From: Acidobacteriota bacterium
GTDB taxonomy: Bacteria > Acidobacteriota > Blastocatellia > Pyrinomonadales > Pyrinomonadaceae
Direction of reading: 5' to 3'
DNA: 64,000 bases
NCBI GenBank assembly: GCA_025463135.1
Contig: JAOAPY010000016.1
Coordinates: 1-64,000 of the forward strand
Shown here: positions 1-64,000 of the stretch, piece after piece
Position numbering within the stretch: position 1 is the first letter of the stretch
How the letters are laid out: each line of letters starts with the position of its first letter
Translations under genes and position numbers: made by a program
Notes under the pieces: model-generated
Told to the model about the DNA's origin: nothing
What the model saw: only the letters and a program-made list of their open reading frames with translations
Database searches by the model: none

Positions 1-537
1 CGGCGGCCGGCGTACGCCGAGTACTCAGCCGATCGCCGGAATGTAGTTGGGGGAGCGACGCTGGCAGAGCAAAAGCAAGAGTTTGCGACGGCGTTTGTGA
101 CGCGCGCCGAGTTTGTGGAACGGTACCAGAGCCAGACGACGGCCGAATCATTTGTCGATGCATTGCTCGTGAATGTGCAGCAGGCTTCCGGAGTGGATCT
201 GAGCGGTCAGCGCGAGAGTCTGATCGGCCGCTACAAGATGGGTGCGAATCGGAATGAGAGTCGGACGCTGGTGCTGCGCGAAGTCACAGAAAGTGCAGTG
301 GTGCGCGACGCGAATTACAACGCGGCATTTGTGCAGGTGGGATACTTCGGCTACTTGCATCGCAACGCGGAGCCGCAGGGTTATGACTTCTGGCTGAATG
401 TGTTGAACTCAACCGGCAACAGCGGCGACGCAGCGAGCTATCGCGGGATGGTCTGCTCGTTCATCACCTCGACGGAATATCAGAGGCGCTTCAGCGCGGT
501 CGTCAGTCACTCGAACTCAGATTGCGGAGAGCAGTAA
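1..537 (+). CDS. DUF4214 domain protein, C-terminal part (open at left edge)
   Basis: The reading frame is open from base 1 with no stop, so this is the 3' end of a longer gene; the GTG at 97 is probably internal. The last ~150 residues match the DUF4214 pattern as I know it: an 'FVDALL' segment, an 'LVLREVTES' helix, then 'FVQVGYFGYLHRN', 'GYDFWLNVLN' and 'MVCSFITSTEYQRRF'. DUF4214 often ends large secreted or surface proteins with Calx-beta or other adhesion-type repeats; that N-terminal part is outside the window. No enzymatic role can be assigned. Family call is from remembered motif spacing. Confidence 0.8.
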   Translation, partial: RRPAYAEYSADRRNVVGGATLAEQKQEFATAFVTRAEFVERYQSQTTAESFVDALLVNVQQASGVDLSGQRESLIGRYKMGANRNESRTLVLREVTESAVVRDANYNAAFVQVGYFGYLHRNAEPQGYDFWLNVLNSTGNSGDAASYRGMVCSFITSTEYQRRFSAVVSHSNSDCGEQ

Positions 538-554
538 GCAGTCGGCAGGAAGAA

Positions 555-577
555 GTCCGACAAGCTTCAGCTTGTCG
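555..577. repeat. REP-like palindrome, GACAAGCTTCAGCTTGTC type
   Basis: Short inverted repeat reading gtccgacaagcttcagcttg and onward, just after the stop of the DUF4214 gene. It belongs to the same family as hairpins at 10981, 20626, 21153, 30690 and 48065 (stem GACAA(A/G)CT, loop TTCA or TTTA). Confidence 0.7.
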
Positions 578-610
578 TCGAGGTTGAGAACGGGCTCCTT
601 CGAAGAAAAA

Positions 611-716
611 ATTAGCCGCGGATGAACGCGGATAAAAACGGATCTGAATTGCTTCCTGCTGATCCGGTGTTGTCCCCATTTATTCGCGGCTTAACTATTT
701 TGCGATGCGGAACCGC
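611..716. repeat. Dispersed ~100 bp repeat, copy 1
   Basis: Begins attagccgcggatgaacgcg and shares a 32 nt exact match with 4321-4352; the following ~70 nt are recognisably related to 4353-4420. Lies between the DUF4214 gene and the minus-strand gene ending at 728. No coding potential seen. Confidence 0.7.
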
Positions 717-727
717 CCTGAAGAGTT

Positions 728-2131
728 TCAGGGAACCTTGCTGCCGGTCACGATGCCGTGCGAAAAAGCCCTATCACCATTAGTCGTATTGTAAGGATTG
801 GCATTGAAGCCATTACCGGTTGTGATGGCCGCACCGGAATCCGCATTCATTTCGATGCTAAACCACGGGCCATACGGATCCGACACGATCTGGTTGCCGT
901 TAATTGTTAGATGGAACCGATGACCGTTGTTGCAATTGCCGAAACCTGAGTCATCCAATCTTGTGCTCGTTCCAGAGAATGCGAAGGTGCGATTGGGAGT
1001 GAAGGGATGGGGCGAAGCAGTTCCATCAGAGGCTCCGTAAGTCCAATAGGCGTCCGTGCCATTCCAGGTCAGCGTCCCGGACGCAGTGTTATTTGCTCTA
1101 TCTACCGTTTGCAAAGTGAGAGTCCACGTTCCACTGACAGGCGTTGTTGGTGTTACCACTCCCGGAAAGTCGCGCCCCTGACTGACGCCAGACCAGGTCC
1201 CACTCCAGGTTCCCAGGAGCGCTTGCCCAATCTGGCTGACGTTTCTGATGGAAAAGCCCACTGGAATCGAAATGTAATTCGAGGCGTCAGGGGTCTCGAC
1301 TACGACGTACGTTTCTACCGGCAACAGATCGAGATTCCCCAGCAACTCTGGGTGGACGCGTACCCCTATCGTCGCGCTATTTCCGGCCGGCAGAGAGCCG
1401 ATGCGATTCTGCACTTCAAGGGAACCATTGGGGTCACTCACCAGATAGTCGAGCGTGCTGCCCTCCGGTCCAATATTCTTGATCACAAATGTTCGCAGAC
1501 AATTGTCGGGCACATAAATCGTATCGTGGAGGGGACGCAGGTCGAGCTTTGGCTTGGGGGGCCTGATTTTCACCGTACCGGGATTACTAATTTGGTCGTG
1601 CCATCTGACGGTTAAGGTGCATTTACCGGTGGCGATGTTATCTGGGATCCTGAAGATGACTTGCGTGAAGATCGTTCCCGGAATGAGGCGCACAACCTCG
1701 GCCGCAACCTCAAAATTCTGATTGTGGCTATCTAATAAATTTACCGTGACATCGTGTGCAATTTCACCAGGTGCTAACTCAAGATTGGTGACAAAAATAT
1801 TGATTCTTGCATTTCGATCCAGTCCCTGATTGACCCAACTGGTTATGTTTAGGATCACAAATGGATCGGGAAGCCCAAAGGTTCCTTCGATTGCCGCCGC
1901 ATGATCAAATGGAGGACCCGAAGTGTCCAGGACCAATTGAATGGGGGATGGTGACGGGTTCGGGGCTGCAACAGGACCAGTAAGAGACCTCGACGCTTCG
2001 GTAGCGAAAGCAAAAGTAAGAAGTAGAGTCCCGACCAATGCGCCGACGACGAGCATGAGGGGGAGACGAGACCGACAAGAAGTCGTGTATGAACTCCTGG
2101 TGGTTTGGATTAGCTTGGTCATTTGAAACAT
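728..2131 (-). CDS. Exported hypothetical protein with Ig-like/beta-rich regions
   Basis: 467 residues. A hydrophobic stretch around residues 22-45 (LPLMLVVGALVGTLLLTFAF) after a basic N-terminus marks a signal peptide, followed by a Pro/Ser-rich linker (PNPSPSP). The middle part (about 60-310) is beta-rich with motifs such as 'TFVIKNIGPEGS' typical of Ig-like or CARDB-like folds; the C-terminal ~130 residues are Gly/Thr/Asn-rich ('GTWSGTWSG') and look like a lipocalin-like or adhesin-like beta domain. ATG at 2131 has AGGA five bases upstream, better than the ATG three codons later. Function unknown; probably periplasmic or surface. Confidence 0.7.
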   Translation of the reverse strand: MFQMTKLIQTTRSSYTTSCRSRLPLMLVVGALVGTLLLTFAFATEASRSLTGPVAAPNPSPSPIQLVLDTSGPPFDHAAAIEGTFGLPDPFVILNITSWVNQGLDRNARINIFVTNLELAPGEIAHDVTVNLLDSHNQNFEVAAEVVRLIPGTIFTQVIFRIPDNIATGKCTLTVRWHDQISNPGTVKIRPPKPKLDLRPLHDTIYVPDNCLRTFVIKNIGPEGSTLDYLVSDPNGSLEVQNRIGSLPAGNSATIGVRVHPELLGNLDLLPVETYVVVETPDASNYISIPVGFSIRNVSQIGQALLGTWSGTWSGVSQGRDFPGVVTPTTPVSGTWTLTLQTVDRANNTASGTLTWNGTDAYWTYGASDGTASPHPFTPNRTFAFSGTSTRLDDSGFGNCNNGHRFHLTINGNQIVSDPYGPWFSIEMNADSGAAITTGNGFNANPYNTTNGDRAFSHGIVTGSKVP

Positions 2132-2372
2132 TGTGTCCTGATCAGGTTAATACTATGGCGGCGGTTACTTCAGAAACCTCAGAAAGCCGATGTCCTACGA
2201 TTGCGTATGGATTGGTCCAGGGCCGGCCCGAGGACGCCTGGCAACTCGCACCGGACCACCGCTTGCGGTGTTGGGCCATTTTTAACCAACCCAACCATGA
2301 AGTGTCAAGGATAGTTTGTTAGCCCATCGGAGTTGAGGTAAATTCCTTCACGTAATTTGAGCGAGAGTACGC

Positions 2373-2933
2373 ATGTCCACGACTGATTATCATTTCGTAG
2401 ACAAATGGCGTGTCGAAGGCGATGTTAAAGAAGTCGCGGACATCATCGAAGACGCGCTCGCACTTCCCCGCTGGTGGCCTGCCGTTTATTTTGAAGTCAA
2501 AGAGATCGAGCCGGGTGGCGAACGCGGCGTCGGCAAAATCATTGCGTTGCGCGCCGGTGGCTGGTTGCCTTACACCTTGCGCATAAACTTTCGCACTGTG
2601 GCGTCGCGCTATCCCAACGGCTTTACGATGGAGGCAAGTGGCGATCTTGCAGGAACGGGGATTTGGATCTTTGAGCAGGATGGCGCCGCTGTGAAGGTGA
2701 CCTATGACTGGACGATCCGTGCTAATAAGTCAATAATTCGCGCGCTTTCATTCTTGCTTAAGCCTATCTTTCGCGCCAATCACAATTGGACCATGAAGCG
2801 CGGTGAAGAGAGTTTGAAACTGGAACTCCTGCGTCGCCGCGCCCGTACTGCTGAAGAAGCCGCCCGCATACCTGCTCCACCCGGCCCGTCTCTGCCTTTT
2901 AAGCTCTGCGTGTCGCGCAAGCAGATCTACTGA
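2373..2933 (+). CDS. SRPBCC (START/polyketide-cyclase-like) family protein
   Basis: 186 residues without signal peptide. The opening 'YHFVDKWRVEGDVKEVADIIEDALALPRWWPAVY' layout (beta strand, then a helix ending in a WW-P motif) and 'GVGKIIALRAGGWLPYTLRI' match the SRPBCC ligand-binding fold, which encloses a hydrophobic cavity. The C-terminal helix 'NHNWTMKRGEESLKLEL' is also typical. The last ~35 residues (EEAARIPAPPGPSLPF) extend beyond the domain. Ligand unknown. It stands alone between two minus-strand exported proteins and is followed by a hairpin at 2949-2974. Confidence 0.75.
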   Translation: MSTTDYHFVDKWRVEGDVKEVADIIEDALALPRWWPAVYFEVKEIEPGGERGVGKIIALRAGGWLPYTLRINFRTVASRYPNGFTMEASGDLAGTGIWIFEQDGAAVKVTYDWTIRANKSIIRALSFLLKPIFRANHNWTMKRGEESLKLELLRRRARTAEEAARIPAPPGPSLPFKLCVSRKQIY

Positions 2934-2948
2934 GTGATCTTTTCTCAT

Positions 2949-2974
2949 TCTCACCCGGTTGAAGCCGGGTGAGA
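2949..2974. repeat. CACCCGG hairpin (REP-like, possible terminator)
   Basis: tctcacccgg-ttgaag-ccgggtgaga: a 10 bp perfect stem with a 6 nt loop, 15 bases after the SRPBCC stop, between convergent genes. Same family as hairpins at 50868 and 50989. No T-tract, so a stem-stabilised 3' end or REP is as likely as an intrinsic terminator. Confidence 0.65.
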
Positions 2975-3007
2975 CTAAGATGAAGTATTGTTTGGGTGGC
3001 GCAGCGG

Positions 3008-4180
3008 TTAGCTCTTCCGGTGGATCCGTCGTCTGGTGGTCCGTCGCTTGTGTGTGGGCTTGACCTCAGGAGCAGGCGCACTTGTGGTTTCCTGTTTCTT
3101 CGGTCGGGTTTCATCACGAATAAAGTCAGCCACTGCCTGCTGCGAAACATCGGCTTGTATCAGCACTTCGGTATCGGTGGGCGTAATTACGATGCCGTTA
3201 AATACCGATTGCGCCTTGGAATCCTTGATCGCGCCGGCGGCCGATTGCAGGGCCATCGAAAGTAAGCTCTTGATGATCTTCGCTGTATCGGGATTGTCGG
3301 CATAGATCGCAGAGCGTAGTTTGAACGAGGTCGCGTCCATGGTGATGCTGGAATAAAAATCGCCCAGCTTCATATCACAGCGCGAAGCGCGCGGATGGTC
3401 TTCAGTGCCAAGCAAAGCGAAGGTCTTCGCAAAGGCTGTCAATGGCGAGCCGGCGCTGCTTACCAGCACCGTCGGATCACGCAAAGCCGAATTGAGCAGT
3501 TCGGCACTGATGCGGTTCTTCCCAGCGGCCGCATCGATGGCCGCTTTCACATAGGTGGTCGTGCCCATGGCAATCGTGTCGCCGCTGAGCAAAGCGATGG
3601 CCACCTCTGAGAGTGACTTCAGGATTGGTGTCTTCTCGGCCTGTTTGGCTATGTCGTCAATGGCCATTAAGCCGATCGTTTTTGAGCCGTAGGTCTCTTC
3701 GCGCAGTTTCCCTTTGGACGCTTCGCGCGCCAGCTGCATTAGCGCCGCGCCATCAAAATCACCTTTGAACACGACCATGAATTCAGGCAGCGCAAAACTG
3801 AGATCAGCGCCAGGTTTCTTGAAGCGGACCTGAAAAACAAAGTAGTCAAGGCTGGCGGGATCAAGACCAACATTCTTTTTTAGTTCGGCCAGACCCTGGC
3901 GCATCTCTGCCAGATCCTTCTCGGGCAGAATGCGCGGCGCGGCTTCGGTCAGGATCCGATGCGGGTTGATATAGACCAGCGAGTCCGCCTCGGGAAGGTT
4001 GGCGAGCGCGGCTGCGGCATCCTGAAGGACTACCGGCGCCCTCGCGGTGACGTTGTTTCTGGCCAGGGATTGCGGTTGCTGCGCCTGCGTTCCGGTGGCG
4101 CAAGCCAGGACGATCACGAATAAGACCGGGAACAAGGACCAGGCACCTCTGCTGTGATGTAGGGGATTGTGTTTGCTCAC
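3008..4180 (-). CDS. Exported hypothetical protein with basic C-terminal tail
   Basis: About 390 residues. I prefer the GTG at 4180 because it has a GGAG Shine-Dalgarno 8 bases upstream; the ATG at 4222 has none and would give an overlong signal peptide. Signal peptide 'SLFPVLFVIVLACATGTQAQQ'. The mature part has segments such as 'LPEADSLVYINPHRIL', 'YFVFQVRFKK', 'FMVVFKGDFDGAAL' and 'GTTTYVKAAIDAAAGK', an alternating strand/helix arrangement seen in periplasmic DUF3352-like proteins, though I cannot confirm the family. The C-terminus is very basic (HKRRTTRRRIHRKS), possibly binding nucleic acid, cell wall or LPS. Function unknown. Confidence 0.65.
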   Translation of the reverse strand: MSKHNPLHHSRGAWSLFPVLFVIVLACATGTQAQQPQSLARNNVTARAPVVLQDAAAALANLPEADSLVYINPHRILTEAAPRILPEKDLAEMRQGLAELKKNVGLDPASLDYFVFQVRFKKPGADLSFALPEFMVVFKGDFDGAALMQLAREASKGKLREETYGSKTIGLMAIDDIAKQAEKTPILKSLSEVAIALLSGDTIAMGTTTYVKAAIDAAAGKNRISAELLNSALRDPTVLVSSAGSPLTAFAKTFALLGTEDHPRASRCDMKLGDFYSSITMDATSFKLRSAIYADNPDTAKIIKSLLSMALQSAAGAIKDSKAQSVFNGIVITPTDTEVLIQADVSQQAVADFIRDETRPKKQETTSAPAPEVKPTHKRRTTRRRIHRKS

Positions 4181-4320
4181 GCGTTTGACTCCAGCTCTGT
4201 AAATTTGCGCGTATCTTCCCATAAACAGTCAGACGTTCGCCACACATTTATTGGAGAGTTCGCCGAGATTTCGTAACCGCGTCGAGTCCAGTTCGGAGAA
4301 AGTGAGGGCTCGGAAGAATA

Positions 4321-4403
4321 ATTAGCCGCGGATGAACGCGGATAAAAACGGACCCGAAATGCACTTTCCTGATCCGCGTTTTCCGCGTTCATCTGCGGCT
4401 GGT
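4321..4403. repeat. Dispersed ~100 bp repeat, copy 2, with inverted arm
   Basis: 4321-4352 is identical over 32 nt to 611-642. In this copy the second arm (gatccgcgttttccgcgttc... to 4400) is nearly the reverse complement of the first, so the element can fold into a long hairpin. It sits between the genes ending at 3008 and 4471, both on the minus strand. Confidence 0.7.
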
Positions 4404-4470
4404 TCTTAGCGATGCGAAACCATCGACTGAAGACGGTACTCTCAACGCCTGTTTCCTTGATACTCTATTC

Positions 4471-4977
4471 TTATGGAGTCTTGGCCGGAACGGCGGCGGG
4501 AGCGCTCGCCTGTTTCTCGAGGATGATCTTTTGATCGGTCTCACCCAGGGTACTGGCAAAGTGCACGCTTATCGTCAGTGTTTTTCCGTCAGGGGAAAGC
4601 GCCCACGTTGATTGGGCATTCACGTCCGCATCGTTGTAGGCGAATTTGGAAGTGATCACGAGATTGTTGCCTTCCCATTTCAGGGTTGAGTGGATCGCCA
4701 GTGGTCCAATCTGGTTCGTGACTTCTTTACCATCAGTCGTGTACTTGATCGTATATTCCTGTTTGCCCTGCGCGCCTTCGGAAATTACGTCATCCGTGAT
4801 GGACGGATCCTTGTGAGTGATTACATCGGTGCGACTGTCAGGGCCCGGCAGAGCGCCAAAGTCGCTTTTGGCAACGTTCAACTTCCACGTGCCGCTAAAA
4901 TCCGCTTTCTGTTGCGCATAGGCCGAAACTATTGGCAGCGCAATAAGGACCGCGATCAAGAGTAGTCTGCGAATCAT
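4471..4977 (-). CDS. Small exported lipocalin-like beta-barrel protein
   Basis: 168 residues. Signal peptide MIRRLLLIAVLIALPIVSAYA with cleavage after AYA. The mature protein opens 'DFSGTWKLNVAKSDFG', a very common start of small exported proteins in Acidobacteriota, and continues with alternating strands ('YTIKYTTDGKEVTNQIG', 'LKWEGNNLVITSKF', 'WALSPDGKTLTISVHF'), which resembles an 8-10-strand lipocalin-like barrel. The C-terminal tail is Ala/Pro-rich. A GGAG sits 8 bases before the ATG. No ligand can be inferred. Monocistronic in appearance. Confidence 0.75.
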   Translation of the reverse strand: MIRRLLLIAVLIALPIVSAYAQQKADFSGTWKLNVAKSDFGALPGPDSRTDVITHKDPSITDDVISEGAQGKQEYTIKYTTDGKEVTNQIGPLAIHSTLKWEGNNLVITSKFAYNDADVNAQSTWALSPDGKTLTISVHFASTLGETDQKIILEKQASAPAAVPAKTP

Positions 4978-5239
4978 GAGTTGTTCTCCATTCCTAATTC
5001 AAACTCGAGGTTTCTGAGATCTTAGCACCGCTCTTTGGTGTGCTTGATTGTTAGTTCAATACCGGAGGTTACTACGGAAACAAGCCGCTGAGAGTTTCAG
5101 AGCAACGCGGAAATTGAGTTGCCTTCGAGGACGATGTCTTAAAGATTCTCTCGCTCTGCCAGCCCATTCCTCAATTCTGTAACTACTTGCTCGCAGGGCT
5201 GAATGCCGGCAACTCAATCAATCGCACAAGCACCATTTC

Positions 5240-5803
5240 CTAATCGTCTTTGATCGGTGGATGGAATGTTAAAGTCGGCGGCTTCCAGGTCCGGCTCGTG
5301 CCGACGATTCCTTTCTTTTCAATGACCACTTCCAGCTTTTCCGGCGTGACCGCAATCAACAGGTAGTCTTTGGGTCGCTCTGGATAAAAGGCTTTCCATT
5401 CTGCTTTCCAGTGCCGCGACTTCTCTTTTGGATCCTCAACGAGGCGCGCGACTCCGGAGATGCTCACGTAACCCTGTGAGGCGGAATCAAAATAATAGAG
5501 AACGACATGAGGGTTTCTGCGAATCTCGTGGACCTTGCGACTGTTGGGATTGGTGGCCAGCCAAACCACCAGATTTTCGTCAGGCGGAAAGGGATCCATC
5601 GCCCTTGCCTGCGCGCGACCCTTTGCGTCGATGGTCACGAGGGCGCAATAGCGTACCGTGGTCATCAACTCTCGGGCGCCCGAGATCAGCCGCGTTCGAT
5701 CTAACTGCTGCGTCTTCTCTTGAAGATCACCGAACGATGCCGGAACGAAGAGCAGCAATAATAGCGATACTTTCAAGAGCCGCATGATTGAGTCGATGAG
5801 CAT
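5240..5803 (-). CDS. Pyridoxamine 5'-phosphate oxidase (PPOX) family protein with signal peptide
   Basis: 187 residues from the ATG at 5803 (another ATG six codons later, at 5785, would also fit). The frame stays open further upstream but those residues overlap the MATE gene and look non-coding. 'MRLLKVSLLLLLFVPASFGD' is a signal peptide. The mature part has the PPOX/FMN-binding split barrel: 'GARELMTTVRYCALVTIDAKGRAQARAMDP', 'LVVWLATNPNSRKVHEIRRNPHVVLYYFD', 'YVSISGVARLVEDP', then 'FYPERPKDYLLIAVTPEKLEVV'. This resembles the general-stress-protein-26-like branch. Export of a flavin or F420 split-barrel protein is unusual, so the cofactor may be absent or loaded outside. Exact substrate unknown. 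Confidence 0.75.
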   Translation of the reverse strand: MLIDSIMRLLKVSLLLLLFVPASFGDLQEKTQQLDRTRLISGARELMTTVRYCALVTIDAKGRAQARAMDPFPPDENLVVWLATNPNSRKVHEIRRNPHVVLYYFDSASQGYVSISGVARLVEDPKEKSRHWKAEWKAFYPERPKDYLLIAVTPEKLEVVIEKKGIVGTSRTWKPPTLTFHPPIKDD

Positions 5804-5851
5804 GTTCTGGCGTTCAGTTGCTTGAAACTCTGATAAGTGTATCGACGCTTT

Positions 5852-5877
5852 TGTACTCCAGGCTGCCGGCCTGCAGA
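5852..5877. repeat. CAGGCTGCCGGCCTG palindrome
   Basis: tgtactccaggctgccggcc tgcaga lies between the PPOX start and MATE stop. Related palindromes occur at 39950-39970 and 41998-42016, each preceded by TGTAC, which argues for one repeat family. Confidence 0.6.
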
Positions 5878-5949
5878 TCCCGCGCATGAGGCATGCTACC
5901 CAGACCTCGACACGCTGGCAGCCTGTCGTAAAAGGTTTCCAGCGAGCTC

Positions 5950-7461
5950 TTAAACAGCGCGAGTCTTCCAGCGGCCGCGGCGGAAAAAGATTGCGCTCAC
6001 AATTGCCAGCGATGAAAATGCGATCATGATAGCGAGGAAGACGCCTCGCGGTCCCATATTGAAGTGGATCGCCAGCACATAGGCCAGCGGCAGTTCCAAC
6101 AACCAAAACACGAATAGATTGATAATCGTGGGTGTCCACGTGTCGCCCGCGCCATTGAAGGACTGCGTCAATACCATGCCGTAAGCGTAGAACAGGAACC
6201 CATACGAAACCGTCCTCAGGCAGTCCACGCCGTAGGGAATCACATTCGGATCGGAAGTGAAAAACTTAATAATAGGGTGCGCGAACAGAACAAATATGAG
6301 TCCCACCGTTCCCAGGCAAACCATATTATAAAAGCCGGCGGTCCAGACTGCCTTCTCGGCGCGTTCAGGATTGCCTGCACCCAGGGCCTGGCCGACCATG
6401 GTCGCCGCCGCATTGGACATCCCCCACGAAGGCAGGATGGCAAATATGATGACGCGTATCCCGATACCATAACCAGCGAGCGCATCGCTTCCAAAACTGG
6501 ATACGGTGCGCACCAGGCCGACCCAGCTCACCATGCTGATGGAAACCTGAAAGGTTGCGGTTGATGATAGCCGAACCAGTTTGGCCATGATGGCCGGCTC
6601 GATCCGCAATATCGCGCGGCTGATGCTAAAGCGCCCGCCTTTTCCTACCAAACGGCTGAAGGCGTACAGAGCGCCAATGCCGCGACCGATGTTGGTCGCC
6701 ACGGCCGCTCCGACAACACCCATCCTGGGAAACGGTCCCAAGCCAAAAATGAAGCAAGGGCCTAACAGGATGTTAATTCCATTAGCCAGCCAAAGTACGC
6801 GCATCGCGATGGCCGCATCACCTGAGCCGCGAAAGATCGCGTTGATCAGAAAGAGCATGATAATGGTCGCGTTGCCCGCGAGCATAATTCTCGTAAACCC
6901 AACACCGTTCTGTATGACCCAGGGCGATCCGCCCATCACCGTTAATAACTTCGGGGCAAGGGGCACGCCGATCGCCGCAAAGACGAATGAAACCAACAGG
7001 CCCAGGACGAGTGCTTGTACAGCGGACCTGGCTGCACCTTCGGGATTCTTCTCGCCAATGCGACGGGCCACCATCGCGGCCGCGCCTATGCTGAGCCCGA
7101 TAGCAATCGCATACATGAACGTGAGCAGTGATTCGGTGAGAACGACTGTCGACACAGCGTCCGGGTTCTTCAGATGTGAAATCCAGTAGATGTCGGCAAC
7201 CGCAAAGGTGCTTTCCATCAACATCTCGAGCACCATCGGAATCGCCAGCAGCACCACCGAGCGGCCGATGGGGCCAACAGTATAGTCTCGATGAGAACCG
7301 CGCAGAGCTTCGCGAATTCCCGACCACAGACCCTGGTCGGGAGCCGGCGCGGGTTTCCCAGCTTCGCTGCCTGCCGCGAGTTCAGCCGCGGCGATCAGAT
7401 CGCACTCGGCTACGCTTTCCGCCGCCGGCAAACTTGGTAAGCACTCCGATGAATCAGCCAT
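5950..7461 (-). CDS. MATE family multidrug efflux transporter
   Basis: 503 residues, close to the family norm plus a ~60-residue hydrophilic Ala/Glu-rich N-terminal extension. The body begins 'VGPIGRSVVLLAIPMVLEMLMES' and has about 12 hydrophobic segments with MATE hallmarks: 'TFAVADIYWISHL', 'SIGAAAMVARRIGEKNPEGA' and, in the second half, 'SNAAATMVGQALGAGNPERAEKAV'. These two half-repeats are the VxRxxGxGN-type motifs of Na+- or H+-coupled drug/cation antiporters. Substrate cannot be read from sequence. The gene is followed after ~145 bp by the PPOX gene on the same strand. Confidence 0.9.
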   Translation of the reverse strand: MADSSECLPSLPAAESVAECDLIAAAELAAGSEAGKPAPAPDQGLWSGIREALRGSHRDYTVGPIGRSVVLLAIPMVLEMLMESTFAVADIYWISHLKNPDAVSTVVLTESLLTFMYAIAIGLSIGAAAMVARRIGEKNPEGAARSAVQALVLGLLVSFVFAAIGVPLAPKLLTVMGGSPWVIQNGVGFTRIMLAGNATIIMLFLINAIFRGSGDAAIAMRVLWLANGINILLGPCFIFGLGPFPRMGVVGAAVATNIGRGIGALYAFSRLVGKGGRFSISRAILRIEPAIMAKLVRLSSTATFQVSISMVSWVGLVRTVSSFGSDALAGYGIGIRVIIFAILPSWGMSNAAATMVGQALGAGNPERAEKAVWTAGFYNMVCLGTVGLIFVLFAHPIIKFFTSDPNVIPYGVDCLRTVSYGFLFYAYGMVLTQSFNGAGDTWTPTIINLFVFWLLELPLAYVLAIHFNMGPRGVFLAIMIAFSSLAIVSAIFFRRGRWKTRAV

Positions 7462-7486
7462 GATAGCGAATCTATTAAGATCTTTA

Positions 7487-7606
7487 TCCGTTTAGAACGC
7501 GGACTTGTCCGCCCGGCGACGACACAGTTCAACTAACTAAAAAGGCGTTTCCCGTCCCATCACTGTTGTTGGGAAGCGGGCGGATAAGTCCGGTTTCTAA
7601 ACGGAT
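7487..7606. repeat. Inverted pair of GCGGACTTGTCCGC-type repeats
   Basis: The arm at 7487-7512 (tccgtttagaacgcggactt gtccgc) is nearly the reverse complement of 7580-7606 (ends ctaaacgga). They bracket ~70 bp upstream of the MATE gene. The same core recurs at 61143 and 61188. Confidence 0.65.
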
Positions 7607-7665
7607 GGATTGTTTTCAAAGTGATCGGGCTAGCGGCAATTCAAAACGGTTTCAGTAAGATTTCG

Positions 7666-8037
7666 TTACGCCGTTCTCCCAAAATCGTCCTGCAGCCGCA
7701 CGATGTCGTCTTCGCCGAGATAATTTCCGCGCTGCACTTCGATGAAGATCAGCAAGTCGGTCCCGGGATTTTCTACGCGGTGCGCCGCGCCGATAGGGAT
7801 GTCGATTGCCTCGCCGCTGGAGACAGCGATCTCTTCATCGTTCAGCGTAACCCTGGCGGTACCCTGGACCACGACCCAATGCTCGGCACGCAGCGCGTGC
7901 TTTTGATAGCTCAATCTCTTTCCCGGCAGGACCTCGATCCGTTTGACCTTAAAGTCCTGTCCTTCGTCGATCACGTTAAATGTTCCCCAGGGTCGCCGAT
8001 CAAATTTCGGCGATGTATCGTCGGCTGTGTTCTGCAC
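7666..8037 (-). CDS. Cupin, mannose-6-phosphate isomerase type II-like
   Basis: 123 residues from a GTG at 8037, chosen because AGGAGG lies 8 bases upstream; a longer frame exists but would overlap the upstream gene with non-conserved sequence. 'RRPWGTFNVIDEG', 'FKVKRIEVLPGKRLSYQKHALRAEHWVVVQGTA' and 'GEAIDIPIGAAHRVENPG' are the classical type II phosphomannose isomerase/GDP-mannose pyrophosphorylase C-terminal cupin, with metal-binding H/E residues in Q-KH...EHW and the later H. The nucleotidyltransferase half of ManC is absent, so this is a stand-alone cupin that may isomerise a hexose phosphate. Lies 115 bp after the thioredoxin-like gene, same strand. Confidence 0.85.
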   Translation of the reverse strand: MQNTADDTSPKFDRRPWGTFNVIDEGQDFKVKRIEVLPGKRLSYQKHALRAEHWVVVQGTARVTLNDEEIAVSSGEAIDIPIGAAHRVENPGTDLLIFIEVQRGNYLGEDDIVRLQDDFGRTA

Positions 8038-8152
8038 TTGCAACTCCTCCTGATCTTTTCCGGCAGACACGACACTATCACGAGTGCAGGCGTGTCTTGA
8101 ACTCAATTTTTGGATGCGTGTGAAAAATCGCCTTTGAAGCGATTGGGCGAGA

Positions 8153-8782
8153 TTATTTTGGCGCCGCATTCGATGGGCCAGCGCGTTCGGTAAGCGTGTC
8201 AGCGACGATCTGGTGAGCCATCCTCCGCCGGATTGAATCATTCGGACTGGTACCGGGCCATTTGCGGACGATTCTTCCCTGGGCGTCAACCAAAATGTGG
8301 GAGGGTAGAACCATGGAATACAATTCGGCCGACGGCTTGGCCTCATTCATGGTCCATAGGTATGCTTCCGCGTCGAGATTCAATCCACTCGCATAACTAA
8401 AATAATCTGCGCGCGGAACAGTTGAAGTGATGGAGACCATGTAGTACGGAACACCCCGGGCTGTGATTTGTTCACGGACGCTTCGCAGTTGATCGGCAGC
8501 AGCTTGGCATGCGCCGCATTGAGGATCGATGAGAACCAGCATGTTCAAGCGGCTGCCGATCCGGCCGGCAAGTGGTGAACCGTCTTTGTTCTTGAGAGGT
8601 CGCAAGTCGATTTGCTCTCCGAGTCGTGGCCCCGCCCAATCATCTTCACCCTGGACATAGTCAAACCGATACCCCTCATCCGCGGAGGTGCGGTTTTTTT
8701 GCAGAAGGACAAACGACAGTGCCGCCACGATTAGCAGCAAAGCAATTCCATAGCGGAGTAGACGTGGACTGAAATTCAACAT
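8153..8782 (-). CDS. Membrane-anchored thioredoxin-like (TlpA/AhpC-TSA type) protein
   Basis: 209 residues from the ATG at 8782, 11 bases after the stop of the preceding gene. Residues 8-26 (YGIALLLIVAALSFVLLQ) form one membrane anchor, leaving the rest outside the cytoplasm. 'NMLVLIDPQCGACQAAADQLRSV' carries a CxxC redox motif (Cys-Gly-Ala-Cys); 'VPYYMVSITSTVPR' and 'LPSHILVDAQGRIVRKWPG' complete a thioredoxin fold with the cis-Pro (LPS). Likely a periplasmic thiol oxidoreductase. Its place in a group with a Cys-rich exported peptide (10483-10731) suggests that peptide as a substrate; this is inference. Confidence 0.8.
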   Translation of the reverse strand: MLNFSPRLLRYGIALLLIVAALSFVLLQKNRTSADEGYRFDYVQGEDDWAGPRLGEQIDLRPLKNKDGSPLAGRIGSRLNMLVLIDPQCGACQAAADQLRSVREQITARGVPYYMVSITSTVPRADYFSYASGLNLDAEAYLWTMNEAKPSAELYSMVLPSHILVDAQGRIVRKWPGTSPNDSIRRRMAHQIVADTLTERAGPSNAAPK

Positions 8783-8793
8783 AGGATTTTCCG

Positions 8794-10449
8794 TCAATGC
8801 GCGCGAGCCTTGTTCTTCCCTGGCTTGTTGGCTGCAGTCTCCTTTCGCCATAACTCCAGCGATGAATTAAGCAAACCAAGGCGTGCGCTTGCCCGAGCGG
8901 CGGAAGACTCAATAAGCGACACCGTTTCTCTTACACCGTTAACATCCCTTTGCAGAAGAAAGGCAGGCAGCTTCATCGGCGCCATTGAAGAATAACTTCC
9001 GCTGTTTTTAGTCTCGCCAGATGGTTTTGGTTCGTCTCGATGGTTCATTACTTCGATGAGTTCATGAAAGACTGCCGGACCCTCATTCGGTGCGAGACTT
9101 TCATAGCGGCGCAGTAAAGATAGATACCAATCGACAGCATCGTCGGCGTCAACTTTTTGCAATCCTTGGCGGCCTTCATTGAGGTACCGGATCGCTGTTC
9201 CCTGATCGCCGTTGTCCGCCATGGCATTGGCCACCGAAATCTGTACGAAGGCCCGGAGTGCAGCCGGCGTTGAGGTTATGATTTTGTCTGCGCCGTAGCG
9301 GTCGGCTTTTTTGAGATGGGCAATGGCGGCGGAGGACGCAAAGTCCCACCGCCAGTTTTCCCAGGTACCGTCCAACTCTCGACGCTCTTCCTCGCTAAAG
9401 CCATCCAGGATTTGAAGCGCGCGGTCGAAATCCTCTTGCTGGGAGGCGAGGTAGGCGGCGCGACCTCGATAAGAAGCTCGCTCGCTCACATCGGCTGCCT
9501 TGTCCGCAGCTTGCAGCAATTCCTCAACAGTCTTTGGTGGCGAAGCCGGCGCGGGTTCTGTACTGTCGCGGGACGGCCTCAGGCACCTGGCTACGGAATT
9601 ACGAACAAAGGGCGCTTTTTCCGGGAGCAAGCGATCAAATTGGCCCAGCAAAGGTTCGGTGATTGCGGCAAGCCTGCAACCGGATGCGCCATCTCCCGTA
9701 GCACCCGGTGCAGCCAAAAGAAACGGCGCCATCACGCTCAACACATTTCTTCTTAATTCGTCCAACGGCGCCGGACCGTTGAAAGCGACCGCAGCCAGCG
9801 ATGTCAGAAGGTCTTGATCCGCTGCAGCCTGCGCTACCTTTAGAGCTGCGATGAAGAGAACATCACCGAGAGCTATATCCCGGGCGCGCAGGTTCCACAG
9901 TAGAGCAGTAAATTGTGAACACCGGCCTGCTCGCAGTGAGGCCAAGCCAAGCTCGAGTGCTTGTTGGGGATCGCGTTCAAGAACTTCCAATGCTGCCCCT
10001 GCCAAGCTGTTTGCATTCTCTCGATCGTCCGCTCCTGAATTGGGGTTGGTCTCGGACATGAATAACGAAGCAAGGTGATCGCTGGAAACCTTGTCCATCC
10101 TGGCGGTGATTTTTAGCAACGCGCGCGCGGCAGCTAATCGACGACGCCGGTCTGGTTGGCTCTCGTAGCTTGCGCCATTCTCTAGATCGTGGATAGCTTT
10201 CTGCACCCAGACCTGAGCATGCTCCTGATCATCTTTCCACCAGATAGCCGCGAGCTGGCCGAGCATAACCGGTCGGTCAAAGCGGTCGAGTCTGGCGGCG
10301 TCACTCAAGAGATAGTCTGTAAAGACCCTGGCTTGTAAGAGCCAGAAGTCTTCGGATTTTTTGTCCTGCTGGGCAAACCTGACTGGCGGGCAGAACAATG
10401 CCGCCAAGCCGAACAATCCTGCGAACAGGACTAACCCTGGCTTTCTCAT
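8794..10449 (-). CDS. Exported helical-repeat protein, unknown function
   Basis: 551 residues. Signal peptide 'MRKPGLVLFAGLFGLAALFCPPVRFAQ'. The mature protein is almost entirely helical with TPR/HEAT-like spacing, e.g. 'RRRRLAAARALLKITARMD', 'ALELGLASLRAGRC', 'YRGRAAYLASQQEDFDRALQILDGF', 'ISVANAMADNGDQGTAIRYLNEGRQGL'. No catalytic motif seen. It is the middle gene of a minus-strand group: Cys-rich peptide (33 bp upstream), this gene, then a membrane thioredoxin-like protein 11 bp downstream, the short gaps implying an operon. Probably a periplasmic scaffold; family not recognised. Confidence 0.7.
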   Translation of the reverse strand: MRKPGLVLFAGLFGLAALFCPPVRFAQQDKKSEDFWLLQARVFTDYLLSDAARLDRFDRPVMLGQLAAIWWKDDQEHAQVWVQKAIHDLENGASYESQPDRRRRLAAARALLKITARMDKVSSDHLASLFMSETNPNSGADDRENANSLAGAALEVLERDPQQALELGLASLRAGRCSQFTALLWNLRARDIALGDVLFIAALKVAQAAADQDLLTSLAAVAFNGPAPLDELRRNVLSVMAPFLLAAPGATGDGASGCRLAAITEPLLGQFDRLLPEKAPFVRNSVARCLRPSRDSTEPAPASPPKTVEELLQAADKAADVSERASYRGRAAYLASQQEDFDRALQILDGFSEEERRELDGTWENWRWDFASSAAIAHLKKADRYGADKIITSTPAALRAFVQISVANAMADNGDQGTAIRYLNEGRQGLQKVDADDAVDWYLSLLRRYESLAPNEGPAVFHELIEVMNHRDEPKPSGETKNSGSYSSMAPMKLPAFLLQRDVNGVRETVSLIESSAARASARLGLLNSSLELWRKETAANKPGKNKARAH

Positions 10450-10482
10450 AGCAACAGTTCCTGCTCCACCTCGCCGGCGATC

Positions 10483-10731
10483 TTACCTACATGCCAGGCA
10501 TGTCTCGAGCGGTGGACATTCTCTTCCTTTAGCATAAGCGCAGGTATATGTGCAGTCCGCGCACTTTTTCTGGCATCCGACAATCTGGCAATTCCCAGGC
10601 GCGACCGGACAATACCAACCATTAGGGGGGCATTGTGCAAGACTGGTGGACTGGTTAAATGTGCCGGCGCTGGTTAGCGCCAGGAAAAGCAGCATTAGAA
10701 AAAGAATTCGTCTGAGCGTTTGAGTGAGCAT
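10483..10731 (-). CDS. Small secreted Cys-rich peptide
   Basis: 82 residues. Signal peptide of ~30 residues (RRILFLMLLFLALTSAG...) with cleavage near SLA-QC. The mature ~50 residues hold ten cysteines (C-PPNGWY-C, GN-C, VG-C, KK-C, D-C, T-C, E-C, T-C, A-C-R), which implies five disulfides or a metal site. AGGAGA lies 8 bases before the ATG. First gene of the group with the helical protein and the membrane thioredoxin-like protein. Could be a secreted toxin-like, structural or metal-binding peptide; no known family recognised. Codon usage and a good ribosome site support it being real. Confidence 0.7.
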   Translation of the reverse strand: MLTQTLRRILFLMLLFLALTSAGTFNQSTSLAQCPPNGWYCPVAPGNCQIVGCQKKCADCTYTCAYAKGRECPPLETCLACR

Positions 10732-11263
10732 GAGTTGTCTCTCCTGTGGATGAGAGGTTGAGTTGACTGAGCCTTTTCAGACAAGGCCAAATCCCAATTA
10801 CAAAGCCGAGTAGATAATTCTTTACTCCCGTAAGAGCAGGCTGTCAAGAAAAAGGCGGGATGACTTTGCAGGCCGTTGTCAGCCAAAGGTCAGTCCAGGA
10901 TCCTCAGTGCGCCGCAGGTTTTCCATAGGGTCAAACAAAACTACCCACCGACCTGGTAGTGGGTCAGTTTCGCGGCAAATGTCCGACAAACTTTAGTTTG
11001 TCGCGGCGTTACGACAAGCTAAAGCTCATCGGACATCAAACTGCACCACTACCAACCGACCTCACCCGCTTGCAATTATTTCTGAAATAGGCCAATATTT
11101 GCAGCGCTTTTGCATTCTGAGTTTCTCCCTGCTCGCGCAAGAGCAGACCGTCAAATTTCAGGGAGTTTACCAGCAAATTTGCGCTCGACAGGGCTCAGTA
11201 TTGATTGGATCCGCAGGATTATTCAAAGACCCCCACAGCTTTTACTTAGGAGATTAGAAAGAT
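10732..11263. other. Divergent intergenic region with MITE
   Basis: 532 bp between the Cys-rich peptide gene (minus) and the radical SAM gene (plus). Holds the MITE copy at 10955-11053 and must contain both promoters; I could not identify convincing -35/-10 pairs. No other gene seen. Confidence 0.6.
10955..11053 (+). mobile_element. MITE, copy A (TIRs, internal REP hairpins, 9 bp direct repeats)
   Basis: 99 bp. Left end GGTAGTGGGTCAGTTT, right end AAACTGCACCACTACC (terminal inverted repeats, 14 of 16 matching). Inside are two REP-like hairpins in opposite orientation (gtccgacaaactttagtttg... and ...acaagctaaagctcatcgga). The flanks read caccgacct (10946-10954) and aaccgacct (11054-11062): a 9 bp direct repeat with 8 matches, as expected of a target-site duplication. 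It is nearly the reverse complement of copy B at 30636-30738. No transposase, so non-autonomous. Confidence 0.85.
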
Positions 11264-12523
11264 ATGGCCGAGATACAGGAGAACCTACAAGCCGGCACCG
11301 ATGCGGCCCCTTTCCGCATCGACGCGAAGCTGCACCAGATTCTTTACAAGACGGAAGAGCGTGCGAAGCTCCAGTCGAAGGGTGAAATGCTGCCGGAACC
11401 GGTTTATCCGATGAAGCCTAATCCGGTTGAGATGACCGAGCGTCAGTATCAGAAGCTGAACGCGATCCGCACGTGGAAGACGTGGGGTGCTCCGTATTTC
11501 AAATCTCGCTGGCACAACAAAGAAGTGCGGCCGATCATTCCTTTCCTCTTCACGGAATGGAAGTGCAACCTCGATTGTCACTACTGCTGGTCCTACAACA
11601 ATGCCGTTAAGGGCATGACCGAGGATACGGCAAAGCAATCGATCGACTGGTTGCATTCAATTGGCTCGCGCGTACTCGCACTGATGGGCGGCGAGCCGCT
11701 GCTCCGGCCAAAGTTCATTCACAAGATTGTCAGCTACAGCGCCAAGAAAGACATCTTTGTTTACCTGCCGACCAACGGCCGGTTGATGAAGCCCGAAGTC
11801 ATCGATCAGCTTGGCGATGCCGGCATTGCCACGGTGAACCTCGCGGTGGATTCAGTCAAAGAGCGCAAGTCTTTGCCGAAGGCTTTCGAACCCATCAAGC
11901 CCTACTTTGATTATCTCGTGAAGCGCCAGCGTTACTATGGCTACACGGTGATGTTCAATATCAACATCTGCCATAACAACATGGACGATGTGAAGGAACT
12001 CACTGAGATTGCTCATGCCAGCGGCATCGCGACCGACTATCACATCAACGAAACACCGATGACTGAGCAGGATCACTTCAAGCATCTAACGGAGAACCAG
12101 ACCTATCTGACTCCGGAAGACTGGCCGAAGGTTGATGCGTTGTTGGATTACCTGAATGACAAACGTGTCAACGAAGGCTACAAGATGGTCAATCCCATCC
12201 AGCATATGCAGGACATGAAGCTGTTGATGCGTGGTGACGTGCCACCCTGGCAGTGTCGTGCGGGCCAGAACTCATTGATCATTCGCACTGACGGCACGCT
12301 GGCCCCCTGCTTCCCGATGTATTCGGCGACACACGACTGGGGCGTAGTAGGTGCGCATAAGTTCGACACCAAGCAGCTTGACGACATGAAAGTTGATTGC
12401 ACCAAGCACTGCCTTTCGACTTGCAACTACATTCTCGGTTACTGCTATGACACGCTGCGCGTGATGACCTGGGCCGCCAAGCAGGCCAAGAACGGATTCA
12501 AGGGAGCGACCGGCAGCTTCTAG
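11264..12523 (+). CDS. Radical SAM protein with SPASM-like C-terminal cysteines
   Basis: 419 residues. The radical SAM [4Fe-4S] motif is at residues 101-108: C-NLD-C-HY-C-W (CxxxCxxC). 'ALMGGEPLLRP' is the GGEP SAM-binding motif, and 'VYLPTNGRLMKPEVI' and 'TVNLAVDSVKER' continue the partial TIM barrel. The C-terminal part has cysteines in 'WQCRAGQNSLIIRTDGTLAPCFPM' and 'CTKHCLSTCNYILGYCYD', a SPASM/twitch-like auxiliary cluster region. Members with SPASM modify peptides or proteins or act in cofactor maturation. AGGAGAT precedes the ATG. Divergent from the Cys-rich peptide group; a functional link is possible but unproven. Followed by a terminator. Confidence 0.85.
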   Translation: MAEIQENLQAGTDAAPFRIDAKLHQILYKTEERAKLQSKGEMLPEPVYPMKPNPVEMTERQYQKLNAIRTWKTWGAPYFKSRWHNKEVRPIIPFLFTEWKCNLDCHYCWSYNNAVKGMTEDTAKQSIDWLHSIGSRVLALMGGEPLLRPKFIHKIVSYSAKKDIFVYLPTNGRLMKPEVIDQLGDAGIATVNLAVDSVKERKSLPKAFEPIKPYFDYLVKRQRYYGYTVMFNINICHNNMDDVKELTEIAHASGIATDYHINETPMTEQDHFKHLTENQTYLTPEDWPKVDALLDYLNDKRVNEGYKMVNPIQHMQDMKLLMRGDVPPWQCRAGQNSLIIRTDGTLAPCFPMYSATHDWGVVGAHKFDTKQLDDMKVDCTKHCLSTCNYILGYCYDTLRVMTWAAKQAKNGFKGATGSF

Positions 12524-12545
12524 GCTGAATCGCAGCATCGAAAAC

Positions 12546-12577
12546 AAAGGGCGCATCGTGCAAGCGATGCGCCCTTT
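12546..12577. terminator. Bidirectional intrinsic terminator
   Basis: aaagggcgcatcg-tgcaag-cgatgcgcccttt: a 13 bp perfect stem between the convergent radical SAM and HXXEE genes; A-rich on one side and T-rich on the other suit termination in both directions. Confidence 0.85.
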
Positions 12578-12604
12578 CGTGTACCCACAGACTGCCGGCG
12601 TGTG

Positions 12605-13099
12605 CTACTTCGTACGGCTGCCGCCCTTCAGTGCGATGAGGGCGACGGCTCCCTGTATTCCAAAGCCTATCAAAGTGGCTAACAACAGGCGCGTGACGGG
12701 CATGTCGCCGCGCAGTAGAAATAATGTCACTAGTCCCAGTGGAATCCAGATCAGGACGCAGGACACGAGCCCCGGTCCGTAACCGCCATGACGCAACGCG
12801 GTAACCGTGTGCGTGACTCCATTTGCCAGCACCAGCGCGCCCAGTATCGCCAACAGGAATCGCGGCCACCTGAGTTGCAGGCTGACTACGATGCCGATGC
12901 AAATGAGCACTACACCCAACCCCTGGTAAAATAAAAACCGCCCCGTCGAAAGGTGCACGCCCCTGAGCCGGTAAAGGTAGGCCGTGTAGCCCTCACCGCC
13001 CCAGTACTCCTCGGCCATGTGAATCAAATAAGTAACGGGGAAGAGCCACATCCACCAGGCCGGTGGAGGGACGTATTGAGTTGCATTTGAGATGAGCAT
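12605..13099 (-). CDS. HXXEE domain membrane protein
   Basis: About 164 residues from the ATG at 13099; an upstream start at 13153 would overlap the amidohydrolase gene by 32 bp. The motif 'YLIHMAEEYW' is the H-x-x-E-E signature of the HXXEE family. Four to five hydrophobic segments follow ('FLFYQGLGVVLICIGIVVSL', 'FLLAILGALVLANGVTH', 'GLVSCVLIWIPLGLVTLFLL', 'LLLATLIGFGIQGAVALIAL'). The second His (GVTHTVTALRHGGYGPG) is also conserved in the family as I recall. Integral membrane, function unknown; the charged HxxEE in a membrane context suggests metal binding or proton chemistry. Probably co-transcribed with the upstream amidohydrolase. Confidence 0.8.
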   Translation of the reverse strand: MLISNATQYVPPPAWWMWLFPVTYLIHMAEEYWGGEGYTAYLYRLRGVHLSTGRFLFYQGLGVVLICIGIVVSLQLRWPRFLLAILGALVLANGVTHTVTALRHGGYGPGLVSCVLIWIPLGLVTLFLLRGDMPVTRLLLATLIGFGIQGAVALIALKGGSRTK

Positions 13100-13121
13100 A
13101 AAGGGTTCTAGCCGCGCAGCG

Positions 13122-14453
13122 TTATTTACCAAGTCCGTAAAGCTTAATCGCATTATCGCGCAGTACCATGCGCGCCAGTTCGAGGGCTCGCTCGCGTGTA
13201 ATCTCGCCGTCGTTCATCATGCCCGTCAAGGCCAGTGCCAATGCCTGTCGCGCAGTTGAATTGGAAAGCCAGGCCACCTCGCCCCAGTCGACAGCCGGAC
13301 CAAATGAAAAGGCGTCGGTGCCAAACAAAACTCTATCGGGATATGACTCAAGCCAGTAGCGCAAATTCTCGCTCAACGCGCGTGGGTAAAGAAAGAATGT
13401 CTGCGCCGAGAAATCTGCGTAGACGTTTGGCTTGCCCATCATCGATGCGGTCTGTTTGGTAAAGGGAGCGCCACCATGGACAATAACAAAATTGGTTTTC
13501 CTCAGTGTGGGATCATTGAACGCGGATTCCAGCAGCAACGGATCGCTGCCGCTCGGTCGATAGTAACCGCCCGCGCCGTCGATGGCGTGAAGGTGCACCG
13601 CCATACCCAACCGGCCCGCCTCGCGCGCAATGTAACGAAAGAGAAAATCCTGAAGGTTCTTGTAATCTGCCGCGGGCGCTTCGCCACCTTTCACAAACTG
13701 ACCGTAGATCGCGCGAGCCCGTGTTTCATCCGCGTCGTCAAAATCGAGTTTGCGCAGGTAGGCGGCTTCAAACTTAACTGCGACTGCGCCGGCACGCTTT
13801 TGACTTTCCAACGTCGGCGTCACTATCTGTTTCAAATAGTCGGCGAGGGTTGCCGGCAGCGCGGTGATCTTCAGGTCCGACAGATAGCGCTTCAATAAAC
13901 GTTCTTCGCCGGGATAAAAACCGCGATAGTCGGGGTTCGATTTTTTCGCCGCTTCATTGCTGAGCGGAAAGAGCAGGGCATCGACAAACGTTACCCAGCG
14001 AAAACGAGCCGGCGCCAGACCTCGGCCCATGGCAACACGATTCGCGAACATTGTTTCGATGTTGAGTTGGTCCAATATCCAGGCAGGATAGCCGTCACCG
14101 CGCTCGCGCCTCACACTTTGTTTCGTGGCGAGCAACTCGTTCAGGTGCGCTTCGCTCATATCGGCATTTTTGTAGCCGTACATGTCGCGCCAGGCGCCGA
14201 TAAACTCGGGATTATCGGGCCGCAGGCGTAACGGCAAGGGAAAAAGCTCAATACTTTCCAATGGCAGGGCATCAAACTCGTCATCAGGCTTTTCACCCTC
14301 AGCCGTTAACTTCAACGGGTGCGCGTGATTGTCGATCGCTTTTATTTTAGAAATCTCACCAAGCAGCGCAGGATCCGCCGTTGTTTGCGCGCGTAGTTGG
14401 ACCGCCGAGAAGCTGATGACGGAGACGAACAGCACCGGCAAGATTAGTTTCAT
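13122..14453 (-). CDS. Exported amidohydrolase (amidohydrolase_2 family)
   Basis: 443 residues with signal peptide 'MKLILPVLFVSVISFSAVQLRAQ'. The metal-dependent TIM-barrel pattern is visible: 'IKAIDNHAHPLKL' (HxH), 'GMAVHLHAIDG' (strand 5 His), 'TNFVIVHGGAPFTKQ' (strand 6 His) and 'RVLFGTDAFSFGP' (final Asp). The family hydrolyses or decarboxylates small carbonyl/amide substrates; substrate not readable. A long ~120-residue insertion between the first HxH and the barrel core includes 'DMYGYKNADMSEAHLNELL'. Export is less common for this family. Followed closely by the HXXEE gene. Confidence 0.85.
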   Translation of the reverse strand: MKLILPVLFVSVISFSAVQLRAQTTADPALLGEISKIKAIDNHAHPLKLTAEGEKPDDEFDALPLESIELFPLPLRLRPDNPEFIGAWRDMYGYKNADMSEAHLNELLATKQSVRRERGDGYPAWILDQLNIETMFANRVAMGRGLAPARFRWVTFVDALLFPLSNEAAKKSNPDYRGFYPGEERLLKRYLSDLKITALPATLADYLKQIVTPTLESQKRAGAVAVKFEAAYLRKLDFDDADETRARAIYGQFVKGGEAPAADYKNLQDFLFRYIAREAGRLGMAVHLHAIDGAGGYYRPSGSDPLLLESAFNDPTLRKTNFVIVHGGAPFTKQTASMMGKPNVYADFSAQTFFLYPRALSENLRYWLESYPDRVLFGTDAFSFGPAVDWGEVAWLSNSTARQALALALTGMMNDGEITRERALELARMVLRDNAIKLYGLGK

Positions 14454-14478
14454 AATTAGCTGAGCCTCGGCTACAGAC

Positions 14479-14551
14479 GTTCAGAGTACCGACTTCAGTC
14501 GGGCCTTTTGGACTGATTAGAAAAAACCCGACTGAAGTCGGTACTCTGAAC
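14479..14551. repeat. 25 bp perfect inverted repeat, TACCGACTTCAGTCGG type
   Basis: gttcagagtaccgacttcag tcggg at 14479-14503 is exactly the reverse complement of 14527-14551, and each arm itself contains the small palindrome ccgacttcagtcgg. Lies between hemB (stop 14568) and the amidohydrolase start, both minus strand; may end hemB transcription. Related core at 43155-43176. Confidence 0.8.
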
Positions 14552-14567
14552 ACATGTATGGATCGAT

Positions 14568-15539
14568 CTAGCTTAATGCACGCACGGCCTCGCGCGCGTA
14601 GTAGGTAAGAATGATATCCGCGCCCGCACGTTTGATGCTGGTCAAAGTTTCGATCATCACGCGTTGTTCATCGATCCACCCTTTTTGTGCGGCAGCCTTG
14701 ATCAAGGCGTATTCGCCCGAGACGTGATAGGCGGCCAGCGGCAAATCGAAACGGTCACGCACCATCTTAATGATATCGAGAAAGACTGTGGCCGGTTTCA
14801 CCAGCAAAATGTCTGCACCTTCGGCAACATCCAATTCGGCTTCGCGCATAGCCTCGCGCGCGTTGGGCGGATCCATTTGGTAGGCGCGGCGATCGCCAAA
14901 CGCCGGCGCGCTATCCGCAGCTTCGCGGAATGGTCCATAAAAAGCCGAGGCGAATTTAACCGCATAGGACATGATTGGTATGTGCCCCAGCCCGTCTTGA
15001 TCGAGTGCCTCGCGAATCGCGCCGACCTGTCCGTCCATCATCGCTGAAGGAGCGACGATATCGGCCCCTGCCCGCGCTTGGCTAACCGCCGTCCTGGCCA
15101 GCAACTCCAGCGATTCATCATTCAAGACTTCGCCGCCCTCCACTACGCCGCAATGGCCGTGCGAGGTGTACTCGCAAAGACAAGTGTCAGCAATGACCAG
15201 CAGATCAGGAACCTCGCTCTTGATACCGCGTATTGCCTGCTGCACCACGCCATGTTCGGCGTAAGCGCCGGTGCCCGTCGCATCTTTGGACTCTGGGAGC
15301 CCGAAGAGGATCACGCCACGCACACCCGTTTCGAATGCCGCGGCCGCCTCGCGCACGATCTCATCAACGGAAAGATTGTGGACACCCGGCATCGACGAAA
15401 TCTCACGTCGAAAGTTTTTCCCCGGACACGCAAAGAGTGGCAGGATGAAATCTTCGGGACGGAGATGCGTCTCTCTAACCAGAGCGCGAAGCGCTGGTGT
15501 TTTTCGCAGACGGCGCGGGCGTTGAGTTGAATCGAACAT
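14568..15539 (-). CDS. hemB: Delta-aminolevulinic acid dehydratase (porphobilinogen synthase)
   Basis: 323 residues from the ATG at 15539, which has AAGAGG 9 bases upstream and gives the usual family length; longer frames add non-conserved residues. Condenses two 5-aminolevulinate molecules into porphobilinogen in heme synthesis. '[15 protein letters not shown]' (Cys120, 122, 130) is the Zn-binding triad, so this is the zinc-dependent type. Catalytic lysines appear in '[14 protein letters not shown]' (Lys195) and '[11 protein letters not shown]' (Schiff-base Lys248). '[12 protein letters not shown]' is also diagnostic. Flanked by a thioesterase gene upstream (84 bp) on the same strand. Confidence 0.97.
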
Positions 15540-15622
15540 CGAGAAAAACCTCTTGCGACTTTGCATCTTTCCGTCTTTGCGGGGAAACAATTCCCGCTGA
15601 AGCGCAAAGCTGCAAAAAGGAG

Positions 15623-16087
15623 CTACCAGCGGTGATAGGCCGGATGACCAGGCTTGACGGCCACAAAGGTAGCGCGACACGTTGCCGTTACCTGACCGTG
15701 GGCCAGCAGTTCTCCTGTGACAATAGCCCGATTATCCTTCATTTCGATGGCCCTCGCCACCATGTGCAACGGCGCGTCAGTGGGCGTTGGTCGCAAAAGT
15801 TTGATTGCATAGTCCGCGGTTACGGTGCAGGGCGGATGATCAAGGCCATCGCGTTTCATCAGAGCATGAGTGGCAGTCCAGTTACAGTGACAATCGAGAA
15901 GCGTGCCGATAATGCCGCCACTCAACATGCCGGTGAAAGCCTCCTGCCAGGCTTGCGGCTGAAAGTCGGCAACGACCTCATCGCCCTCCGGAAAACTTCT
16001 GATGTGCAGACCCTTTTCGTTTGCTGGTCCACAACCAAAGCAGGCGTTGTTAGGGGCGTATGTCTCTTGAAGACTTTTTTCTGTCAT
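15623..16087 (-). CDS. PaaI-type hotdog-fold thioesterase
   Basis: 154 residues from the ATG at 16087; a TTG upstream is less likely. '[23 protein letters not shown]' with two Cys, followed by '[24 protein letters not shown]' and '[18 protein letters not shown]', is the hotdog thioesterase layout of the PaaI/UPF branch with the long helix after 'GG-I'. Such enzymes hydrolyse acyl- or aryl-CoA. It sits between a benzoate-CoA-ligase-type gene (121 bp upstream) and hemB, so hydrolysis of an aromatic CoA ester is a reasonable guess. No signal peptide; cytosolic. Confidence 0.8.
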
Positions 16088-16208
16088 AACAAAAGATGTT
16101 TCGCACAAAGATGCAAAGATAGAATTGGGTAAATGACTCCAGTTGAGTCAACCTGTATAAATCCTGAGCTTCGTGGCCATTCCTTTGCGCCATTGCGGGA
16201 AACTCCTT

Positions 16209-17777
16209 CTAATCTTTCTTTCGCAGTTGCTCACGAAGCTTGAAGCGTTGCACCTTGCCCGTGGCAGTGTACGGCAACTCGAGTACAAACAGGTACTTTC
16301 GCGGGCGCTTGAAACGAGGCAAAGCTGCTTTGGCCATTTGCCGCAGCTCGTCTTCAAGTTGCTCTTGGTCGATCTCGCCGCTCACTATATTGACCACAAT
16401 GAAAGCACTGGGACTAGGCAGCCCGGCTTCGTCCAGGGATTCCACCACAGCTACTGTCCTGACACTCGAGTGCCGAGCCAGCACTCCCTCCACTTCCACC
16501 GGTGACACCCATTGCCCGCTCGATTTAAAACAATCATCACTGCGTCCCATGTGAAACCAAAAGCCGTCCGGGTCGCGAGAGTAAAGGTCGCCCGTGCGCA
16601 CCCAGCCATCTACAAAAGTGCTCGCCGTTATTTCAGGCCGCTGCCAGTAACCTTTTGCCGCGCTCGCGCCTTTCACCCAAAGATTGCCGGCCTGGCCCGC
16701 GGGCGTCGGCTGGCCCTGCTGGTCCAACAGCTGCGCTTCATAGCCTTGCAGCAACTGACCACTGCTGCCGTAGCGAACGGCGCCCTGGTGGTTCGACATC
16801 CACATGTGCAACATCTCTGTCGAGCCAATGCCGTCCAGGACTTGAACGCCAAAAGTATTTTGCCAGGCTTCGCCGAGATGCGCCGGCAAAGCTTCACCGG
16901 CGGAAATACAAAGACGCAGCGCGGAACAGTCGAGCGCCTGGACCTTGCGATGATGCTCGAGGAGCAAATTGTAAACCACCGGCACACCAAAGAAGACCGT
17001 TGGTTTGTATTCACGAAAGGTTTGGCCGATCACTTCCGGAGTGGGTTTTTCCAGGGAGAGCACGGTCGTCATGCCATTTAGCAGGGGAAACGAAAAGCTG
17101 TTGCCGAGGCCGTAGGCGAAAGGCAAACGCGATGAAGAGAAAAGCCGATCGCCCGGACGCAGATCGAGCACTTGTTTGCAGAAAGTATCGTTGGTGTAGA
17201 AAACATCCGACTCGGTATGGATCGCGCCCTTCGGTTCACCCGTGCTGCCTGAAGTGTAAAGAATAAACGCGGGTATGTTACCCGACGACTCGGGCATGTC
17301 TGGTACTGCTCTTTCAGCGGACGGTTCATCAAAGCGTCTCGAGTTTATTCCCTCTACGTGGTGCAGCTCCATCTCTTCGGCACGACTGACAAGCAACAGG
17401 TCATGCAGATGCCGCAATCTATTCCTTGCGGCTGTCAGGAGTGTGTTGCACAGAGAGCCTTCGACAACCGCGGCGCGCGCGGTGCTGTCGTTCAAGATCA
17501 AGCGCTGGTCCGCTACACTTAACGCCATGTTTATAGGGACCGCGATTCCGCCCAGCAATTGGATTGCGAGGAAAGCGGCGATGAATTCCGAGGAATCGTT
17601 GAGTAGAATTGCCACCCGCTCGCCGTTTTCAATCCTGAGCGCCTTCAGAGCCACGGCCGCACGGATGGTTTCGGCGCGCAACTCGCCATAGGTCAATTCG
17701 CGCTGCCGGGAAAGCACGGCGGGCAGTGAGGCGCGTTCGGGGAGAAAGATTGCGTCGAAGAGGTTAGTGGCAGACAT
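16209..17777 (-). CDS. Benzoate-CoA ligase family protein (adenylate-forming enzyme)
   Basis: 522 residues. ANL superfamily motifs in order: 'YTSGSTGEPKG' (174-184, P-loop), 'DGIGSTEMLHMWMSN', 'GWVRTGDLY', 'GRSDDCFKSSGQWVSPVEVE' hinge and 'YTATGKVQRFKLRE' with the C-terminal catalytic Lys. 'GIGSTEMLH' and the 'FSFPLLNG' region match the benzoate-CoA ligase branch (TIGR02262) as remembered; the true acid could be another aryl or short-chain carboxylate. Reaction: acid + ATP + CoA to acyl-CoA + AMP + PPi. No benzoyl-CoA reductase or oxygenase genes are nearby; the only likely partner is the thioesterase downstream. Confidence 0.85.
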   Translation of the reverse strand: MSATNLFDAIFLPERASLPAVLSRQRELTYGELRAETIRAAVALKALRIENGERVAILLNDSSEFIAAFLAIQLLGGIAVPINMALSVADQRLILNDSTARAAVVEGSLCNTLLTAARNRLRHLHDLLLVSRAEEMELHHVEGINSRRFDEPSAERAVPDMPESSGNIPAFILYTSGSTGEPKGAIHTESDVFYTNDTFCKQVLDLRPGDRLFSSSRLPFAYGLGNSFSFPLLNGMTTVLSLEKPTPEVIGQTFREYKPTVFFGVPVVYNLLLEHHRKVQALDCSALRLCISAGEALPAHLGEAWQNTFGVQVLDGIGSTEMLHMWMSNHQGAVRYGSSGQLLQGYEAQLLDQQGQPTPAGQAGNLWVKGASAAKGYWQRPEITASTFVDGWVRTGDLYSRDPDGFWFHMGRSDDCFKSSGQWVSPVEVEGVLARHSSVRTVAVVESLDEAGLPSPSAFIVVNIVSGEIDQEQLEDELRQMAKAALPRFKRPRKYLFVLELPYTATGKVQRFKLREQLRKKD

Positions 17778-18148
17778 GCGGCAGCCGGGAGATACAATAT
17801 GTCTTAGCCCTTGAAGCGGGCGACAGCGGGTGCGCCATGAGAGCTGTCAAGTTACAGGTGGCGCGCTAGTGTCAATCGCTGATAATCAGACGGCTGTCGC
17901 CCACTTTGTGGGCTGGGGTTTTGATCCGTGTGTCGCCCTGGGGTTCCACTGCGCTTTGCCCCAGGCCCTATGCTGCCACCCGCTACGCGGGTTGGAGCGA
18001 GTTGCTTTCTAAACTTAATAAATGCTTCCAATGCGCGAGATTATATTCTTAACCGAAGTGCGAAAGACAATACAGCAAGCGGAGACTCAGTGTATATTCC
18101 ACGCGGTCCGCGAATTGCTGCTCCTCTGATCCAGGCTCGAAGTAGCTT
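17778..18148. other. Divergent intergenic region with palindromic repeat cluster
   Basis: 371 bp between the divergent CoA ligase and giant membrane protein genes. 17890-18001 contains three hairpins: cgcccactttgtgggct, ccctgggg...ccccagg, and acccgctacgcgggt, looking like a composite repeat element. The remainder must hold two promoters; none could be assigned. No gene seen. Confidence 0.55.
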
Positions 18149-21100
18149 ATGAACGATCTCTTCGTCCTTGTCATTTTCCTGGTCGTTTTTTTCACACTGA
18201 TCACTCTGATCGGTCATGGAATCTGGATCCTCCTGCGCTGGCTCATCCGCCAACTAACCGGCAGAGACTCTTCCGAACCACAGGTCGAGAGATCCCTTCA
18301 GTCCTACTGTTCTCGATGCCAGGCCCCCATTTCGCCAAACATCACATTCTGCGGTCACTGCGGAGCCCCGCGGCCTTCTAACATCGTGGTCGAGTTGCTC
18401 AAGGATTTGGCTGCGACTGAAAGACAACTGGTAAGATTTCGACGCGCCGGCGCGATCCAAGACGACGTTTACGACGATCTTAAGAACCGAATTCAGGCCG
18501 AACGGACAAGACTCGGTAATCGCGAAGCTGCGCCGCCCGTTAGAATCGCGCCGGCCCCAGCGCTGGATCTCAGCAGGCAACAGCCGGCATCGGTCACGGA
18601 TTCCGCCCATGAAAAAGCTGTACCTGATGTTTCGCCCTCAGTAGTTGTCGTTTCCGAATCCACTGCAACCAGCTCAGTCGTTATCGATGTTGACAAGGCG
18701 ACAGTTCGGGTTGAAGACCGTGTGTTTGCACGCGAAGCGCGCGTCACTTCGGAACAGGAACAGCAGGCACCGCCGCCGCCACGCGCTGCCGCGCCACGCA
18801 AGCCCTTCACCGAAGTGCTCGCTGCCTTTATGGAGCAGAGCAACATTCGCTGGGGGGAGATTATCGGGGGCTTGCTGATTATTGGTTGTTCTACTGCTTT
18901 GGTCGTGAGTCTTTGGGCGCAGATCTCGAGCATCCCCGTTCTGAAGTTTTTGATCTTCACTACGGTCACGGCCGCCCTGTTCGGTGTCGGTCTTTACACA
19001 GAGCACCGTTGGAAGCTGCCGACCACCAGTCGCGGGATCTTGACGATCGCGACCCTGCTCGTCCCTTTGAACTTTCTGGCGATAGCAGCGGTTTCAGGGG
19101 GCACGATTCCGCCAGGTTCGCTGGTGATTGGCAGCGAACTGATAGCGCCGGCGCTCTTCTTGTGCCTGGTCTATTTTGCCGGCCGAGTGATCACTCCGAA
19201 GTGGCCGCATTTGTTGGCGGCGGGTGTGCTGGGCTCGTCGGTGGGCCAACTATTGATTCGCCATTTCGCGGCGTCCGACAACTCTCCCGAGTTGTTGTTG
19301 GCGTTGGGCGCGTTCCCTGTGATCTGTTACGCAGCGGCGGCGGCCTGGATGCTTTGGATTGCGCTTGCCGACAGCGAGATTGATGAGAGTGAAACAGGCG
19401 CGATCTTTATCACGCTGGGGGCGCTTACATTTGCGGCGCTGTTACCGTTCGGGCTCTTGCTTTACAAGAGCGGACCAGTGTCGATGACCATGATGTATCT
19501 GGCGCCGCTGGTCACGCTGGGTGGTGTGCCCATGCTGGCAAGCGGAACATTGCTTTGGAAGCGCGTGCTCGCGAAAGAGCTGGCAGCCTCGCGCACAGCC
19601 GGAACCAGCATCGGGATCATCGGCACAATGATCGTCATATCCGGCATGATCCTGGCTTGGCCCAATCCGGCGAGCATTGTGCCGGCGGCGCTTTTGAACT
19701 TCGCAGTACTCACGGCGCTGGCGGTGCTGCTCGAATTGTCCTTCGCACATTTCGTGGCCGCGATTTGTTTCTCACTGGCTTACGTTGTCCTCTTTCATGT
19801 CTTGGCCGGACATGTGCCCTGGCAGAACCTGCGTATCGTCTCGCTCCTCGATGTCACAACCAGCGTGAGCAGCGGCCAGGCGCTGGTACTGCTATTTGCA
19901 CTCTTCGTGGTCACTTCCGAATGGCTGGCCGCGAAAAAGCGAAGCAGGGATAGTGTCTCGTACTTGTTTGCCGCCTGCGCAGTGGCAATCACTAGTCTGC
20001 TTTACCTGACTGAGTATGGATTCGATGTCCCCGGTGATCCCTATGGTGTTTGGATCTGCTTGCTGCTGTATGCGCTGGGAGCATTCTGGCTGGCGAGGCG
20101 AAGAGTACTCCCGATCTTTACCTGGATCGGCGCAGGCCTGTTGCTCTTTTCGTTGTTTCAGGCCCTTGGACCATGGCTCGGCAGGTCGTTCCCCTGGCAG
20201 ACCGCAATGCTCATTCATGCGTCCGTGTGTGCCTGCATAGCCATTATTGGCAGTCGTTATTGCGAACTCACTTATCGATCGCTCGTCAAGCCCTTGAATA
20301 GTGCTGCACTGGTGACCTCGTTTGCGGTGCTGTGGTGTTTGCTGCAGGCGAATAACTGGGAAACGACAGCGATGCAGGCCGAGCGCGTCTTCTGGATCGC
20401 TGGAATCTGGATGGCGCTATTGTGGCTGAATCGCGATTGGCGATTGTTTACTGTCTTTCAGATCGCACTCACGGGCGCTGTAGTGCTGGCGATCAAAGCA
20501 AGTCTGCAACAGTACGAATGGTACGCGTACCTGCCGCACGCATTTCTGCATCCGACAGCCCTGCAGATTCAAACGACTGCGTTGGTGATGTTGAGCCTGA
20601 CCTGGGTTGGCGTCCGCTATTTAGTGTCCGACAAACTTCAGTTTGTCGATTCTCTCGACACCGCGCCGCCCAGTGAAGCGCAAGACATCCGCGATCCCGC
20701 CGAGCCCCTGGCTGCTAAGAGCGAGCACTGGACCACTGCGGCGCGTCGCTTGCTGAAACTAAACTATGCCTTTGATCGCCTGGTCACGTGGGCAGTGCTA
20801 GGGTCATTCGCATTGCTCGTTATCTATGGAGTGTTCTCTGGCGTCAGGCAGGAATTAACTGCGCTTGGCAGCGCCACTCAAGTGTGGAACATAGTCGGCT
20901 TTCCTCACCAGGAGGCGCTTGGACCAGGCTCCTGGATCCTGCTTGGGTTGCTGGTCATCGTCATGCTCGCAAATCTTTGGGAAAGGCGGCACGCCGATTA
21001 TCTGTTGGGGGCGGTTGTAGCGCTCGCCCTTATTTGTCCGCTGCTGGCGGGAAGATGGGAAACACAGATAGCCACCGCATCAGCCTGGCGGTGGTTTGCG

Positions 21101-24100
21101 GCGATCTTCTTAGTTGTTGCCTCCACGCCAGTATGGTTTCGAGAGTGGCTGGGTCCGACGAACTTCAGTTTGTCGTGGTCGGGGCGGGAAACTGTTTACG
21201 CAAAGCGACGACAAACTGAAGTTTATCGGACTCTCGTGCGGCGCGTACGAATTCTGTTGCTGGCCACGACGCTCACGCCCTTGTTGGTGCTGACGGCTTA
21301 TCCGGCGCTGCGATCGATTTATTATCTGCCGGTCCATGGCTCAGCAGCCGGGATCTTCTATGTGCTCGGCGACAGGATTTCCTACAGCATTCCGCTTTTG
21401 ATTGCGGCGCTAGCGCTGGTTGCCTACGCACTACGCGAACGTTTGGTCACATATGCGTTTGCGGCGGGCCTGCTTTTCAACGTGACCTTGACCATGGTGT
21501 ATCTCCTGTCGGTAGTATCAGTTCAGGCCAGCATGGATCGGGTGGTATCGGCGCACGTCCTGTATCTGAACGCGATCGCCGCTGCGCTTTACGCCATCGT
21601 CTGGTTGAGCATGCGACCGCGCTGGCTGCGCCGCTTGCCTGATCAATTGGTCGCGAAAGCAGAATGGTTCCTTGGAATTCAAGTGGCACTGGCGATCGCT
21701 GCCGACAAGATGGTGATCGTTCCGGTGGCAATTCGACTTGCCGATGAACCTGGCTGGGCCGGAGTCGGAACGTGGGCAGCTGGAAGTGCTACCGCATGGC
21801 TGGCGTTGGCGCTAACCACTATTGCTGCAGTTTGGTTTGGCGTCGCGTATCAAAAGAAGATCAGCGCCCTCGGCCTCAGCGCCTTCCTGTTGGGGACAGG
21901 TTGTCTCTCAGCCTTCACTGTAGCGCGTTGGAATCCGGCTGAGTGGTCCGGCTTTCATGCATTGCTGGTTGCGGCCGCGGTGGCCGCCTGGTTGATGTGC
22001 CTGGCCAGGTTACTGCCTTCGCTTTTCGAAAGACGGCGTCTTGGCTTTGTATCAGATCTATTGATGCGCTTTAACTCTAACCCGTTCTCGCAGAGCTGGC
22101 AGCGCGATGCCTCGCTAATGGCGACCTGCATCGGAGGGTTGAGTGTCGTCCTGGCTTTACGGGTTGCGTATTACGATCCTGGCGGACCATGGTGGTCCAT
22201 CGGCACGCTGATCACGATGAGTGGTCTGGCCGCGTCCTTGAACTGGCAAACACTGCGGCGCGGATATTTGTACGCGGCGGGAATTCTGGTCGGCGTTGCG
22301 ACTTTCATCTGGTGGACCACTCAGTGGGCCGCACGCTATCCGGGTCCTTCGCGCCCTCTGGATGTGATTGTTAGCGCGTTGTGCTTGTCCAGTGTTCTCT
22401 GGTTAGCGCTCGAGTTGCGCGCGCGACGGAAGGGAGCTGGGAACAAGAGTACTGCGGGGTCTTTCCATAATCTGGCGGCTGTTACGTCCCTGTCTATCAT
22501 GGCCATCATCGTTGCCCTGCGATTGCTTGGTGTTCTCCTTGGCTTTCATGCTTCGGACACCGCGGGTTTTGACTGGTTGGCAGTCTTGTCGCTGACGGTC
22601 CTGATGATTGGCTGTATCTGGGACGAACGAGCGAAGTATGCAGTAGCCGGTTTGTATCTAACCGGTTTGATCATGATTGTCATTACATCAGCCCGCTTTG
22701 AACTTAGGCTGTCGCGATTGGTTTGGGCCTTGCTGATGATGCTGGCGACTTACGCGTTGAGTACCAGTGTGCTTTGGCGCCGGCGTGAGAGGATTATTTC
22801 CGGGTTGGCGCGGCTGGGAATTCCACGGCGTCTTGAGCCGAATGCTGCTCAGTTGCGGTGGCTCTCAGTTTTCAATTTGCTGCTGATAGCCGCAGTTGTG
22901 GCTTTAACCTACCTTATCGATTATGCAGTTAAGGACAAAACGCTAAGGCTTTCCGCGGCATTAGCAGTTGCGATACAAGCTTTCACGTTCAACCTGTTGA
23001 CTGCGGGCGACCGCAAAGGAGGCTGGAAAAGGACTGCGCTCGCCGTCTTCGTAGTGGGGCTGGTCTTCTTTGGCTGGGGTTGGTTGGTGCCGGGGCTGAC
23101 AGACACCTGGTTGAATCGCGCGGTGATCCTGATGGTGGAAATGTTCGGCACTGTCGCTCTCTTCGGTCTCGAGCTGGATAAGGTGTTCGCACGAAAACCG
23201 GAGTGGGCCAATGCCATCCGAGCCTGTGTGCCGTGGTTAACGGGCGTTGGCCTGATGGCGCTCATCTTTGTGCTTTGCACTGAGGTCTTCTATCAAATTG
23301 AGTTTGGCGCCGTGCGCGTCTCGCCATTGGCGCTCGTGACCGTTGGCGTTACCCTGGCGGCGGCTTCGATCATTTGCATTCTCTTCGCACTCTCGCCTAA
23401 ACACGATCCGCTTAATCTGTCGGAAAAGCGGCGCCGGAATTATGTGTATGTCGCCGAGGTAATGGTGGCCCTGCTCTTCATGCACATACGCCTGACGATG
23501 CCCTGGCTGTTCACCGGTTTCTTTGAGCGCTATTGGCCCATCGTCGTGGTGGCGATCGCTTACGTCGGCGTTGCCGCGAGCGAACTGCTGCGCCGGCGCG
23601 GCGTGTTGGTGCTGGCCCATCCGATTGAGCGCACCGGGGTGTTTCTGCCGCTGCTGCCTGTGCTGGGCTTTTGGCTGACGAAGCCGGAAGTAGATTATTC
23701 CGTGCTCTTGTTTATCATCGGCGGTCTCTACGGACTCGTATCGATTCTCCGGCAATCCTTTGTCTTTGGCATTCTGGCGGTGCTGGCCGGCAATGGCGGC
23801 CTGTGGTACCTGTGGCACCGCACCAGCGATTTAGGATTTCTGCAACACCCGCAGCTGTGGCTGATCCCAGTGGCTGGTTCAGTGCTGATAGCCGCCTATC
23901 TCAACCGCGATGATTTCTCTGAAGAGCAAATGATCGGCATTCGCTATCTCGCGCTGATTACCATCTATGCGTCGTCAACCGCGGACATCTTCATCAATGG
24001 CGTGGCCCGATCGCCATGGCTGCCGATGATCCTGGCGGCATTGTCTTTGGCAGGTGTCTTCGGCGGCATAATGCTTCGCATCCAGGCTTTTCTACTGCTC

Positions 24101-24292
24101 GGATCGCTCTTTTTGCTGTTGGCGATAACGACCATGATCTACTATGCCTCGGCGAACTTAGGCTGGACCTGGTTGTGGTATGTTGCCGGCATTGTAACCG
24201 GCGCAATGATCATCTTCACTTTCGCATTGTTTGAAAAGAAGCGGGACGAGATGTTGCGTGTAGTTGAAGGTCTGAAGGAATGGGAACGGTAG
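18149..24292 (+). CDS. Giant polytopic membrane protein with N-terminal zinc ribbon
   Basis: 2047 residues. Residues 4-30 form one TM helix; 54-71 are a zinc ribbon (C-SR-C, then C-GH-C, 'CGAPRP'); about 84-122 is a SHOCT-like helix pair ('LAATERQLVRFRRAGAIQDDVYDDL'); then an Ala/Pro-rich linker to ~220. From ~235 ('IRWGEIIGGLLIIGCSTALVVSLW') to the end the protein is a long succession of hydrophobic helices, several dozen in total, with short charged loops; the first part resembles DUF2157-type membrane proteins. No catalytic motif seen. Two loops (around residues 826-834 and 1002-1028) are encoded by REP-like repeats inserted in frame. Function unknown; possibly envelope or polysaccharide related. 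Confidence 0.8.
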   Translation: MNDLFVLVIFLVVFFTLITLIGHGIWILLRWLIRQLTGRDSSEPQVERSLQSYCSRCQAPISPNITFCGHCGAPRPSNIVVELLKDLAATERQLVRFRRAGAIQDDVYDDLKNRIQAERTRLGNREAAPPVRIAPAPALDLSRQQPASVTDSAHEKAVPDVSPSVVVVSESTATSSVVIDVDKATVRVEDRVFAREARVTSEQEQQAPPPPRAAAPRKPFTEVLAAFMEQSNIRWGEIIGGLLIIGCSTALVVSLWAQISSIPVLKFLIFTTVTAALFGVGLYTEHRWKLPTTSRGILTIATLLVPLNFLAIAAVSGGTIPPGSLVIGSELIAPALFLCLVYFAGRVITPKWPHLLAAGVLGSSVGQLLIRHFAASDNSPELLLALGAFPVICYAAAAAWMLWIALADSEIDESETGAIFITLGALTFAALLPFGLLLYKSGPVSMTMMYLAPLVTLGGVPMLASGTLLWKRVLAKELAASRTAGTSIGIIGTMIVISGMILAWPNPASIVPAALLNFAVLTALAVLLELSFAHFVAAICFSLAYVVLFHVLAGHVPWQNLRIVSLLDVTTSVSSGQALVLLFALFVVTSEWLAAKKRSRDSVSYLFAACAVAITSLLYLTEYGFDVPGDPYGVWICLLLYALGAFWLARRRVLPIFTWIGAGLLLFSLFQALGPWLGRSFPWQTAMLIHASVCACIAIIGSRYCELTYRSLVKPLNSAALVTSFAVLWCLLQANNWETTAMQAERVFWIAGIWMALLWLNRDWRLFTVFQIALTGAVVLAIKASLQQYEWYAYLPHAFLHPTALQIQTTALVMLSLTWVGVRYLVSDKLQFVDSLDTAPPSEAQDIRDPAEPLAAKSEHWTTAARRLLKLNYAFDRLVTWAVLGSFALLVIYGVFSGVRQELTALGSATQVWNIVGFPHQEALGPGSWILLGLLVIVMLANLWERRHADYLLGAVVALALICPLLAGRWETQIATASAWRWFAAIFLVVASTPVWFREWLGPTNFSLSWSGRETVYAKRRQTEVYRTLVRRVRILLLATTLTPLLVLTAYPALRSIYYLPVHGSAAGIFYVLGDRISYSIPLLIAALALVAYALRERLVTYAFAAGLLFNVTLTMVYLLSVVSVQASMDRVVSAHVLYLNAIAAALYAIVWLSMRPRWLRRLPDQLVAKAEWFLGIQVALAIAADKMVIVPVAIRLADEPGWAGVGTWAAGSATAWLALALTTIAAVWFGVAYQKKISALGLSAFLLGTGCLSAFTVARWNPAEWSGFHALLVAAAVAAWLMCLARLLPSLFERRRLGFVSDLLMRFNSNPFSQSWQRDASLMATCIGGLSVVLALRVAYYDPGGPWWSIGTLITMSGLAASLNWQTLRRGYLYAAGILVGVATFIWWTTQWAARYPGPSRPLDVIVSALCLSSVLWLALELRARRKGAGNKSTAGSFHNLAAVTSLSIMAIIVALRLLGVLLGFHASDTAGFDWLAVLSLTVLMIGCIWDERAKYAVAGLYLTGLIMIVITSARFELRLSRLVWALLMMLATYALSTSVLWRRRERIISGLARLGIPRRLEPNAAQLRWLSVFNLLLIAAVVALTYLIDYAVKDKTLRLSAALAVAIQAFTFNLLTAGDRKGGWKRTALAVFVVGLVFFGWGWLVPGLTDTWLNRAVILMVEMFGTVALFGLELDKVFARKPEWANAIRACVPWLTGVGLMALIFVLCTEVFYQIEFGAVRVSPLALVTVGVTLAAASIICILFALSPKHDPLNLSEKRRRNYVYVAEVMVALLFMHIRLTMPWLFTGFFERYWPIVVVAIAYVGVAASELLRRRGVLVLAHPIERTGVFLPLLPVLGFWLTKPEVDYSVLLFIIGGLYGLVSILRQSFVFGILAVLAGNGGLWYLWHRTSDLGFLQHPQLWLIPVAGSVLIAAYLNRDDFSEEQMIGIRYLALITIYASSTADIFINGVARSPWLPMILAALSLAGVFGGIMLRIQAFLLLGSLFLLLAITTMIYYASANLGWTWLWYVAGIVTGAMIIFTFALFEKKRDEMLRVVEGLKEWER
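20626..20648. repeat. REP-like hairpin inside the giant membrane protein gene
   Basis: gtccgacaaacttcagtttg tcg, matching the outer arm of 48065-48092 over 23 bases. It is read in frame as 'VSDKLQFVD' in a soluble loop between TM segments. Confidence 0.85.
21153..21231. repeat. Inverted pair of REP-like hairpins inside the giant membrane protein gene
   Basis: gtccgacgaacttcagtttg tcg (21153-21175) and cgacaaactgaagtttatcg gac (21209-21231) form an inverted pair with ~33 bp between. The whole block is in frame and encodes about 26 residues ('TNFSLSWSGRETVYAKRRQT'). Confidence 0.85.
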
Positions 24293-24395
24293 TGTCGCTG
24301 GAATACGGGCTTGGAGCTTGTGTTGAAAACAAGTTCGGCGCCAGGTAGCGGCATCGGTTTCTGTTTCAGGGAGTCTCGGTAGCTTACTAAATTCC

Positions 24396-25070
24396 ATGTC
24401 AACGCAAACTATTCAGGCAGACTTCGATCGCATCGCGCTGCTGTCAACCGGACATTGGGATCACGCGGGCCCTTACGCAAATTTCCTGTTGCGGCACGCG
24501 CCACTAAAGTGCCACGAGAGCCTTGAGATCGGTTGTGGTACCGGGGTTTTCTCACGCTTGATCGCCGGACGGTCGCAAAAAGTACTGGCCATTGATCTGT
24601 CGCCGCAAATGATTCGCCTCGCGCGCGAACGTTCCCGGCAGTTTGCCAACATTGACTTCCGAGTTGCCGATGTTACGACACTTGATCTGCCCCCGCGAAA
24701 CTTTGACTGCATAGTTTCGATAGCGACGCTACACCATTTGCCTTTTGCGGAAACGCTGACAAGAATGAAAGCCGCGCTCAAGAGCGGCGGGGTGCTCCTG
24801 GTGCTGGATCTGTTTGCACCTGAAGGACTCCTGGATGCGATCAGGAACATCGTGGCCTTGCCGGTGAGTGGCGGTATGAGGTTGATCCGCACCGGTAGAC
24901 TAAAGCCCCCTCGCGCTTTGCGCGACGCATGGACCGAACATGGCCGGCATGATACTTACTTAACGATGAAGCAGGTGCGCGAAGTCTGCGCCGAGCTCTT
25001 GCCTGGCGCTAAGATTCAGCAGCATCTACTGTGGCGATATTCGATCGTCTGGCAAAAGACAAACGAGTAA
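24396..25070 (+). CDS. Class I SAM-dependent methyltransferase
   Basis: 224 residues. 'CHESLEIGCGTGVFSRLIA' is motif I (GxGxG) of the Rossmann SAM-binding fold; 'VLAIDLSPQMIRLARER' (acidic residue binding the ribose), 'IDFRVADVTTLDLPPRNFDCIVSIATLHHLP' and 'ALKSGGVLLVLDLFAP' complete the methyltransferase_11/25 pattern. Substrate not predictable: small-molecule methyltransferases of this type act on quinones, lipids or metabolites. 103 bp downstream of the giant membrane protein on the same strand and 18 bp before the next gene, so co-transcription is likely. Confidence 0.9.
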   Translation: MSTQTIQADFDRIALLSTGHWDHAGPYANFLLRHAPLKCHESLEIGCGTGVFSRLIAGRSQKVLAIDLSPQMIRLARERSRQFANIDFRVADVTTLDLPPRNFDCIVSIATLHHLPFAETLTRMKAALKSGGVLLVLDLFAPEGLLDAIRNIVALPVSGGMRLIRTGRLKPPRALRDAWTEHGRHDTYLTMKQVREVCAELLPGAKIQQHLLWRYSIVWQKTNE

Positions 25071-25088
25071 AATTCGACGGAGGCATCT

Positions 25089-25499
25089 GTGAAGCGCCTT
25101 AGTTCAGTTCTGATGATCGGTGCGACCTTGTTTCTGCTCTCAGCCGGGTGGTTGTTTGCGGCTCCCGTCGAGCACGAATTTGGCGTGAAGCAGTACGATG
25201 ATTTTCATCGCGTCCTGCATCCTTTGCAGCACGAAGCGCTGCCGAAAGCCGACTTTTCGCGTATCAGGGCAAAGTCGAGCGAGCTTATCAAACATGGCAG
25301 AGCGATTGTGAAGCTCGGCATTCCGCGCGGGACCAAAGCAGCGCACGTCGCGGAGTTTCGCACAGAGTTGAGTAAATTCAACAAAGCGCTGGCAAGATTT
25401 AGTTCGGACGTAAAAAAGGGAAGCGATGAGCAACTGAAAGTTTCCTACAGCGCGGTGCATGACTCTTTTGAAATGCTGGCCGCGATGTTGCCGAGATAA
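25089..25499 (+). CDS. Exported helical protein, hypothetical
   Basis: 136 residues from a GTG start with GGAGG 6-7 bases upstream. Signal peptide 'RLSSVLMIGATLFLLSAGWLFAAPVEH'. The mature part is four amphipathic helices with many His ('FHRVLHPLQHEALPKADFSRI', 'ELIKHGRAIVKLGIPRG', 'FNKALARFSSDVKKG', 'YSAVHDSFEMLAAMLPR'), resembling a cytochrome c'-like or CopC-like four-helix bundle but lacking a CxxCH heme motif. Periplasmic, perhaps metal binding. Lies 18 bp after the methyltransferase, same strand. Confidence 0.65.
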   Translation: MKRLSSVLMIGATLFLLSAGWLFAAPVEHEFGVKQYDDFHRVLHPLQHEALPKADFSRIRAKSSELIKHGRAIVKLGIPRGTKAAHVAEFRTELSKFNKALARFSSDVKKGSDEQLKVSYSAVHDSFEMLAAMLPR

Positions 25500-25500
25500 A

Positions 25501-25618
25501 ACGTGCTTTGTTCTTTGTACTTTGAGCTTTGATTCCTGCATTCCAAGTTTCAATCGACCCGCTATAAACTCAACTGCGAATGCCCAATCAAAGCACAAAG
25601 CACAAAGTACAAAGAACG
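25501..25618. repeat. Inverted CTTTGT-rich repeat arms
   Basis: 25501-25533 (acgtgctttgttctttgtac and on) and 25586-25618 (...caaagcacaaagtacaaaga acg) are imperfect reverse complements built of 6-8 nt units with a CTTTG core. Similar sequence at 26098-26120 and 61080-61348. Confidence 0.6.
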
Positions 25619-25653
25619 ATCCATCCCGAACATCACGAGAGGGGGACACAATA

Positions 25654-25926
25654 ATGGCAGCAGCAGCAGCGGCAGCCGCCGCAATAGCAAATGCAATCAA
25701 GGCCAGCGGGGTCGTGGTCCAGGTCACTCCGGAAGATTTTCAAACAATCCTCGGCAAGAGCGAAAAACCGCTGGTCATCTATGCCGAAGGCGGCTTCTTC
25801 TCAAAAAAATCGCAATACCTTACCAGCTACAAAGGCTTTGCGTTTTTTACCAAATCTGCACAGCCGCTTCCGCTCGGCTTTGCGGTCGAGATCGTGAAGG
25901 CCGGCAAGATCTGGATCCCGGGTTAG
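25654..25926 (+). CDS. Small conserved-type protein with N-terminal Ala run
   Basis: 90 residues. Begins with Met followed by nine alanines encoded by a GCA/GCG/GCC run (25657-25683), then 'IANAIKASGVVVQVTPEDFQTILGKSEKPLVIYAEGGFFSKKSQYLTSYKGFAFFTKS' and a short strand-rich end 'GFAVEIVKAGKIWIPG'. No signal peptide or membrane segment. GAGGGGG lies ~10 bases before the ATG. The EKPLVIYAEGGFF stretch is reminiscent of a thioredoxin-like strand but no Cys is present. Family and function not recognised. Confidence 0.6.
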   Translation: MAAAAAAAAAIANAIKASGVVVQVTPEDFQTILGKSEKPLVIYAEGGFFSKKSQYLTSYKGFAFFTKSAQPLPLGFAVEIVKAGKIWIPG

Positions 25927-25965
25927 TCATGACTAAAGTTCTTATGACAATAAGTCTGTAATCCG

Positions 25966-26060
25966 GTCGTTTGGGCTGCAGTCCCGTAGGGACGAAATGT
26001 CTATAGAAGCAGAAATCCGAAATAGCCTTCTCAGCTCCGAAGGAGCGCAATGTGTTCCAA
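25966..26060. repeat. Short palindromes GTCCCGTAGGGAC and GCTCCGAAGGAGC
   Basis: Two small hairpins (cagtcccgtagggacg, agctccgaaggagcg), each followed by an AATGTnnnT-like tail (aaatgtctatagaa, caatgtgttc), suggest a repeat pair between the genes ending at 25926 and starting at 26134. Confidence 0.5.
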
Positions 26061-26133
26061 TTGAACCACCAAGCCTGCGCGCCGAGCCATGTGAGCACAA
26101 AGGACAAAGAACAAAGTACGGAGTGTGAAATTT

Positions 26134-26433
26134 ATGAGTTCACAATCGCGAGAACTTGTTATTCCGCCCGGCGCTTCAGCCTCCGCTTCGAGCGTCGAGA
26201 TTTTGCGGGCCTGGCAAGTGAATGATAGTTTGCATGTCAGTCTGAAATCTGATGCCTGGAAAGAAGCAAACGCCTGGGGCCTGGTGCTCGCTGATATTGC
26301 GCGTCACGTAGCGGATGCCTTGCGACAGACGTCCGGCATAAACGTCGACGATACGCTTGACGAAATTCGCTACATGTTCAACGCCGAGCTCCTGAATCCC
26401 ACCGACGAACCAACTGGCGGATTTATTCAATAG
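26134..26433 (+). CDS. DUF5076 domain protein
   Basis: 99 residues from the ATG at 26134 (the GTG three codons earlier is less likely; GGAG sits ~10 bases upstream). 'VEILRAWQVNDSLHVSLKSDAWKEANAWGLVLADIARHVADALRQTSG' is the DUF5076 signature as I know it (VEILRAW, AWG-LLADIARHVA), and 'IRYMFNAEL' matches its C-terminus. Cytosolic; function unknown. Convergent with the STAND ATPase gene 93 bp away. Confidence 0.8.
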   Translation: MSSQSRELVIPPGASASASSVEILRAWQVNDSLHVSLKSDAWKEANAWGLVLADIARHVADALRQTSGINVDDTLDEIRYMFNAELLNPTDEPTGGFIQ

Positions 26434-26526
26434 CCGTGATGATCGGTTAGCGGCAAATTTGATTAGCGCGAACAACATCAAAACGCGCCAGCAGTCGCGC
26501 GCGATATTTGACTAACTTCCAGTACC

Positions 26527-29400
26527 TCAAGGGTTGCTCAGAGGTGTTGCGGTGGGTTGAGGCTTGTCCTTCATTTCCTCGGAAGGGGTCGATGCGCATT
26601 TTACGTGAAACTGCACGCTCTGAGATTTGACGCTCGTCGGGGATGTAATCTGAAGGTAAACGGAACCGCCGTTAGATACCCTGAAAATTGCTCCAACTAA
26701 TTTGGTGCCAGGCTCCTCAAAAGCCAAAGGTCGCTCCGGCCACGAACGACCACCCAAAACAAATCTGTACTTAACCGTGCCACTCGCCCCCCCCACGGAA
26801 ATTCGTCCGAATACTCGAACACTGCCGGGGCAGGGTCCGGAATAGTCCTGAACCGAGACTTTTGTTTCCTCAATTGTCGGCTTAAGGACACCCACGTCCC
26901 ATACCATGGCGGTATGATCTTCACTGGACGTGACCGCCAGATTACCGTCTTTGCTGAACTCAGCAGACCGAACCGGTTTTATATGCGCCTTCAGTTCGTA
27001 AAGCAGCGTACCTGAAGCATCCCAGACCCGTGATGTTCGATCTCCCCCCCAGGTGATTACTCTCGTGCCGTCGCTGCTAAAGTGGGCGCCGTGAACTTCA
27101 GCCGAGTATCCCGTCAATTCTTTTATGAGTTCCCTGGTCTTAACACTCCAAAGACGGGCTGTTCGGTCCTCGCTTGCCGTGACCATCGTCTTGTTATTCC
27201 TGGCGTACTCCGCAAAATAGACGGGACCCTGATGACCCTTAAATACTTTGATCAACTCGCCGCTTTTAGAATTCCAGAGTTTGGCAAACCAATCGTCGCT
27301 CGCCGTCAGAATTTCCTTTCCATCAGGAGTGAAAACTGCGGCATTGATCGGGCCATCATGCCGAACCTGGCGGATGGGGGTTCCGGTGAGCGCATCCCAC
27401 ACCCACGCTGTGGAATCGGCCCCGGCAGTGACCAGCAAGGGGCCTTGTGTACTCCACTCGATGTCGTTTACTCGACCGGTATGACGACGTAACCACTGTG
27501 CTTCTTGTTTCTCATTGACATCCCAAACTATCCCAACTCCAACATTGTCGCTGCTCGCCAGCAGTTGTTTATTTGTAGGTGAAAATGCAACTCTCCTGAC
27601 TTCACCGTTGTGACCCTTCAGGTGGTAATAAAATCCGTTGTTCGGATCCCAGAGGGTCACGAGGTTTGAGCTGGCGATTGCCACCAGGGTGCCATCCGAA
27701 TTGAAGGCGACATCAGTAACCGGCGGTTCAAGTTCGACCCGACGCAGCTCTTGTCCGTTCGCTGTGTTCCACAAGCGAGCTGTACCGTCGTCGCTCACCG
27801 TGGCTACCCTGCTTCCGTCCGGGCTGAATATGGCTTTGTTGACGCTGCCGGAGTGCCCCCTGAGCAGCGCATGAAAGTATGGGAGTTCCTTCACCTGCAA
27901 GGCTCGCGAGAAGACTTCAGTTTCGTACTGCTTTCTTACCTCATCAGCTTGGGCCTCGGCTTTCTTGGCCATTCTTGCCTGTGTGTTGGCTTTTCGTGCC
28001 TGGATGAATGCAAACACCCCCAGCAAGATGACTATCAGGGAAACGGCTATGGCAATTGCCGCGATCGTCCTTGCGCGGCGGGACCTGGCGGCGGCTGTCT
28101 TCTGTTGATGAAGTAGAAGATCTCTCCCGCGAGCGAGCTTGTTTCGTTCTCTTTCCGTCTCCTTCTCGACTGTATAGCGGGATAACCAACCCAGCACCGC
28201 ACGGGCGAGTACTTCGTGAAATATTTCAAAGCGACCGTTACCGCCCGGAGTGGAAGGACCTTCGCGCAGAATACGCCCATTTACGAGTTGGTCCAGAACC
28301 GGCAGCAGCACTTCCTCTTTTTCTTTCGTGTAGCCCACCAGATCCGTAACTGAGAGAGCAATCTTTAAGCCCGATGGCGTGACTAGATGATAGAAAATCT
28401 TCGCTGCGACTTTCTTGTCAGAGTCAGGCAGACTGTTCATCTCGTCATCCAAATGACTGTTTACAATTGTTTGGGTGTTACCCAACCTTATCAGCGTGAT
28501 TAGTCTCAAAACGCGCGACTTCTGACGCATTTCCTCTTCCCACAGCCTTGTCATTACAATCTGGAGCAGAGGCGCTTCAATCGGAGCATCGTCGGAGATC
28601 GAGACCGACTCCATGTCGATCGTCTCATGACCTGTTTGACCGGTGGTTGCCCGCCCCACCGCAATTTGACTAACCACTTCAGAGATTAATCGTTCCTCGA
28701 TGTCGTAAGGGGGATCTGCGTCAAACCTTTTGTTATAGACACGGATAGGACTCCTAATTACATCGTGGGCCGTTTTTGTTCTCAAATGTTCAATGCGCAA
28801 ATAGTTGTCGAATAGCTTGGGGATCTTGCCCTTGAATACGTCGAGTTTGGACAGGGCATCTTCCCTTATTGAGATAAGAAAGTTGGCTCGCAGGGCCGAA
28901 CTGTTGACAGCATTTGAGAGCTCGTCTGCAAACACAGCGGAATGGTCGGGCTTGTAATGAAGAAAATAGTATTCGAACTGGTCGAGGATGATCAGGAAAT
29001 CGCTGTTGAGATGCTTAGACCAGGTTTCAATGGTCTTAACCAGGGTAGGTTCGCTTACTGTAAGCTGGTCGCCCGGCATAAGCGCAGCCGCCGCGTCGTT
29101 GATGGCTTTTATCAGCGCTTCGACCGGATTTTCGCGCCACTCGCTAAACACCACGACTACGAACTCGGGGCGCCCGTCGTTTTCAATATTCTCCAGCGCC
29201 AACTCGTGCAGATCGTGAGAAACACCCGCCCGTAGGACTGAGGTCTTACCGACACCTGCTGGTCCATAGAACAGGGTTAGTTTCGCCCCCATCAAGTTGA
29301 ACGCAATGGTTCGCCTTTCCTTGTCGCGGCCGAAGAAGAAAGGTTCATCGGCTTCGGAATACGGCGCCAGGCCTACATATGGTTTGTGAGGGAGACTCAT
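26527..29400 (-). CDS. STAND (nSTAND1-type) ATPase with TM helix, WD40 propeller and Ig-like C-terminus
   Basis: 957 residues. 'YVGLAPYSEADEPFFFGRD' is the usual nSTAND1 opening; Walker A GPAGVGKTS is at 46-54, Walker B 'FLIILDQFEYYF' at 135-146, and an Arg-containing 'LISIRED' follows. A winged-helix-like region ends near 405, then a basic coiled segment, a TM helix (~446-466) and another coil. Residues ~511-845 carry eight WD40 blades ('GHSGSVNKAIFSPDGS...ARLWN' and so on), and the last ~100 an Ig-like beta domain. STAND proteins oligomerise on ligand sensing to activate an effector. Its start codon overlaps the SIR2 stop (ATGA), so the pair is translationally coupled. Nearby sequence looks more AT-rich than the neighbours. 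Confidence 0.9.
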   Translation of the reverse strand: MSLPHKPYVGLAPYSEADEPFFFGRDKERRTIAFNLMGAKLTLFYGPAGVGKTSVLRAGVSHDLHELALENIENDGRPEFVVVVFSEWRENPVEALIKAINDAAAALMPGDQLTVSEPTLVKTIETWSKHLNSDFLIILDQFEYYFLHYKPDHSAVFADELSNAVNSSALRANFLISIREDALSKLDVFKGKIPKLFDNYLRIEHLRTKTAHDVIRSPIRVYNKRFDADPPYDIEERLISEVVSQIAVGRATTGQTGHETIDMESVSISDDAPIEAPLLQIVMTRLWEEEMRQKSRVLRLITLIRLGNTQTIVNSHLDDEMNSLPDSDKKVAAKIFYHLVTPSGLKIALSVTDLVGYTKEKEEVLLPVLDQLVNGRILREGPSTPGGNGRFEIFHEVLARAVLGWLSRYTVEKETERERNKLARGRDLLLHQQKTAAARSRRARTIAAIAIAVSLIVILLGVFAFIQARKANTQARMAKKAEAQADEVRKQYETEVFSRALQVKELPYFHALLRGHSGSVNKAIFSPDGSRVATVSDDGTARLWNTANGQELRRVELEPPVTDVAFNSDGTLVAIASSNLVTLWDPNNGFYYHLKGHNGEVRRVAFSPTNKQLLASSDNVGVGIVWDVNEKQEAQWLRRHTGRVNDIEWSTQGPLLVTAGADSTAWVWDALTGTPIRQVRHDGPINAAVFTPDGKEILTASDDWFAKLWNSKSGELIKVFKGHQGPVYFAEYARNNKTMVTASEDRTARLWSVKTRELIKELTGYSAEVHGAHFSSDGTRVITWGGDRTSRVWDASGTLLYELKAHIKPVRSAEFSKDGNLAVTSSEDHTAMVWDVGVLKPTIEETKVSVQDYSGPCPGSVRVFGRISVGGASGTVKYRFVLGGRSWPERPLAFEEPGTKLVGAIFRVSNGGSVYLQITSPTSVKSQSVQFHVKCASTPSEEMKDKPQPTATPLSNP

Positions 29401-30392
29401 TTCGTTAGGTTGATTTGGCTTTCTCCAGAGAAGAAAGCCTCTAACTGCAGAACATATTCGTCCAATTCCATCCGCAGAATGGCAACCTCTTTCTTTTTCC
29501 AGTACAGCTCTTCAAACTCGGAAGACTTGTTCATTACTGCCCACGATGCGAAGTTCTGGTCTCGTTGGTCTCGACGGATTCGATATAAGAACGCCCGCAG
29601 ATTCCAGTCATGCAATCCGTACCCTAAGAAAAGGAAGTGACTCTGGTTTAGCTGAGCGTTCAATGAGCGAGGGAGGGCTTGGGCTATGTCTCCATGAGCT
29701 AAGTACTTAATGTAATCGTCTTCGGTAATTACAAAGTTATCCCCTTCGACTGAACCATGCACTTTGAGAATTATTGGATGATCGTCGTCGTCCAGCCGGT
29801 CGTAAGTTGTACCGTTTCTTATGGTGGTTGAAACTCCGTTTGGGGCCTTATGTTCGAAGGCAGGTACGTTGTCCTTGGAACGATATGTAATCTCATGAAA
29901 ATCTTCACCTGCCTCGCGAAAGGCAGTAGCCATCACATCGTCATAGTTCGTCGTCACGATCAGGAGATGTTTTTTGAATTCGTGCGCGAGCCGGTCGGTC
30001 TTCGGCCGGCGCGCTTGCCGGTATCGGTTGGGGAGTGTGGCCAGGAAGGTATGCAGAGGTGTAGGAGAGATTTCCCCGCTAAATACGGGCCTCAATTCGA
30101 CATCAAGTCGCCCGCGCCCATAAATCAAATCGGCATACTGCGAGACTCGGGCAAGATTGGTCTTGAGATCAGGAATCTTATCTGGCGGGTAAGGCAGTGT
30201 GGTTGCAATGTGTTCAATCAGCTCCAGGCTGTTTGGCAGTCGGGGTGAATCAATGTCCCACACCTCTTTCCCGGCCCCACAGAGGTTGGCCCCAGCACCA
30301 AGAAACGGAACAACCCTGCCGGCAAGAATGCTGGTTCCTACAGCGCGAAGATGTGTGTCCGGGTCACGATCAAAGGCCTGTTCGGTCATCAT
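29397..30392 (-). CDS. SIR2-like domain protein, probable NADase effector
   Basis: 331 residues from the ATG at 30392 (a second ATG follows directly). SIR2 fold hallmarks: 'VVPFLGAGANLCG' (NAD-binding GAGAN at 32-36), 'LLIVTTNYDDVM' (TTNYD, Asn149) and 'ILKVHGSVEGDNFVITEDDYI' (catalytic-type His212), then 'FLFLGYGLHDWNLR'. This pattern is shared with the SIR2 domains of bacterial defence systems (Thoeris ThsA, DSR, SIR2-containing Avs), which degrade NAD+ on activation, rather than with deacetylase sirtuins, whose zinc Cys motif is absent. Shares ATGA with the STAND gene. A MITE lies 244 bp upstream of its start. Effector role is inferred. Confidence 0.85.
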   Translation of the reverse strand: MMTEQAFDRDPDTHLRAVGTSILAGRVVPFLGAGANLCGAGKEVWDIDSPRLPNSLELIEHIATTLPYPPDKIPDLKTNLARVSQYADLIYGRGRLDVELRPVFSGEISPTPLHTFLATLPNRYRQARRPKTDRLAHEFKKHLLIVTTNYDDVMATAFREAGEDFHEITYRSKDNVPAFEHKAPNGVSTTIRNGTTYDRLDDDDHPIILKVHGSVEGDNFVITEDDYIKYLAHGDIAQALPRSLNAQLNQSHFLFLGYGLHDWNLRAFLYRIRRDQRDQNFASWAVMNKSSEFEELYWKKKEVAILRMELDEYVLQLEAFFSGESQINLTK

Positions 30393-30869
30393 ATGAGACT
30401 GACGATGTCTACCAACAGATACTAGTCCTCGCTGGCTGGTTCCGCTCCCGAAAAGGCCCGCCGAGCGACTTGCGGCGAGACAGAATACGTTCAAGAGGTA
30501 TCAGAACGGCTGAAGTGATGACGACACCGATCTAACTTAGAGTCTGGGAAGATTGGTGTCAGCTGAGATGTTGCGAGAACTGCGCGCAGCACTCTAAGCG
30601 AAGGCCTGCCTTGTGTCAATGGTGAAGTCTGAGAAGGTAGTGGGTCAGTTTGATGTCCCGATAAGCTTTATTAGCTTGTCGTAACGCCGCGACAAACTAA
30701 AGTTTGTCGGACATTTGCCGCGAAACTGACCCACTACCGTCTGAGCATGGTGAGGTCCGAGAACCGCACAGGAACAAACCCGGATATAGGCGACGATGCA
30801 ATAGTATGAGGAATTACCAATTCAAGAAATACGAGGAGCTTCCAGGCGCTCGCGACACTTGGCCACGTT
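30393..30869. other. Upstream region of the SIR2/STAND operon
   Basis: 477 bp between the SIR2 start and the next gene's stop. Contains MITE copy B (30636-30738). The 244 bp between MITE and SIR2 start presumably holds the operon promoter; no clear -35/-10 pair identified and no other gene is convincing. Confidence 0.5.
30636..30738 (-). mobile_element. MITE, copy B (perfect 16 bp TIRs, 9 bp direct repeats)
   Basis: 103 bp. Ends are GGTAGTGGGTCAGTTT and AAACTGACCCACTACC, a perfect 16 bp terminal inverted repeat. Internal REP-like hairpins as in copy A, in reverse orientation; overall nearly identical to the reverse complement of 10955-11053 apart from a few substitutions and small indels around 30660-30675. 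Flanks gtctgagaa (30627-30635) and gtctgagca (30739-30747) form a 9 bp direct repeat with one mismatch. Confidence 0.88.
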
Positions 30870-31517
30870 TCACGAGGGTGCGACCTTGACTGCCTGCTGT
30901 TTGAGACTCTTGATTAGTTTCTCAGCCTCATCGTGAGTGAGTAAGCGATAGGCAGGCTGATGTTTTTTCTCATACGTCACGCTGTGATGAATCGCCGGAT
31001 ATTTCTTCGGATCCGTCTCCTCATCAAGGCGACGCCATTCGGGCCAGTTTAGATTGCCGACGGGTTTTCGATCGAGTGACATACCCAGCGTGTTCCAGGC
31101 AATATGAAAGGCGGCTTCGTCATCGACCATGAAACCTTTTCCGGTTTGGTCGCCGGGAAAGTCTTTGGCGCTTTGCAGGAACGCCGCTAAAAGATCTTCC
31201 AGCTTGCCGCCGCGCGCGCGGAACGGTCGCAGGTTAAAGCGGCCGACTTTTTCATCCTGGCGCAACGGTTCCCAAAGCTTTTCGTCAGGCAAAGGTTGGC
31301 CCAGCGAACCCCACTCGCGCTGCAGTTCTTCCCGAACTGTCTTTTCGTCAGTGATGGCGTGGGCATTGCCGCGCGTCGCCTGATGGAGCCATTTGTAAGC
31401 ATCTTCGACGCGGACGCTATCATCGCCCTGCAGCTTGTCGCGAGCGAAGTCTGCAAGCTCCGGCTGCTGACCCAACGAGCAGAGCAACAATAATGAAGCA
31501 AGTATCGTGGAAGTCAT
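30870..31517 (-). CDS. Exported hypothetical protein
   Basis: 215 residues. Short signal peptide 'MTSTILASLLLLCSLGQQ'. The rest is helical and hydrophilic: 'RVEDAYKWLHQATRGNAHAITDEKTVREELQREWGSL', 'FNLRPFRARGGKLEDLLAAFLQSAKDFPGD', 'NWPEWRRLDEETDPKKYPAIHHSVTYEKKHQPAYRLLTHDEAEKLI'. The 'AYKWLHQATRGN' opening and the 'HHS' segment are distinctive but I cannot name the family. Start lies 5 bases after the M14 peptidase stop, so the two are one transcription unit and this may act with that peptidase in the periplasm. Confidence 0.65.
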   Translation of the reverse strand: MTSTILASLLLLCSLGQQPELADFARDKLQGDDSVRVEDAYKWLHQATRGNAHAITDEKTVREELQREWGSLGQPLPDEKLWEPLRQDEKVGRFNLRPFRARGGKLEDLLAAFLQSAKDFPGDQTGKGFMVDDEAAFHIAWNTLGMSLDRKPVGNLNWPEWRRLDEETDPKKYPAIHHSVTYEKKHQPAYRLLTHDEAEKLIKSLKQQAVKVAPS

Positions 31518-31522
31518 AAGCG

Positions 31523-34500
31523 TTACTTCGTGTCGAGCTTGCGCCCGGCGTTCAAATTATCGAAGTTCAAAATCGCGTTGAAGACAAGAAAGTAACTGCC
31601 CTTTGTCTGCCCGCGCCAGAACGGGTTCGTCGAAAAGAGAATGACGTGGCCCGTGCCGTACGGAGCGTCAATCACCGCAGCATGCTGTGCAATCTCGTCA
31701 CCACCATCCAGCAATCCGGAAACAAACAGATCGCGATTGTCAGCATAGCGCAATACAACTCGCGGGCGCTGATCCGGGGGGATGATGCCGCCGTTGTTGC
31801 GACGCTGCTCATCGCTGATTGGCGCCGCCTCCCAGACTTCACTGTGCGGCGGGGGCTCCGGCGGTTCGATCGCGGGCCGGCCCTGGGGAACATCGGGATC
31901 GTCGGGAGTACCTCGGCCGGTGGCGCGCAGACCCTGGCGCTGGCGGCCACCGCGGCCGCCGACCGCACTGCTCAAGTTAAAGATTGGTCCGTTCATGCAA
32001 TACATCGCCAGCGAATCGCCATAGCCGTAAGCGATCGGGCTGGTCGCGTCGACCGTTTTCATTCGCAGAATGTCGCCGATGGCTTTCAGTCGTTGCGCGC
32101 GTTGGATCGATACACCCGGTGTTAAGCCGCTCGAGACGGGAAGGTCCGCGGTATCGTCCACAGTAATAAAGACACCGCCGGTCTGCACAAACTTTTGCAG
32201 GTTCATCACACCGGTCCACCCGAGTCCCGGTCGCATGTCATCGGTGGAATCGATGCGGCCAAGATTTGGAGTCAGCGTCGTTGTCTTCCATGGGATGGGG
32301 TTGCCATACATCGGCATCCCGGAAATTATTGCCGCCGTGCCGCGGCCTACGGGCGCCAGAATGATCACATCGTACTTCGCTCGCAGGCCCGCATCCTTCG
32401 CCACATCCTGCGTGCTGATGTAGTCGTAAGGCACTTTCAATTTGTCAAAAGCCAACCGCCACCAACCTTCGTCCTGCGTGCTGAGCCAGGTATGCATAAA
32501 CGCTATGCGCGCCGCTTTGACTGGGTGCGATTTGACGGTAGGAGCCGTATCAACGGCATAAATCTGAATACCAAGGTCGGTAGCGATGCGCTTCAAATCA
32601 TTTTCAGAAGCCTTGCGCACGATGAAGGAACCGCGATTGAATTTTTGAGCGGCGGCGCCAAAGGGTTCTTCCGCGGCTTCGATCGCGACGTCTCTTAATT
32701 GATAACGCAGCGTCATCAGATTGTTGTCGGCGGTGTGATTGATTAGGTAAACCGAGCCGGCGCCGGTGATGCCGCCGGGCGACTTTATCTCACCCTTCAC
32801 GAGATCTGCCGACACGCTCAGCGCCTTTAGGTCGGTCACACGCACGACTTCGACATTGCCAAGTTCACCCATGGTCCAGGCCGTATCGTCGTAGATGTCC
32901 TGCTGCGGATCGCTCGGGCTCCAGTACTGGTAATCCAGCAAGGCGTCGGCGATGCGGCTGTACGGCTGGTTCATGCGTACGATGTACGAGCCGGCGGGAA
33001 ACTCGCGCGCTTCGGTTTTCTGCTCTACCTTTTTCGGCTCAGCCGCCGGCGGTTCCTGGATCGTAGTCTTTGGTTGGTCGGCGCTCTTGGGCGCCGGAGT
33101 CGGTGTCGCGCTTGCAGACGGCTGCGGTTTTGGCTCCTCTTTCTTATCGCCGCCTTTCTTTGCCTTAACCATCACGGTGAAAGGCGCGGTGGCGCGATGA
33201 ATCTCGCAACCCTGAGCCTGCAAGGTGCGGAGTAACTCCGCTTGATTACCCAGACGTGGATCGCCGGCCGGGAAAACATAAGCCGCGGGACCTTCCTTTT
33301 TTGGCTTTTCAATCGACCGTTTGCTCTTCAAATAAAAGTTCTTGAGAAAGAGCTTGCCGTTATTGCTGAAATAGAAAAGCGTGGTCAGCAACGCGGACTC
33401 TTCATAGTTATTGTTATTCCGTTGTGACCATTTTGCTTTTGGCAGTGGCGGATTTTGTTTGTACCAGGTGCGCTGATACTCGTCCGGCGAAAGCGAACGC
33501 TCGACGGTGTCGGCCCCTGCGTTGCCGAATGTTTCGTATAAGCGGCTGATACCGTTATGCGTGGCCGCGATGAACATCAGATAGCCAGGCGACCAGGTGT
33601 CAAAGTTGCCATGCGCAAAGACGCCGGGCATGCCGAACTTCGTCATCTCGGAAACATTGTTCCAGCCGATCATTTGCCACTCGTCGGTCAGGATGGGATC
33701 GACCCAGGCGTTGTATGGACCATCGCCCACGGTGTTGTCGTACAGATAGGGAACTGACTCATGCAAGTCGTGAATGACCTGGGCCTTCCAATCAATAAAG
33801 GTCTTCATGACATTGCGCGTCAGTTTCAGCGAGAGCCCGATGGCATCGCGATTGTTATCGTGTGCGACATAGTGGCCCCAATAGAGCAGCGACGGCCAGT
33901 TTTCATTCGGATGGGCCAGGTGCCAGTTGTAAACATCGACCATGCGATTGCGGCCGTCGACTTCGACCACCGGCGTGATCAGGACCACCATGTTGTCACG
34001 AATATTTTTGACGTAGGCGCTGTCATCTACGGCAAGCCGATAGGCCAGCTCCATCAGGGCCGTCGGCGCGCCGGTTTCCACGGAGTGAATAGTGCCGGTG
34101 ATGTAATAGATGGGAAAGGAAGCGGCGACGAGTTTGTCCGCCTCGTCATCGTTAAGATTGATGGTGCGCGGATCGGCAAGCTTTGTCAGACGCGCCCGGT
34201 TCTCGTCAAGTTTAGCCAGCAGCTTTTCCGAGGCAACCGCCACGGCAATCATCTCACGGCCCTCTTCAGTAGTGCCGATGGAATAGACCTTGACGCGCGG
34301 GCTCGCCTTTTCCAGCAGCCGCATGTAGCGGTATACATCTTCCGCATAGGGCAGTTTCCCCGGCGCGCCCGCCACGTCACCCAGCACTACCTTTGGCGTC
34401 GGCACCGTCGGCGAAGCGGGAAGATAGTCAGTCAGCGGCGAATTGAAAAACGGTTCCGTGGTGTATTCGCGAATCTTGCGTGTGTAGTCTTCGTCGATCG

Positions 34501-34606
34501 GTTGATTCGGATCGCGCGCCGGTTTGATTTGGGCGGTAGTCAGCATGGCCGCGATCAGTATTATGAATGAACAAAGGAGTGCACGCAGGAAGGTTTGTCG
34601 TGTCAT
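31523..34606 (-). CDS. Exported M14-family zinc carboxypeptidase, multidomain
   Basis: 1027 residues from the ATG at 34606, which starts the signal peptide 'RALLCSFIILIAAMLTTAQ'. Residues ~85-420 are the M14 domain: 'YYITGTIHSVETGAPTALMELAYRL' gives the HxxE zinc motif (His174, Glu177), 'VLITPVVEVDGRNRM' follows, and 'QVIHDLHESVPY' gives the third zinc His. A Lys/Pro-rich linker (~510-560) leads to a second half with a flavodoxin/ThuA-like alpha-beta region ('ARIAFMHTWLSTQDEGWWRLAFDKLKVPY', 'YDVIILAPVGRG') that ends 'HVILFSTNPFWRGQTKGSY', resembling glutamine-amidotransferase-like folds attached to M14 peptidases in Acidobacteriota. Peptide substrate unknown. Confidence 0.88.
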   Translation of the reverse strand: MTRQTFLRALLCSFIILIAAMLTTAQIKPARDPNQPIDEDYTRKIREYTTEPFFNSPLTDYLPASPTVPTPKVVLGDVAGAPGKLPYAEDVYRYMRLLEKASPRVKVYSIGTTEEGREMIAVAVASEKLLAKLDENRARLTKLADPRTINLNDDEADKLVAASFPIYYITGTIHSVETGAPTALMELAYRLAVDDSAYVKNIRDNMVVLITPVVEVDGRNRMVDVYNWHLAHPNENWPSLLYWGHYVAHDNNRDAIGLSLKLTRNVMKTFIDWKAQVIHDLHESVPYLYDNTVGDGPYNAWVDPILTDEWQMIGWNNVSEMTKFGMPGVFAHGNFDTWSPGYLMFIAATHNGISRLYETFGNAGADTVERSLSPDEYQRTWYKQNPPLPKAKWSQRNNNNYEESALLTTLFYFSNNGKLFLKNFYLKSKRSIEKPKKEGPAAYVFPAGDPRLGNQAELLRTLQAQGCEIHRATAPFTVMVKAKKGGDKKEEPKPQPSASATPTPAPKSADQPKTTIQEPPAAEPKKVEQKTEAREFPAGSYIVRMNQPYSRIADALLDYQYWSPSDPQQDIYDDTAWTMGELGNVEVVRVTDLKALSVSADLVKGEIKSPGGITGAGSVYLINHTADNNLMTLRYQLRDVAIEAAEEPFGAAAQKFNRGSFIVRKASENDLKRIATDLGIQIYAVDTAPTVKSHPVKAARIAFMHTWLSTQDEGWWRLAFDKLKVPYDYISTQDVAKDAGLRAKYDVIILAPVGRGTAAIISGMPMYGNPIPWKTTTLTPNLGRIDSTDDMRPGLGWTGVMNLQKFVQTGGVFITVDDTADLPVSSGLTPGVSIQRAQRLKAIGDILRMKTVDATSPIAYGYGDSLAMYCMNGPIFNLSSAVGGRGGRQRQGLRATGRGTPDDPDVPQGRPAIEPPEPPPHSEVWEAAPISDEQRRNNGGIIPPDQRPRVVLRYADNRDLFVSGLLDGGDEIAQHAAVIDAPYGTGHVILFSTNPFWRGQTKGSYFLVFNAILNFDNLNAGRKLDTK

Positions 34607-34923
34607 CTTTATCGTCCCCGGGTTTTCAGCATGTAGTGTTGTGGCATTGGCGCTGGCGGTGTTGTGGCATCGGCATCCTGCCGATGTGGTGCGCGGCATA
34701 TTGATCTTGTACCCTGCACGGGCGTGACGCCCGTGTCACGAAACCGCAAATTGCTTTTCGAATTTCACAAAAGTGGAGAAGGAATTTTTAGCCAATCTTA
34801 TTCAATGTGTCAAATAGTTTGTTGGAAGACTTGTTAAGTAATTGTGGGGTTTGTGTTTTCAGTACACTTCGTCGTCCAATCTTGTAACTGCTTCACGCCT
34901 TCACTAGAATCAAAGCCACACCA
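34607..34923. other. Divergent intergenic region with two palindromes
   Basis: 317 bp between divergent M14 peptidase and FdhF/YdeP genes. Hairpins catcggcatcctgccgatg (34668-34686) and cacgggcgtgacgcccgtg (34717-34735). The AT-rich segment 34770-34850 probably holds promoters; none assigned. Confidence 0.5.
34717..34735. repeat. CACGGGCGTGACGCCCGTG palindrome
   Basis: Perfect hairpin of the same family as 40677, 40763 and 40798; stem CACGGGCGT/ACGCCCGTG. Confidence 0.75.
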
Positions 34924-37269
34924 ATGCAAGATGAACAGGAAAAATCCGGATCACAGCCACGTGCTCAACCGCCCGAAGAATCGGCGAGCGTTCGGATCAG
35001 ACCCATCAGCAAGGTCGCGGCGGGTGTGCCGGCTGTCATTCAAACGATAAAAAGCGCATGGTCGGAAATGGGAGTCGTCCGCGGCACGCGCACACTCCTG
35101 CAGCTAAACCAGACCGGCGGCTTTGATTGCCCCGGCTGCGCCTGGCCTGAACCTGACAAGGAACGCTCGCACGCAGAGTTCTGCGAAAACGGCGCCAAGC
35201 ACGTAGCCGATGAAGCAACAACCAAACGTATCACGTCCGAGTTTTTTCAACGTTGGAGCGTCGCCGATCTGGCGGAGCAATCCGATTACTGGTTGGGCCA
35301 ACAGGGGCGTTTGACGGAACCAATGGTTCTGCGCGAACACGCCACCCATTACCAACCAATCACCTGGGACGATGCTTTTCGGCTGGTCGCGCATCAGCTG
35401 AATGCGCTTGGTGCTCCCGGCGAAGCGATCTTCTACACTTCGGGTCGCGCCAGTAACGAAGCGTCCTTTCTTTATCAACTGTTTGTGCGGCAATTTGGGA
35501 CCAATAATTTGCCGGACTGCTCCAATATGTGTCACGAGTCCAGCGGGACTGCGCTGGGTGAAACAATCGGGGTCGGCAAAGGCACCGTTGCGTTAGAGGA
35601 TTTTGAGCTGGCCGAAGCGATCTTTGTAATTGGACAGAACCCCGGCACGAACCATCCGCGGATGCTTACCGCGCTGCAGAAAGCCAAACGTAACGGCTGC
35701 CGGATCGTGCATATCAATCCGTTACCGGAAACGGGAATGATCCGTTTCAAGCATCCGCAGCAGATCGGCGATCTGTTAGGGAAGGGTACCGCGATCGCCG
35801 ACTTGTTTCTTCAGGTGCGCATTAACGGCGATGTGGCGCTCTTGAAGGGCATCATGAAAGAACTCCTCGCCGAAGAGGAAAAAAATCCCGGGCAAGTGCT
35901 GGATCACGAGTTCATCCGAAACTATACAAGTGGCTTTGCAGAGTTTGCCGCTGCTTTGGGAAAGACCCACTGGGGCGATCTGATTCATGAGAGTGGCGTT
36001 CCGAAAACGAAAATCGAGGCCGCGGCGCGCATCTTTTTAAATTCCCAGCGCACGATCTTTTGTTGGGCCATGGGCCTGACGCAACATAAAAATGCCGTAG
36101 CCAATATTCAGGAAATCGTCAATTTGATGTTGCTGCGCGGGCAGATTGGAAAGCCCGGAGCGGGACTGTGCCCGGTGCGCGGCCACAGCAATGTACAGGG
36201 CGATCGCACGATGGGCATTACTGAACGCCCCAGCGAAGGCTTTCTCGATCAGCTCGCAGCTAAATTCAACTTTGAACCACCGCGGACTCACGGATTAGAT
36301 ACGGTCAACGCAATTTCCGCCATGCACGATGGCCGGGCCAAAGTTTTTTTCGCCCTGGGCGGAAATTTTCTTTCTGCGACTCCGGATACGGAGTACACCG
36401 CTGCTGCCTTGCGAAAATGCAGCTTGACGGCGCAGGTATCGACCAAGCTCAATCGCGGACATTTGATCAGCGGAGCGCAAGCCTTGATTTTGCCTTGCCT
36501 CGGACGCACGGAAACTGATCTGCAAGCGGGCGGAGCGCAATTCGTGACCACCGAAAATTCGATGGCGGTTGTGCAGGCGTCGCGCGGATTCCTGGCGCCG
36601 GCATCAACCAACCTTTTGAGCGAACCGGCGATTGTCGCAAGACTGGCGCGCGCAACCCTCGGATCGAGGACCGCGATTGATTGGGAAGGCCTGGTTGGCG
36701 ACTACGATCGCATTCGAGATTTGATCGAGCGTGTAATTCCCGGCTTTGAGAACTACAACCAGAGGGTGCGTCAGCCCGGCGGGTTTCATTTGCCAAACGC
36801 TGCGCGCGAACGAATCTTCAAGACATCGAATGGCAAGGCGCAGTTCACCGTGCATGAACTGCCCGCGCACAAGCTAAAGCCCGGGCAGTTCCTGATGATG
36901 ACGATTCGCAGCCATGATCAATTCAATACCTCGATCTACGGTCTTGATGATCGCTATCGAGGCATACATAACGGACGGCGGGTGGTGCTGCTGAATCGGG
37001 ACGACCTGCGCATCGCCGGGCTGGCCGAAGGTCAGTTGGTCGATCTAATCAGTCACTTTGAAGGCGAGGAACGACTGGCGCGCAATTTCCAGGTTGTTCC
37101 TTATGATATTCCGCGCGGATGCGCCGCGACTTATTTTCCGGAGGCAAATGTGCTGGTGCCTTTGCGCAGCGTGGCCGAGAAGAGCAATACGCCTGCGTCC
37201 AAATCGGTCGTCATAACGATCAAGCCGGCAGGGAGCAAAGAGAGCAAAAAGCAAAGAGCCAGGGGCTAA
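34924..37269 (+). CDS. FdhF/YdeP family molybdopterin oxidoreductase
   Basis: 781 residues, normal for the family. N-terminal 'FDCPGCAWPEP' (Cys69, Cys72) and Cys87 form the iron-sulfur region; 'YTSGRASNEASFLYQLFVRQFGTNNLPDCSNMCHESSG' is the molybdopterin-guanine-dinucleotide-binding core with a candidate Mo-ligand Cys. 'GQNPGTNHPRML', 'LMLLRGQIGKPGAGLCPVRGHSNVQGDRTMG' and the C-terminal molydopterin-binding domain ('QFNTSIYGLDDRYRGIHNGRRVVLLN') are diagnostic of YdeP/FdhF-like oxidoreductases linked to acid resistance in E. coli. No Tat signal, so cytosolic. Electron partner and substrate unknown; no FdhD or other subunit nearby. Confidence 0.92.
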   Translation: MQDEQEKSGSQPRAQPPEESASVRIRPISKVAAGVPAVIQTIKSAWSEMGVVRGTRTLLQLNQTGGFDCPGCAWPEPDKERSHAEFCENGAKHVADEATTKRITSEFFQRWSVADLAEQSDYWLGQQGRLTEPMVLREHATHYQPITWDDAFRLVAHQLNALGAPGEAIFYTSGRASNEASFLYQLFVRQFGTNNLPDCSNMCHESSGTALGETIGVGKGTVALEDFELAEAIFVIGQNPGTNHPRMLTALQKAKRNGCRIVHINPLPETGMIRFKHPQQIGDLLGKGTAIADLFLQVRINGDVALLKGIMKELLAEEEKNPGQVLDHEFIRNYTSGFAEFAAALGKTHWGDLIHESGVPKTKIEAAARIFLNSQRTIFCWAMGLTQHKNAVANIQEIVNLMLLRGQIGKPGAGLCPVRGHSNVQGDRTMGITERPSEGFLDQLAAKFNFEPPRTHGLDTVNAISAMHDGRAKVFFALGGNFLSATPDTEYTAAALRKCSLTAQVSTKLNRGHLISGAQALILPCLGRTETDLQAGGAQFVTTENSMAVVQASRGFLAPASTNLLSEPAIVARLARATLGSRTAIDWEGLVGDYDRIRDLIERVIPGFENYNQRVRQPGGFHLPNAARERIFKTSNGKAQFTVHELPAHKLKPGQFLMMTIRSHDQFNTSIYGLDDRYRGIHNGRRVVLLNRDDLRIAGLAEGQLVDLISHFEGEERLARNFQVVPYDIPRGCAATYFPEANVLVPLRSVAEKSNTPASKSVVITIKPAGSKESKKQRARG

Positions 37270-37392
37270 GAGATGAATAGCGAAGAGCCAAAGGTGAGAA
37301 GGAATGGGTTGGACTAATTCACTTTATTTTTGCAACGGCTGCGCCGTAGTGAGGATTGCACAATCTTTTTGGAGCTGAGGTTGAATTAAGCC

Positions 37393-37890
37393 GTGACCTT
37401 TCAATTAAGTGAACAGACTGCGACTTCCAAACCTGATCTGTATGCGCAGCTCACTTCACAAATGCGCAGCTTGCTTGCAGGCGAGCGGGATTTGATTGCC
37501 AATGCAGCCAATTTTTCATCGCTCGTCTTTCATGCTTTGCCTGATGTGAACTGGGCTGGATTCTATTTTCTGAAAGATGGCGAGTTGGTCCTGGGACCTT
37601 TTCAGGGAAAGCCCGCCTGTATCCGCATCGCGATTGGTAAAGGCGTATGCGGCACGGCGGCGGAACAAAGACAGACAATTCTGGTTGCTAACGTTCATGA
37701 CTTTCCGGGGCATATCGCCTGCGACAACGATTCGAACTCGGAAGTAGTTGTGCCCCTGATCGCGGGCGAGCGGTTACTGGGAGTGTTCGATGTCGACAGC
37801 CCATTGTTGGGGCGATTTGATGATGAAGACGCGGACGGATTGAATCGGCTAGTGGAGATTTTAATAAACGCTTCAAACGGGGTTTCTTAG
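37393..37890 (+). CDS. msrC: Free methionine-(R)-sulfoxide reductase (GAF domain)
   Basis: 165 residues from a GTG. Reduces free Met-R-sulfoxide using a GAF fold. Three key cysteines occur at 76 ('KPACIRIAIG'), 86 ('GKGVCGTAA') and 110 ('GHIACDNDSNSEVVVPL'); their spacing (10 and 24) equals that of E. coli fRMsr Cys84/94/118. 'LPDVNWAGFYFL' and 'GVFDVDSPLLGRFDDED' are also typical. Part of an oxidative-stress flavoured run with the FdhF/YdeP enzyme upstream and a pirin downstream (54 bp). Confidence 0.95.
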   Translation: MTFQLSEQTATSKPDLYAQLTSQMRSLLAGERDLIANAANFSSLVFHALPDVNWAGFYFLKDGELVLGPFQGKPACIRIAIGKGVCGTAAEQRQTILVANVHDFPGHIACDNDSNSEVVVPLIAGERLLGVFDVDSPLLGRFDDEDADGLNRLVEILINASNGVS

Positions 37891-37944
37891 AGCTTTTTCC
37901 CCCTCTCCGCTGGCGGATAGGGGCAATACAAAAGAATAAAAACC

Positions 37945-38640
37945 ATGATCACGATTCGCAAAGCAAAAGATCGGGGCCACTTTGATTTTGGCTGGCTCGA
38001 CACTTACCACACGTTTTCTTTCGGTGACTATTACGATCCGCAGTTTATGGGGTTTCGGAGTCTCCGTGTGATCAATGAGGATCGGGTGACGCCGCGCACC
38101 GGATTCCCCAAACATGGGCATCGCGACATGGAGATCATCACCTACGTGTTCGAAGGCGCGCTTGAACACAGTGACAGTATGGGTAATGGTTCAGTGATCC
38201 GACCCGGCGACGCGCAACGCATGACGGCCGGCACAGGTGTCACGCATAGCGAAGCCAACTCGTCTGACAGCCCCGTGCACCTGCTGCAAATCTGGATCTT
38301 GCCGGCGGTCGACGGCCTGAAGCCCGGCTATGAGCAAAAGACGTTCGGTGCTGCTGAGAAGCTTAATCAACTTCGTTTGATTGCCGCGGCTGACGGTCGC
38401 GACGGCGCGGTTACGGTGCATCAGGACGCGAGTGTTTATGCAAGTGTAATTGAACCCGGCCGCGAGGTCGTTCATGAAATGGTGTCCGGACGATATGCCT
38501 GGATCCAGATAGCCCGTGGGTCAGTGATCGTGAATGGTGCAGACTTGAATCAAGGTGACGGTGCGGCAATTAGTAATGAAGCGCTGATCACAATTGCCGG
38601 ACGCGACCACGCGGAAGTTTTGTTGTTTGATCTGGCGTGA
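37945..38640 (+). CDS. Pirin family protein (YhaK/YhhW-type bicupin)
   Basis: 231 residues. 'MITIRKAKDRGHFDFGWLDTYHTFSFGDYYDPQFMGFRSLRVINEDRV' and 'GFPKHGHRDMEIITYVFEGALEHSDSMGN' are the pirin N-terminal cupin with the metal-binding HGHxxME...H set; 'GVTHSEANSSD' follows. Family members show quercetin 2,3-dioxygenase activity or respond to redox state. The C-terminal cupin is degenerate as usual. Forms a tight run with msrC upstream and the MFS gene 27 bp downstream. Confidence 0.93.
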   Translation: MITIRKAKDRGHFDFGWLDTYHTFSFGDYYDPQFMGFRSLRVINEDRVTPRTGFPKHGHRDMEIITYVFEGALEHSDSMGNGSVIRPGDAQRMTAGTGVTHSEANSSDSPVHLLQIWILPAVDGLKPGYEQKTFGAAEKLNQLRLIAAADGRDGAVTVHQDASVYASVIEPGREVVHEMVSGRYAWIQIARGSVIVNGADLNQGDGAAISNEALITIAGRDHAEVLLFDLA

Positions 38641-38667
38641 AAGAAACAGATGTTTTCCTACTAACGC

Positions 38668-39894
38668 ATGCCCAATCAGACACGCGATGCCGGAAGGTCA
38701 GCACGATGGCGAGCGCTGGTCTTCCTGGCCGCCGCCGAATTGCTGAGCATGTCGCTTTGGTTTAGTGCCTCAGCGGTTGTACCGGCGTTGCGTGTTGAGT
38801 GGCACCTTTCTGATGCGATGGCGAGTTGGCTCACGGTGGCTGTACAACTCGGATTCGTCACCGGCACTCTGTTTAGCTCGCTCTTAAATCTCCCTGACAT
38901 AATCAGCACTCGTCATTTGTTTGCAGTTAGCGCATTCGCCGGCGCCTTAGCGAATGTCACGCTTGGTTTGTATGCCCACGGCGCTGAATCAGCAATTGTC
39001 TTGCGGTTCCTGACTGGTATGTTTCTGGCTGGAGTTTATCCTCCAGGCCTGAAGATCATGGCGACGTGGTTTCGCGAGCGGCGCGGCATGGCGCTCGGCG
39101 TGTTGGTCGGCGCGCTGACGCTTGGCAAAGCCTCGCCATACCTGGTGAATGCCGTGGGTAGCGCCAACTGGCGCTACAACGTGCTGCTGATTTCATTGCT
39201 TGCGGTGTTGGGCGGCATCATTGTTCTTTTCTTTGTCGATGATGGTCCATATGCTTTGCCGGCCGCGCGTTTTGATTGGAAGCAGGCCGCAAGGGTCTTT
39301 AGCAATCGCGGCGTACGCCTGGCCAACCTTGGTTACCTGGGACACATGTGGGAACTGTATGGGATGTGGACCTGGATTCCCGTGATGATCCGTGCCAGCC
39401 TCGAACAGCGTGGAGACCAGCCTGCCCTGGCCGAGGTTGGCTCTTTCGTAGTGATCGGCTGCGGCGCGCTTGGTTGTGTGGTGGCTGGATTGCTCGCCGA
39501 TCGCATCGGTCGCACGATCGTTACGTCATGGGCGATGGGCCTAAGCGGCACTTGTTGTTTGGTGATCGGATTCCTGTTCGGAGCACATCCGCTGTTCCTG
39601 CTGTTGATTGCCGCTATTTGGGGTGCGAGTGTGGTGGCAGACTCAGCGCAATTTTCAAGCTGCGTTACTGAGCTTGGCGATCCGCGCTATGTCGGCACGG
39701 CACTGACAATTCAGATGTGTCTGGGATTTCTATTGACGACAATCTCGATCGAACTGGTTCCGCATTTTGTTAAGCTCGTTACCTGGCGCTATGCATTTAT
39801 GATCCTGGCTCCGGGGCCGTTTCTGGGAGTCATCGCGATGCTCAGATTGCGCGGTCTACCCGAAGCCGTAAAGATTGCGCAAGGCCGGCGGTAG
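38668..39894 (+). CDS. MFS transporter
   Basis: 408 residues, 12 hydrophobic segments. 'FSASAVVPALRVEWHLSDAMASWLTVAVQLGFVTGTL' (TM1-2) and 'LAGVYPPGLKIMATWFRERRGMALGVLVGALTLGKASPYLV' with the 'WFRERRGMALG' loop are characteristic of the major facilitator superfamily; 'VVAGLLADRIGRTIV' is the second-half signature loop. The branch resembles nitrate/cyanate/bicyclomycin-type sugar/organic-anion MFS proteins, but the substrate is unknown. It follows the pirin gene by 27 bp and may be co-transcribed. Confidence 0.9.
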   Translation: MPNQTRDAGRSARWRALVFLAAAELLSMSLWFSASAVVPALRVEWHLSDAMASWLTVAVQLGFVTGTLFSSLLNLPDIISTRHLFAVSAFAGALANVTLGLYAHGAESAIVLRFLTGMFLAGVYPPGLKIMATWFRERRGMALGVLVGALTLGKASPYLVNAVGSANWRYNVLLISLLAVLGGIIVLFFVDDGPYALPAARFDWKQAARVFSNRGVRLANLGYLGHMWELYGMWTWIPVMIRASLEQRGDQPALAEVGSFVVIGCGALGCVVAGLLADRIGRTIVTSWAMGLSGTCCLVIGFLFGAHPLFLLLIAAIWGASVVADSAQFSSCVTELGDPRYVGTALTIQMCLGFLLTTISIELVPHFVKLVTWRYAFMILAPGPFLGVIAMLRLRGLPEAVKIAQGRR

Positions 39895-39949
39895 AATCGC
39901 GCTGAGTGTCATCGAATCGCGGCCAGCCGGCAGCTTGTCGTACAGTGTA

Positions 39950-39970
39950 CTGCAGGCTGCCAGCCTGCAG
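39950..39970. repeat. CTGCAGGCTGCCAGCCTGCAG palindrome
   Basis: Near-perfect palindrome preceded by TGTA, between the MFS gene and nth. Same family as 5852-5877 and 41998-42016. It lies 20-40 bases before the nth start. Confidence 0.7.
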
Positions 39971-39989
39971 CGTTCGCTAACAGACAACG

Positions 39990-40661
39990 ATGGACAACAA
40001 AACAAAAGATCGGAAGGCGCGAGCGCGAAAAATCATTCGTCTGCTCAAGCGGACCTATCCGGACGCCAGGTGTTCGCTGAATCACTCAAACGCTTTTGAG
40101 TTACTCATCGCGACCATCCTCTCGGCGCAGTGTACCGACGAGCGTGTCAACATCGTGACCGCGAATCTGTTTCGGAAATACCGCAAGCCGGAAGACTATC
40201 TAAAGGTTTCTAACCGGGAACTGGAAAAGGACATACGGACCACCGGCTTTTTTCGGAACAAGACAAAGTCCATTCAAGGAACAGCGCGGCTCCTCACTGA
40301 GCAGTACGCGGGGAAAGTGCCGGACTCAATGGATGAGTTACTCGAGTTGCCCGGCGTTGCGCGCAAGACGGCCAATGTCGTGATGGGTAACGCCTTCGGC
40401 ATTGCATCGGGAGTCGTGGTAGACACGCACGTGACCCGACTGTCGCATCGCCTGGGGCTCAGCCAAGAGAAGCATCCGGAGAAGATCGAAAACGATCTAA
40501 TAGGGTTGGTGCCGAAGAAGGACTGGGTGATCTTTTCACATCTGCTAATCGCCCACGGACGCAAGACCTGTAAAGCGCGCAATCCTGCCTGCGACGAGTG
40601 TGTGTTGGAAAAGCTTTGTCCCTCGTCCTTTCTGAAAACCGGCGTAATACCAGGGAGCTAG
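39990..40661 (+). CDS. nth: Endonuclease III (DNA glycosylase/AP lyase)
   Basis: 223 residues. Removes oxidised pyrimidines in base-excision repair. The helix-hairpin-helix 'LLELPGVARKTANVVMGNAF' carries the catalytic Lys126, and 'GVVVDTHVTRLSHRLGL' the catalytic Asp145. The [4Fe-4S] cluster motif is complete: Cys194, 201, 204 and 210 (C-x6-C-x2-C-x5-C). 'ATILSAQCTDERVN' is also diagnostic. No strong Shine-Dalgarno before the ATG. Confidence 0.97.
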   Translation: MDNKTKDRKARARKIIRLLKRTYPDARCSLNHSNAFELLIATILSAQCTDERVNIVTANLFRKYRKPEDYLKVSNRELEKDIRTTGFFRNKTKSIQGTARLLTEQYAGKVPDSMDELLELPGVARKTANVVMGNAFGIASGVVVDTHVTRLSHRLGLSQEKHPEKIENDLIGLVPKKDWVIFSHLLIAHGRKTCKARNPACDECVLEKLCPSSFLKTGVIPGS

Positions 40662-40969
40662 GCGGCCCGAGCAGGTGGCACGGGCGTCCCGCCCGTGTAG
40701 GTGCCCAGTAAGCACGTCACGAGTGTCACAGGTGCAGCCATACGCGCCTCTGTTACAACGACCACGGGCGAGACGCCCGTGCCACGTCAAGGCGCACCAC
40801 GGGCGGGACGCCCGTGCCACTCAAGTTAGCCGTTTGGCGATTGGGCTGAAGCTAGCTAGAATCATCACGTTCTTCAAACACTGATCCCCAAAGCAGGCAT
40901 GACAATCGCTCTTAGTCCTTACTCAGACACAGGTGTACTGCGTCCCGCAGGGAAGAGGGTTCATAACTC
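40662..40969. other. Intergenic region with CACGGGCG palindrome cluster
   Basis: 308 bp between nth and the metallopeptidase. Carries three CACGGGCG(T/A/G)... hairpins (40677-40697, 40763-40781, 40796-40820); the last two are direct neighbours in the same orientation. No gene seen. Confidence 0.6.
40676..40820. repeat. Three CACGGGCG-x-CGCCCGTG palindromes
   Basis: ggcacgggcgtcccgcccgt g, cacgggcgagacgcccgtgc cac and cacgggcgggacgcccgtgc cac. Stems vary only in the loop (tcc, aga, gga), and each ends GTGCCAC or its complement, so this is one family in tandem. Confidence 0.8.
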
Positions 40970-41989
40970 ATGAGCTATCGCTTCCCCTGGCATCGCCTGT
41001 CGGATGAGCAATTGCTCGACACGCGCATTTGCGATCTCACCATCAAGATCCGCAGGTCCTTTCTCGAGCCGCACATCAAACGTCTGTATGACGAGCTGAA
41101 CACGCGCGGCATACGCTTTAAACCACACGTCTGGTTGTCTGAAGAATGGTTTTCGCCGGATGGCGTTCCCGGCATAGCGATACCGTTTTATCTCGCGCAT
41201 CCGCGATTGATGCAGCTCGAACGCAAGCAAATGCTGGAAGTCGAAGGCGGCACTGACACCGAATGCCTGCGCATCCTGCGTCACGAAGCCGGCCACGCCC
41301 TGGACACAGCTTTTCGCATTCACTTCAAGCGACGCTATCGCGAGCTGTTCGGTTCCTTTGCGCAACCCTATCCGGATTTCTACAAGCCCAAGCCCAAGAG
41401 TCGCAAGTACGTGCTGCACTTGCCTGCCTGGTATGCACAGGCGCATCCGGCCGAGGATTTTGCGGAGACGTTTGCGGTGTGGCTGACGCCGCGCTCGCTT
41501 TGGCGCCGTCGGTACAAAGGCTGGCCGGCGCTGCAGAAGCTGGAATACATCGACGGGTTGATGAAGGAAATCGCCGGTACGAAACCAAGGAACCGGACGC
41601 GCACGAAAGTCGAACCACTGTCGGCGTTGAAGCTGACGCTGCGGGAACATTACCGGCGCAAACGTGAGCGTTACGATTTTCAATATCCGGCGGTTTACGA
41701 TCGCGACCTCAGCCGCATATTCTCAGACGATCCGAGTCACAAGTCCCGGCCCAGCGCGGCCAGCTTTCTGCGCACTATTCGCCGCGATGTGCGACAAATT
41801 GTCGCTGACGGAACCGGGGTCCACCAGTACACTATCGATCACGTGCTCGAGAATATGATCGATCGCTGCAAGGAACTAAGACTACGCGTGGCGACTCCGG
41901 GCCGCGAGGCGCGGCGGCGCGTGATGATCGTGCTGACCGTACAGGTCATGAACGTATTGCACTCCGGTTATCACCGGATAGCTGTCTGA
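40970..41989 (+). CDS. Putative zinc metallopeptidase (Peptidase_Mx-like)
   Basis: 339 residues. 'LRILRHEAGHALDTAF' contains HExxH (His105, Glu106, His109) and 'HPAEDFAETFAVWL' supplies a downstream Glu, the layout of a gluzincin-type peptidase known as the putative zinc-binding metallopeptidase family. No signal peptide; the C-terminal ~100 residues are basic and helical ('LREHYRRKRERYDFQYPAVYD', 'TIRRDVRQIVADGTG'). AAGAGGG precedes the ATG. Next gene, an ATP-grasp ligase, starts 102 bp downstream in the same direction. Pairing of a peptidase with an ATP-grasp amide ligase suggests a peptide-tagging or peptide-processing pathway, unproven. Confidence 0.8.
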   Translation: MSYRFPWHRLSDEQLLDTRICDLTIKIRRSFLEPHIKRLYDELNTRGIRFKPHVWLSEEWFSPDGVPGIAIPFYLAHPRLMQLERKQMLEVEGGTDTECLRILRHEAGHALDTAFRIHFKRRYRELFGSFAQPYPDFYKPKPKSRKYVLHLPAWYAQAHPAEDFAETFAVWLTPRSLWRRRYKGWPALQKLEYIDGLMKEIAGTKPRNRTRTKVEPLSALKLTLREHYRRKRERYDFQYPAVYDRDLSRIFSDDPSHKSRPSAASFLRTIRRDVRQIVADGTGVHQYTIDHVLENMIDRCKELRLRVATPGREARRRVMIVLTVQVMNVLHSGYHRIAV

Positions 41990-41993
41990 AAAT

Positions 41994-42083
41994 GTACAGC
42001 AGGCTGCCGGCCTGCTGAGTGTTCGCAACCAGAACGATGACCTTGCAGGCGGTCCTGCCGCAACGACTGCAGCCTGCGGTCCG
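41994..42083. repeat. AGCAGGCTGCCGGCCTGCT palindrome and related block
   Basis: 41998-42016 is a perfect-stem palindrome with TGTAC in front; 42043-42082 (gcaggcggtcctgc, ctgcagcctgcgg) looks like a second, decayed copy. Lies between the metallopeptidase and ATP-grasp genes. Confidence 0.6.
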
Positions 42084-42091
42084 GTGCTTTT

Positions 42092-43138
42092 ATGAAGCCT
42101 CCAATCAGTTTTGAGCCGAAGAAAAAGCTCCGCATTATCGTGCTCGTTCACGAAGACCTTGTGCCGCCTGATTCGCTGGACGGTCTAAGCAGCAAAGAAG
42201 CTCTGGAACTCAAAACGGAATACGATGTTATCTCGTCTTTGAAAAGCATGGGCCACGAGGTGCACGCTGTCGGCTTGTATAACCAATTGAACGCAATCGG
42301 CAATGCGCTGTTGGAGTACAAGCCACACATAGCGTTCAACCTGCTCGAAGAATTTCATGGTTATCCACTCTATGATCAGCACGTCGTCAGTTACCTGGAA
42401 TTAATGAAGCAGCCGTACACCGGTTGTAACCCGCGCGGTTTGACTTTGGCTCATGATAAGGCGCTGACCAAGATGATTCTTGCTTATCATCGACTTCAGG
42501 TTCCCAACTTTGCGGTCTTCCCGCTGAATCGCAAAGTAAATCGACCCAAGCGCTTAAAATTTCCCCTGCTGGTGAAATCAATTAGCGAGGAAGGCTCCGT
42601 AGGTATTGCCCAGGCCTCGGTAGTTCATGACGATGAAAAACTGGCTCAGCGCGTGGACTTTATCCACCGGCAAAACAAAACCGATGCGATTGCCGAACAG
42701 TACATCAAGGGACGCGAGATCTATGTCGGCGTGATTGGAAACCAGAACATTCAGACCTATGCGCCGTGGGAACTGGTGATGGAAAAATTGCCCGAGGGCG
42801 CGGAAAATATTGCCACCTTGAAAGTCAAATGGGACCCAGCCTACCAGGAGAAGGTGGGTGTCGCCACGCGGGCCGCGGAACTGACACCCGAACAGCATAA
42901 GAGCCTGGAAAGACTTTCGAAGCGGATTTATCGTTATCTGTTTCTCAGTGGTTATGCGCGATTGGATTACCGGATGACCGATGAAGGTCAATTCTATTTG
43001 CTCGAGGCGAACCCCAACCCACAGATAGCCCGCAACGAAGACTTTGCCGATTCGGCCGCGCATACCGGGTTGCCTTACGAACAGCTGCTGCAGAAGATCA
43101 TGAGCGTGGGATTGAACTATCGCCCGGCAGCTACGTGA
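42092..43138 (+). CDS. ATP-grasp ligase (D-Ala-D-Ala ligase-like)
   Basis: 348 residues. 'RIIVLVHEDLVPP' begins the Rossmann-like pre-ATP-grasp domain; 'LKSMGHEVHAVGLYNQL' and 'PHIAFNLLEEFHGYPLYDQHVVSYLELMKQPYTGCNPRGLTLAHDKALTKMIL' match the D-alanine:D-alanine ligase architecture, including the 'DKALTK' Lys. 'FPLLVKSISEEGSVGIAQASVV' is the ATP-binding loop and 'YARLDYRMTDEGQFYLLEANPNPQI' the Mg-binding 'D-R...E-N-N' site. A Ddl role in peptidoglycan is possible, but context with a metallopeptidase rather than mur genes suggests another amide ligase. Confidence 0.87.
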   Translation: MKPPISFEPKKKLRIIVLVHEDLVPPDSLDGLSSKEALELKTEYDVISSLKSMGHEVHAVGLYNQLNAIGNALLEYKPHIAFNLLEEFHGYPLYDQHVVSYLELMKQPYTGCNPRGLTLAHDKALTKMILAYHRLQVPNFAVFPLNRKVNRPKRLKFPLLVKSISEEGSVGIAQASVVHDDEKLAQRVDFIHRQNKTDAIAEQYIKGREIYVGVIGNQNIQTYAPWELVMEKLPEGAENIATLKVKWDPAYQEKVGVATRAAELTPEQHKSLERLSKRIYRYLFLSGYARLDYRMTDEGQFYLLEANPNPQIARNEDFADSAAHTGLPYEQLLQKIMSVGLNYRPAAT

Positions 43139-43574
43139 AGCGAAATTACAGGTGTTTAGAGCCGACTTCAGGCGGGCTTTTCATTTCATGTCAGTACCAT
43201 ATCGGTGAGGCAAAGCCCTCCCCGCACTGTGCGGCGGCAAAGCCGCAAGATCATCTAAAGATAATCACGACGGGCTGTTGAAGAAGTGAAGGGCGGGGCA
43301 ACTTCATCCAAGCTCATAACGGTACGACACCTTCACATTGACCGTGCTGTGTTTGACCATGGGACATAATCATGGCGCTAGGTTATTGAGAATCTGACTC
43401 TCAACACTTCCGTGAACACTTTCAGTTCGCTTCTGACCGAGTGTATGTGAGTTATCACGAAACAGTCACATTGCTCCTTGTTTCACCCCAGAGCGCTCTG
43501 TAGAATCGCCCTCGAACTCAGGCATTACTCCTCACCCAAGCAGTTCAAAATAATTCAAGGAGAGCGGCCTCTTA
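43139..43574. other. Intergenic region with decayed palindromes
   Basis: 436 bp between the ATP-grasp and NlpC/P60 genes. 43155-43176 has a GCCGACTTCAGGCGGGC-type hairpin related to 14479; 43205-43240 has GCAAAGCC / CCGCAC-TGTGCGG hairpins. The AT-rich 43380-43560 likely contains the promoter of the downstream gene; no reliable -35/-10 assigned. No gene seen. Confidence 0.5.
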
Positions 43575-44231
43575 ATGATCCTAAAACTTATCCCCCGTGC
43601 GCTCGTCGTATGCGCGTGCACTTTATTTTCCCTATCGGTGTTCGCACAAGTCTCAGGTGAACATCAACAACAGCACAAACAGATGGCTCAAATTGGTGAG
43701 CCGGCGTTTACGCGCAGTGACGATCCCGTGATCATCTCGATGGCCGAAGCTGGTTCGGCGCGCGCTGAACAGCCAAAGGCTGTAAAGAGCCTGTTAACCA
43801 CCAGTTCCATCAGCCTCGCGCGTTTACAGCCAATGCTTTCAGCAGCCATTGAGCAGCGATTGGGTTCGCCCTATCGCTGGGGCTCGGAAGGGCCAAACCT
43901 CTTCGATTGTTCAGGTTTTGTCTGGAGCACTTTTCATTCCGCGGGAATAGATTTCGAGCGCGGCAGCGCCCGCACCTTGTGGGCACGTTTTGAAGCGCCG
44001 GCGCCCGAAGAGAATTTCAAGTACGGTACGCTGGTGTTCTTTACCCATCAGACGCACGTTGGTATCGTCGCCGATGATCACGGTTTCTATCACGCCTCGC
44101 GACATCACGGCGTGATTTATGCGCCCTTTAATGATTACTGGCTGAAGCGGATCGACGGATTTCGTCGCGTCCCATTGACCGCGCAGCAGCCGTTGCCCGT
44201 AGTAGCGCAGAAGGCGCTCACCGAACAGTAG
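43575..44231 (+). CDS. NlpC/P60 family peptidoglycan hydrolase (C40 peptidase)
   Basis: 218 residues. Signal peptide 'LIPRALVVCACTLFSLSVFAQ' . The C-terminal ~120 residues are the NlpC/P60 domain: 'LGSPYRWGSEGPNLFDCSGFVWSTFHSAGI' with catalytic Cys112, 'GTLVFFTHQTHVGIVADDHGFYHAS' with catalytic His161 and a third polar residue (His173). Such enzymes cleave D-Glu-mDAP bonds in peptidoglycan stems. The N-terminal ~80 residues are low complexity. AAGGAGAG lies ~12 bases before the ATG. A strong terminator follows. Confidence 0.93.
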   Translation: MILKLIPRALVVCACTLFSLSVFAQVSGEHQQQHKQMAQIGEPAFTRSDDPVIISMAEAGSARAEQPKAVKSLLTTSSISLARLQPMLSAAIEQRLGSPYRWGSEGPNLFDCSGFVWSTFHSAGIDFERGSARTLWARFEAPAPEENFKYGTLVFFTHQTHVGIVADDHGFYHASRHHGVIYAPFNDYWLKRIDGFRRVPLTAQQPLPVVAQKALTEQ

Positions 44232-44256
44232 ACGGCTCTGCGAATCTGAAGTTCCT

Positions 44257-44295
44257 AAAAAAGGCCGGCCCCGTAATTGGGCGCCGGCCTTTTTG
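44257..44295. terminator. Intrinsic terminator (bidirectional)
   Basis: aaaaaaggccggc-cccgtaattgggc-gccggccttttt: stem AGGCCGGC/GCCGGCCT with flanking A and T runs, 26 bases after the NlpC/P60 stop. Suits both directions, ending the minus-strand gene at 44389 as well. Confidence 0.88.
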
Positions 44296-44388
44296 CTGAG
44301 GGCCTTATTCGACGAATGGAGGGTAATTGGTTTCGGTGATCCCTTTACCACCAACTTGCTAAGCTCCGTACTATTTCCTACACGCCAT

Positions 44389-44616
44389 TTACTTCGTATT
44401 CAACAGGCTGGGTACAAATCCGGCGCGGTGTTCGTCGTCACGGGCTTCCCAGACCACGACGATCTTATCGATAGCTACGTAGCACAGCTTGTTATCACTG
44501 TCTTTGAGATGCAGTACGCCGCCATCGACATCCGCAATCTCTCCGCGCAGGCTCGAGGCGCTGCCGCAAAAGATATCTACTTTTCGGCCGATCATTTTAG
44601 CCAGGAATTCTTTCAT
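44389..44616 (-). CDS. Small MM0924-like / LSm-fold-like protein
   Basis: 75 residues. 'MKEFLAKMIGRKVDIFCGSASSLRGEIADVDGGVLHLKDSDNKLCYVAIDKIVVVWE' has five predicted strands with the G-x-x-G-E-I pattern of a small SH3/LSm-like barrel and matches the MM0924 family as I recall it. Cytosolic. AGGTGAG lies 7 bases before the ATG. Function unknown. 33 bp downstream of the YkgJ gene on the same strand, so likely in the same unit. Confidence 0.65.
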   Translation of the reverse strand: MKEFLAKMIGRKVDIFCGSASSLRGEIADVDGGVLHLKDSDNKLCYVAIDKIVVVWEARDDEHRAGFVPSLLNTK

Positions 44617-44649
44617 GATTGCTCACCTGCTTACGGAACACTTGCTCCT

Positions 44650-45063
44650 TCATTTCTTCCATTTCTGAAAGGTAATCTGCACCACCGGCAACACGTCGTA
44701 GTCATCCTGCTGGCGACGTTCAAACGTGAGGAGATCATAATACCCGCAGCGCCGGGTCAGAGGGAATTCCCGGCAAACGGCCGGTCGCGCGTGATAGATC
44801 GTGCACTTGCGCGTTTCGGGATCCAGAAAGTGACAGGCCTTTCCGAAAATCGGATCTTTCTTGCGACGCAGGACCTGTTCCTTTTCCCAGGGTTTGGTAA
44901 AACGAGACGTGGCCTGTTCCACCGAGAGGTTGAAATGTTTTGCCAGCCGCTTGATATCGCGCTTCGTAACCTGCACCCGGTCGTAGATCGAGCAGCAGTA
45001 AGCGGGACACTTGTCGCAGTTGAAATAAGCGCGCTTTGAATCATCTGTAATGGTTACGCCCAT
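44650..45063 (-). CDS. YkgJ family cysteine-cluster protein
   Basis: 137 residues. 'FNCDKCPAYCCSIYDRVQVT' (C-x2-C-x3-CC), 'KDPIFGKACHFLDPETRKCTIYHARPAVCREFP' and a final Cys form the CxxCxxxCC...C...C pattern of the YkgJ/UPF0153 zinc- or iron-chelating Cys cluster proteins. 'C-x-IY-x-x-RP-x-x-CR-x-FP' is the diagnostic tail. Function unknown, proposed metal binding. AAGAAGA precedes the ATG. Sits between the DHS-like gene (66 bp upstream) and the MM0924-like gene. Confidence 0.92.
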   Translation of the reverse strand: MGVTITDDSKRAYFNCDKCPAYCCSIYDRVQVTKRDIKRLAKHFNLSVEQATSRFTKPWEKEQVLRRKKDPIFGKACHFLDPETRKCTIYHARPAVCREFPLTRRCGYYDLLTFERRQQDDYDVLPVVQITFQKWKK

Positions 45064-45129
45064 TCTTCTTTTAAGTCCCTCGCGAAATCAAGACGGAATA
45101 CTAATGCGATCGTCGTGGCTTGAAACAGC

Positions 45130-46278
45130 TTACCGCCTTTTGGATTTTTTGTATTCAGACAAAAGCAGATCCATAAACTCTGCACGGCGATCATAAAGCC
45201 GCTTGGGCGCGCGCGGCTCGTGTCTGGCCAACGCGTACGCGGTCATGATGGGCAGGGCCACCGTCGAATCCAGATAGCAGACAACCGCGTCCGGCAAGCG
45301 ATCGGGATCGACCTTGCCCCACGAGACGGCTTCGCCGGGAGTCGCGCCCGACAGTCCCCCGGTGTCCGGTCGCGCGTCCGTAACTTGCAAAAAATAGTCG
45401 TGGCCGCGTTCGTCAATGCCCAGCACTTCCTGAATCTGCGGCTCGGTCTGAAGCAGAAAGTTTTTGGGTGAGCCGCCCCCGAGGATGAATACCGCCGAAC
45501 GGCCACTTTGCTTTTTCTTTCCGTGCGTTTTCCCTTGCACCGTATTGCGTTTCGCGGCCAGCACGATCGACGCTGTCTCGTTCACATCCAACGAAGGATC
45601 AAATGCCAGTTTGTTTCCCTGCAGGGCTTTGGCGGCCACATTCATGCCAATCGACGAATCACCAGGCGAAGACGTATAGATCGGTACAGCGTATTCATAA
45701 GCAACCGCCAGCAGCGACTTGTCCTTCAGCCCAAGCTTCTGTTCACGCGCGTGCACGTAACGACCGCAGAGGTAGTGAAACTCAGCGGTCGACATTGTCT
45801 TTTGAAATTCCGGCGCGGCGATGATCCGGCGAAAGAATGCATCGGTATCCAGCAGCACGCTGTAGTCAAAGAAGATGTCATAAATGCGCACGACCTCTGC
45901 CGCGCGCAACACGATGTCGGAAATCTGCGCGTTGCCCTGATGCATCGCTAGGCCGATACCAAAGTGCGTGTCGTGATAGAGGTTCGCACCCGTCGAGATG
46001 ATCCAATCGACAAAGCCGGCTTTGATCAAAGGAATCAGCGCCGAGATACCCAGACCCGCCGGCGTGAGCGCGCCCGTTAGCGAGAGTCCGACGGTAACTT
46101 CCGGCTCCAGCATCTTTTTGGTAAAGAGGTGACACGCCTCGCGCAGTCGCGCAGCGTTGTACGCCAGAAAGGATTCATCTACCAGATTGGCCAGGGTAAT
46201 ATCAGGCGTGATGGGCGCGGGATCGATGCGGCGCCCCTGCAGGAATTTGCTCTTCGCTTTTGGCATCCTTGACTTCAT
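45130..46278 (-). CDS. Deoxyhypusine synthase-like protein
   Basis: 382 residues, the typical length for deoxyhypusine synthase (DHS). '[32 protein letters not shown]', '[15 protein letters not shown]', '[20 protein letters not shown]', '[16 protein letters not shown]' and '[20 protein letters not shown]' follow the DHS core, with the conserved 'STGAN-HD' NAD region and a candidate active Lys in 'GGSPKNF'. A 20-residue basic insertion ([16 protein letters not shown]) precedes the GGG motif. DHS itself modifies eIF5A, which bacteria lack; bacterial homologues are thought to make homospermidine or related polyamines. Role here is uncertain. Confidence 0.85.
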
Positions 46279-46525
46279 TTTTTTACTGAGACTCAGGAAT
46301 CGGTAGTGTCCTATTCTTTGTTTTGCTGGAAATTCTGATCTACGTTTGGGGGTTTTATCTGCGCACTTTCATAGATGAGTTTCCTTTCCTCTCCCCAACA
46401 ACGGTCTCGATCTGAGGTATCTCTACCGAGCCTCTCGGCGAGCCTACCCGGGAATCGACATGATGACCCGATGTACAGGACTTAAGAGAAAGCATGAAGC
46501 CCGAGTCTCATTCTCGGGGGTCCTA

Positions 46526-46750
46526 TCAATCCTGTGAATCCGGTCCCAACTTTTCTAAACACTCTCGGCAAAGACAATTCTGATAGCGGCTGCGCAAATC
46601 AGCGCGCGCTTCGTCGCTCAGTTTGAGTTCTGTACACCAGCACCCCGCCAGCGAGGCGCCGCAGGTGAAGTCTTTCCCGCAGGCCTCGCAGGTCCTGGGC
46701 CCGCCCAGCGCCGGCACAAGTGATGCGACCATGTCACTCAGACTCTTCAC
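46526..46750 (-). CDS. Cysteine-rich CWC family protein
   Basis: 74 residues from a GTG whose first bases overlap the CNNM stop (GTGA). 'RTCEACGKDFTCGASLAGCWCTELKLSDEARADLRSRYQNCLCRECLEKLG' contains the C-W-C motif with C-x2-C, C, C-x-C and C-x-C-x2-C, which matches the CWC zinc-binding domain. Unknown function. Coupled to the upstream CNNM gene and downstream of nothing on this strand for 247 bp. Confidence 0.88.
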   Translation of the reverse strand: MKSLSDMVASLVPALGGPRTCEACGKDFTCGASLAGCWCTELKLSDEARADLRSRYQNCLCRECLEKLGPDSQD

Positions 46751-48057
46751 GTTGCCTGACTCATTTCGTTGGCATTCTGTGGCGCGGCACGTTTGACGCG
46801 CAGGCGTCCAATACGTCGCTCGTTTACTTCCAATACATCCACTTCCAGTCCGCGAAATTCCAGATGGTCACCGGCGAGCGGCACTTTACCGGACTCACTA
46901 ATGACCAATCCAGCGATGGTCGTAAAGTCATCGTCCTCAATTTCCATATCGAACAGACGCTCGATCTTGCCGATCTCGGTCGAACCTGAAACCTGATAGC
47001 AGCCTTCGCATTCTTCGTCGGGAACTATCTCTTTCAGTTCTTCACCGGCGATGTCTTCGTCTTCGATCTCGCCGACAATTTCTTCCAGGATATCCTCCAC
47101 TGTTACCAGGCCCGACACACCGCCGTACTCATCAATGACCATCGACAATTGGACATGCGCCTTTTGCATCTCTTCCAGCAACTCGGCCACCGGCTTGGTC
47201 TCCGGTACGAAATAGACGGGCCGCACCAACTGCGCAATTGCCTCGTCCTCTTTGCCCTCCGCCCAGCGCATCAACAGATCGCGGACATAGATGAGTCCTT
47301 CGACGTTGTCGATCTGTTCGCGATACACGGGCAGGCGAGAGTACTTGGATTCGATCATGATGTCGCGCGCTTCGCGTACCGTCGCCATAGCGGCAACGGC
47401 CACGATGTCAGGGCGCGGCGTCATCACTTCGCTCACCCGCGTGTCGCCAAATTCAATTATCGAATGGATGAGCTGGCCTTCCTCTTCCTCCAGAATCCCT
47501 TCGGCCTCGCCAACATCGATCAGGGCCTGAATATCACCGACATTGTCTTCGTTATCATCGTCTGCTTCGTCTTCGGTCACCTGTTCCCTGCGCCGCGAGC
47601 GATCAAACAAGCGATGAAACGGATCAGAAGCAAAAGCCATCAGGGGCTCGAAAAGACGAATCACAGGCAGCAGGAAAAGCAGGGTCTTCTCAGGACTGCG
47701 GGCCGAAAGCAGCAGCGGAATCAGTTGGCGAAAGAATCCCGCCAGCACCAGGCCGCCGACCAGTCCCACCAAAACAAAGCGGCGTTCGGAAAAAAGACTT
47801 AGTGAAATTGAGGTGATGAGTACGGCCACCACGACCAGCATGATTTGAATGGTTGCCGACAGGGCAAAACTGAAGCGCGTGCGGTTCTCGAGTACTTTGT
47901 TGAGGAAGACTTTCGAGCGTGACTCGGGACGTTCTTCGGCCTCGCTCATCAGGCGGCGCAGGCCCACATCGCTCAATTGGCCCAAAGCCAGATCGATGGT
48001 TGCCAGCAGCATCAGCACCAGCAGTAAGACGAACGTCAGACCTAATTCAATCTCCAT
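46747..48057 (-). CDS. CNNM/CorC-type hemolysin-family membrane protein
   Basis: 436 residues from the ATG at 48057; a TTG at 48078 would add residues encoded by a repeat. Three to four TM helices ('[20 protein letters not shown]', '[18 protein letters not shown]', '[16 protein letters not shown]') form the DUF21 domain, then paired CBS domains ('[39 protein letters not shown]', '[30 protein letters not shown]') and a CorC_HlyC C-terminal domain ('[18 protein letters not shown]'). Family members export Mg2+/Co2+. Adjacent to ybeY and PhoH as in many bacteria, and overlaps the CWC gene. Confidence 0.93.
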
Positions 48058-48064
48058 AATTAAT

Positions 48065-48192
48065 AAAATGTCCGACAAACTTCAGTTTGTCGCTTTCCCG
48101 GTAGCACGGACTTCAGTCTGTTAACCAGGTCCGGGACACAGACTCAAGCCTGTGCTACTCAATTCGACAAACTGAAGTTTGTCGGACATTTT
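48065..48192. repeat. Nested REP-like element, 28 bp perfect outer arms
   Basis: Outer arms 48065-48092 (aaaatgtccgacaaacttca and on) and 48165-48192 are exact reverse complements over 28 bp. Inside lie agcacggacttcagtctgt and acagactcaagcctgtgct, a second, imperfect inverted pair. Fills the ybeY-CNNM gap. Confidence 0.88.
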
Positions 48193-48205
48193 CAACGTGG
48201 TCCGA

Positions 48206-48631
48206 TTATATACCGAGACGGCGGCGCAGGCGCAGTTCCAGACGGTTCATTTCGCCATTATCGGTTTCATGGTCATAGCCGCAAAGATGTAAGAGGCCAT
48301 GAAGAATCAATTGGGCGATCTCTTCATCAAGTCTTAGGCCGTTTGTAGACGCCTGTCGCGCTGCCTGCTCAACAGAGATAATCACATCGCCGAGGTTGAG
48401 ACCCAGCGTCTTTTCAAAATCATCCTGCTTCGCCGGAAACGACAGAACATCCGTAGTACCGCGCTTGCCGCGCCAGGTCCGATTGATCCCGCGCATAAAG
48501 CGATCTGAAACAAAGACAATGGTTATGTCCGCATCGCCGGCAGCCGTCACTTTCATGGCTTTAGCGGTAAACGTTTCCCACCGCCCGCTATCAAGCGGAT
48601 GTTTGCGCTGGCGGTTGACAACTTCGATCAT
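48206..48631 (-). CDS. ybeY: Endoribonuclease YbeY (rRNA maturation)
   Basis: 141 residues from the ATG at 48631 (GTG at 48634 also possible). 'ILHGLLHLCGYDHETDNGEMNRLE' carries the zinc motif HGxLHLxGYDH that defines YbeY, a single-strand endoribonuclease for 16S rRNA 3' maturation. 'ADITIVFVSDRFMRGINRTWRGKRGTTDVLSFP' is the family's strand-helix core. Gene order PhoH - YbeY - CNNM is the common bacterial arrangement. Confidence 0.96.
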   Translation of the reverse strand: MIEVVNRQRKHPLDSGRWETFTAKAMKVTAAGDADITIVFVSDRFMRGINRTWRGKRGTTDVLSFPAKQDDFEKTLGLNLGDVIISVEQAARQASTNGLRLDEEIAQLILHGLLHLCGYDHETDNGEMNRLELRLRRRLGI

Positions 48632-48710
48632 CACGCAACTGGCGACTGAAGCTATAAATATTTCGCCTCTAACGAGGCGATGCAGCGGTAAACTCCGGCC
48701 AGTCGTCCCA

Positions 48711-49676
48711 CTAGATGTTGTTCTTCTTCGTGTGTTCTTCGTAGGCCCGGATGATCATTTGCACCAGCTTGTGGCGGACGACGTCTTTGTCATTGAAGTA
48801 AATGAATTCAATACCCTCAAGATTCGCCAGCACACGCTCAGCTTCGATCAAGCCGCTGCGTTTGCCGGTGGGCAGATCCACCTGCGTAACGTCGCCGGTG
48901 ATCACTGCCTTGGAGCCAAAACCAATTCGTGTCAGGAACATTTTCATTTGTTCGCTGGTGGTGTTCTGTGCTTCGTCGAGGATGACGAAAGCATCGGAGA
49001 GGGTGCGACCACGCATAAAGGCCAGCGGCGCCACTTCAATTACCCGCTTCTCTAATAACTTCGTGACGCGTTCATAGTCGATCAGATCGAACAAAGCGTC
49101 ATAAAGAGGCCGCAGGTAGGGATCAACTTTTTCCTGCAGGTCGCCGGGCAGAAAACCTAGTTTCTCGCCTGCTTCCACCGCCGGACGCGCGAGCACGATG
49201 CGGTTCACCTGCTTTTGCATCAGCGCCTGCACGGCCATCGCGACCGCCAGATAAGTTTTGCCGGTGCCCGCGACGCCAATACCAAAGACGACGTCTCTTT
49301 CCTGGATCGCCTCAATATAACGACGCTGGTTGGCGGACTTGGGAGCTACCTGTTTCTTGCCGGATGGATTGAAACGGGACTTGGTGAAATAGTCTTTTAA
49401 GGAGTACGCGCGATCTTCCGCGATCTGGGCAAACGCCTCGCGCAATTCTTTGTCACTGAACTGCCGGCCTTCTTTGAACAACTCGGCAAAGTCTTCGACG
49501 ATGCGTTCGGCAGTTTCGACGTCTTTGGGATCGCCGTCGATGGCCACATCCTGGCCGCGCGCATCGATGCGCACATCGAGCAGGGACTCCAGGTACTTGA
49601 TGTTTTGGTCGTGCACGCCGAACAGGGTTTCCAGGCCCCTTGGCGGAAATTCAAATTTCTTCAAAAGCTGGGACAT
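48711..49676 (-). CDS. PhoH family ATPase
   Basis: 321 residues. Walker A 'GVAGTGKT' at 134-141 in '[22 protein letters not shown]', Walker B '[23 protein letters not shown]', and '[19 protein letters not shown]' are the PhoH (YbeZ) signature. N-terminal KH-like RNA-binding segment (30-70: '[21 protein letters not shown]'). Acts with YbeY in RNA metabolism. Start has AGGAG close upstream. The gap to ybeY is 79 bp. Confidence 0.96.
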
Positions 49677-49835
49677 TCTCCTTGTATTAGGGCAATTACA
49701 ACGGGAAACCGGCGCAGCGGTTGGCGGGTGAGACCGTGCAGAAAGGTTGTTTGCATAGCTTGCAGTTTGACGCTACTACACGGGTTGCGCAGGTGTCAAA
49801 TACTAAGTGTGGCGCGCGCATGTTGCGTGTGTTCG

Positions 49836-49856
49836 CGGGTGGGACGCCAGTGCCAC
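49836..49856. repeat. Decayed CGGGTGGGACGCCAGTGCCAC palindrome
   Basis: Imperfect copy of the CACGGGCG...GTGCCAC family seen at 40763-40820. Confidence 0.5.
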
Positions 49857-49873
49857 GATAGCTCTACGGCAAC

Positions 49874-49902
49874 TTGACACTCATAATTGCGGCCCCTAAA
49901 CT
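49874..49902 (+). promoter_or_regulatory. Sigma70-type promoter of rpsT
   Basis: TTGACA at 49874-49879 and TAAACT at 49897-49902, separated by 17 bases, about 80 bases before the rpsT start. -35 is a perfect consensus and -10 matches 4 of 6. Predicted only. Confidence 0.55.
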
Positions 49903-49980
49903 GTTTCACTTGCGCATACACAGGGAACGCGCGATTGTAGGGTAACCAGCGAACTGGGCCCATTTTTGTTGGGAGACGTA

Positions 49981-50250
49981 ATGCCAAATCATAAGTCAGC
50001 AGAGAAACGGATGCGCCAGAGCGAAGAGCGGCGCACAATTAATCGCAGCAATCGTACTCGGGTTCGAAGTCAGATCCGGAAGCTGCGCGCGGCCTTGACC
50101 GCCGGCAGCAAGAACGAGTTGGGTGAGCTTTTACCAGCGACAGTGTCGATCATCGATAAGGCGGTTCAGAAAGGCGCGCTGCACAAGAATGCGGCGGCGC
50201 GGCACAAGTCACGCCTGACGGCGGCCGTGACCAAAGCACAGACAAACTAA
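49981..50250 (+). CDS. rpsT: 30S ribosomal protein S20
   Basis: 89 residues from the ATG at 49981 (GGGAG ~6-10 bases upstream; an earlier GTG is rejected because the family starts 'MPNHKSAEKR'). 'KSAEKRMRQSEERRTINRSNRTRVRSQIRK' and the C-terminal 'QKGALHKNAAARHKSRL' are conserved S20 features; it binds 16S rRNA. Terminator directly downstream. Neighbouring holA on the other strand is a common arrangement. Confidence 0.98.
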   Translation: MPNHKSAEKRMRQSEERRTINRSNRTRVRSQIRKLRAALTAGSKNELGELLPATVSIIDKAVQKGALHKNAAARHKSRLTAAVTKAQTN

Positions 50251-50276
50251 GTCGTTATTAGACAAACCTACAGTAC

Positions 50277-50320
50277 GCGAGGCGAATCGAGTTTTTCGGT
50301 TCGCCTCGCTTTATTTTTGT
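50277..50320 (+). terminator. Intrinsic terminator of rpsT
   Basis: gcgaggcgaa-(tcgagttttt cgg)-ttcgcctcgc followed by tttatttttg; 10 bp perfect stem plus T-tract, 27 bases past the rpsT stop. Confidence 0.92.
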
Positions 50321-50331
50321 TCGGTCCCCAT

Positions 50332-50401
50332 GTAACGCAAACTGTAGTTTGCGATCGAGGATTGGCATTCAACGTCCGCGCAAGCTAACAGCTTGCGTTA
50401 C
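50332..50401. repeat. Inverted/repeated pair of GTAACGCAA-type hairpins
   Basis: gtaacgcaaactgtagtttg cg (50332-50353) and cgcaagctaacagcttgcgt tac (50379-50401): each is a hairpin and together they are an inverted pair. Same family as 56631-56655 inside tilS. Located just upstream of the gene starting at 50415. Confidence 0.8.
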
Positions 50402-50414
50402 AGTGTGAAGTTGC

Positions 50415-50834
50415 ATGAGCGTAAACTTCAAAAGCGAACAGGAAATCGCGGCCATTGTACGTGGATTTGAATCCTGCACCACAGCGGAAACAGACTTCCC
50501 GCATCGATCGCACCTGGTGGTGGCCACCTGGTATTTGCGCAACGCCACGGCTGCCGAAGCGCTGCAGAAAATGCGCACGAGTATTCTCAACTTTTTGGAT
50601 CACTACCAGATCGAAGGGAAGTACAACGAGACCATTACGCTCTTCTGGATAATCATTGTAGAGCGATACCTGCGCGGGCTTGATCAGAACCTGTCACTCC
50701 TGGAGCGCACCAACAACGTAGTTCAAGCCTTGAGCGATTCGCGTTTGATGTTTGGGTATTACAGCAAGGAGTTGTTGTGGTCAGAGCAGGCGATGCGCGA
50801 ATGGGTCGATCCGGATTTGAAGCCGCTTTCGTAA
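50415..50834 (+). CDS. Conserved-type hypothetical protein
   Basis: 139 residues, no signal peptide. Helix-rich: 'EIAAIVRGFESCTTAETDFPHRSHLVVATWYLRNATAAEALQKMRTSILNFLDHYQIEGKYNETITLFWIIIVERYL'. The 'FPHRSHLVVATWYL' and 'YNETITLFWI' segments resemble a small cytosolic family found near DNA/RNA genes in Actinobacteria and Acidobacteriota, but I cannot name it. Close upstream repeats leave little room for a ribosome site; 'gaagttgc' precedes the ATG. Convergent with holA. Confidence 0.65.
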   Translation: MSVNFKSEQEIAAIVRGFESCTTAETDFPHRSHLVVATWYLRNATAAEALQKMRTSILNFLDHYQIEGKYNETITLFWIIIVERYLRGLDQNLSLLERTNNVVQALSDSRLMFGYYSKELLWSEQAMREWVDPDLKPLS

Positions 50835-50867
50835 ACCTGTTTCCAACCCGCCTCTTACTCTCATTCT

Positions 50868-51009
50868 CACCCGGTTTCAACCGGGTGATCAGGGCATTCG
50901 ATCTAATTTCCCAAAACCGTTTCAACGGTTTACGATCCAACGACTCCGAAACCGTTGAAACGGTTCGACCATCATAAGCAACTTAGATCACCCGGTTTAA
51001 AACCGGGTG
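50868..51009. repeat. Nested CACCCGGTTT / AACCGTTTCAACGGTT hairpin cluster
   Basis: Four hairpins: cacccggtttcaaccgggtg (50868-50887), aaaccgtttcaacggttt (50914-50931), gaaaccgttgaaacggttc (50948-50966) and cacccggtttaaaaccgggt g (50989-51009). Hairpins 1 and 4 and hairpins 2 and 3 are inverted copies of each other, a nested BIME-like arrangement between convergent genes; may serve as bidirectional 3' end. Confidence 0.85.
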
Positions 51010-51064
51010 TGAATTAGAGAATTCCACGGACCCAACCTTAATTAGGCTGCACGTCTGTGCAAGA

Positions 51065-52063
51065 CTATCCCGCGAGCTCGCACACCAGCATCTCTAGTTG
51101 CAAGCGCGGGGTGGCTTGTGAGGTCTTGATGGCTAGATCGGCAGCTGCGATGCGTTGAATGCCGCGCGCGATCTCGGCAGCGTTGCTCTTTTGCAGAGTC
51201 GCGAGAAACTCACTCTGCTTTCTCCACGGCATGCGGATCACTTCAAAGACTGCGTCTTTACCTTTTCGCGTGAACAGGTCTTTTGCCAGCGCCAGGCGAT
51301 GATAATTACTCGCAATCAGTCCAATCAGCATTACGGGTTCTGAACCATCGTCCAAAAGCCGATAGAGAATCTCCAGTGCCCTTTTGCGATTGCGGGAAAT
51401 TAGATGATCGGTCAAATCGAAATTTGACAGCTCGCGGGAACGACTAATCAGATCGTCAATCAGGTCCGTCGTGATGCGTTTGGTCTCGCCCGCGGCGGTC
51501 GTTAATTTGTCCAGTTCGCTGCGCAGAGTCTGAATATCCGTACCCACCAGAGTGACGACTTCACCCAAAGCGCGCTCATCGGCGGCAACTTTCAAACCCT
51601 TCAGATAATCTTTCGCCCAGGCCCTGGCCTCGCCATCAGCAACCGGCGGAAACTCAATCACCGTGGCTTTGTCGAAAAGCGCCTTCGTAAGTTTCTTGCG
51701 CTTATCAAGGTCGCGGGCGACGAAGATGACGACACTAGAGTCGACGGGCTTTTCCACATAACGAATGAGTACTTCTTCATCCGCCTCGCGCAGCTTAGCG
51801 AAGTCCGCAATGCACACAACCCGACGCGTCGACATCATCGGCAATTGCTCGGCGGCCGCGATGGCCTGTCGCGCGTTCGTGCTCAGCAAACTGAAGTGAG
51901 ATTCGTTGAATTCACGCAAGAGCGTGTCACGCAACGCTTCATCAGCAATCGCGCAGCCGGCTTCACTGCACAGATAGGTCTCCGCGCCGATCGTCAGATA
52001 GAGCGGATCAACCTTTCCTTCCTTCAGCGAACGCGTGAGTTGCTGGCGAGTAAGAACATTCAT
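51065..52063 (-). CDS. holA: DNA polymerase III, delta subunit
   Basis: 332 residues from the ATG at 52063, which overlaps the lptE stop (TGATG). 'MNVLTRQQLTRSLKEGKVDPLYLTIGAETYLCSEA' and 'LLREFNESHFSLLSTNARQAIAAAEQLPMMSTRRVVCIADFAKL' are the delta N-terminal AAA-like domain without Walker A, then 'GKDAVFEVIRMPWRKQSEFLATLQKSNAAEIARGIQRIAAADLAIKTS' is its C-terminal helical domain. It loads the sliding clamp. 'ATPRLQLEMLVCELA' matches the conserved end. Normal length. Confidence 0.93.
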   Translation of the reverse strand: MNVLTRQQLTRSLKEGKVDPLYLTIGAETYLCSEAGCAIADEALRDTLLREFNESHFSLLSTNARQAIAAAEQLPMMSTRRVVCIADFAKLREADEEVLIRYVEKPVDSSVVIFVARDLDKRKKLTKALFDKATVIEFPPVADGEARAWAKDYLKGLKVAADERALGEVVTLVGTDIQTLRSELDKLTTAAGETKRITTDLIDDLISRSRELSNFDLTDHLISRNRKRALEILYRLLDDGSEPVMLIGLIASNYHRLALAKDLFTRKGKDAVFEVIRMPWRKQSEFLATLQKSNAAEIARGIQRIAAADLAIKTSQATPRLQLEMLVCELAG

Positions 52064-52617
52064 CACTTGTCGAGCTCGACCGCGTTTATGAGCGTCGAAA
52101 CTATGCTCTCGGCAAAGCTGCGGGCCATGCGCTGTACCGCGGGATCCTCTTCGTTGAAAAAATTGCGCGGGTCGTTCGCGAATTCGTATTCGCCGCGAAA
52201 GACAAAGTTCTGATTATCGTAAAGCACGCGATTTTGTGTCTGATCACGCACGGTAATAGCGGCGGCGATCGTCACCTCGAAAATTCTGGCGCGACCTTTG
52301 TCGTCGAGCAAAACCCCGGTGAACTGATAACTCTTGATAATCCCTTCGATCACGGCGTCGGCGCCTTCGCGATCTCCCTGGACCCGCAAGCCGCGGCCGC
52401 GATGAATCAATTCATCGAGCACTGCCTGCGTGAAGCGATGTTCGATCTTGTAACGCAGCGCGTTGTTTTGAAATGCCGGCACCGCAACCGTTTTGATCCG
52501 CGTCGGCAGTTGATTTTTGGTTACCGGCTTGTAGCATTCGGCGAACCCCGATAGGAAGAAGAGCGTTAAAGCCAGCGTGGCCAGGCGGGTGAGCTTTTGC
52601 AGTCGTGATGTTTCCAT
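52063..52617 (-). CDS. lptE: LPS-assembly lipoprotein LptE family protein
   Basis: 184 residues from the ATG at 52617. Hydrophobic leader 'LTRLATLALTLFFLSGFAEC' ends in a Cys, but the residues before it (A-E-C) are a poor lipobox, so processing is uncertain. 'PTRIKTVAVPAFQNNALRYKIEHRFTQAVLDELIHRGRGLRVQGDREGADAVIEGIIKSY' and 'YDNQNFVFRGEYEF' match LptE/RlpB and the LptE-like periplasmic lipoproteins of Acidobacteriota. Works with LptD to insert LPS into the outer membrane. Translationally coupled to holA (stop and start overlap), upstream folP on the same strand. Confidence 0.85.
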   Translation of the reverse strand: METSRLQKLTRLATLALTLFFLSGFAECYKPVTKNQLPTRIKTVAVPAFQNNALRYKIEHRFTQAVLDELIHRGRGLRVQGDREGADAVIEGIIKSYQFTGVLLDDKGRARIFEVTIAAAITVRDQTQNRVLYDNQNFVFRGEYEFANDPRNFFNEEDPAVQRMARSFAESIVSTLINAVELDK

Positions 52618-52718
52618 TTGATTACTTGTGCGAGTCAAGAATGACGAGTGATTGTCGCGCAACGGCCCGTCGTTAAGCAAGCGAGACCGATGCCGGCTCT
52701 ATTGCTCCCTGTTCACTG

Positions 52719-53600
52719 TCAGGCCTGTGCCAATCCCACGGCGCATTTGATCGCGTCGGCAACTTTGGCGGTTTCCACGGCGGCTTTCACGTCGTGCACG
52801 CGGACGATGTGGGCGCCGCGGAGGATGGCGACGGTGATCGAGGCCAGGGTGCCGTGGAGGCGTTCGGTGACGGGGGCGGGTTGTCCATTTTTGTCGGCGA
52901 GGAGACGGCCGAGGAAGGCTTTGCGGGAAGTGCCGATCATGAGAGGCAGGTCGGGGAACGCATTAATCAACTCGTCGAGTTTGGCGATCAGTTCCAGGTT
53001 TTGCTCGAAGGTCTTACCAAAGCCGATGCCGGGATCAATGGCAATCGATTCGCGCGGGACGCCGCGACGTTCGGCCATGGCGATGCTCTGGCGAAGGCTA
53101 TGGATCACTTCGCTGATGATAGCGGCGGCGGGCGGCATGCGTTGCATGGTGGCTGGTGTGCCGCGTGAGTGCATCAGGACCAGACCGGCGCCGGCCTTTG
53201 CGACTTCGTCGGCGATGTGAAAATCGAAACGCAGGGCCGAGATGTCGTTGACGATTGACGCACCGGCGCGCAGGGCCTCACGGGCTACCTCGGACTTAGT
53301 GGTATCGATAGAAATTGGAACTGACGATTCCTGCGCCAACGCTGCGATCACGGGAAGGACACGTTGAAGCTCCGCTTCGGCCGAAATGATTGCCGCGCCG
53401 GGTCGCGTTGATTCGCCGCCGATATCGATGATGTCGGCGCCCTCATTAATCATTTGACGAGCGTGGTTCAACGCCGCCTCAACCGAAGAGAACTGCGCGC
53501 CGTCACTGAAGCTGTCAGGTGTGACATTTAGCACGCCCATGATGAGCGTGTGCTGGCCGAGGGCGAGAGTGCGGCCGGTAATGTGCCAGTTGTGAATCAC
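52719..53600 (-). CDS. folP: Dihydropteroate synthase
   Basis: 293 residues from a GTG. Catalyses formation of dihydropteroate from pABA and hydroxymethyl-dihydropterin pyrophosphate. 'LIMGVLNVTPDSFSDGAQF' is PS1; 'ADIIDIGGESTRPGA' is PS2; 'VPISIDTTKSEVAREALRAGASIVNDISAL' and 'PRESIAIDPGIGFGKTFEQNLELI' and 'LMIGTSRKAFLGRLL' complete the TIM-barrel signature, with 'RVHDVKAAVE' at the end. 101 bp upstream of lptE; terminator of ftsH lies upstream. Confidence 0.97.
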   Translation of the reverse strand: MIHNWHITGRTLALGQHTLIMGVLNVTPDSFSDGAQFSSVEAALNHARQMINEGADIIDIGGESTRPGAAIISAEAELQRVLPVIAALAQESSVPISIDTTKSEVAREALRAGASIVNDISALRFDFHIADEVAKAGAGLVLMHSRGTPATMQRMPPAAAIISEVIHSLRQSIAMAERRGVPRESIAIDPGIGFGKTFEQNLELIAKLDELINAFPDLPLMIGTSRKAFLGRLLADKNGQPAPVTERLHGTLASITVAILRGAHIVRVHDVKAAVETAKVADAIKCAVGLAQA

Positions 53601-53824
53601 GCTTGTAGATGATAAGCGAGATTTCCATTTGTCATTTCACATATTTCACATTTCACCATTTATTCGATCGGGAAAGCTGGATAAATGTAAGAAAAGAACC
53701 TTGGCGGACTCTGCGCCTTTGCGGTAAAACTGTTCCCGCCAGGGCGCAACGCAAAGGAAAAGAAAAGTAAAGCAACTCGCTCAAAGTTCCCAGACTTCAA
53801 ACTTCAGATCTCAAAGCCCAAATC

Positions 53825-53868
53825 AAAAAAGGCAAAAGCGAAGAACGTGTCTTCACTTTTGCCTTTTT
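53825..53868 (-). terminator. Intrinsic terminator of ftsH
   Basis: aaaaaaggcaaaagcgaaga-acgtg-tcttcacttttgcctttttac: 17+ bp stem, 17 bases downstream of the ftsH stop on the minus strand; T-tract is read on that strand (A-run at 53825). Confidence 0.9.
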
Positions 53869-53884
53869 ACTTTTTCCCTTGCGC

Positions 53885-55819
53885 TTACGCCGGAGCGGGA
53901 TTGCTACCGGTAATCGGCGGCAGAATCGGTTTCAAGCCGGCCGCGGGTTCCTTAATTTGCGGCCGTTGTTCGTCATCTGCCGGCAAACCGCCTGAGCGAT
54001 CTTCGTCGAGTGGCAACCCGGCCACCACGCGGCGAATCTCGACTGCATCCAACGACTCGCGCTCGAGCAGGGCCTCGGCCAACCGGATCAGCGTATCTTT
54101 ATTTTCCTGAATGATCGTCTGCGCGCGATCAAACTGCTGGGTAACGATGCCCTTTACTTCCTGATCGATCTTGATTGCAGTGTCTTCAGAGAAATCGCGG
54201 TGCTGAGCAATCTCACGGCCCAGGAAAATCTGTTCTTCCTTTTTGCCGAACGTCAGCGGGCCCATGGCCGACATGCCGTACTCGCAGACCATTGCCCGGG
54301 CCAGTTCCGTAGCGCGCTCGATATCATTCGAAGCGCCGGTGGTAATGCTGCCAAGGAACGTCTGTTCCGCGATGCGGCCACCCATCAAAATCGCGATCTG
54401 GCCCAACAGATATTCTTCCGTGTAGTTATGACGATCGCCTTCGGGCAGCTGCTGCGTTACACCCAGGGCCATGCCGCGCGGAATGATCGTAACCTTGTGC
54501 ACCGGATCCGCGTTTGGTACTTTCAATCCGACCAGCGTGTGACCAGCTTCATGATAAGCAGTCACGCGCTTTTCTTCGTTCGAGATCACCATGCTCTTGC
54601 GCTCGGCGCCCATCAAGACCTTGTCCTTGGCCAGTTCAAAGTCACCCATGGCGACGAACTTTTTGTTGTAGCGCGCGGCGTTCAGCGCGGCCTCGTTAAC
54701 GAGGTTGGCCAAATCGGCGCCGGTAAAGCCTGGTGTGCCGCGAGCGATAACGCTGATATCCACGTCTTCGCTGAGCGGAATCTTGCGTGTGTGAACTTTC
54801 AGTATGCCTTCGCGGCCACGCACGTCGGGCCTGGACACGACGACACGCCGATCAAATCGCCCGGGTCGTAACAGAGCGGGATCCAACACGTCCGGCCTGT
54901 TTGTCGAAGCGATCAGAATCACGCCATCGTTCGATTCAAAGCCATCCATCTCAACCAGCAATTGATTCAACGTCTGTTCGCGCTCGTCGTGACCGCCACC
55001 CAGGCCGGCGCCACGATGACGACCGACGGCGTCAATCTCGTCGATGAAAATGATGCAAGGTGCATTCTTCTTGCCCTGTTCGAACAGGTCGCGCACACGC
55101 GAAGCGCCCACGCCGACGAACATTTCGACAAAGTCTGAACCGGAAATGGAAAAGAAAGGAACGTTGGCTTCACCAGCAATCGCGCGAGCCAGCAAAGTCT
55201 TGCCGGTTCCCGGCGGGCCCATCATCAGGACGCCTTTGGGAATGCGGCCGCCGAGCTTTTGGAACTTTTGCGGTTCTTTCAGGAACTCGATAATCTCCTG
55301 CAGCTCTTCCTTGGCTTCTTCAACGCCCGCCACGTCCTTGAACGTAACCCGCTTTTGCTGATTGTTCAGAAGCTTGGCTCGAGACTTTCCGAACGAGAGG
55401 GCTTTGTTACCGCCGGACTGCATTTGCCTGAGCATGAACACCCAGATGCCGATAATAAAGAGCAAAGGCGCCCAGGTTATCAGCATGGGCCAGATATAGC
55501 TGCTGGTACCGGACTTGTCGTCAACCTTATCGACTCGTTTCTGTCCGTTTATAACCTCGCGGGCCTCTTTCAGAATCTCCGCTTTCGTGTGCTCGTTGGT
55601 CAGCGGTGCGCGCAGTTCCAGCCCGCTCTTATCAATCGCCACAACCTCGTTCTGTTCGACCGTTAACTGCTTTAATTCGAAGCCCAAGATCTTTGCCTCG
55701 AGCGTAGTTAAGTCAATTGCCGAAGTATTCTTGCTGTTGGGATTTACAAGTTTATAGAGCAGCAGGGCGCCTGCAACGATTAGTAACCAGAAGATGATTT
55801 GTCTAGCAGTAGAGCTCAA
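53885..55819 (-). CDS. ftsH: ATP-dependent zinc metalloprotease FtsH
   Basis: 644 residues from a TTG with GGAGG 12 bases upstream; an in-frame stop just upstream and the family N-terminus support this start. Two TM helices (8-24 and ~108-130) flank a periplasmic domain. Walker A GPPGTGKT at 201-208, Walker B FIDEID 258-263, SRH around 307-324 and the zinc motif HEAGH at 423-427 ('[13 protein letters not shown]'), then the C-terminal protease. Degrades misfolded membrane proteins and LpxC-type regulators. Located between tilS and folP, the widespread bacterial order. Confidence 0.97.
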
Positions 55820-56007
55820 AGTTTTTCAAAGCCTCCGTCGCCGATGATAACCTAGATCGGCACTTTTTGTCGCGCCCGTTACCTCTAAGGCGACCTATTC
55901 GCCAGAAGCAAGCACAAATGTTTCTTCGGACCGGACTTTTTGGATGCGAAGGCCAGACGGCCGGTTGTGTCCATGCCCTGCGGGCGCCCCATCGGGAAAT
56001 TGGCCCC

Positions 56008-57228
56008 TTATCTCACGTTTTCCGACTGCTCGCCAGCCGAATTTGGGCGCCTTTTCACAATAAGTTCCAGCCGTTTCTGTTTGCGCACGACCCGGGCGCC
56101 GCCGGGCAACTCCGCTACTCGTCCGCCTTTGTCCCCCAGCAACAGCTTCTCGATGCCAACGATATGCAACAACTCAATCCGTCGCAGGTCCCCTCTTCCC
56201 TGAGAAAGCCACTGGCGCAAGGCCCGCCGGCGCACCGCCGCCGGCGCGTCAGCCAGCACACTTACGTTGAGCGACGGTACCTTTGTTTCGCCTTTGTGAC
56301 CCGCAGTCGCCTCCAGCAGAAGCAGACCGGCTTGCTGATTCAGCACCGAGAGGTCGTCCCGGAGAAGTTCGGCCGTTCGCGCGAGGGCTTCCACGACTTT
56401 GCCGTTGAACGAGGCCATCAGGGGCAGGAGTTGTTTGCGGACTCGCACACGCGCAAAATGTTCATCGTCATTCATGGGATCAGAGCGATAATCGATCTTT
56501 CGCAGACGGCAATAGGCTTCGGTTTCTGCTCGCCGGGCCCAGGTCAGGAGCGGGCGCGCGAGAAGTAGATCAGAAGAAGTTGAGTGGTGCGCGCTATTAG
56601 GTTCCGCTAAGTCCCTGCCGCTCAACCGCTCACGCAAACTAACAGTTTGCGTTACAAGGGGGCGGACGGGATCAATTCCAGTCAGTCCTTCGGCGCCCGC
56701 GCCTCGTAAAAGACGAAGCAGAATAGTTTCTGCCTGATCGTCCAGGGTGTGCGCGGTCAGGATCAACTCAGCGTTCGCGGTTCGCGCCGTCTTTAGCAGG
56801 AACTCATAACGCGCTTGTCGGGCCGCTTGTTCGAGATTATCGCGGGTGGTTTTGGCGCGCTTGCCCACATTTACTCGACCGATCCTGGTCTGATGACCGA
56901 GCTTACCGGCCAGTTTCGCCACCCACTCAGCATCAGCTTTGCTCTGCGGCCGCAAGCCGTGATCCAGATGGGCCACGATCAAATGGATTTGCATTTCCCG
57001 TGCAGCGATCAGTTCATCGAGAGCCAGTAGCAGAGTCGTCGAATCCGCGCCGCCGGAAACGGCAACGACCACTGTCGTCTGTAAGAAGGGAAGTTGCAGA
57101 TCGCGCCAGGCGTTTAGCAGTCGTCGAGCAAAGGCGGATGTTTTCGCGCGCGACGATCGGACCGGCCGCACGCGTTTAGCTGACTGGCTTTTGGGCGAGA
57201 GATTCTTCATTCGGCTTTGGATTGTCAT
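56008..57228 (-). CDS. tilS: tRNA(Ile)-lysidine synthase
   Basis: 406 residues from the ATG at 57228. Adds lysidine to C34 of tRNA-Ile(CAU). The PP-loop 'VVAVSGGADSTTLLLALD' is clear, as are 'LIVAHLDHGLRPQSKADAEWVAKLA', 'TRDNLEQAARQARYEFLLKTA' and 'LTAHTLDDQAETILLRLLRGAGAEGLTGI'. The segment RPLVTQTVSLRERLSG and onward (about residues 191-220) is encoded by a REP-like repeat inserted in frame before the conserved 'ARPLLTWARRAETEAYC'. The C-terminal TilS domain ('DKGGRVAELPGGARVVRKQKRL') is intact, so the gene is probably functional. Confidence 0.94.
   Translation of the reverse strand: MTIQSRMKNLSPKSQSAKRVRPVRSSRAKTSAFARRLLNAWRDLQLPFLQTTVVVAVSGGADSTTLLLALDELIAAREMQIHLIVAHLDHGLRPQSKADAEWVAKLAGKLGHQTRIGRVNVGKRAKTTRDNLEQAARQARYEFLLKTARTANAELILTAHTLDDQAETILLRLLRGAGAEGLTGIDPVRPLVTQTVSLRERLSGRDLAEPNSAHHSTSSDLLLARPLLTWARRAETEAYCRLRKIDYRSDPMNDDEHFARVRVRKQLLPLMASFNGKVVEALARTAELLRDDLSVLNQQAGLLLLEATAGHKGETKVPSLNVSVLADAPAAVRRRALRQWLSQGRGDLRRIELLHIVGIEKLLLGDKGGRVAELPGGARVVRKQKRLELIVKRRPNSAGEQSENVR
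56631..56655. repeat. REP-like hairpin inside tilS
   Basis: cacgcaaactaacagtttgc gttac, a hairpin matching the repeats at 50332-50353 and 50379-50401. It lies in the coding sequence of tilS with no frameshift. Confidence 0.88.
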
Positions 57229-57596
57229 GCGCCGGCGTCGCAGCGTCAAACGAAGAGGTGGGGTTGCTGTACCGTGCTCATTCGCTGTCAGAAAATTCGA
57301 TTCGCAAAATCAATAGCTCCGAGCGCAAACTACAGTCGGGAAGGGGATCCTGTCTCCGCTGCAGCTGGAGTTGAGATTCATAAGGAGGTCAAACCTTATG
57401 GCTGTGCCCAAAGCGATACCCTTTGGCTGGATTGTAGTGCTACTTGAAGCGGGGACAGGGTCCCCTTCCCAACTTGTCCGGTGCTTACCAGACTTTCTTG
57501 CCATTAAGGCGAAGTCTTCATAACGCGCTTTCGGCTTGATCGCATCGCAGCTCTCGATCAATATGTGACCAATCGACGCAAAGGAGACTCAACTAT
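57229..57596. other. Divergent intergenic region, tilS / hemerythrin gene
   Basis: 368 bp containing the inverted pair 57338-57470 and, near 57575-57590, AAGGAG preceding the downstream start. Promoters presumably lie here; none assigned. Confidence 0.5.
57338..57470. repeat. Inverted pair of GGGAAGGGGATCCTGTCTCCGC repeats
   Basis: gggaaggggatcctgtctcc gc (57338-57359) and gcggggacagggtccccttc cc (57449-57470) match as reverse complements in 20 of 22 bases, about 90 bp apart. Confidence 0.75.
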
Positions 57597-58382
57597 ATGG
57601 ACGTGATAAGAAGACAATGGCTGGCCGCGGCTTGCAGCGTGGGAGCGGGTGTGGTCCTGATGGGTTGTAATCCATCCGCGGGCGACGGTGACGAAGAATC
57701 AGATAAGTCCGGGGGCAAACCCGCGGCGAGTGAAGTCTCGGCGCCGGAAGACCTGATGCGCGAGCACGGTGTACTGCGACGCGCGCTGCTCGTATATCAG
57801 GAAACCGCGGTCAAGCTGCGCGCTGCTGCAGGCGCGGTCGAGCCTGAGGCGCTGCAGAAAACAGCAAAACTCTTTCGCGTGTTTGGCGAAGAGTATCACG
57901 AGCAGAAGTTGGAAGAAGTACACATCTTTCCGGCCGTGCAGAAGGGTGGGGGACTGGCCGCGGCTTACATCGGCGTGCTCACGGCGCAACATCAACGCGG
58001 TCGCGAACTAACCGACTACATTTTGTCAGTAACCGCGGGAGAAAAATTTTCAGCGATCACCGCTGAGACGCTCGCACGCGTAATGGAATCGCTGGTGCGC
58101 ATGTACGAGCATCATGCCGCCATCGAAGACACGATTATTTTTCCCGCCTGGAAACAAACGATGACGCTGGAACAGATGGATGCGTTGGGCGAAAAGTTCG
58201 AAGAGATCGAAGTGCAGCAATTTGGGAAGGACGGCTATGAAGCAGCTGTCAAACGCATCGGCGATATCGAAGCGAGTCTGGGGCTGGCTGACCTGGGCCA
58301 GTTCACCGCGCCGCCGCCGCCCGAGACGAAAGAGGCAAAGGCTGAAAAGAACAAGCCGGATGCCGAGAAGAAGCCGCAATGA
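57597..58382 (+). CDS. Hemerythrin-domain lipoprotein
   Basis: 261 residues. 'RRQWLAAACSVGAGVVLMGCNPS' combines a twin-Arg-like start with a lipobox (LMGC, Cys24), so it is probably a Tat- or Sec-exported lipoprotein. Residues ~50-190 form a four-helix hemerythrin domain with a His/Glu series: 'LMREHGVLRRALLVYQETA', 'EEYHEQKLEEVHIFPAV', 'LTAQHQRGRELTDYI', 'MYEHHAAIEDTIIFPAW', matching the di-iron ligands H...H-x3-E...H...H-x4-D/E. The C-terminus is Lys/Pro/Glu-rich. Oxygen or redox sensing or iron storage in the envelope is the likely role. AAGGAG lies ~10 bases upstream. Confidence 0.88.
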   Translation: MDVIRRQWLAAACSVGAGVVLMGCNPSAGDGDEESDKSGGKPAASEVSAPEDLMREHGVLRRALLVYQETAVKLRAAAGAVEPEALQKTAKLFRVFGEEYHEQKLEEVHIFPAVQKGGGLAAAYIGVLTAQHQRGRELTDYILSVTAGEKFSAITAETLARVMESLVRMYEHHAAIEDTIIFPAWKQTMTLEQMDALGEKFEEIEVQQFGKDGYEAAVKRIGDIEASLGLADLGQFTAPPPPETKEAKAEKNKPDAEKKPQ

Positions 58383-58422
58383 GTATTTGGAGTGGGGCGA
58401 CAAACGCGCCGCTTTGGTAGAA

Positions 58423-58450
58423 GCGGACACGCAGCTCCGCCCCTACAAAT
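58423..58450. repeat. GCGGACACGCAGCTCCGCCCCTACAAA repeat
   Basis: Short repeat shared with 60491-60520 (gcggacacacaggtccgccc ctacaaa); imperfect stem GCGGAC/GTCCGC with constant tail CCCTACAAA. Lies between convergent genes. Confidence 0.7.
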
Positions 58451-58462
58451 TATGCATTCCGC

Positions 58463-60220
58463 CTATTGCGACAGTGCCTCGAACAAAATCCTTCCCACGG
58501 AATTACTGGGGGTCTGCACGCGCAACAGCGCGGCCAGCGTCGGTGCGATATCGGCAGGTGAGGCCGCCTGAAAATATCGCCCGGACTTCACGCCGGCTCC
58601 CATAATGATCAACGGCACGTGAGTATCGTAATTATAAGGCGAGCCGTGCGTGGCGGTGATGGGATATTCGATGAAATATTTGAAAGGGTCGGTAACAATG
58701 ATCAAGTCGCCGCTCCGCTGTGGATAGAAGCCGTGCAGTACGCGGCGCTCGATGGGATCGGTGAACGATACAGCACCCCGCAGTAATTGTTCGCGAGTGA
58801 AGCAGCGAGCAATACCGGGTACGGTCATGGCCGCGTTGGCCGCCACTCGCTCAATCTCGTCCAGACTTACACCATCACGTTTCAGAGCAGCGAGATTGAA
58901 ATAAAGGTTGGCATTTATTAACCCATCCTTCATCGTGCCGTTGTCGTCGTATTTCATTACATAGTCGGCGGCAGGATCAGGTGTCTTGCCAACAGGGTTG
59001 AAGCGCGCGGTGATCGCCGCGCGAATTTTTGCCAGCGCCTGCGGACTGCTAACACGACCTCCGCTCAGGCCCAGGGCCGCAGCGTGCTCTGGTATCGGCG
59101 CCATCCCGTGATCGGCGCTGAAGACCACGATGGCGTTTCGCAAGCCAACACGCGCCTCGACGAAATCAAGCAGGCTGCCAATTTGTCGATCAACCCGTAG
59201 CGTGGCATCCATTGATTCCTGACTGTAAGGTCCGTAACGGTGCCCTATATAGTCATTGGCGGAAAAGCTGACACTCAACACGTCTGTGATTTCGTCTTGT
59301 CCCAATTGCTCGCTGACGATCGCCTGCCTGGTAAACGAAATCAGCAGGTCGTTGGAAAATGGCGAATACGCCAGGGCGTTGTAGAAGTCCGGCCCCGCTT
59401 CGGCGGCCCCGCCGGTAATTGTGTGCGGAAAAGTATTGGTGTCACCGGGAACTTTGCCGATGTCTTCCCAGGGTGGTGAATCAACGCCCACGCGCTTTAG
59501 ATACTCGCCCTCAGGCAGCAAACGTTCCCACACCTTTCCAAAGTATCCCCGGGCGGCGTGAGTGGAATTAAACTCTTCCACCCATCTGGGTAACTGCGCG
59601 AAATAATAATTGGACGAGACTACATTGCCGGACTGGATGCTATACCAATAAGCTCCGTTTGCGTGACGGCCGGCGGGGAGAATTGCCGAGCGATCTTTGA
59701 GGGAGATACCAACGACCTTCGCGCGGTCGTTGGTCGCGAGTCGCATTTCATCGCCCAGTGTGGAAGCCATCAAACGACGCGGGCTCGAGGCTTGTTCTTT
59801 GGCGCCGCCACTAAACAACTTTGCTGTGTCGTCGGAAACGCTGCTGACCTTTTTCCCGGTATCGCGGTCGGGCCATTCGTTGGCGACGATCCCGGTTTCC
59901 GCCGGATAAGCGCCGGTCAAAAATGTTGCGTGGCCCGGCGCCGTGTACGTCGGCATGTGATCGTAGTTGGCATCTACCCAAACGGCTCCGTTGTTCAGCA
60001 GCCGGCGCAAACCATTCGTCGCAAAGAGGTCGCCATAGCGTTCAAGATAGTCATAGCGGAATTGATCCACGACGATGAGCAGGACCAGACGAGGCTGCGA
60101 CTGTGCGACGACTTTGCGACGCGACGCTTGCTGGCCGCGAGCGCTGAAACTGACGATAAGAATTGAAAGCGTAACCAGAAAAGTAACGACACGCCGCCGA
60201 ACGCGAACTTTGTTAGTCAT
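58463..60220 (-). CDS. Exported alkaline phosphatase family protein (type I phosphodiesterase)
   Basis: 585 residues. Signal peptide 'RRVVTFLVTLSILIVSFSARGQQ'. 'PRLVLLIVVDQFRYDYLERY' with the metal Asp, 'HMPTYTAPGHATFLTGAYPAETGIVANEW' with the nucleophile Thr and metal His, 'EITDVLSVSFSANDYIGHRYGP', 'AIVVFSADHGMAPIPEHA' and 'YDTHVPLIIMGAGVKSG' outline the alkaline phosphatase superfamily fold of the PafA/phosphodiesterase type. The nucleophile Thr rather than Ser matches PafA-like enzymes. Periplasmic phosphate scavenging from monoesters is the likely role. Confidence 0.9.
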   Translation of the reverse strand: MTNKVRVRRRVVTFLVTLSILIVSFSARGQQASRRKVVAQSQPRLVLLIVVDQFRYDYLERYGDLFATNGLRRLLNNGAVWVDANYDHMPTYTAPGHATFLTGAYPAETGIVANEWPDRDTGKKVSSVSDDTAKLFSGGAKEQASSPRRLMASTLGDEMRLATNDRAKVVGISLKDRSAILPAGRHANGAYWYSIQSGNVVSSNYYFAQLPRWVEEFNSTHAARGYFGKVWERLLPEGEYLKRVGVDSPPWEDIGKVPGDTNTFPHTITGGAAEAGPDFYNALAYSPFSNDLLISFTRQAIVSEQLGQDEITDVLSVSFSANDYIGHRYGPYSQESMDATLRVDRQIGSLLDFVEARVGLRNAIVVFSADHGMAPIPEHAAALGLSGGRVSSPQALAKIRAAITARFNPVGKTPDPAADYVMKYDDNGTMKDGLINANLYFNLAALKRDGVSLDEIERVAANAAMTVPGIARCFTREQLLRGAVSFTDPIERRVLHGFYPQRSGDLIIVTDPFKYFIEYPITATHGSPYNYDTHVPLIIMGAGVKSGRYFQAASPADIAPTLAALLRVQTPSNSVGRILFEALSQ

Positions 60221-60285
60221 GATCGCATGTTATCCTATCGACTTTCTTCCTGTCAGTACTTGCTGCGGCAGCGGGTCGGAGGGGA

Positions 60286-60439
60286 GAAGGCAGAAGGCGG
60301 AAGGCAGAAGGCGGAAGGCAGAAGGCAGAAGGCAGAAGGCAGAAGGCAGCCAATCTTTTGAGATACTTCTACGAATCAATCCGCGCCACCGCGTCGACTG
60401 CCTACTGCCTACTGCCTACTGCCCTCTGCCTACTGCCTA
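60286..60439. repeat. GAAGGCA heptamer tandem array with opposing CTGCCTA array
   Basis: 60286-60348 is nine tandem 7 bp units (gaaggca, two as gaaggcg). 60398-60439 is six units of ctgccta (one ctgccct), which is a near reverse complement (taggcag). The two arrays can pair into a long hairpin. Confidence 0.88.
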
Positions 60440-60490
60440 CTGCGTTTCGCCTTACTGGCAGTATCCGCATGGCTTTCAGATATCGACCCA

Positions 60491-60520
60491 GGGCGGACAC
60501 ACAGGTCCGCCCCTACAAAA
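60491..60520. repeat. GCGGACACACAGGTCCGCCCCTACAAA repeat
   Basis: Second copy of the 58423-58450 repeat, ~20 bases before the DinB gene; stem GCGGAC/GTCCGC is perfect here. Confidence 0.75.
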
Positions 60521-60542
60521 TAACGTTAGGAGAAATTGTGCT

Positions 60543-61079
60543 ATGCATCCGCGAACACAAGAGGTGATTGAATATCTCGACACAACCCGATCGGATCTGA
60601 GCTCTGCGGTCGCAGGTGTTTCCTCCGATCGTCGCGATGAGCGGCCGGCGCCCGAGCGCTGGTCGGTGGCAGAAGTGCTCGAGCATCTGGCGATCATCGA
60701 AGGGCGCGTTACGCAACTCATCTCAGGCAAGCTTGCCGCCGCCAAAGCAGCCGGACTCGGCAATGAAACTGAAACTAGTCCGGTCTTGGATACTATCGAC
60801 CGAGCGCGTATTCTCGATCGCAGCCGTCGCGCTACCGCGCCCGATATGGTGAAGCCCAGGTCGGAGCAGGACGCGGCCGCGGCCTGGTTGGCATTGCAGC
60901 AAAACCGCGCCGAGCTGCGTGCGACTGTGCTGGCGAATGATGGCCTGGCCCTGGGCGAAGTAACTCATGAACACCCGGTGCTGGGGATGATTAATTTGTA
61001 TCAATGGCTAATATTCGTAGGCGCGCACGAGGCCAGACACACAGCGCAGATACGTGAGATTGCGGGAGGATGGTCTTAG
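60543..61079 (+). CDS. DinB superfamily protein
   Basis: 178 residues from the ATG at 60543. 'RTQEVIEYLDTTRSDLSSAVAGVSSDRRDERPAPERWSVAEVLEHLAIIEGRV' and 'WLIFVGAHEARHTAQIREI' are typical of DinB_2-type four-helix proteins, with metal-binding His in 'EHL', and 'HEARHTAQI'. Related to bacillithiol/mycothiol transferases and thiol-dependent enzymes; the cosubstrate is not readable. The interior has 'RARILDRSRRATAPDMVKPRSEQDAAAAWLALQQNRAELRATV'. Stands alone. Confidence 0.88.
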   Translation: MHPRTQEVIEYLDTTRSDLSSAVAGVSSDRRDERPAPERWSVAEVLEHLAIIEGRVTQLISGKLAAAKAAGLGNETETSPVLDTIDRARILDRSRRATAPDMVKPRSEQDAAAAWLALQQNRAELRATVLANDGLALGEVTHEHPVLGMINLYQWLIFVGAHEARHTAQIREIAGGWS

Positions 61080-61348
61080 GGCTTTGGGCTTTGGTCTTTG
61101 GTTTTTGGCCTTTGAGTTTTTACTGCGCGGCGTGCTTTGAATCGCGGACTTGTCAGCTGAAGCGGGAGCAGCGGCGGCCGTTTAAATAGCGGACTTGTCC
61201 GCGGACGTTGTAGAGTCGAAGGCGGTCTGGTTTCTGCTGACGAGCGCAAAGTGCGCTCTCTAAACGGGCAGCGTCAAAGCAAAGGAACGAGAACGGTGAA
61301 CCGAAAACTGAAAATCAAAGACCAAAGACCAAAGACCCAAGCCCCAAG
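61080..61348. repeat. CTTTGG-array inverted repeat enclosing GCGGACTTGTCC repeats
   Basis: Left arm 61080-61117 (gctttgggctttggtctttg and on) opposes 61310-61348 (aatcaaagaccaaagaccaa and on), built of ~7 nt units with CTTTGG core. Between them, 61141-61160 and 61186-61205 carry GCGGACTTGTC(C) repeats and 61245-61265 a CTCTAAACGG element related to 7487-7606. This region (274 bp) has no gene. Confidence 0.7.
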
Positions 61349-61353
61349 CGCCA

Positions 61354-62262
61354 CTACGCCACGATCATCGTCCCCGTTCCGCTATCCGTGAAGATTTCCG
61401 AGAGCAGCGCGTTTCGATTTACACCACTGATTATGTGCGCACTGTGTACGCCGCGCCGCAGAAGTTCGGTGATGCTTTGAAGCTTGGGAATCATGCCGCC
61501 GGTGGCCGTACCCGCGCGAACTAATTCTTCCGCCTCTGCCGCCGTCAATCGTGAGAGTTTTGTTTCCGGCTCACCCGCACGCAGATAGATTCCATCGACA
61601 TCCGAGAGCAAGATTAACTTTTCCGCCTGCAATTGAATGGCGATTTCAGCCGCGATAGTGTCGGCATTAATGTTGAAGACGGCGCCTTCGGCATCTGCAC
61701 CCAACGATGAGATTACGGGCAGATAGCCGTGATCCAGCAGGACAGTCAGCAGGCGCGTGTTGATCTGAACGACGTCGCCGACGTTGCCAAAGTCAATCTG
61801 CGTGCGCTCACCCGTTTGGCGGTCGATCACTTCTTTAGGCGGCCGGCGCTCAGCCTGAACAATATTTCCATCGACTCCTGACAACCCCACCGCCTCAACG
61901 TTTCTTTGTCGCAAGGCTGCCAGAATGTCGGTATTGATCTTGCCGGCAAAGATCATTTTGGCCATTTCCAGCGTTGCATCATCGGTGACGCGACGGCCAT
62001 CGATTATCGTTTGCGCCACGCCAAGTTTGCCGGCGAGCTCGCTGAGCTGCTTGCCGCCGCCATGAACTACACAGATGTGGATGCCGACTTGATAAAGCAG
62101 GGCGAGTTCCTCGGCCAGAGAGTTGAGGTTCTCGCGGTCTTCGGTAACTTTGCCGGAAAGTTTGACGACAAACGTCTGACCCTGAAAGCGCTGAATATAG
62201 GGTAACGCTTCGCGCAAAAGATCGAGGCGCAATTGATCGCCGACTTCGTTGGTGTTGGTCAT
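61354..62262 (-). CDS. argB: Acetylglutamate kinase
   Basis: 302 residues. Phosphorylates N-acetyl-L-glutamate in arginine biosynthesis. 'FVVKLSGKVTED' (Lys), 'IHICVVHGGGKQLSELAGKLGV', 'RRVTDDATLEMAKMIFAGKINTDILAAL', 'LGADAEGAVFNINADTIAAEIAIQLQAEKLILLSDVDGIY' and 'TGGMIPKLQSITELLRRGV' are the amino-acid-kinase hallmarks; the HGGG nucleotide loop and DVDG motif are intact. Directly follows the carbamoyltransferase gene (122 bp) on the same strand, forming an arginine unit. Confidence 0.95.
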   Translation of the reverse strand: MTNTNEVGDQLRLDLLREALPYIQRFQGQTFVVKLSGKVTEDRENLNSLAEELALLYQVGIHICVVHGGGKQLSELAGKLGVAQTIIDGRRVTDDATLEMAKMIFAGKINTDILAALRQRNVEAVGLSGVDGNIVQAERRPPKEVIDRQTGERTQIDFGNVGDVVQINTRLLTVLLDHGYLPVISSLGADAEGAVFNINADTIAAEIAIQLQAEKLILLSDVDGIYLRAGEPETKLSRLTAAEAEELVRAGTATGGMIPKLQSITELLRRGVHSAHIISGVNRNALLSEIFTDSGTGTMIVA

Positions 62263-62279
62263 CTTTTTGTTAGCCCTAC

Positions 62280-62370
62280 AGAGGGTTCCCGCAAAGGTGC
62301 AAAGGAAGAAATTTCAACTGGATTGCTTTTCCATGTCCCTTTGCAGCTTTGAGCCTTTGCGGGAACGTCT
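62280..62370. repeat. Inverted CGCAAAG/CTTTGCG repeat arms
   Basis: gttcccgcaaaggtgcaaag g (62285-62305) opposes cctttgcagctttgagcctt tgcgggaac (62338-62366). The CGCAAAG core recurs at 15560-15610 and 53715-53760. Lies in the argB-carbamoyltransferase gap. Confidence 0.7.
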
Positions 62371-62383
62371 TCCGTTTGTGAAA

Positions 62384-63391
62384 CTACCCTCTCACCAATC
62401 TCGCCATGATCGCCTTTTGCACGTGCAAGCGGTTCTCGGCTTCATCGATCACCACCGATTGCGGCGAGTCGATGACGCCGTCCGTTACGATCACGTTGCG
62501 TCGCACGGGCAAACAGTGCATGAAGATCGCATTGTTGGTGCGCGCCATCTTTGGTTCATCGACGATCCATTTGTCGCGGTACTGCGCCCGCGCGGCAATG
62601 TCGGCTGCGGCGTCGCCGTAAAAATTCTTACTTCCCCAGCTCTTGGCATAGATAACCTCGGCGTCCGCGAAAGCCTCATCAATGTCGTTTGTAAGATTGA
62701 TGCTGCCTCCTGCTTGTGCCGCCTGTTTTCTAATCTCAGCCAATAGATCATCATCCAGGTCATAGCCTGCTGGATGCGCAATGGTAACTTCATGCGCCAT
62801 TTGGGCGGCCGCCAATGCAAAACTGTTGGGGACGGCCATCGGCAGCGGCTTTGGATGCCACGCCCAGATCAACACCACGCGTTTGGGTTCCGACCCAAGT
62901 TTTTCGCGAATGGTCATCATGTCGGCCAGGGCCTGACAGGGGTGATGCATCGCGGATTCCAGATTGATTACCGGCACCCCGGCATACTTCGCAAAAGCTT
63001 TCAATATTGGATCGGTTCGTTCTTCATCCCAGTTTTTCAGCGCTGCGAAGGTGCGCACCCCAATCGCCGAGCAATAGCGACCAAGCACGCGTACGAATTC
63101 CGCTATGTGTTCCGTCTTATCCGTGTCCATCACCGCGCCCTCGCGATGTTCGAGCGTCCAGCTGCTGCCGCCCGGTTCCAACACCACTGGGTTGCCGCCC
63201 ATTTCGTAAATGCCCACCTGCATAGATGCCCGCGTACGCAAGCTGGGATTGAAAAACACCAGGGCCACGGAACGACCCGCGAGTGGCCGCGCCGGATTTA
63301 TACTGTGCTTGAATTGCACGGCTGAATCGAGCAGAGCAGTTAGCTCGTTCGTGGTCCAATCAGCGGTGCTTAGAAAATCTCGGGGCGTCAT
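62384..63391 (-). CDS. N-acetylornithine-type carbamoyltransferase
   Basis: 335 residues. Carbamoyl-phosphate motif SLRTR at 50-54 ('FFNPSLRTRASMQ'), 'HPCQALADM' at 150-157, a Pro-rich loop 'HPKPLPMAVPNS' at 179-190, and 'HCLPVRRNVIVTDGVIDSP' plus 'DEAENRLHVQKAIMA' at the end. The Pro-rich loop, 'HIAEFVRVLGRY' and the end match the Xanthomonas N-acetylornithine (and Bacteroides N-succinylornithine) carbamoyltransferases rather than ordinary ornithine carbamoyltransferase. It implies citrulline is made while still N-acylated. Acetyl versus succinyl cannot be settled here, though adjacent argB favours acetyl. Start overlaps the CBU_0592 stop (ATGA). Confidence 0.88.
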   Translation of the reverse strand: MTPRDFLSTADWTTNELTALLDSAVQFKHSINPARPLAGRSVALVFFNPSLRTRASMQVGIYEMGGNPVVLEPGGSSWTLEHREGAVMDTDKTEHIAEFVRVLGRYCSAIGVRTFAALKNWDEERTDPILKAFAKYAGVPVINLESAMHHPCQALADMMTIREKLGSEPKRVVLIWAWHPKPLPMAVPNSFALAAAQMAHEVTIAHPAGYDLDDDLLAEIRKQAAQAGGSINLTNDIDEAFADAEVIYAKSWGSKNFYGDAAADIAARAQYRDKWIVDEPKMARTNNAIFMHCLPVRRNVIVTDGVIDSPQSVVIDEAENRLHVQKAIMARLVRG

Positions 63392-63663
63392 TGGTTAGCC
63401 GCTCGATCGCTACTCGGTCCCTTCGTCGTTAGAAACTTGATCAAACCAAACAAACTTATCAACAGCCAGAACGACTCGACCAGAAATGCGGACAGATTAA
63501 AACTGTACACGAGCGAAATGAGCACCAGCAAAGCGCCGATGGCATTGGTTAACGAATAGCTCAAATCGTTGATGCGCAGCTTACCGAGTTGCAACAGCAA
63601 GTAGGACAACACCATCATCGCTACACCGACGTTACCCGTCAGATCGTACCAGCCGTATTTCAC
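63388..63663 (-). CDS. CBU_0592-like small membrane protein
   Basis: 91 residues with three hydrophobic segments: 'NVGVAMMVLSYLLLQLGKL', 'SLTNAIGALLVLISLVYSFNLSAFL' and 'SFWLLISLFGLIKFL'. The arrangement 'W-D-x-x-G-x-x-GV...YLLLQ-G...N-x-x-GA...ISL-x-x-x-FN' is the CBU_0592 membrane family as I know it. Stop overlaps the carbamoyltransferase start (ATGA), implying coupled translation. Function unknown. Confidence 0.75.
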   Translation of the reverse strand: MKYGWYDLTGNVGVAMMVLSYLLLQLGKLRINDLSYSLTNAIGALLVLISLVYSFNLSAFLVESFWLLISLFGLIKFLTTKGPSSDRAANQ

Positions 63664-63734
63664 TTGCCCCTCACTTAGTGTCTTGTTCCCAAAGTTCTCA
63701 AATTCCTTGTTACAAGAATTTTAGAAACGCGATA

Positions 63735-64000
63735 CTAGTCGCTGCCTGTTTCGCCCCGTCTGAGCCCGAACATTCGGTAGTCTTTTTTCTCAATCGCCGC
63801 TTTGGGCAGGTCGCGATTCAAATAAAGCGACCGGCTCTTGAAATTGTCATACGCCAGGCCGGCGCTAAAAATTATTCCGCAGATCAGAAACAGAGCCGCT
63901 AGTGTCTGCCAGCGCCGGCTGCGGGCCAGGAAATCGTTCCAACAGTATAGGCTGTATAACATCACCAACGGAAAAACCACGTAGAGAGTGTGTGAGAGTG
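63735..64000 (-). CDS. Membrane protein, C-terminal end (open at right edge)
   Basis: The frame has no stop upstream to base 64000, so this is the 3' part of a longer gene; a GTG at 63980 is likely internal. Visible sequence ends with two hydrophobic stretches 'VVFPLVMLYSLYCWNDF' and 'TLAALFLICGIIFSAGLAY' followed by a soluble tail 'DNFKSRSLYLNRDLPKAAIEKKDYRMFGLRRGE'. This resembles the end of a polytopic glycosyltransferase- or dolichyl-type membrane protein, but the family cannot be settled from this fragment. Confidence 0.6.
   Translation of the reverse strand, partial: LSHTLYVVFPLVMLYSLYCWNDFLARSRRWQTLAALFLICGIIFSAGLAYDNFKSRSLYLNRDLPKAAIEKKDYRMFGLRRGETGSD

Follow-up and report, generated by a model that had tools for sequence, protein, structure and literature searches.

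REPs are very common bacterial repeats, for whose spread RAYT transposases are usually held responsible. Transposition of the IS200/IS605 type proceeds without target duplication; the IS1 family duplicates 8-9 bp of its target. A REPIN, as described in PMC3116915, consists of two inverted REPs folding into a hairpin; it is non-autonomous, and its movement is attributed to a RAYT. Such a transposition leaves no target duplication (PMC2817692). The nearest precedent for a MITE that holds a REP is QMITE2 of Coxiella burnetii, an element of 150-190 bp with terminal inverted repeats, an inner GTAG REP, and direct repeats of 7-11 bp, mostly 9 in the rows of Table 1; its small copies are essentially REPs (PMC5896051). 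The REP passages found in a 2024 review of prokaryotic MITEs concern QMITE2 (PMC10969869). In A. variabilis and H. neapolitanus, REP doublets regularly lie inside one longer inverted repeat, and palindromes free of REPs are given as not found in the part of PMC3733652 that treats them.

The window analysed here is a stretch of 64,000 nucleotides (G000:C31:1-64000) from a draft assembly of 6.48 Mb in 56 contigs. An initial annotation had proposed that it holds two copies of a MITE with common 16-bp ends, two internal REP-like hairpins, 9-bp flanking repeats with one mismatch each, and no transposase. Both copies are confirmed in the window sequence: copy A, 99 bp long, at 10955-11053, and copy B, 103 bp long, at 30636-30738 in the opposite orientation. 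From left to right, copy A is laid out as a target-site duplication (10946..10954, unstranded, caccgacct), a left terminal inverted repeat (10955..10970, + strand, GGTAGTGGGTCAGTTT), a first REP arm (10978..11003, +, AATGTCCGACAAACTTTAGTTTGTCG), a spacer (11004..11011, +, CGGCGTTA), a second REP arm that is inverted and more diverged (11012..11037, -), a right terminal inverted repeat (11038..11053, -), and the right-hand duplication (11054..11062, unstranded, aaccgacct). Copy B has a left duplication (30627..30635, unstranded, gtctgagaa), a terminal inverted repeat (30636..30651, +), a diverged REP arm (30652..30681, +), a REP arm AATGTCCGACAAACTTTAGTTTGTCG (30690..30715, -), a second terminal inverted repeat (30723..30738, -), and a right duplication (30739..30747, unstranded, gtctgagca). 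The flanking repeats are as claimed, 9 bp with one mismatch in each copy; the common ends hold exactly in copy B, and in copy A the right end, GGTAGTGGTGCAGTTT, has 2 mismatches. With 3 mismatches allowed, the 16-bp end has 4 matches in the window, where 0.23 would be expected.

Both copies are intergenic with respect to ORFs of at least 100 aa, none of which overlaps either of them, in agreement with an element that carries no transposase. A radical SAM gene (11264-12523, +) lies downstream of copy A, and copy B has a SIR2-like gene (29397-30494, -) on one side and an ORF (30870-31517, -) on the other. The region 26527-30494 (-) is a possible defence locus: its SIR2-like protein, of 365 aa, matches Pfam SIR2_2 (2e-26) and the PADLOC ThsA model (1e-13), and the adjoining protein, of 957 aa, matches a PADLOC HEAT/ARM model (7e-15). 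Folded as a single strand, copy A gives one long stem with interruptions; in copy B, inner hairpins are closed off by an outer stem.

Both patterns recur in the genome, the ends as had been anticipated: allowing up to 2 mismatches, the 16-bp end has 72 + 71 matches and its reversed pattern 6 + 3; allowing up to 3, the MITE centre has 50 + 36 matches and the control 0. The centre count puts the family at about 86 copies, a few of which are inner duplications within single copies; copy number is taken from the pattern counts of end and centre because blast scored the best 40 of 280 candidates. At G000:C15:87433-87520 and C17:55-110, the inner part of the MITE is tandemly triplicated or duplicated, with a period of 30-31 bp.

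Target duplications were surveyed in 55 distinct two-ended copies of 60-135 bp, with ends at up to 4 mismatches, from part of the loci of the genome. An exact 9-bp direct repeat flanks 18 of them (two within a tandem array), an exact 8-bp repeat flanks 8, and a 9-bp repeat with 1 mismatch flanks 7; three copies have a 9-bp repeat with 2 mismatches, three an 8-bp repeat with 1 mismatch, and 16 have no direct repeat, five of these being units of tandem arrays. The first three kinds combined account for 33 of the 55 copies, whereas they occur in only 15 of 2964 pairs when left and right flanks are taken from different copies. This is strong evidence that the MITE family moved by transposition, with duplications mostly of 9 bp, as had been argued from the two window copies; the length of 9 bp holds for most copies having a duplication, and gives way to 8 bp in a minority. 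The two observations named beforehand as contrary, ends that fail to recur and copies that lack flanking repeats, were not made, save for the 16 repeat-less copies. When the flanks of two insertions were joined as an empty site, they had no match in the DNA examined.

Some MITE units stand head to tail. Three of them follow each other at C32:115130-115444 (L231:1531-1845), with 9-bp spacers and a period of 108: both outer flanks are the identical 9 bp CGCTGGCTG, and the inner spacers are CGCCCTCAG and TGCTCTTGG. Head-to-tail units with the same spacer length and period are found at C17:15-359 (L230) and C35:25169-25340 (L065). Where C35 ends and C17 starts, the units are spaced by TGCCCTCAG; the last C17 unit is followed by TGCTCTTGG, identical to one of the C32 spacers, and the other C32 inner spacer nearly equals the 9-mer beside the C17/C35 array units. 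It is natural to conjecture that a single array is split between C35 and C17, and that such an array could move as one unit.

Inside the MITE, the REP AATGTCCGACAAACTTTAGTTTGTCG stands as an inverted doublet around a spacer of 8 bp. With up to 3 mismatches, the genome contains 135 + 139 matches to the 25-mer core of this REP and 0 to the reversed control: the interior is thus a REPIN, in the sense of two inverted copies of a genome-abundant REP. REP cores number 274 against the 86 MITE centres, and many of the retrieved REP sites, picked as looking end-free, are without MITE ends; these sites mostly have a TTCAG loop and longer, variable spacers, as opposed to the TTTAG loop and 8-bp spacer of the MITE. 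Within the window, inverted REP doublets without MITE ends are found at 48067..48190 (+), a pair of the same REP family with the TTCAG loop that folds into one long hairpin, and at 21157..21227 (+, with cores at 21157-21174 and 21210-21227). A single REP hairpin core without MITE ends lies at 20630..20647 (+), and a single REP-like hairpin with 3 mismatches at 559..576 (+). The sites at 20630-20647 and 21157-21227 are intragenic, inside a 2047-codon ORF (18149-24292). The two inner hairpins proposed for the window copies are therefore the arms of a doublet whose REP also occurs end-free, and the proposal of a MITE holding REP hairpins is supported genome-wide: among the sampled loci, a REP arm lies inside 126 of 132 distinct end sequences of the genome by script, and inside two more by eye. 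One of the four remaining end sequences, in L072, stands beside another palindrome that recurs in two other sampled loci.

Six RAYT-type Y1 genes (PF01797) are present in the genome. The host REP, at up to 5 mismatches, is absent from all six RAYT loci retrieved (about 3.2 kb each), none of which therefore shows a cognate RAYT flanked by the same REP, and RAYT-borne movement was set aside as a candidate on this ground. Moreover, a REPIN moved by a RAYT is expected without target duplication, and duplications of 8-9 bp flank 33 of the 55 MITE units. A search of the window for a REP-like target, with a loosely written pattern, came back blank and carries no weight.

The ends lead elsewhere. A scan for exact matches to the end, taking one genome per species, gave at least 114 stretches. 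Among the listed matches, at least seven elements of 1.9-4.4 kb combine such ends with exact 8-bp duplications and a transposase ORF (L086, L089, L099, L119, L127, L131 and L140, the partner end having at most 3 mismatches). The insertion sequence with matching terminal repeats that the initial annotation had suggested looking for is thus represented in other genomes, and no transposase with MITE-matching ends was found in the G000 assembly. With these elements, the window copies have all the properties of a MITE: they are short and noncoding, with inverted ends, a target duplication, and ends common to an autonomous element.

Two of the transposases, those of L119 and L127, were scanned against profiles. 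Both match the NCBIfam IS1 profile with E ~1e-13, at 50 bits against a curated cut-off of 100; Pfam DDE_Tnp_IS1 is above its cut-off for L127 and below it for L119. The IS6/IS240 profiles also match, more weakly, and Pfam IS240 passes its own cut-off for L119. An alignment of 9 of 15 transposases, from which a motif filter left out L089, L195, L313, L314, L315 and L316, has invariant residues that include D99, D171 and E234 (L119 numbering); judging from the alignment, these could be the DDE triad. The MITE-type elements show the 8-9 bp duplication value of the IS1 family. The likeness to IS1-like insertion sequences and the MITEs derived from them extends to the GGTAGTG start of the ends, a transposase with some relation to IS1 profiles, and the duplications; the differences are that the transposase is only distantly IS1-like, and that the interior in G000 is a REPIN instead of an IS remnant. 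Several elements with the same ends carry passenger ORFs, named by eye: ATPase-like and acetyltransferase-like in L119, Fic-like in L086, and HTH/peptidase-like in L131. In L156, which also has these ends, a transposase was not seen, and the ORFs look, again by eye, metal-related.

Candidates for the parent of the family were sought in G000 itself. A classical IS1 was rejected, PF03400 having no match in that genome. The one relative found there is an IS1-like gene on contig C40, 48% identical, with the right end GGTAGTGGCCTAATTT; its left end was looked for and not found. With a right end that differs and a left end that was not located, this gene was rejected as parent as well, a weak helper role being conceivable. 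A transposase match exists in 23 of the 60 genomes searched, and the best matches, at 63-68% identity, are in G012, G036, G040 and G044. A MITE-like end accompanies three of these four loci, and L312 (G036), 63% identical, ends in GGTAGTGTCCTAGTTT: end sequence and transposase similarity track each other imperfectly. Two transposase-bearing relatives have paired ends with 8-bp repeats, an exact pair in L314 and one mismatch in L320, and their ends are unlike those of the MITE.

The MITE itself was searched for in 60 genomes including G000, at most the best 15 candidates being scored per genome. Under these settings, 13 of the 60 genomes have a match of some kind, and near-full-length copies outside G000 are confined to G009 and G033, from one other genus of the same family; these two genomes have transposase fragments only. 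Several of their copies retain the interior, with ends decayed or missing, as would also be expected if the REPIN moved on its own. The host REP is present, with no full MITE, in the relatives G005, G023, G029, G044, G052 and G057. In G044, a genome of another family of the class, one REP (L299, G044:C17:45600-46600) is preceded by a decayed left end that matches MITE positions 1-49 at 86%. The MITE, or a relative of it, may consequently have a greater age and a range beyond two genera, and the case for the REP having come first is weaker for it.

The reading that best accounts for these observations, to which we give a probability of about 0.8, is that the MITE consists of a REPIN between IS1-like ends, and that a DDE transposase, since lost or absent from the assembly, moved it in trans. 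Its two terminal inverted repeats, IS1-like in nature, would enclose an inverted doublet of the host REP, and an IS1-like DDE transposase acting in trans would, we assume, read only both 16-bp ends, inserting the unit with a target duplication of 9 bp, or sometimes 8. The REPIN would be a passenger drawn from the resident REP population and occupying the place of the transposase gene; the family would then have expanded to about 86 copies, the matching transposase having since been lost or being missing from the draft. By inference, a transposase of this IS1-like DDE type moved the G000 family, the REP predates the MITE, and a capture step joined the two. Since duplications are 8 bp in 24 of 25 elements elsewhere, as described below, and predominantly 9 bp here, the actual transposase may differ from those sampled. 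Other points that count against this reading are the fruitless search of the G000 assembly for a transposase with matching ends, the 16 repeat-less copies, the joined flanks that matched nothing, the IS6/IS240 profile matches, and the imperfect tracking of ends and transposase. The hairpin interior may itself help: it could bring the ends of so short an element (100 bp) close to each other, or terminate transcription where the element inserts.

In a less likely history, the order was the reverse: the MITE would have come first, and the end-free REPs would be truncated copies whose inner hairpins outlasted their ends, as proposed for QMITE2, the small copies of which are so read in the relevant sections of PMC5896051. 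The many G009 and G033 copies reduced to an interior with decayed or missing ends lend themselves to such a history, and so does the G044 site matching positions 1-49. However, the end-free sites mostly have the TTCAG loop with long, variable spacers, not TTTAG with 8 bp; the REP is present in relatives without a full MITE match, and its 274 cores outnumber the 86 centres. We consider truncation unlikely as the origin of the end-free REPs. A reading that we find more doubtful still makes the REPIN the mobile part, and the ends a palindromic target for its RAYT-driven insertion. The genome does have six Y1 genes, and section 7 of PMC3733652 (Di Nocera et al.) reads REP dimers inside palindromes as target insertions. 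But the direct repeats sit outside the ends, elements with these ends and their own transposase exist elsewhere, and empty targets are nearly absent, a REP arm missing from only 4 of 132 end sequences; the lack of host REP at the six RAYT loci retrieved speaks in the same direction.

Finally, the copies could belong to a family of structured regulatory RNAs or terminators that spread by duplication without any transposition. They fold far better than their shuffles (DNA z of -7.3 and -8.2, RNA z of -7.8 to -10.7), which speaks for this reading. Target duplications at copies with unrelated flanks speak against it as a full account, and no Rfam family reached threshold in the window, so that we regard it as very improbable.

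Short elements with these ends were defined by a length of 31-400 bp, one exact end, a partner end with at most 5 mismatches, and a flanking repeat of 8 or 9 bp, perfect or with one mismatch; at least 25 such elements are present among the at least 114 stretches, with repeats of 8 bp in 24 of the 25. The interior reaches 20 bp in 22 of them: 16 of these 22 interiors fold with z at or below -2, compared with 9 of 110 segments taken at random from the same loci (a control with fewer shuffles), and 13 of 22 have a perfect stem of at least 6, against 103 of 440 random segments. Three elements of 32-36 bp (L155:3959-3991, L123:5582-5613 and L182), flanked by 8-bp repeats with 0-1 mismatch, are barely more than two inverted ends, and are possibly the shortest mobile units of their kind.

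Three genomes of different groups were picked since their inner hairpin looked REP-like; their counts show that the pattern recurs, and give no frequency. A site counts as having neither end if a search within some 200 bp, with up to 4 mismatches allowed, finds none. In G060, labelled Acidobacteriaceae (L145), 28 distinct REP sites, from 30 loci retrieved out of 46 matches, divide into 13 with both ends, 4 with one and 11 with neither; in G061 (Pedosphaera, L130), 21 sites divide into 6, 0 and 15, and in G062 (Chloroflexi, L114), 27 sites into 13, 8 and 6. The sites with neither end, above all in G061, may in part be MITEs with decayed ends. The same REP of G060 also lies within other inverted repeats, TGTTTCAAAAATAGG (L359, L365) and GTTGCATAAATG (L368), which apparently belong to other transposon families.

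These observations allow a closer comparison with the systems described. Set against QMITE2, the likeness lies in the terminal inverted repeats, the direct repeats and the REP inside. Three things differ: the ends of the G000 MITE match an IS1-like transposon with transposase-bearing copies elsewhere; its interior is an inverted REP doublet, whose REP is also carried by relatives that lack the full MITE; and its ends recur around other REPs in three genomes from separate groups. With A. variabilis and H. neapolitanus, the boxing of REP doublets by a longer inverted repeat is shared, but section 7 of PMC3733652 speaks of target palindromes, and reports no target duplication or transposase. The doublet hairpin and the non-autonomy are those of REPINs as outlined in PMC3116915; the G000 unit adds DDE-type ends and target duplications. 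The suggestion that the combination was undescribed must accordingly be narrowed, as a MITE with an inner REP and REP dimers inside palindromes had both been published. No account of IS1-like ends around REPINs was found in the open-access literature searched, outside of which most subscription journals lie. What seems new is the IS1-like character of the ends, their reappearance around different REPs, and the tandem arrays, each apparently mobile as a whole.

A more general conjecture can be put forward tentatively, at somewhat less than even odds: REPINs would have been captured repeatedly by DDE ends across many bacterial phyla, forming a general class of two-engine mobile repeats, in which the hairpin is favoured because it joins the ends of very short elements or insulates the insertion site, and in which REPs ride on DDE transposases and outlive them. 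The 16 of 22 interiors that fold, together with the G060 REP inside two other kinds of terminal repeats, support such a class. If REPs have a second route of spread, based on DDE transposases and taken again by unrelated REPs, the REP dimers reported inside longer palindromes since 2013 would be accounted for; nature would also have provided an experiment on the reason for the frequent hairpin interiors of short MITEs with these ends. The tandem arrangement, too, has a counterpart: in G060 (L345, L352), similar pairs of units are found, with spacers of 8 bp.
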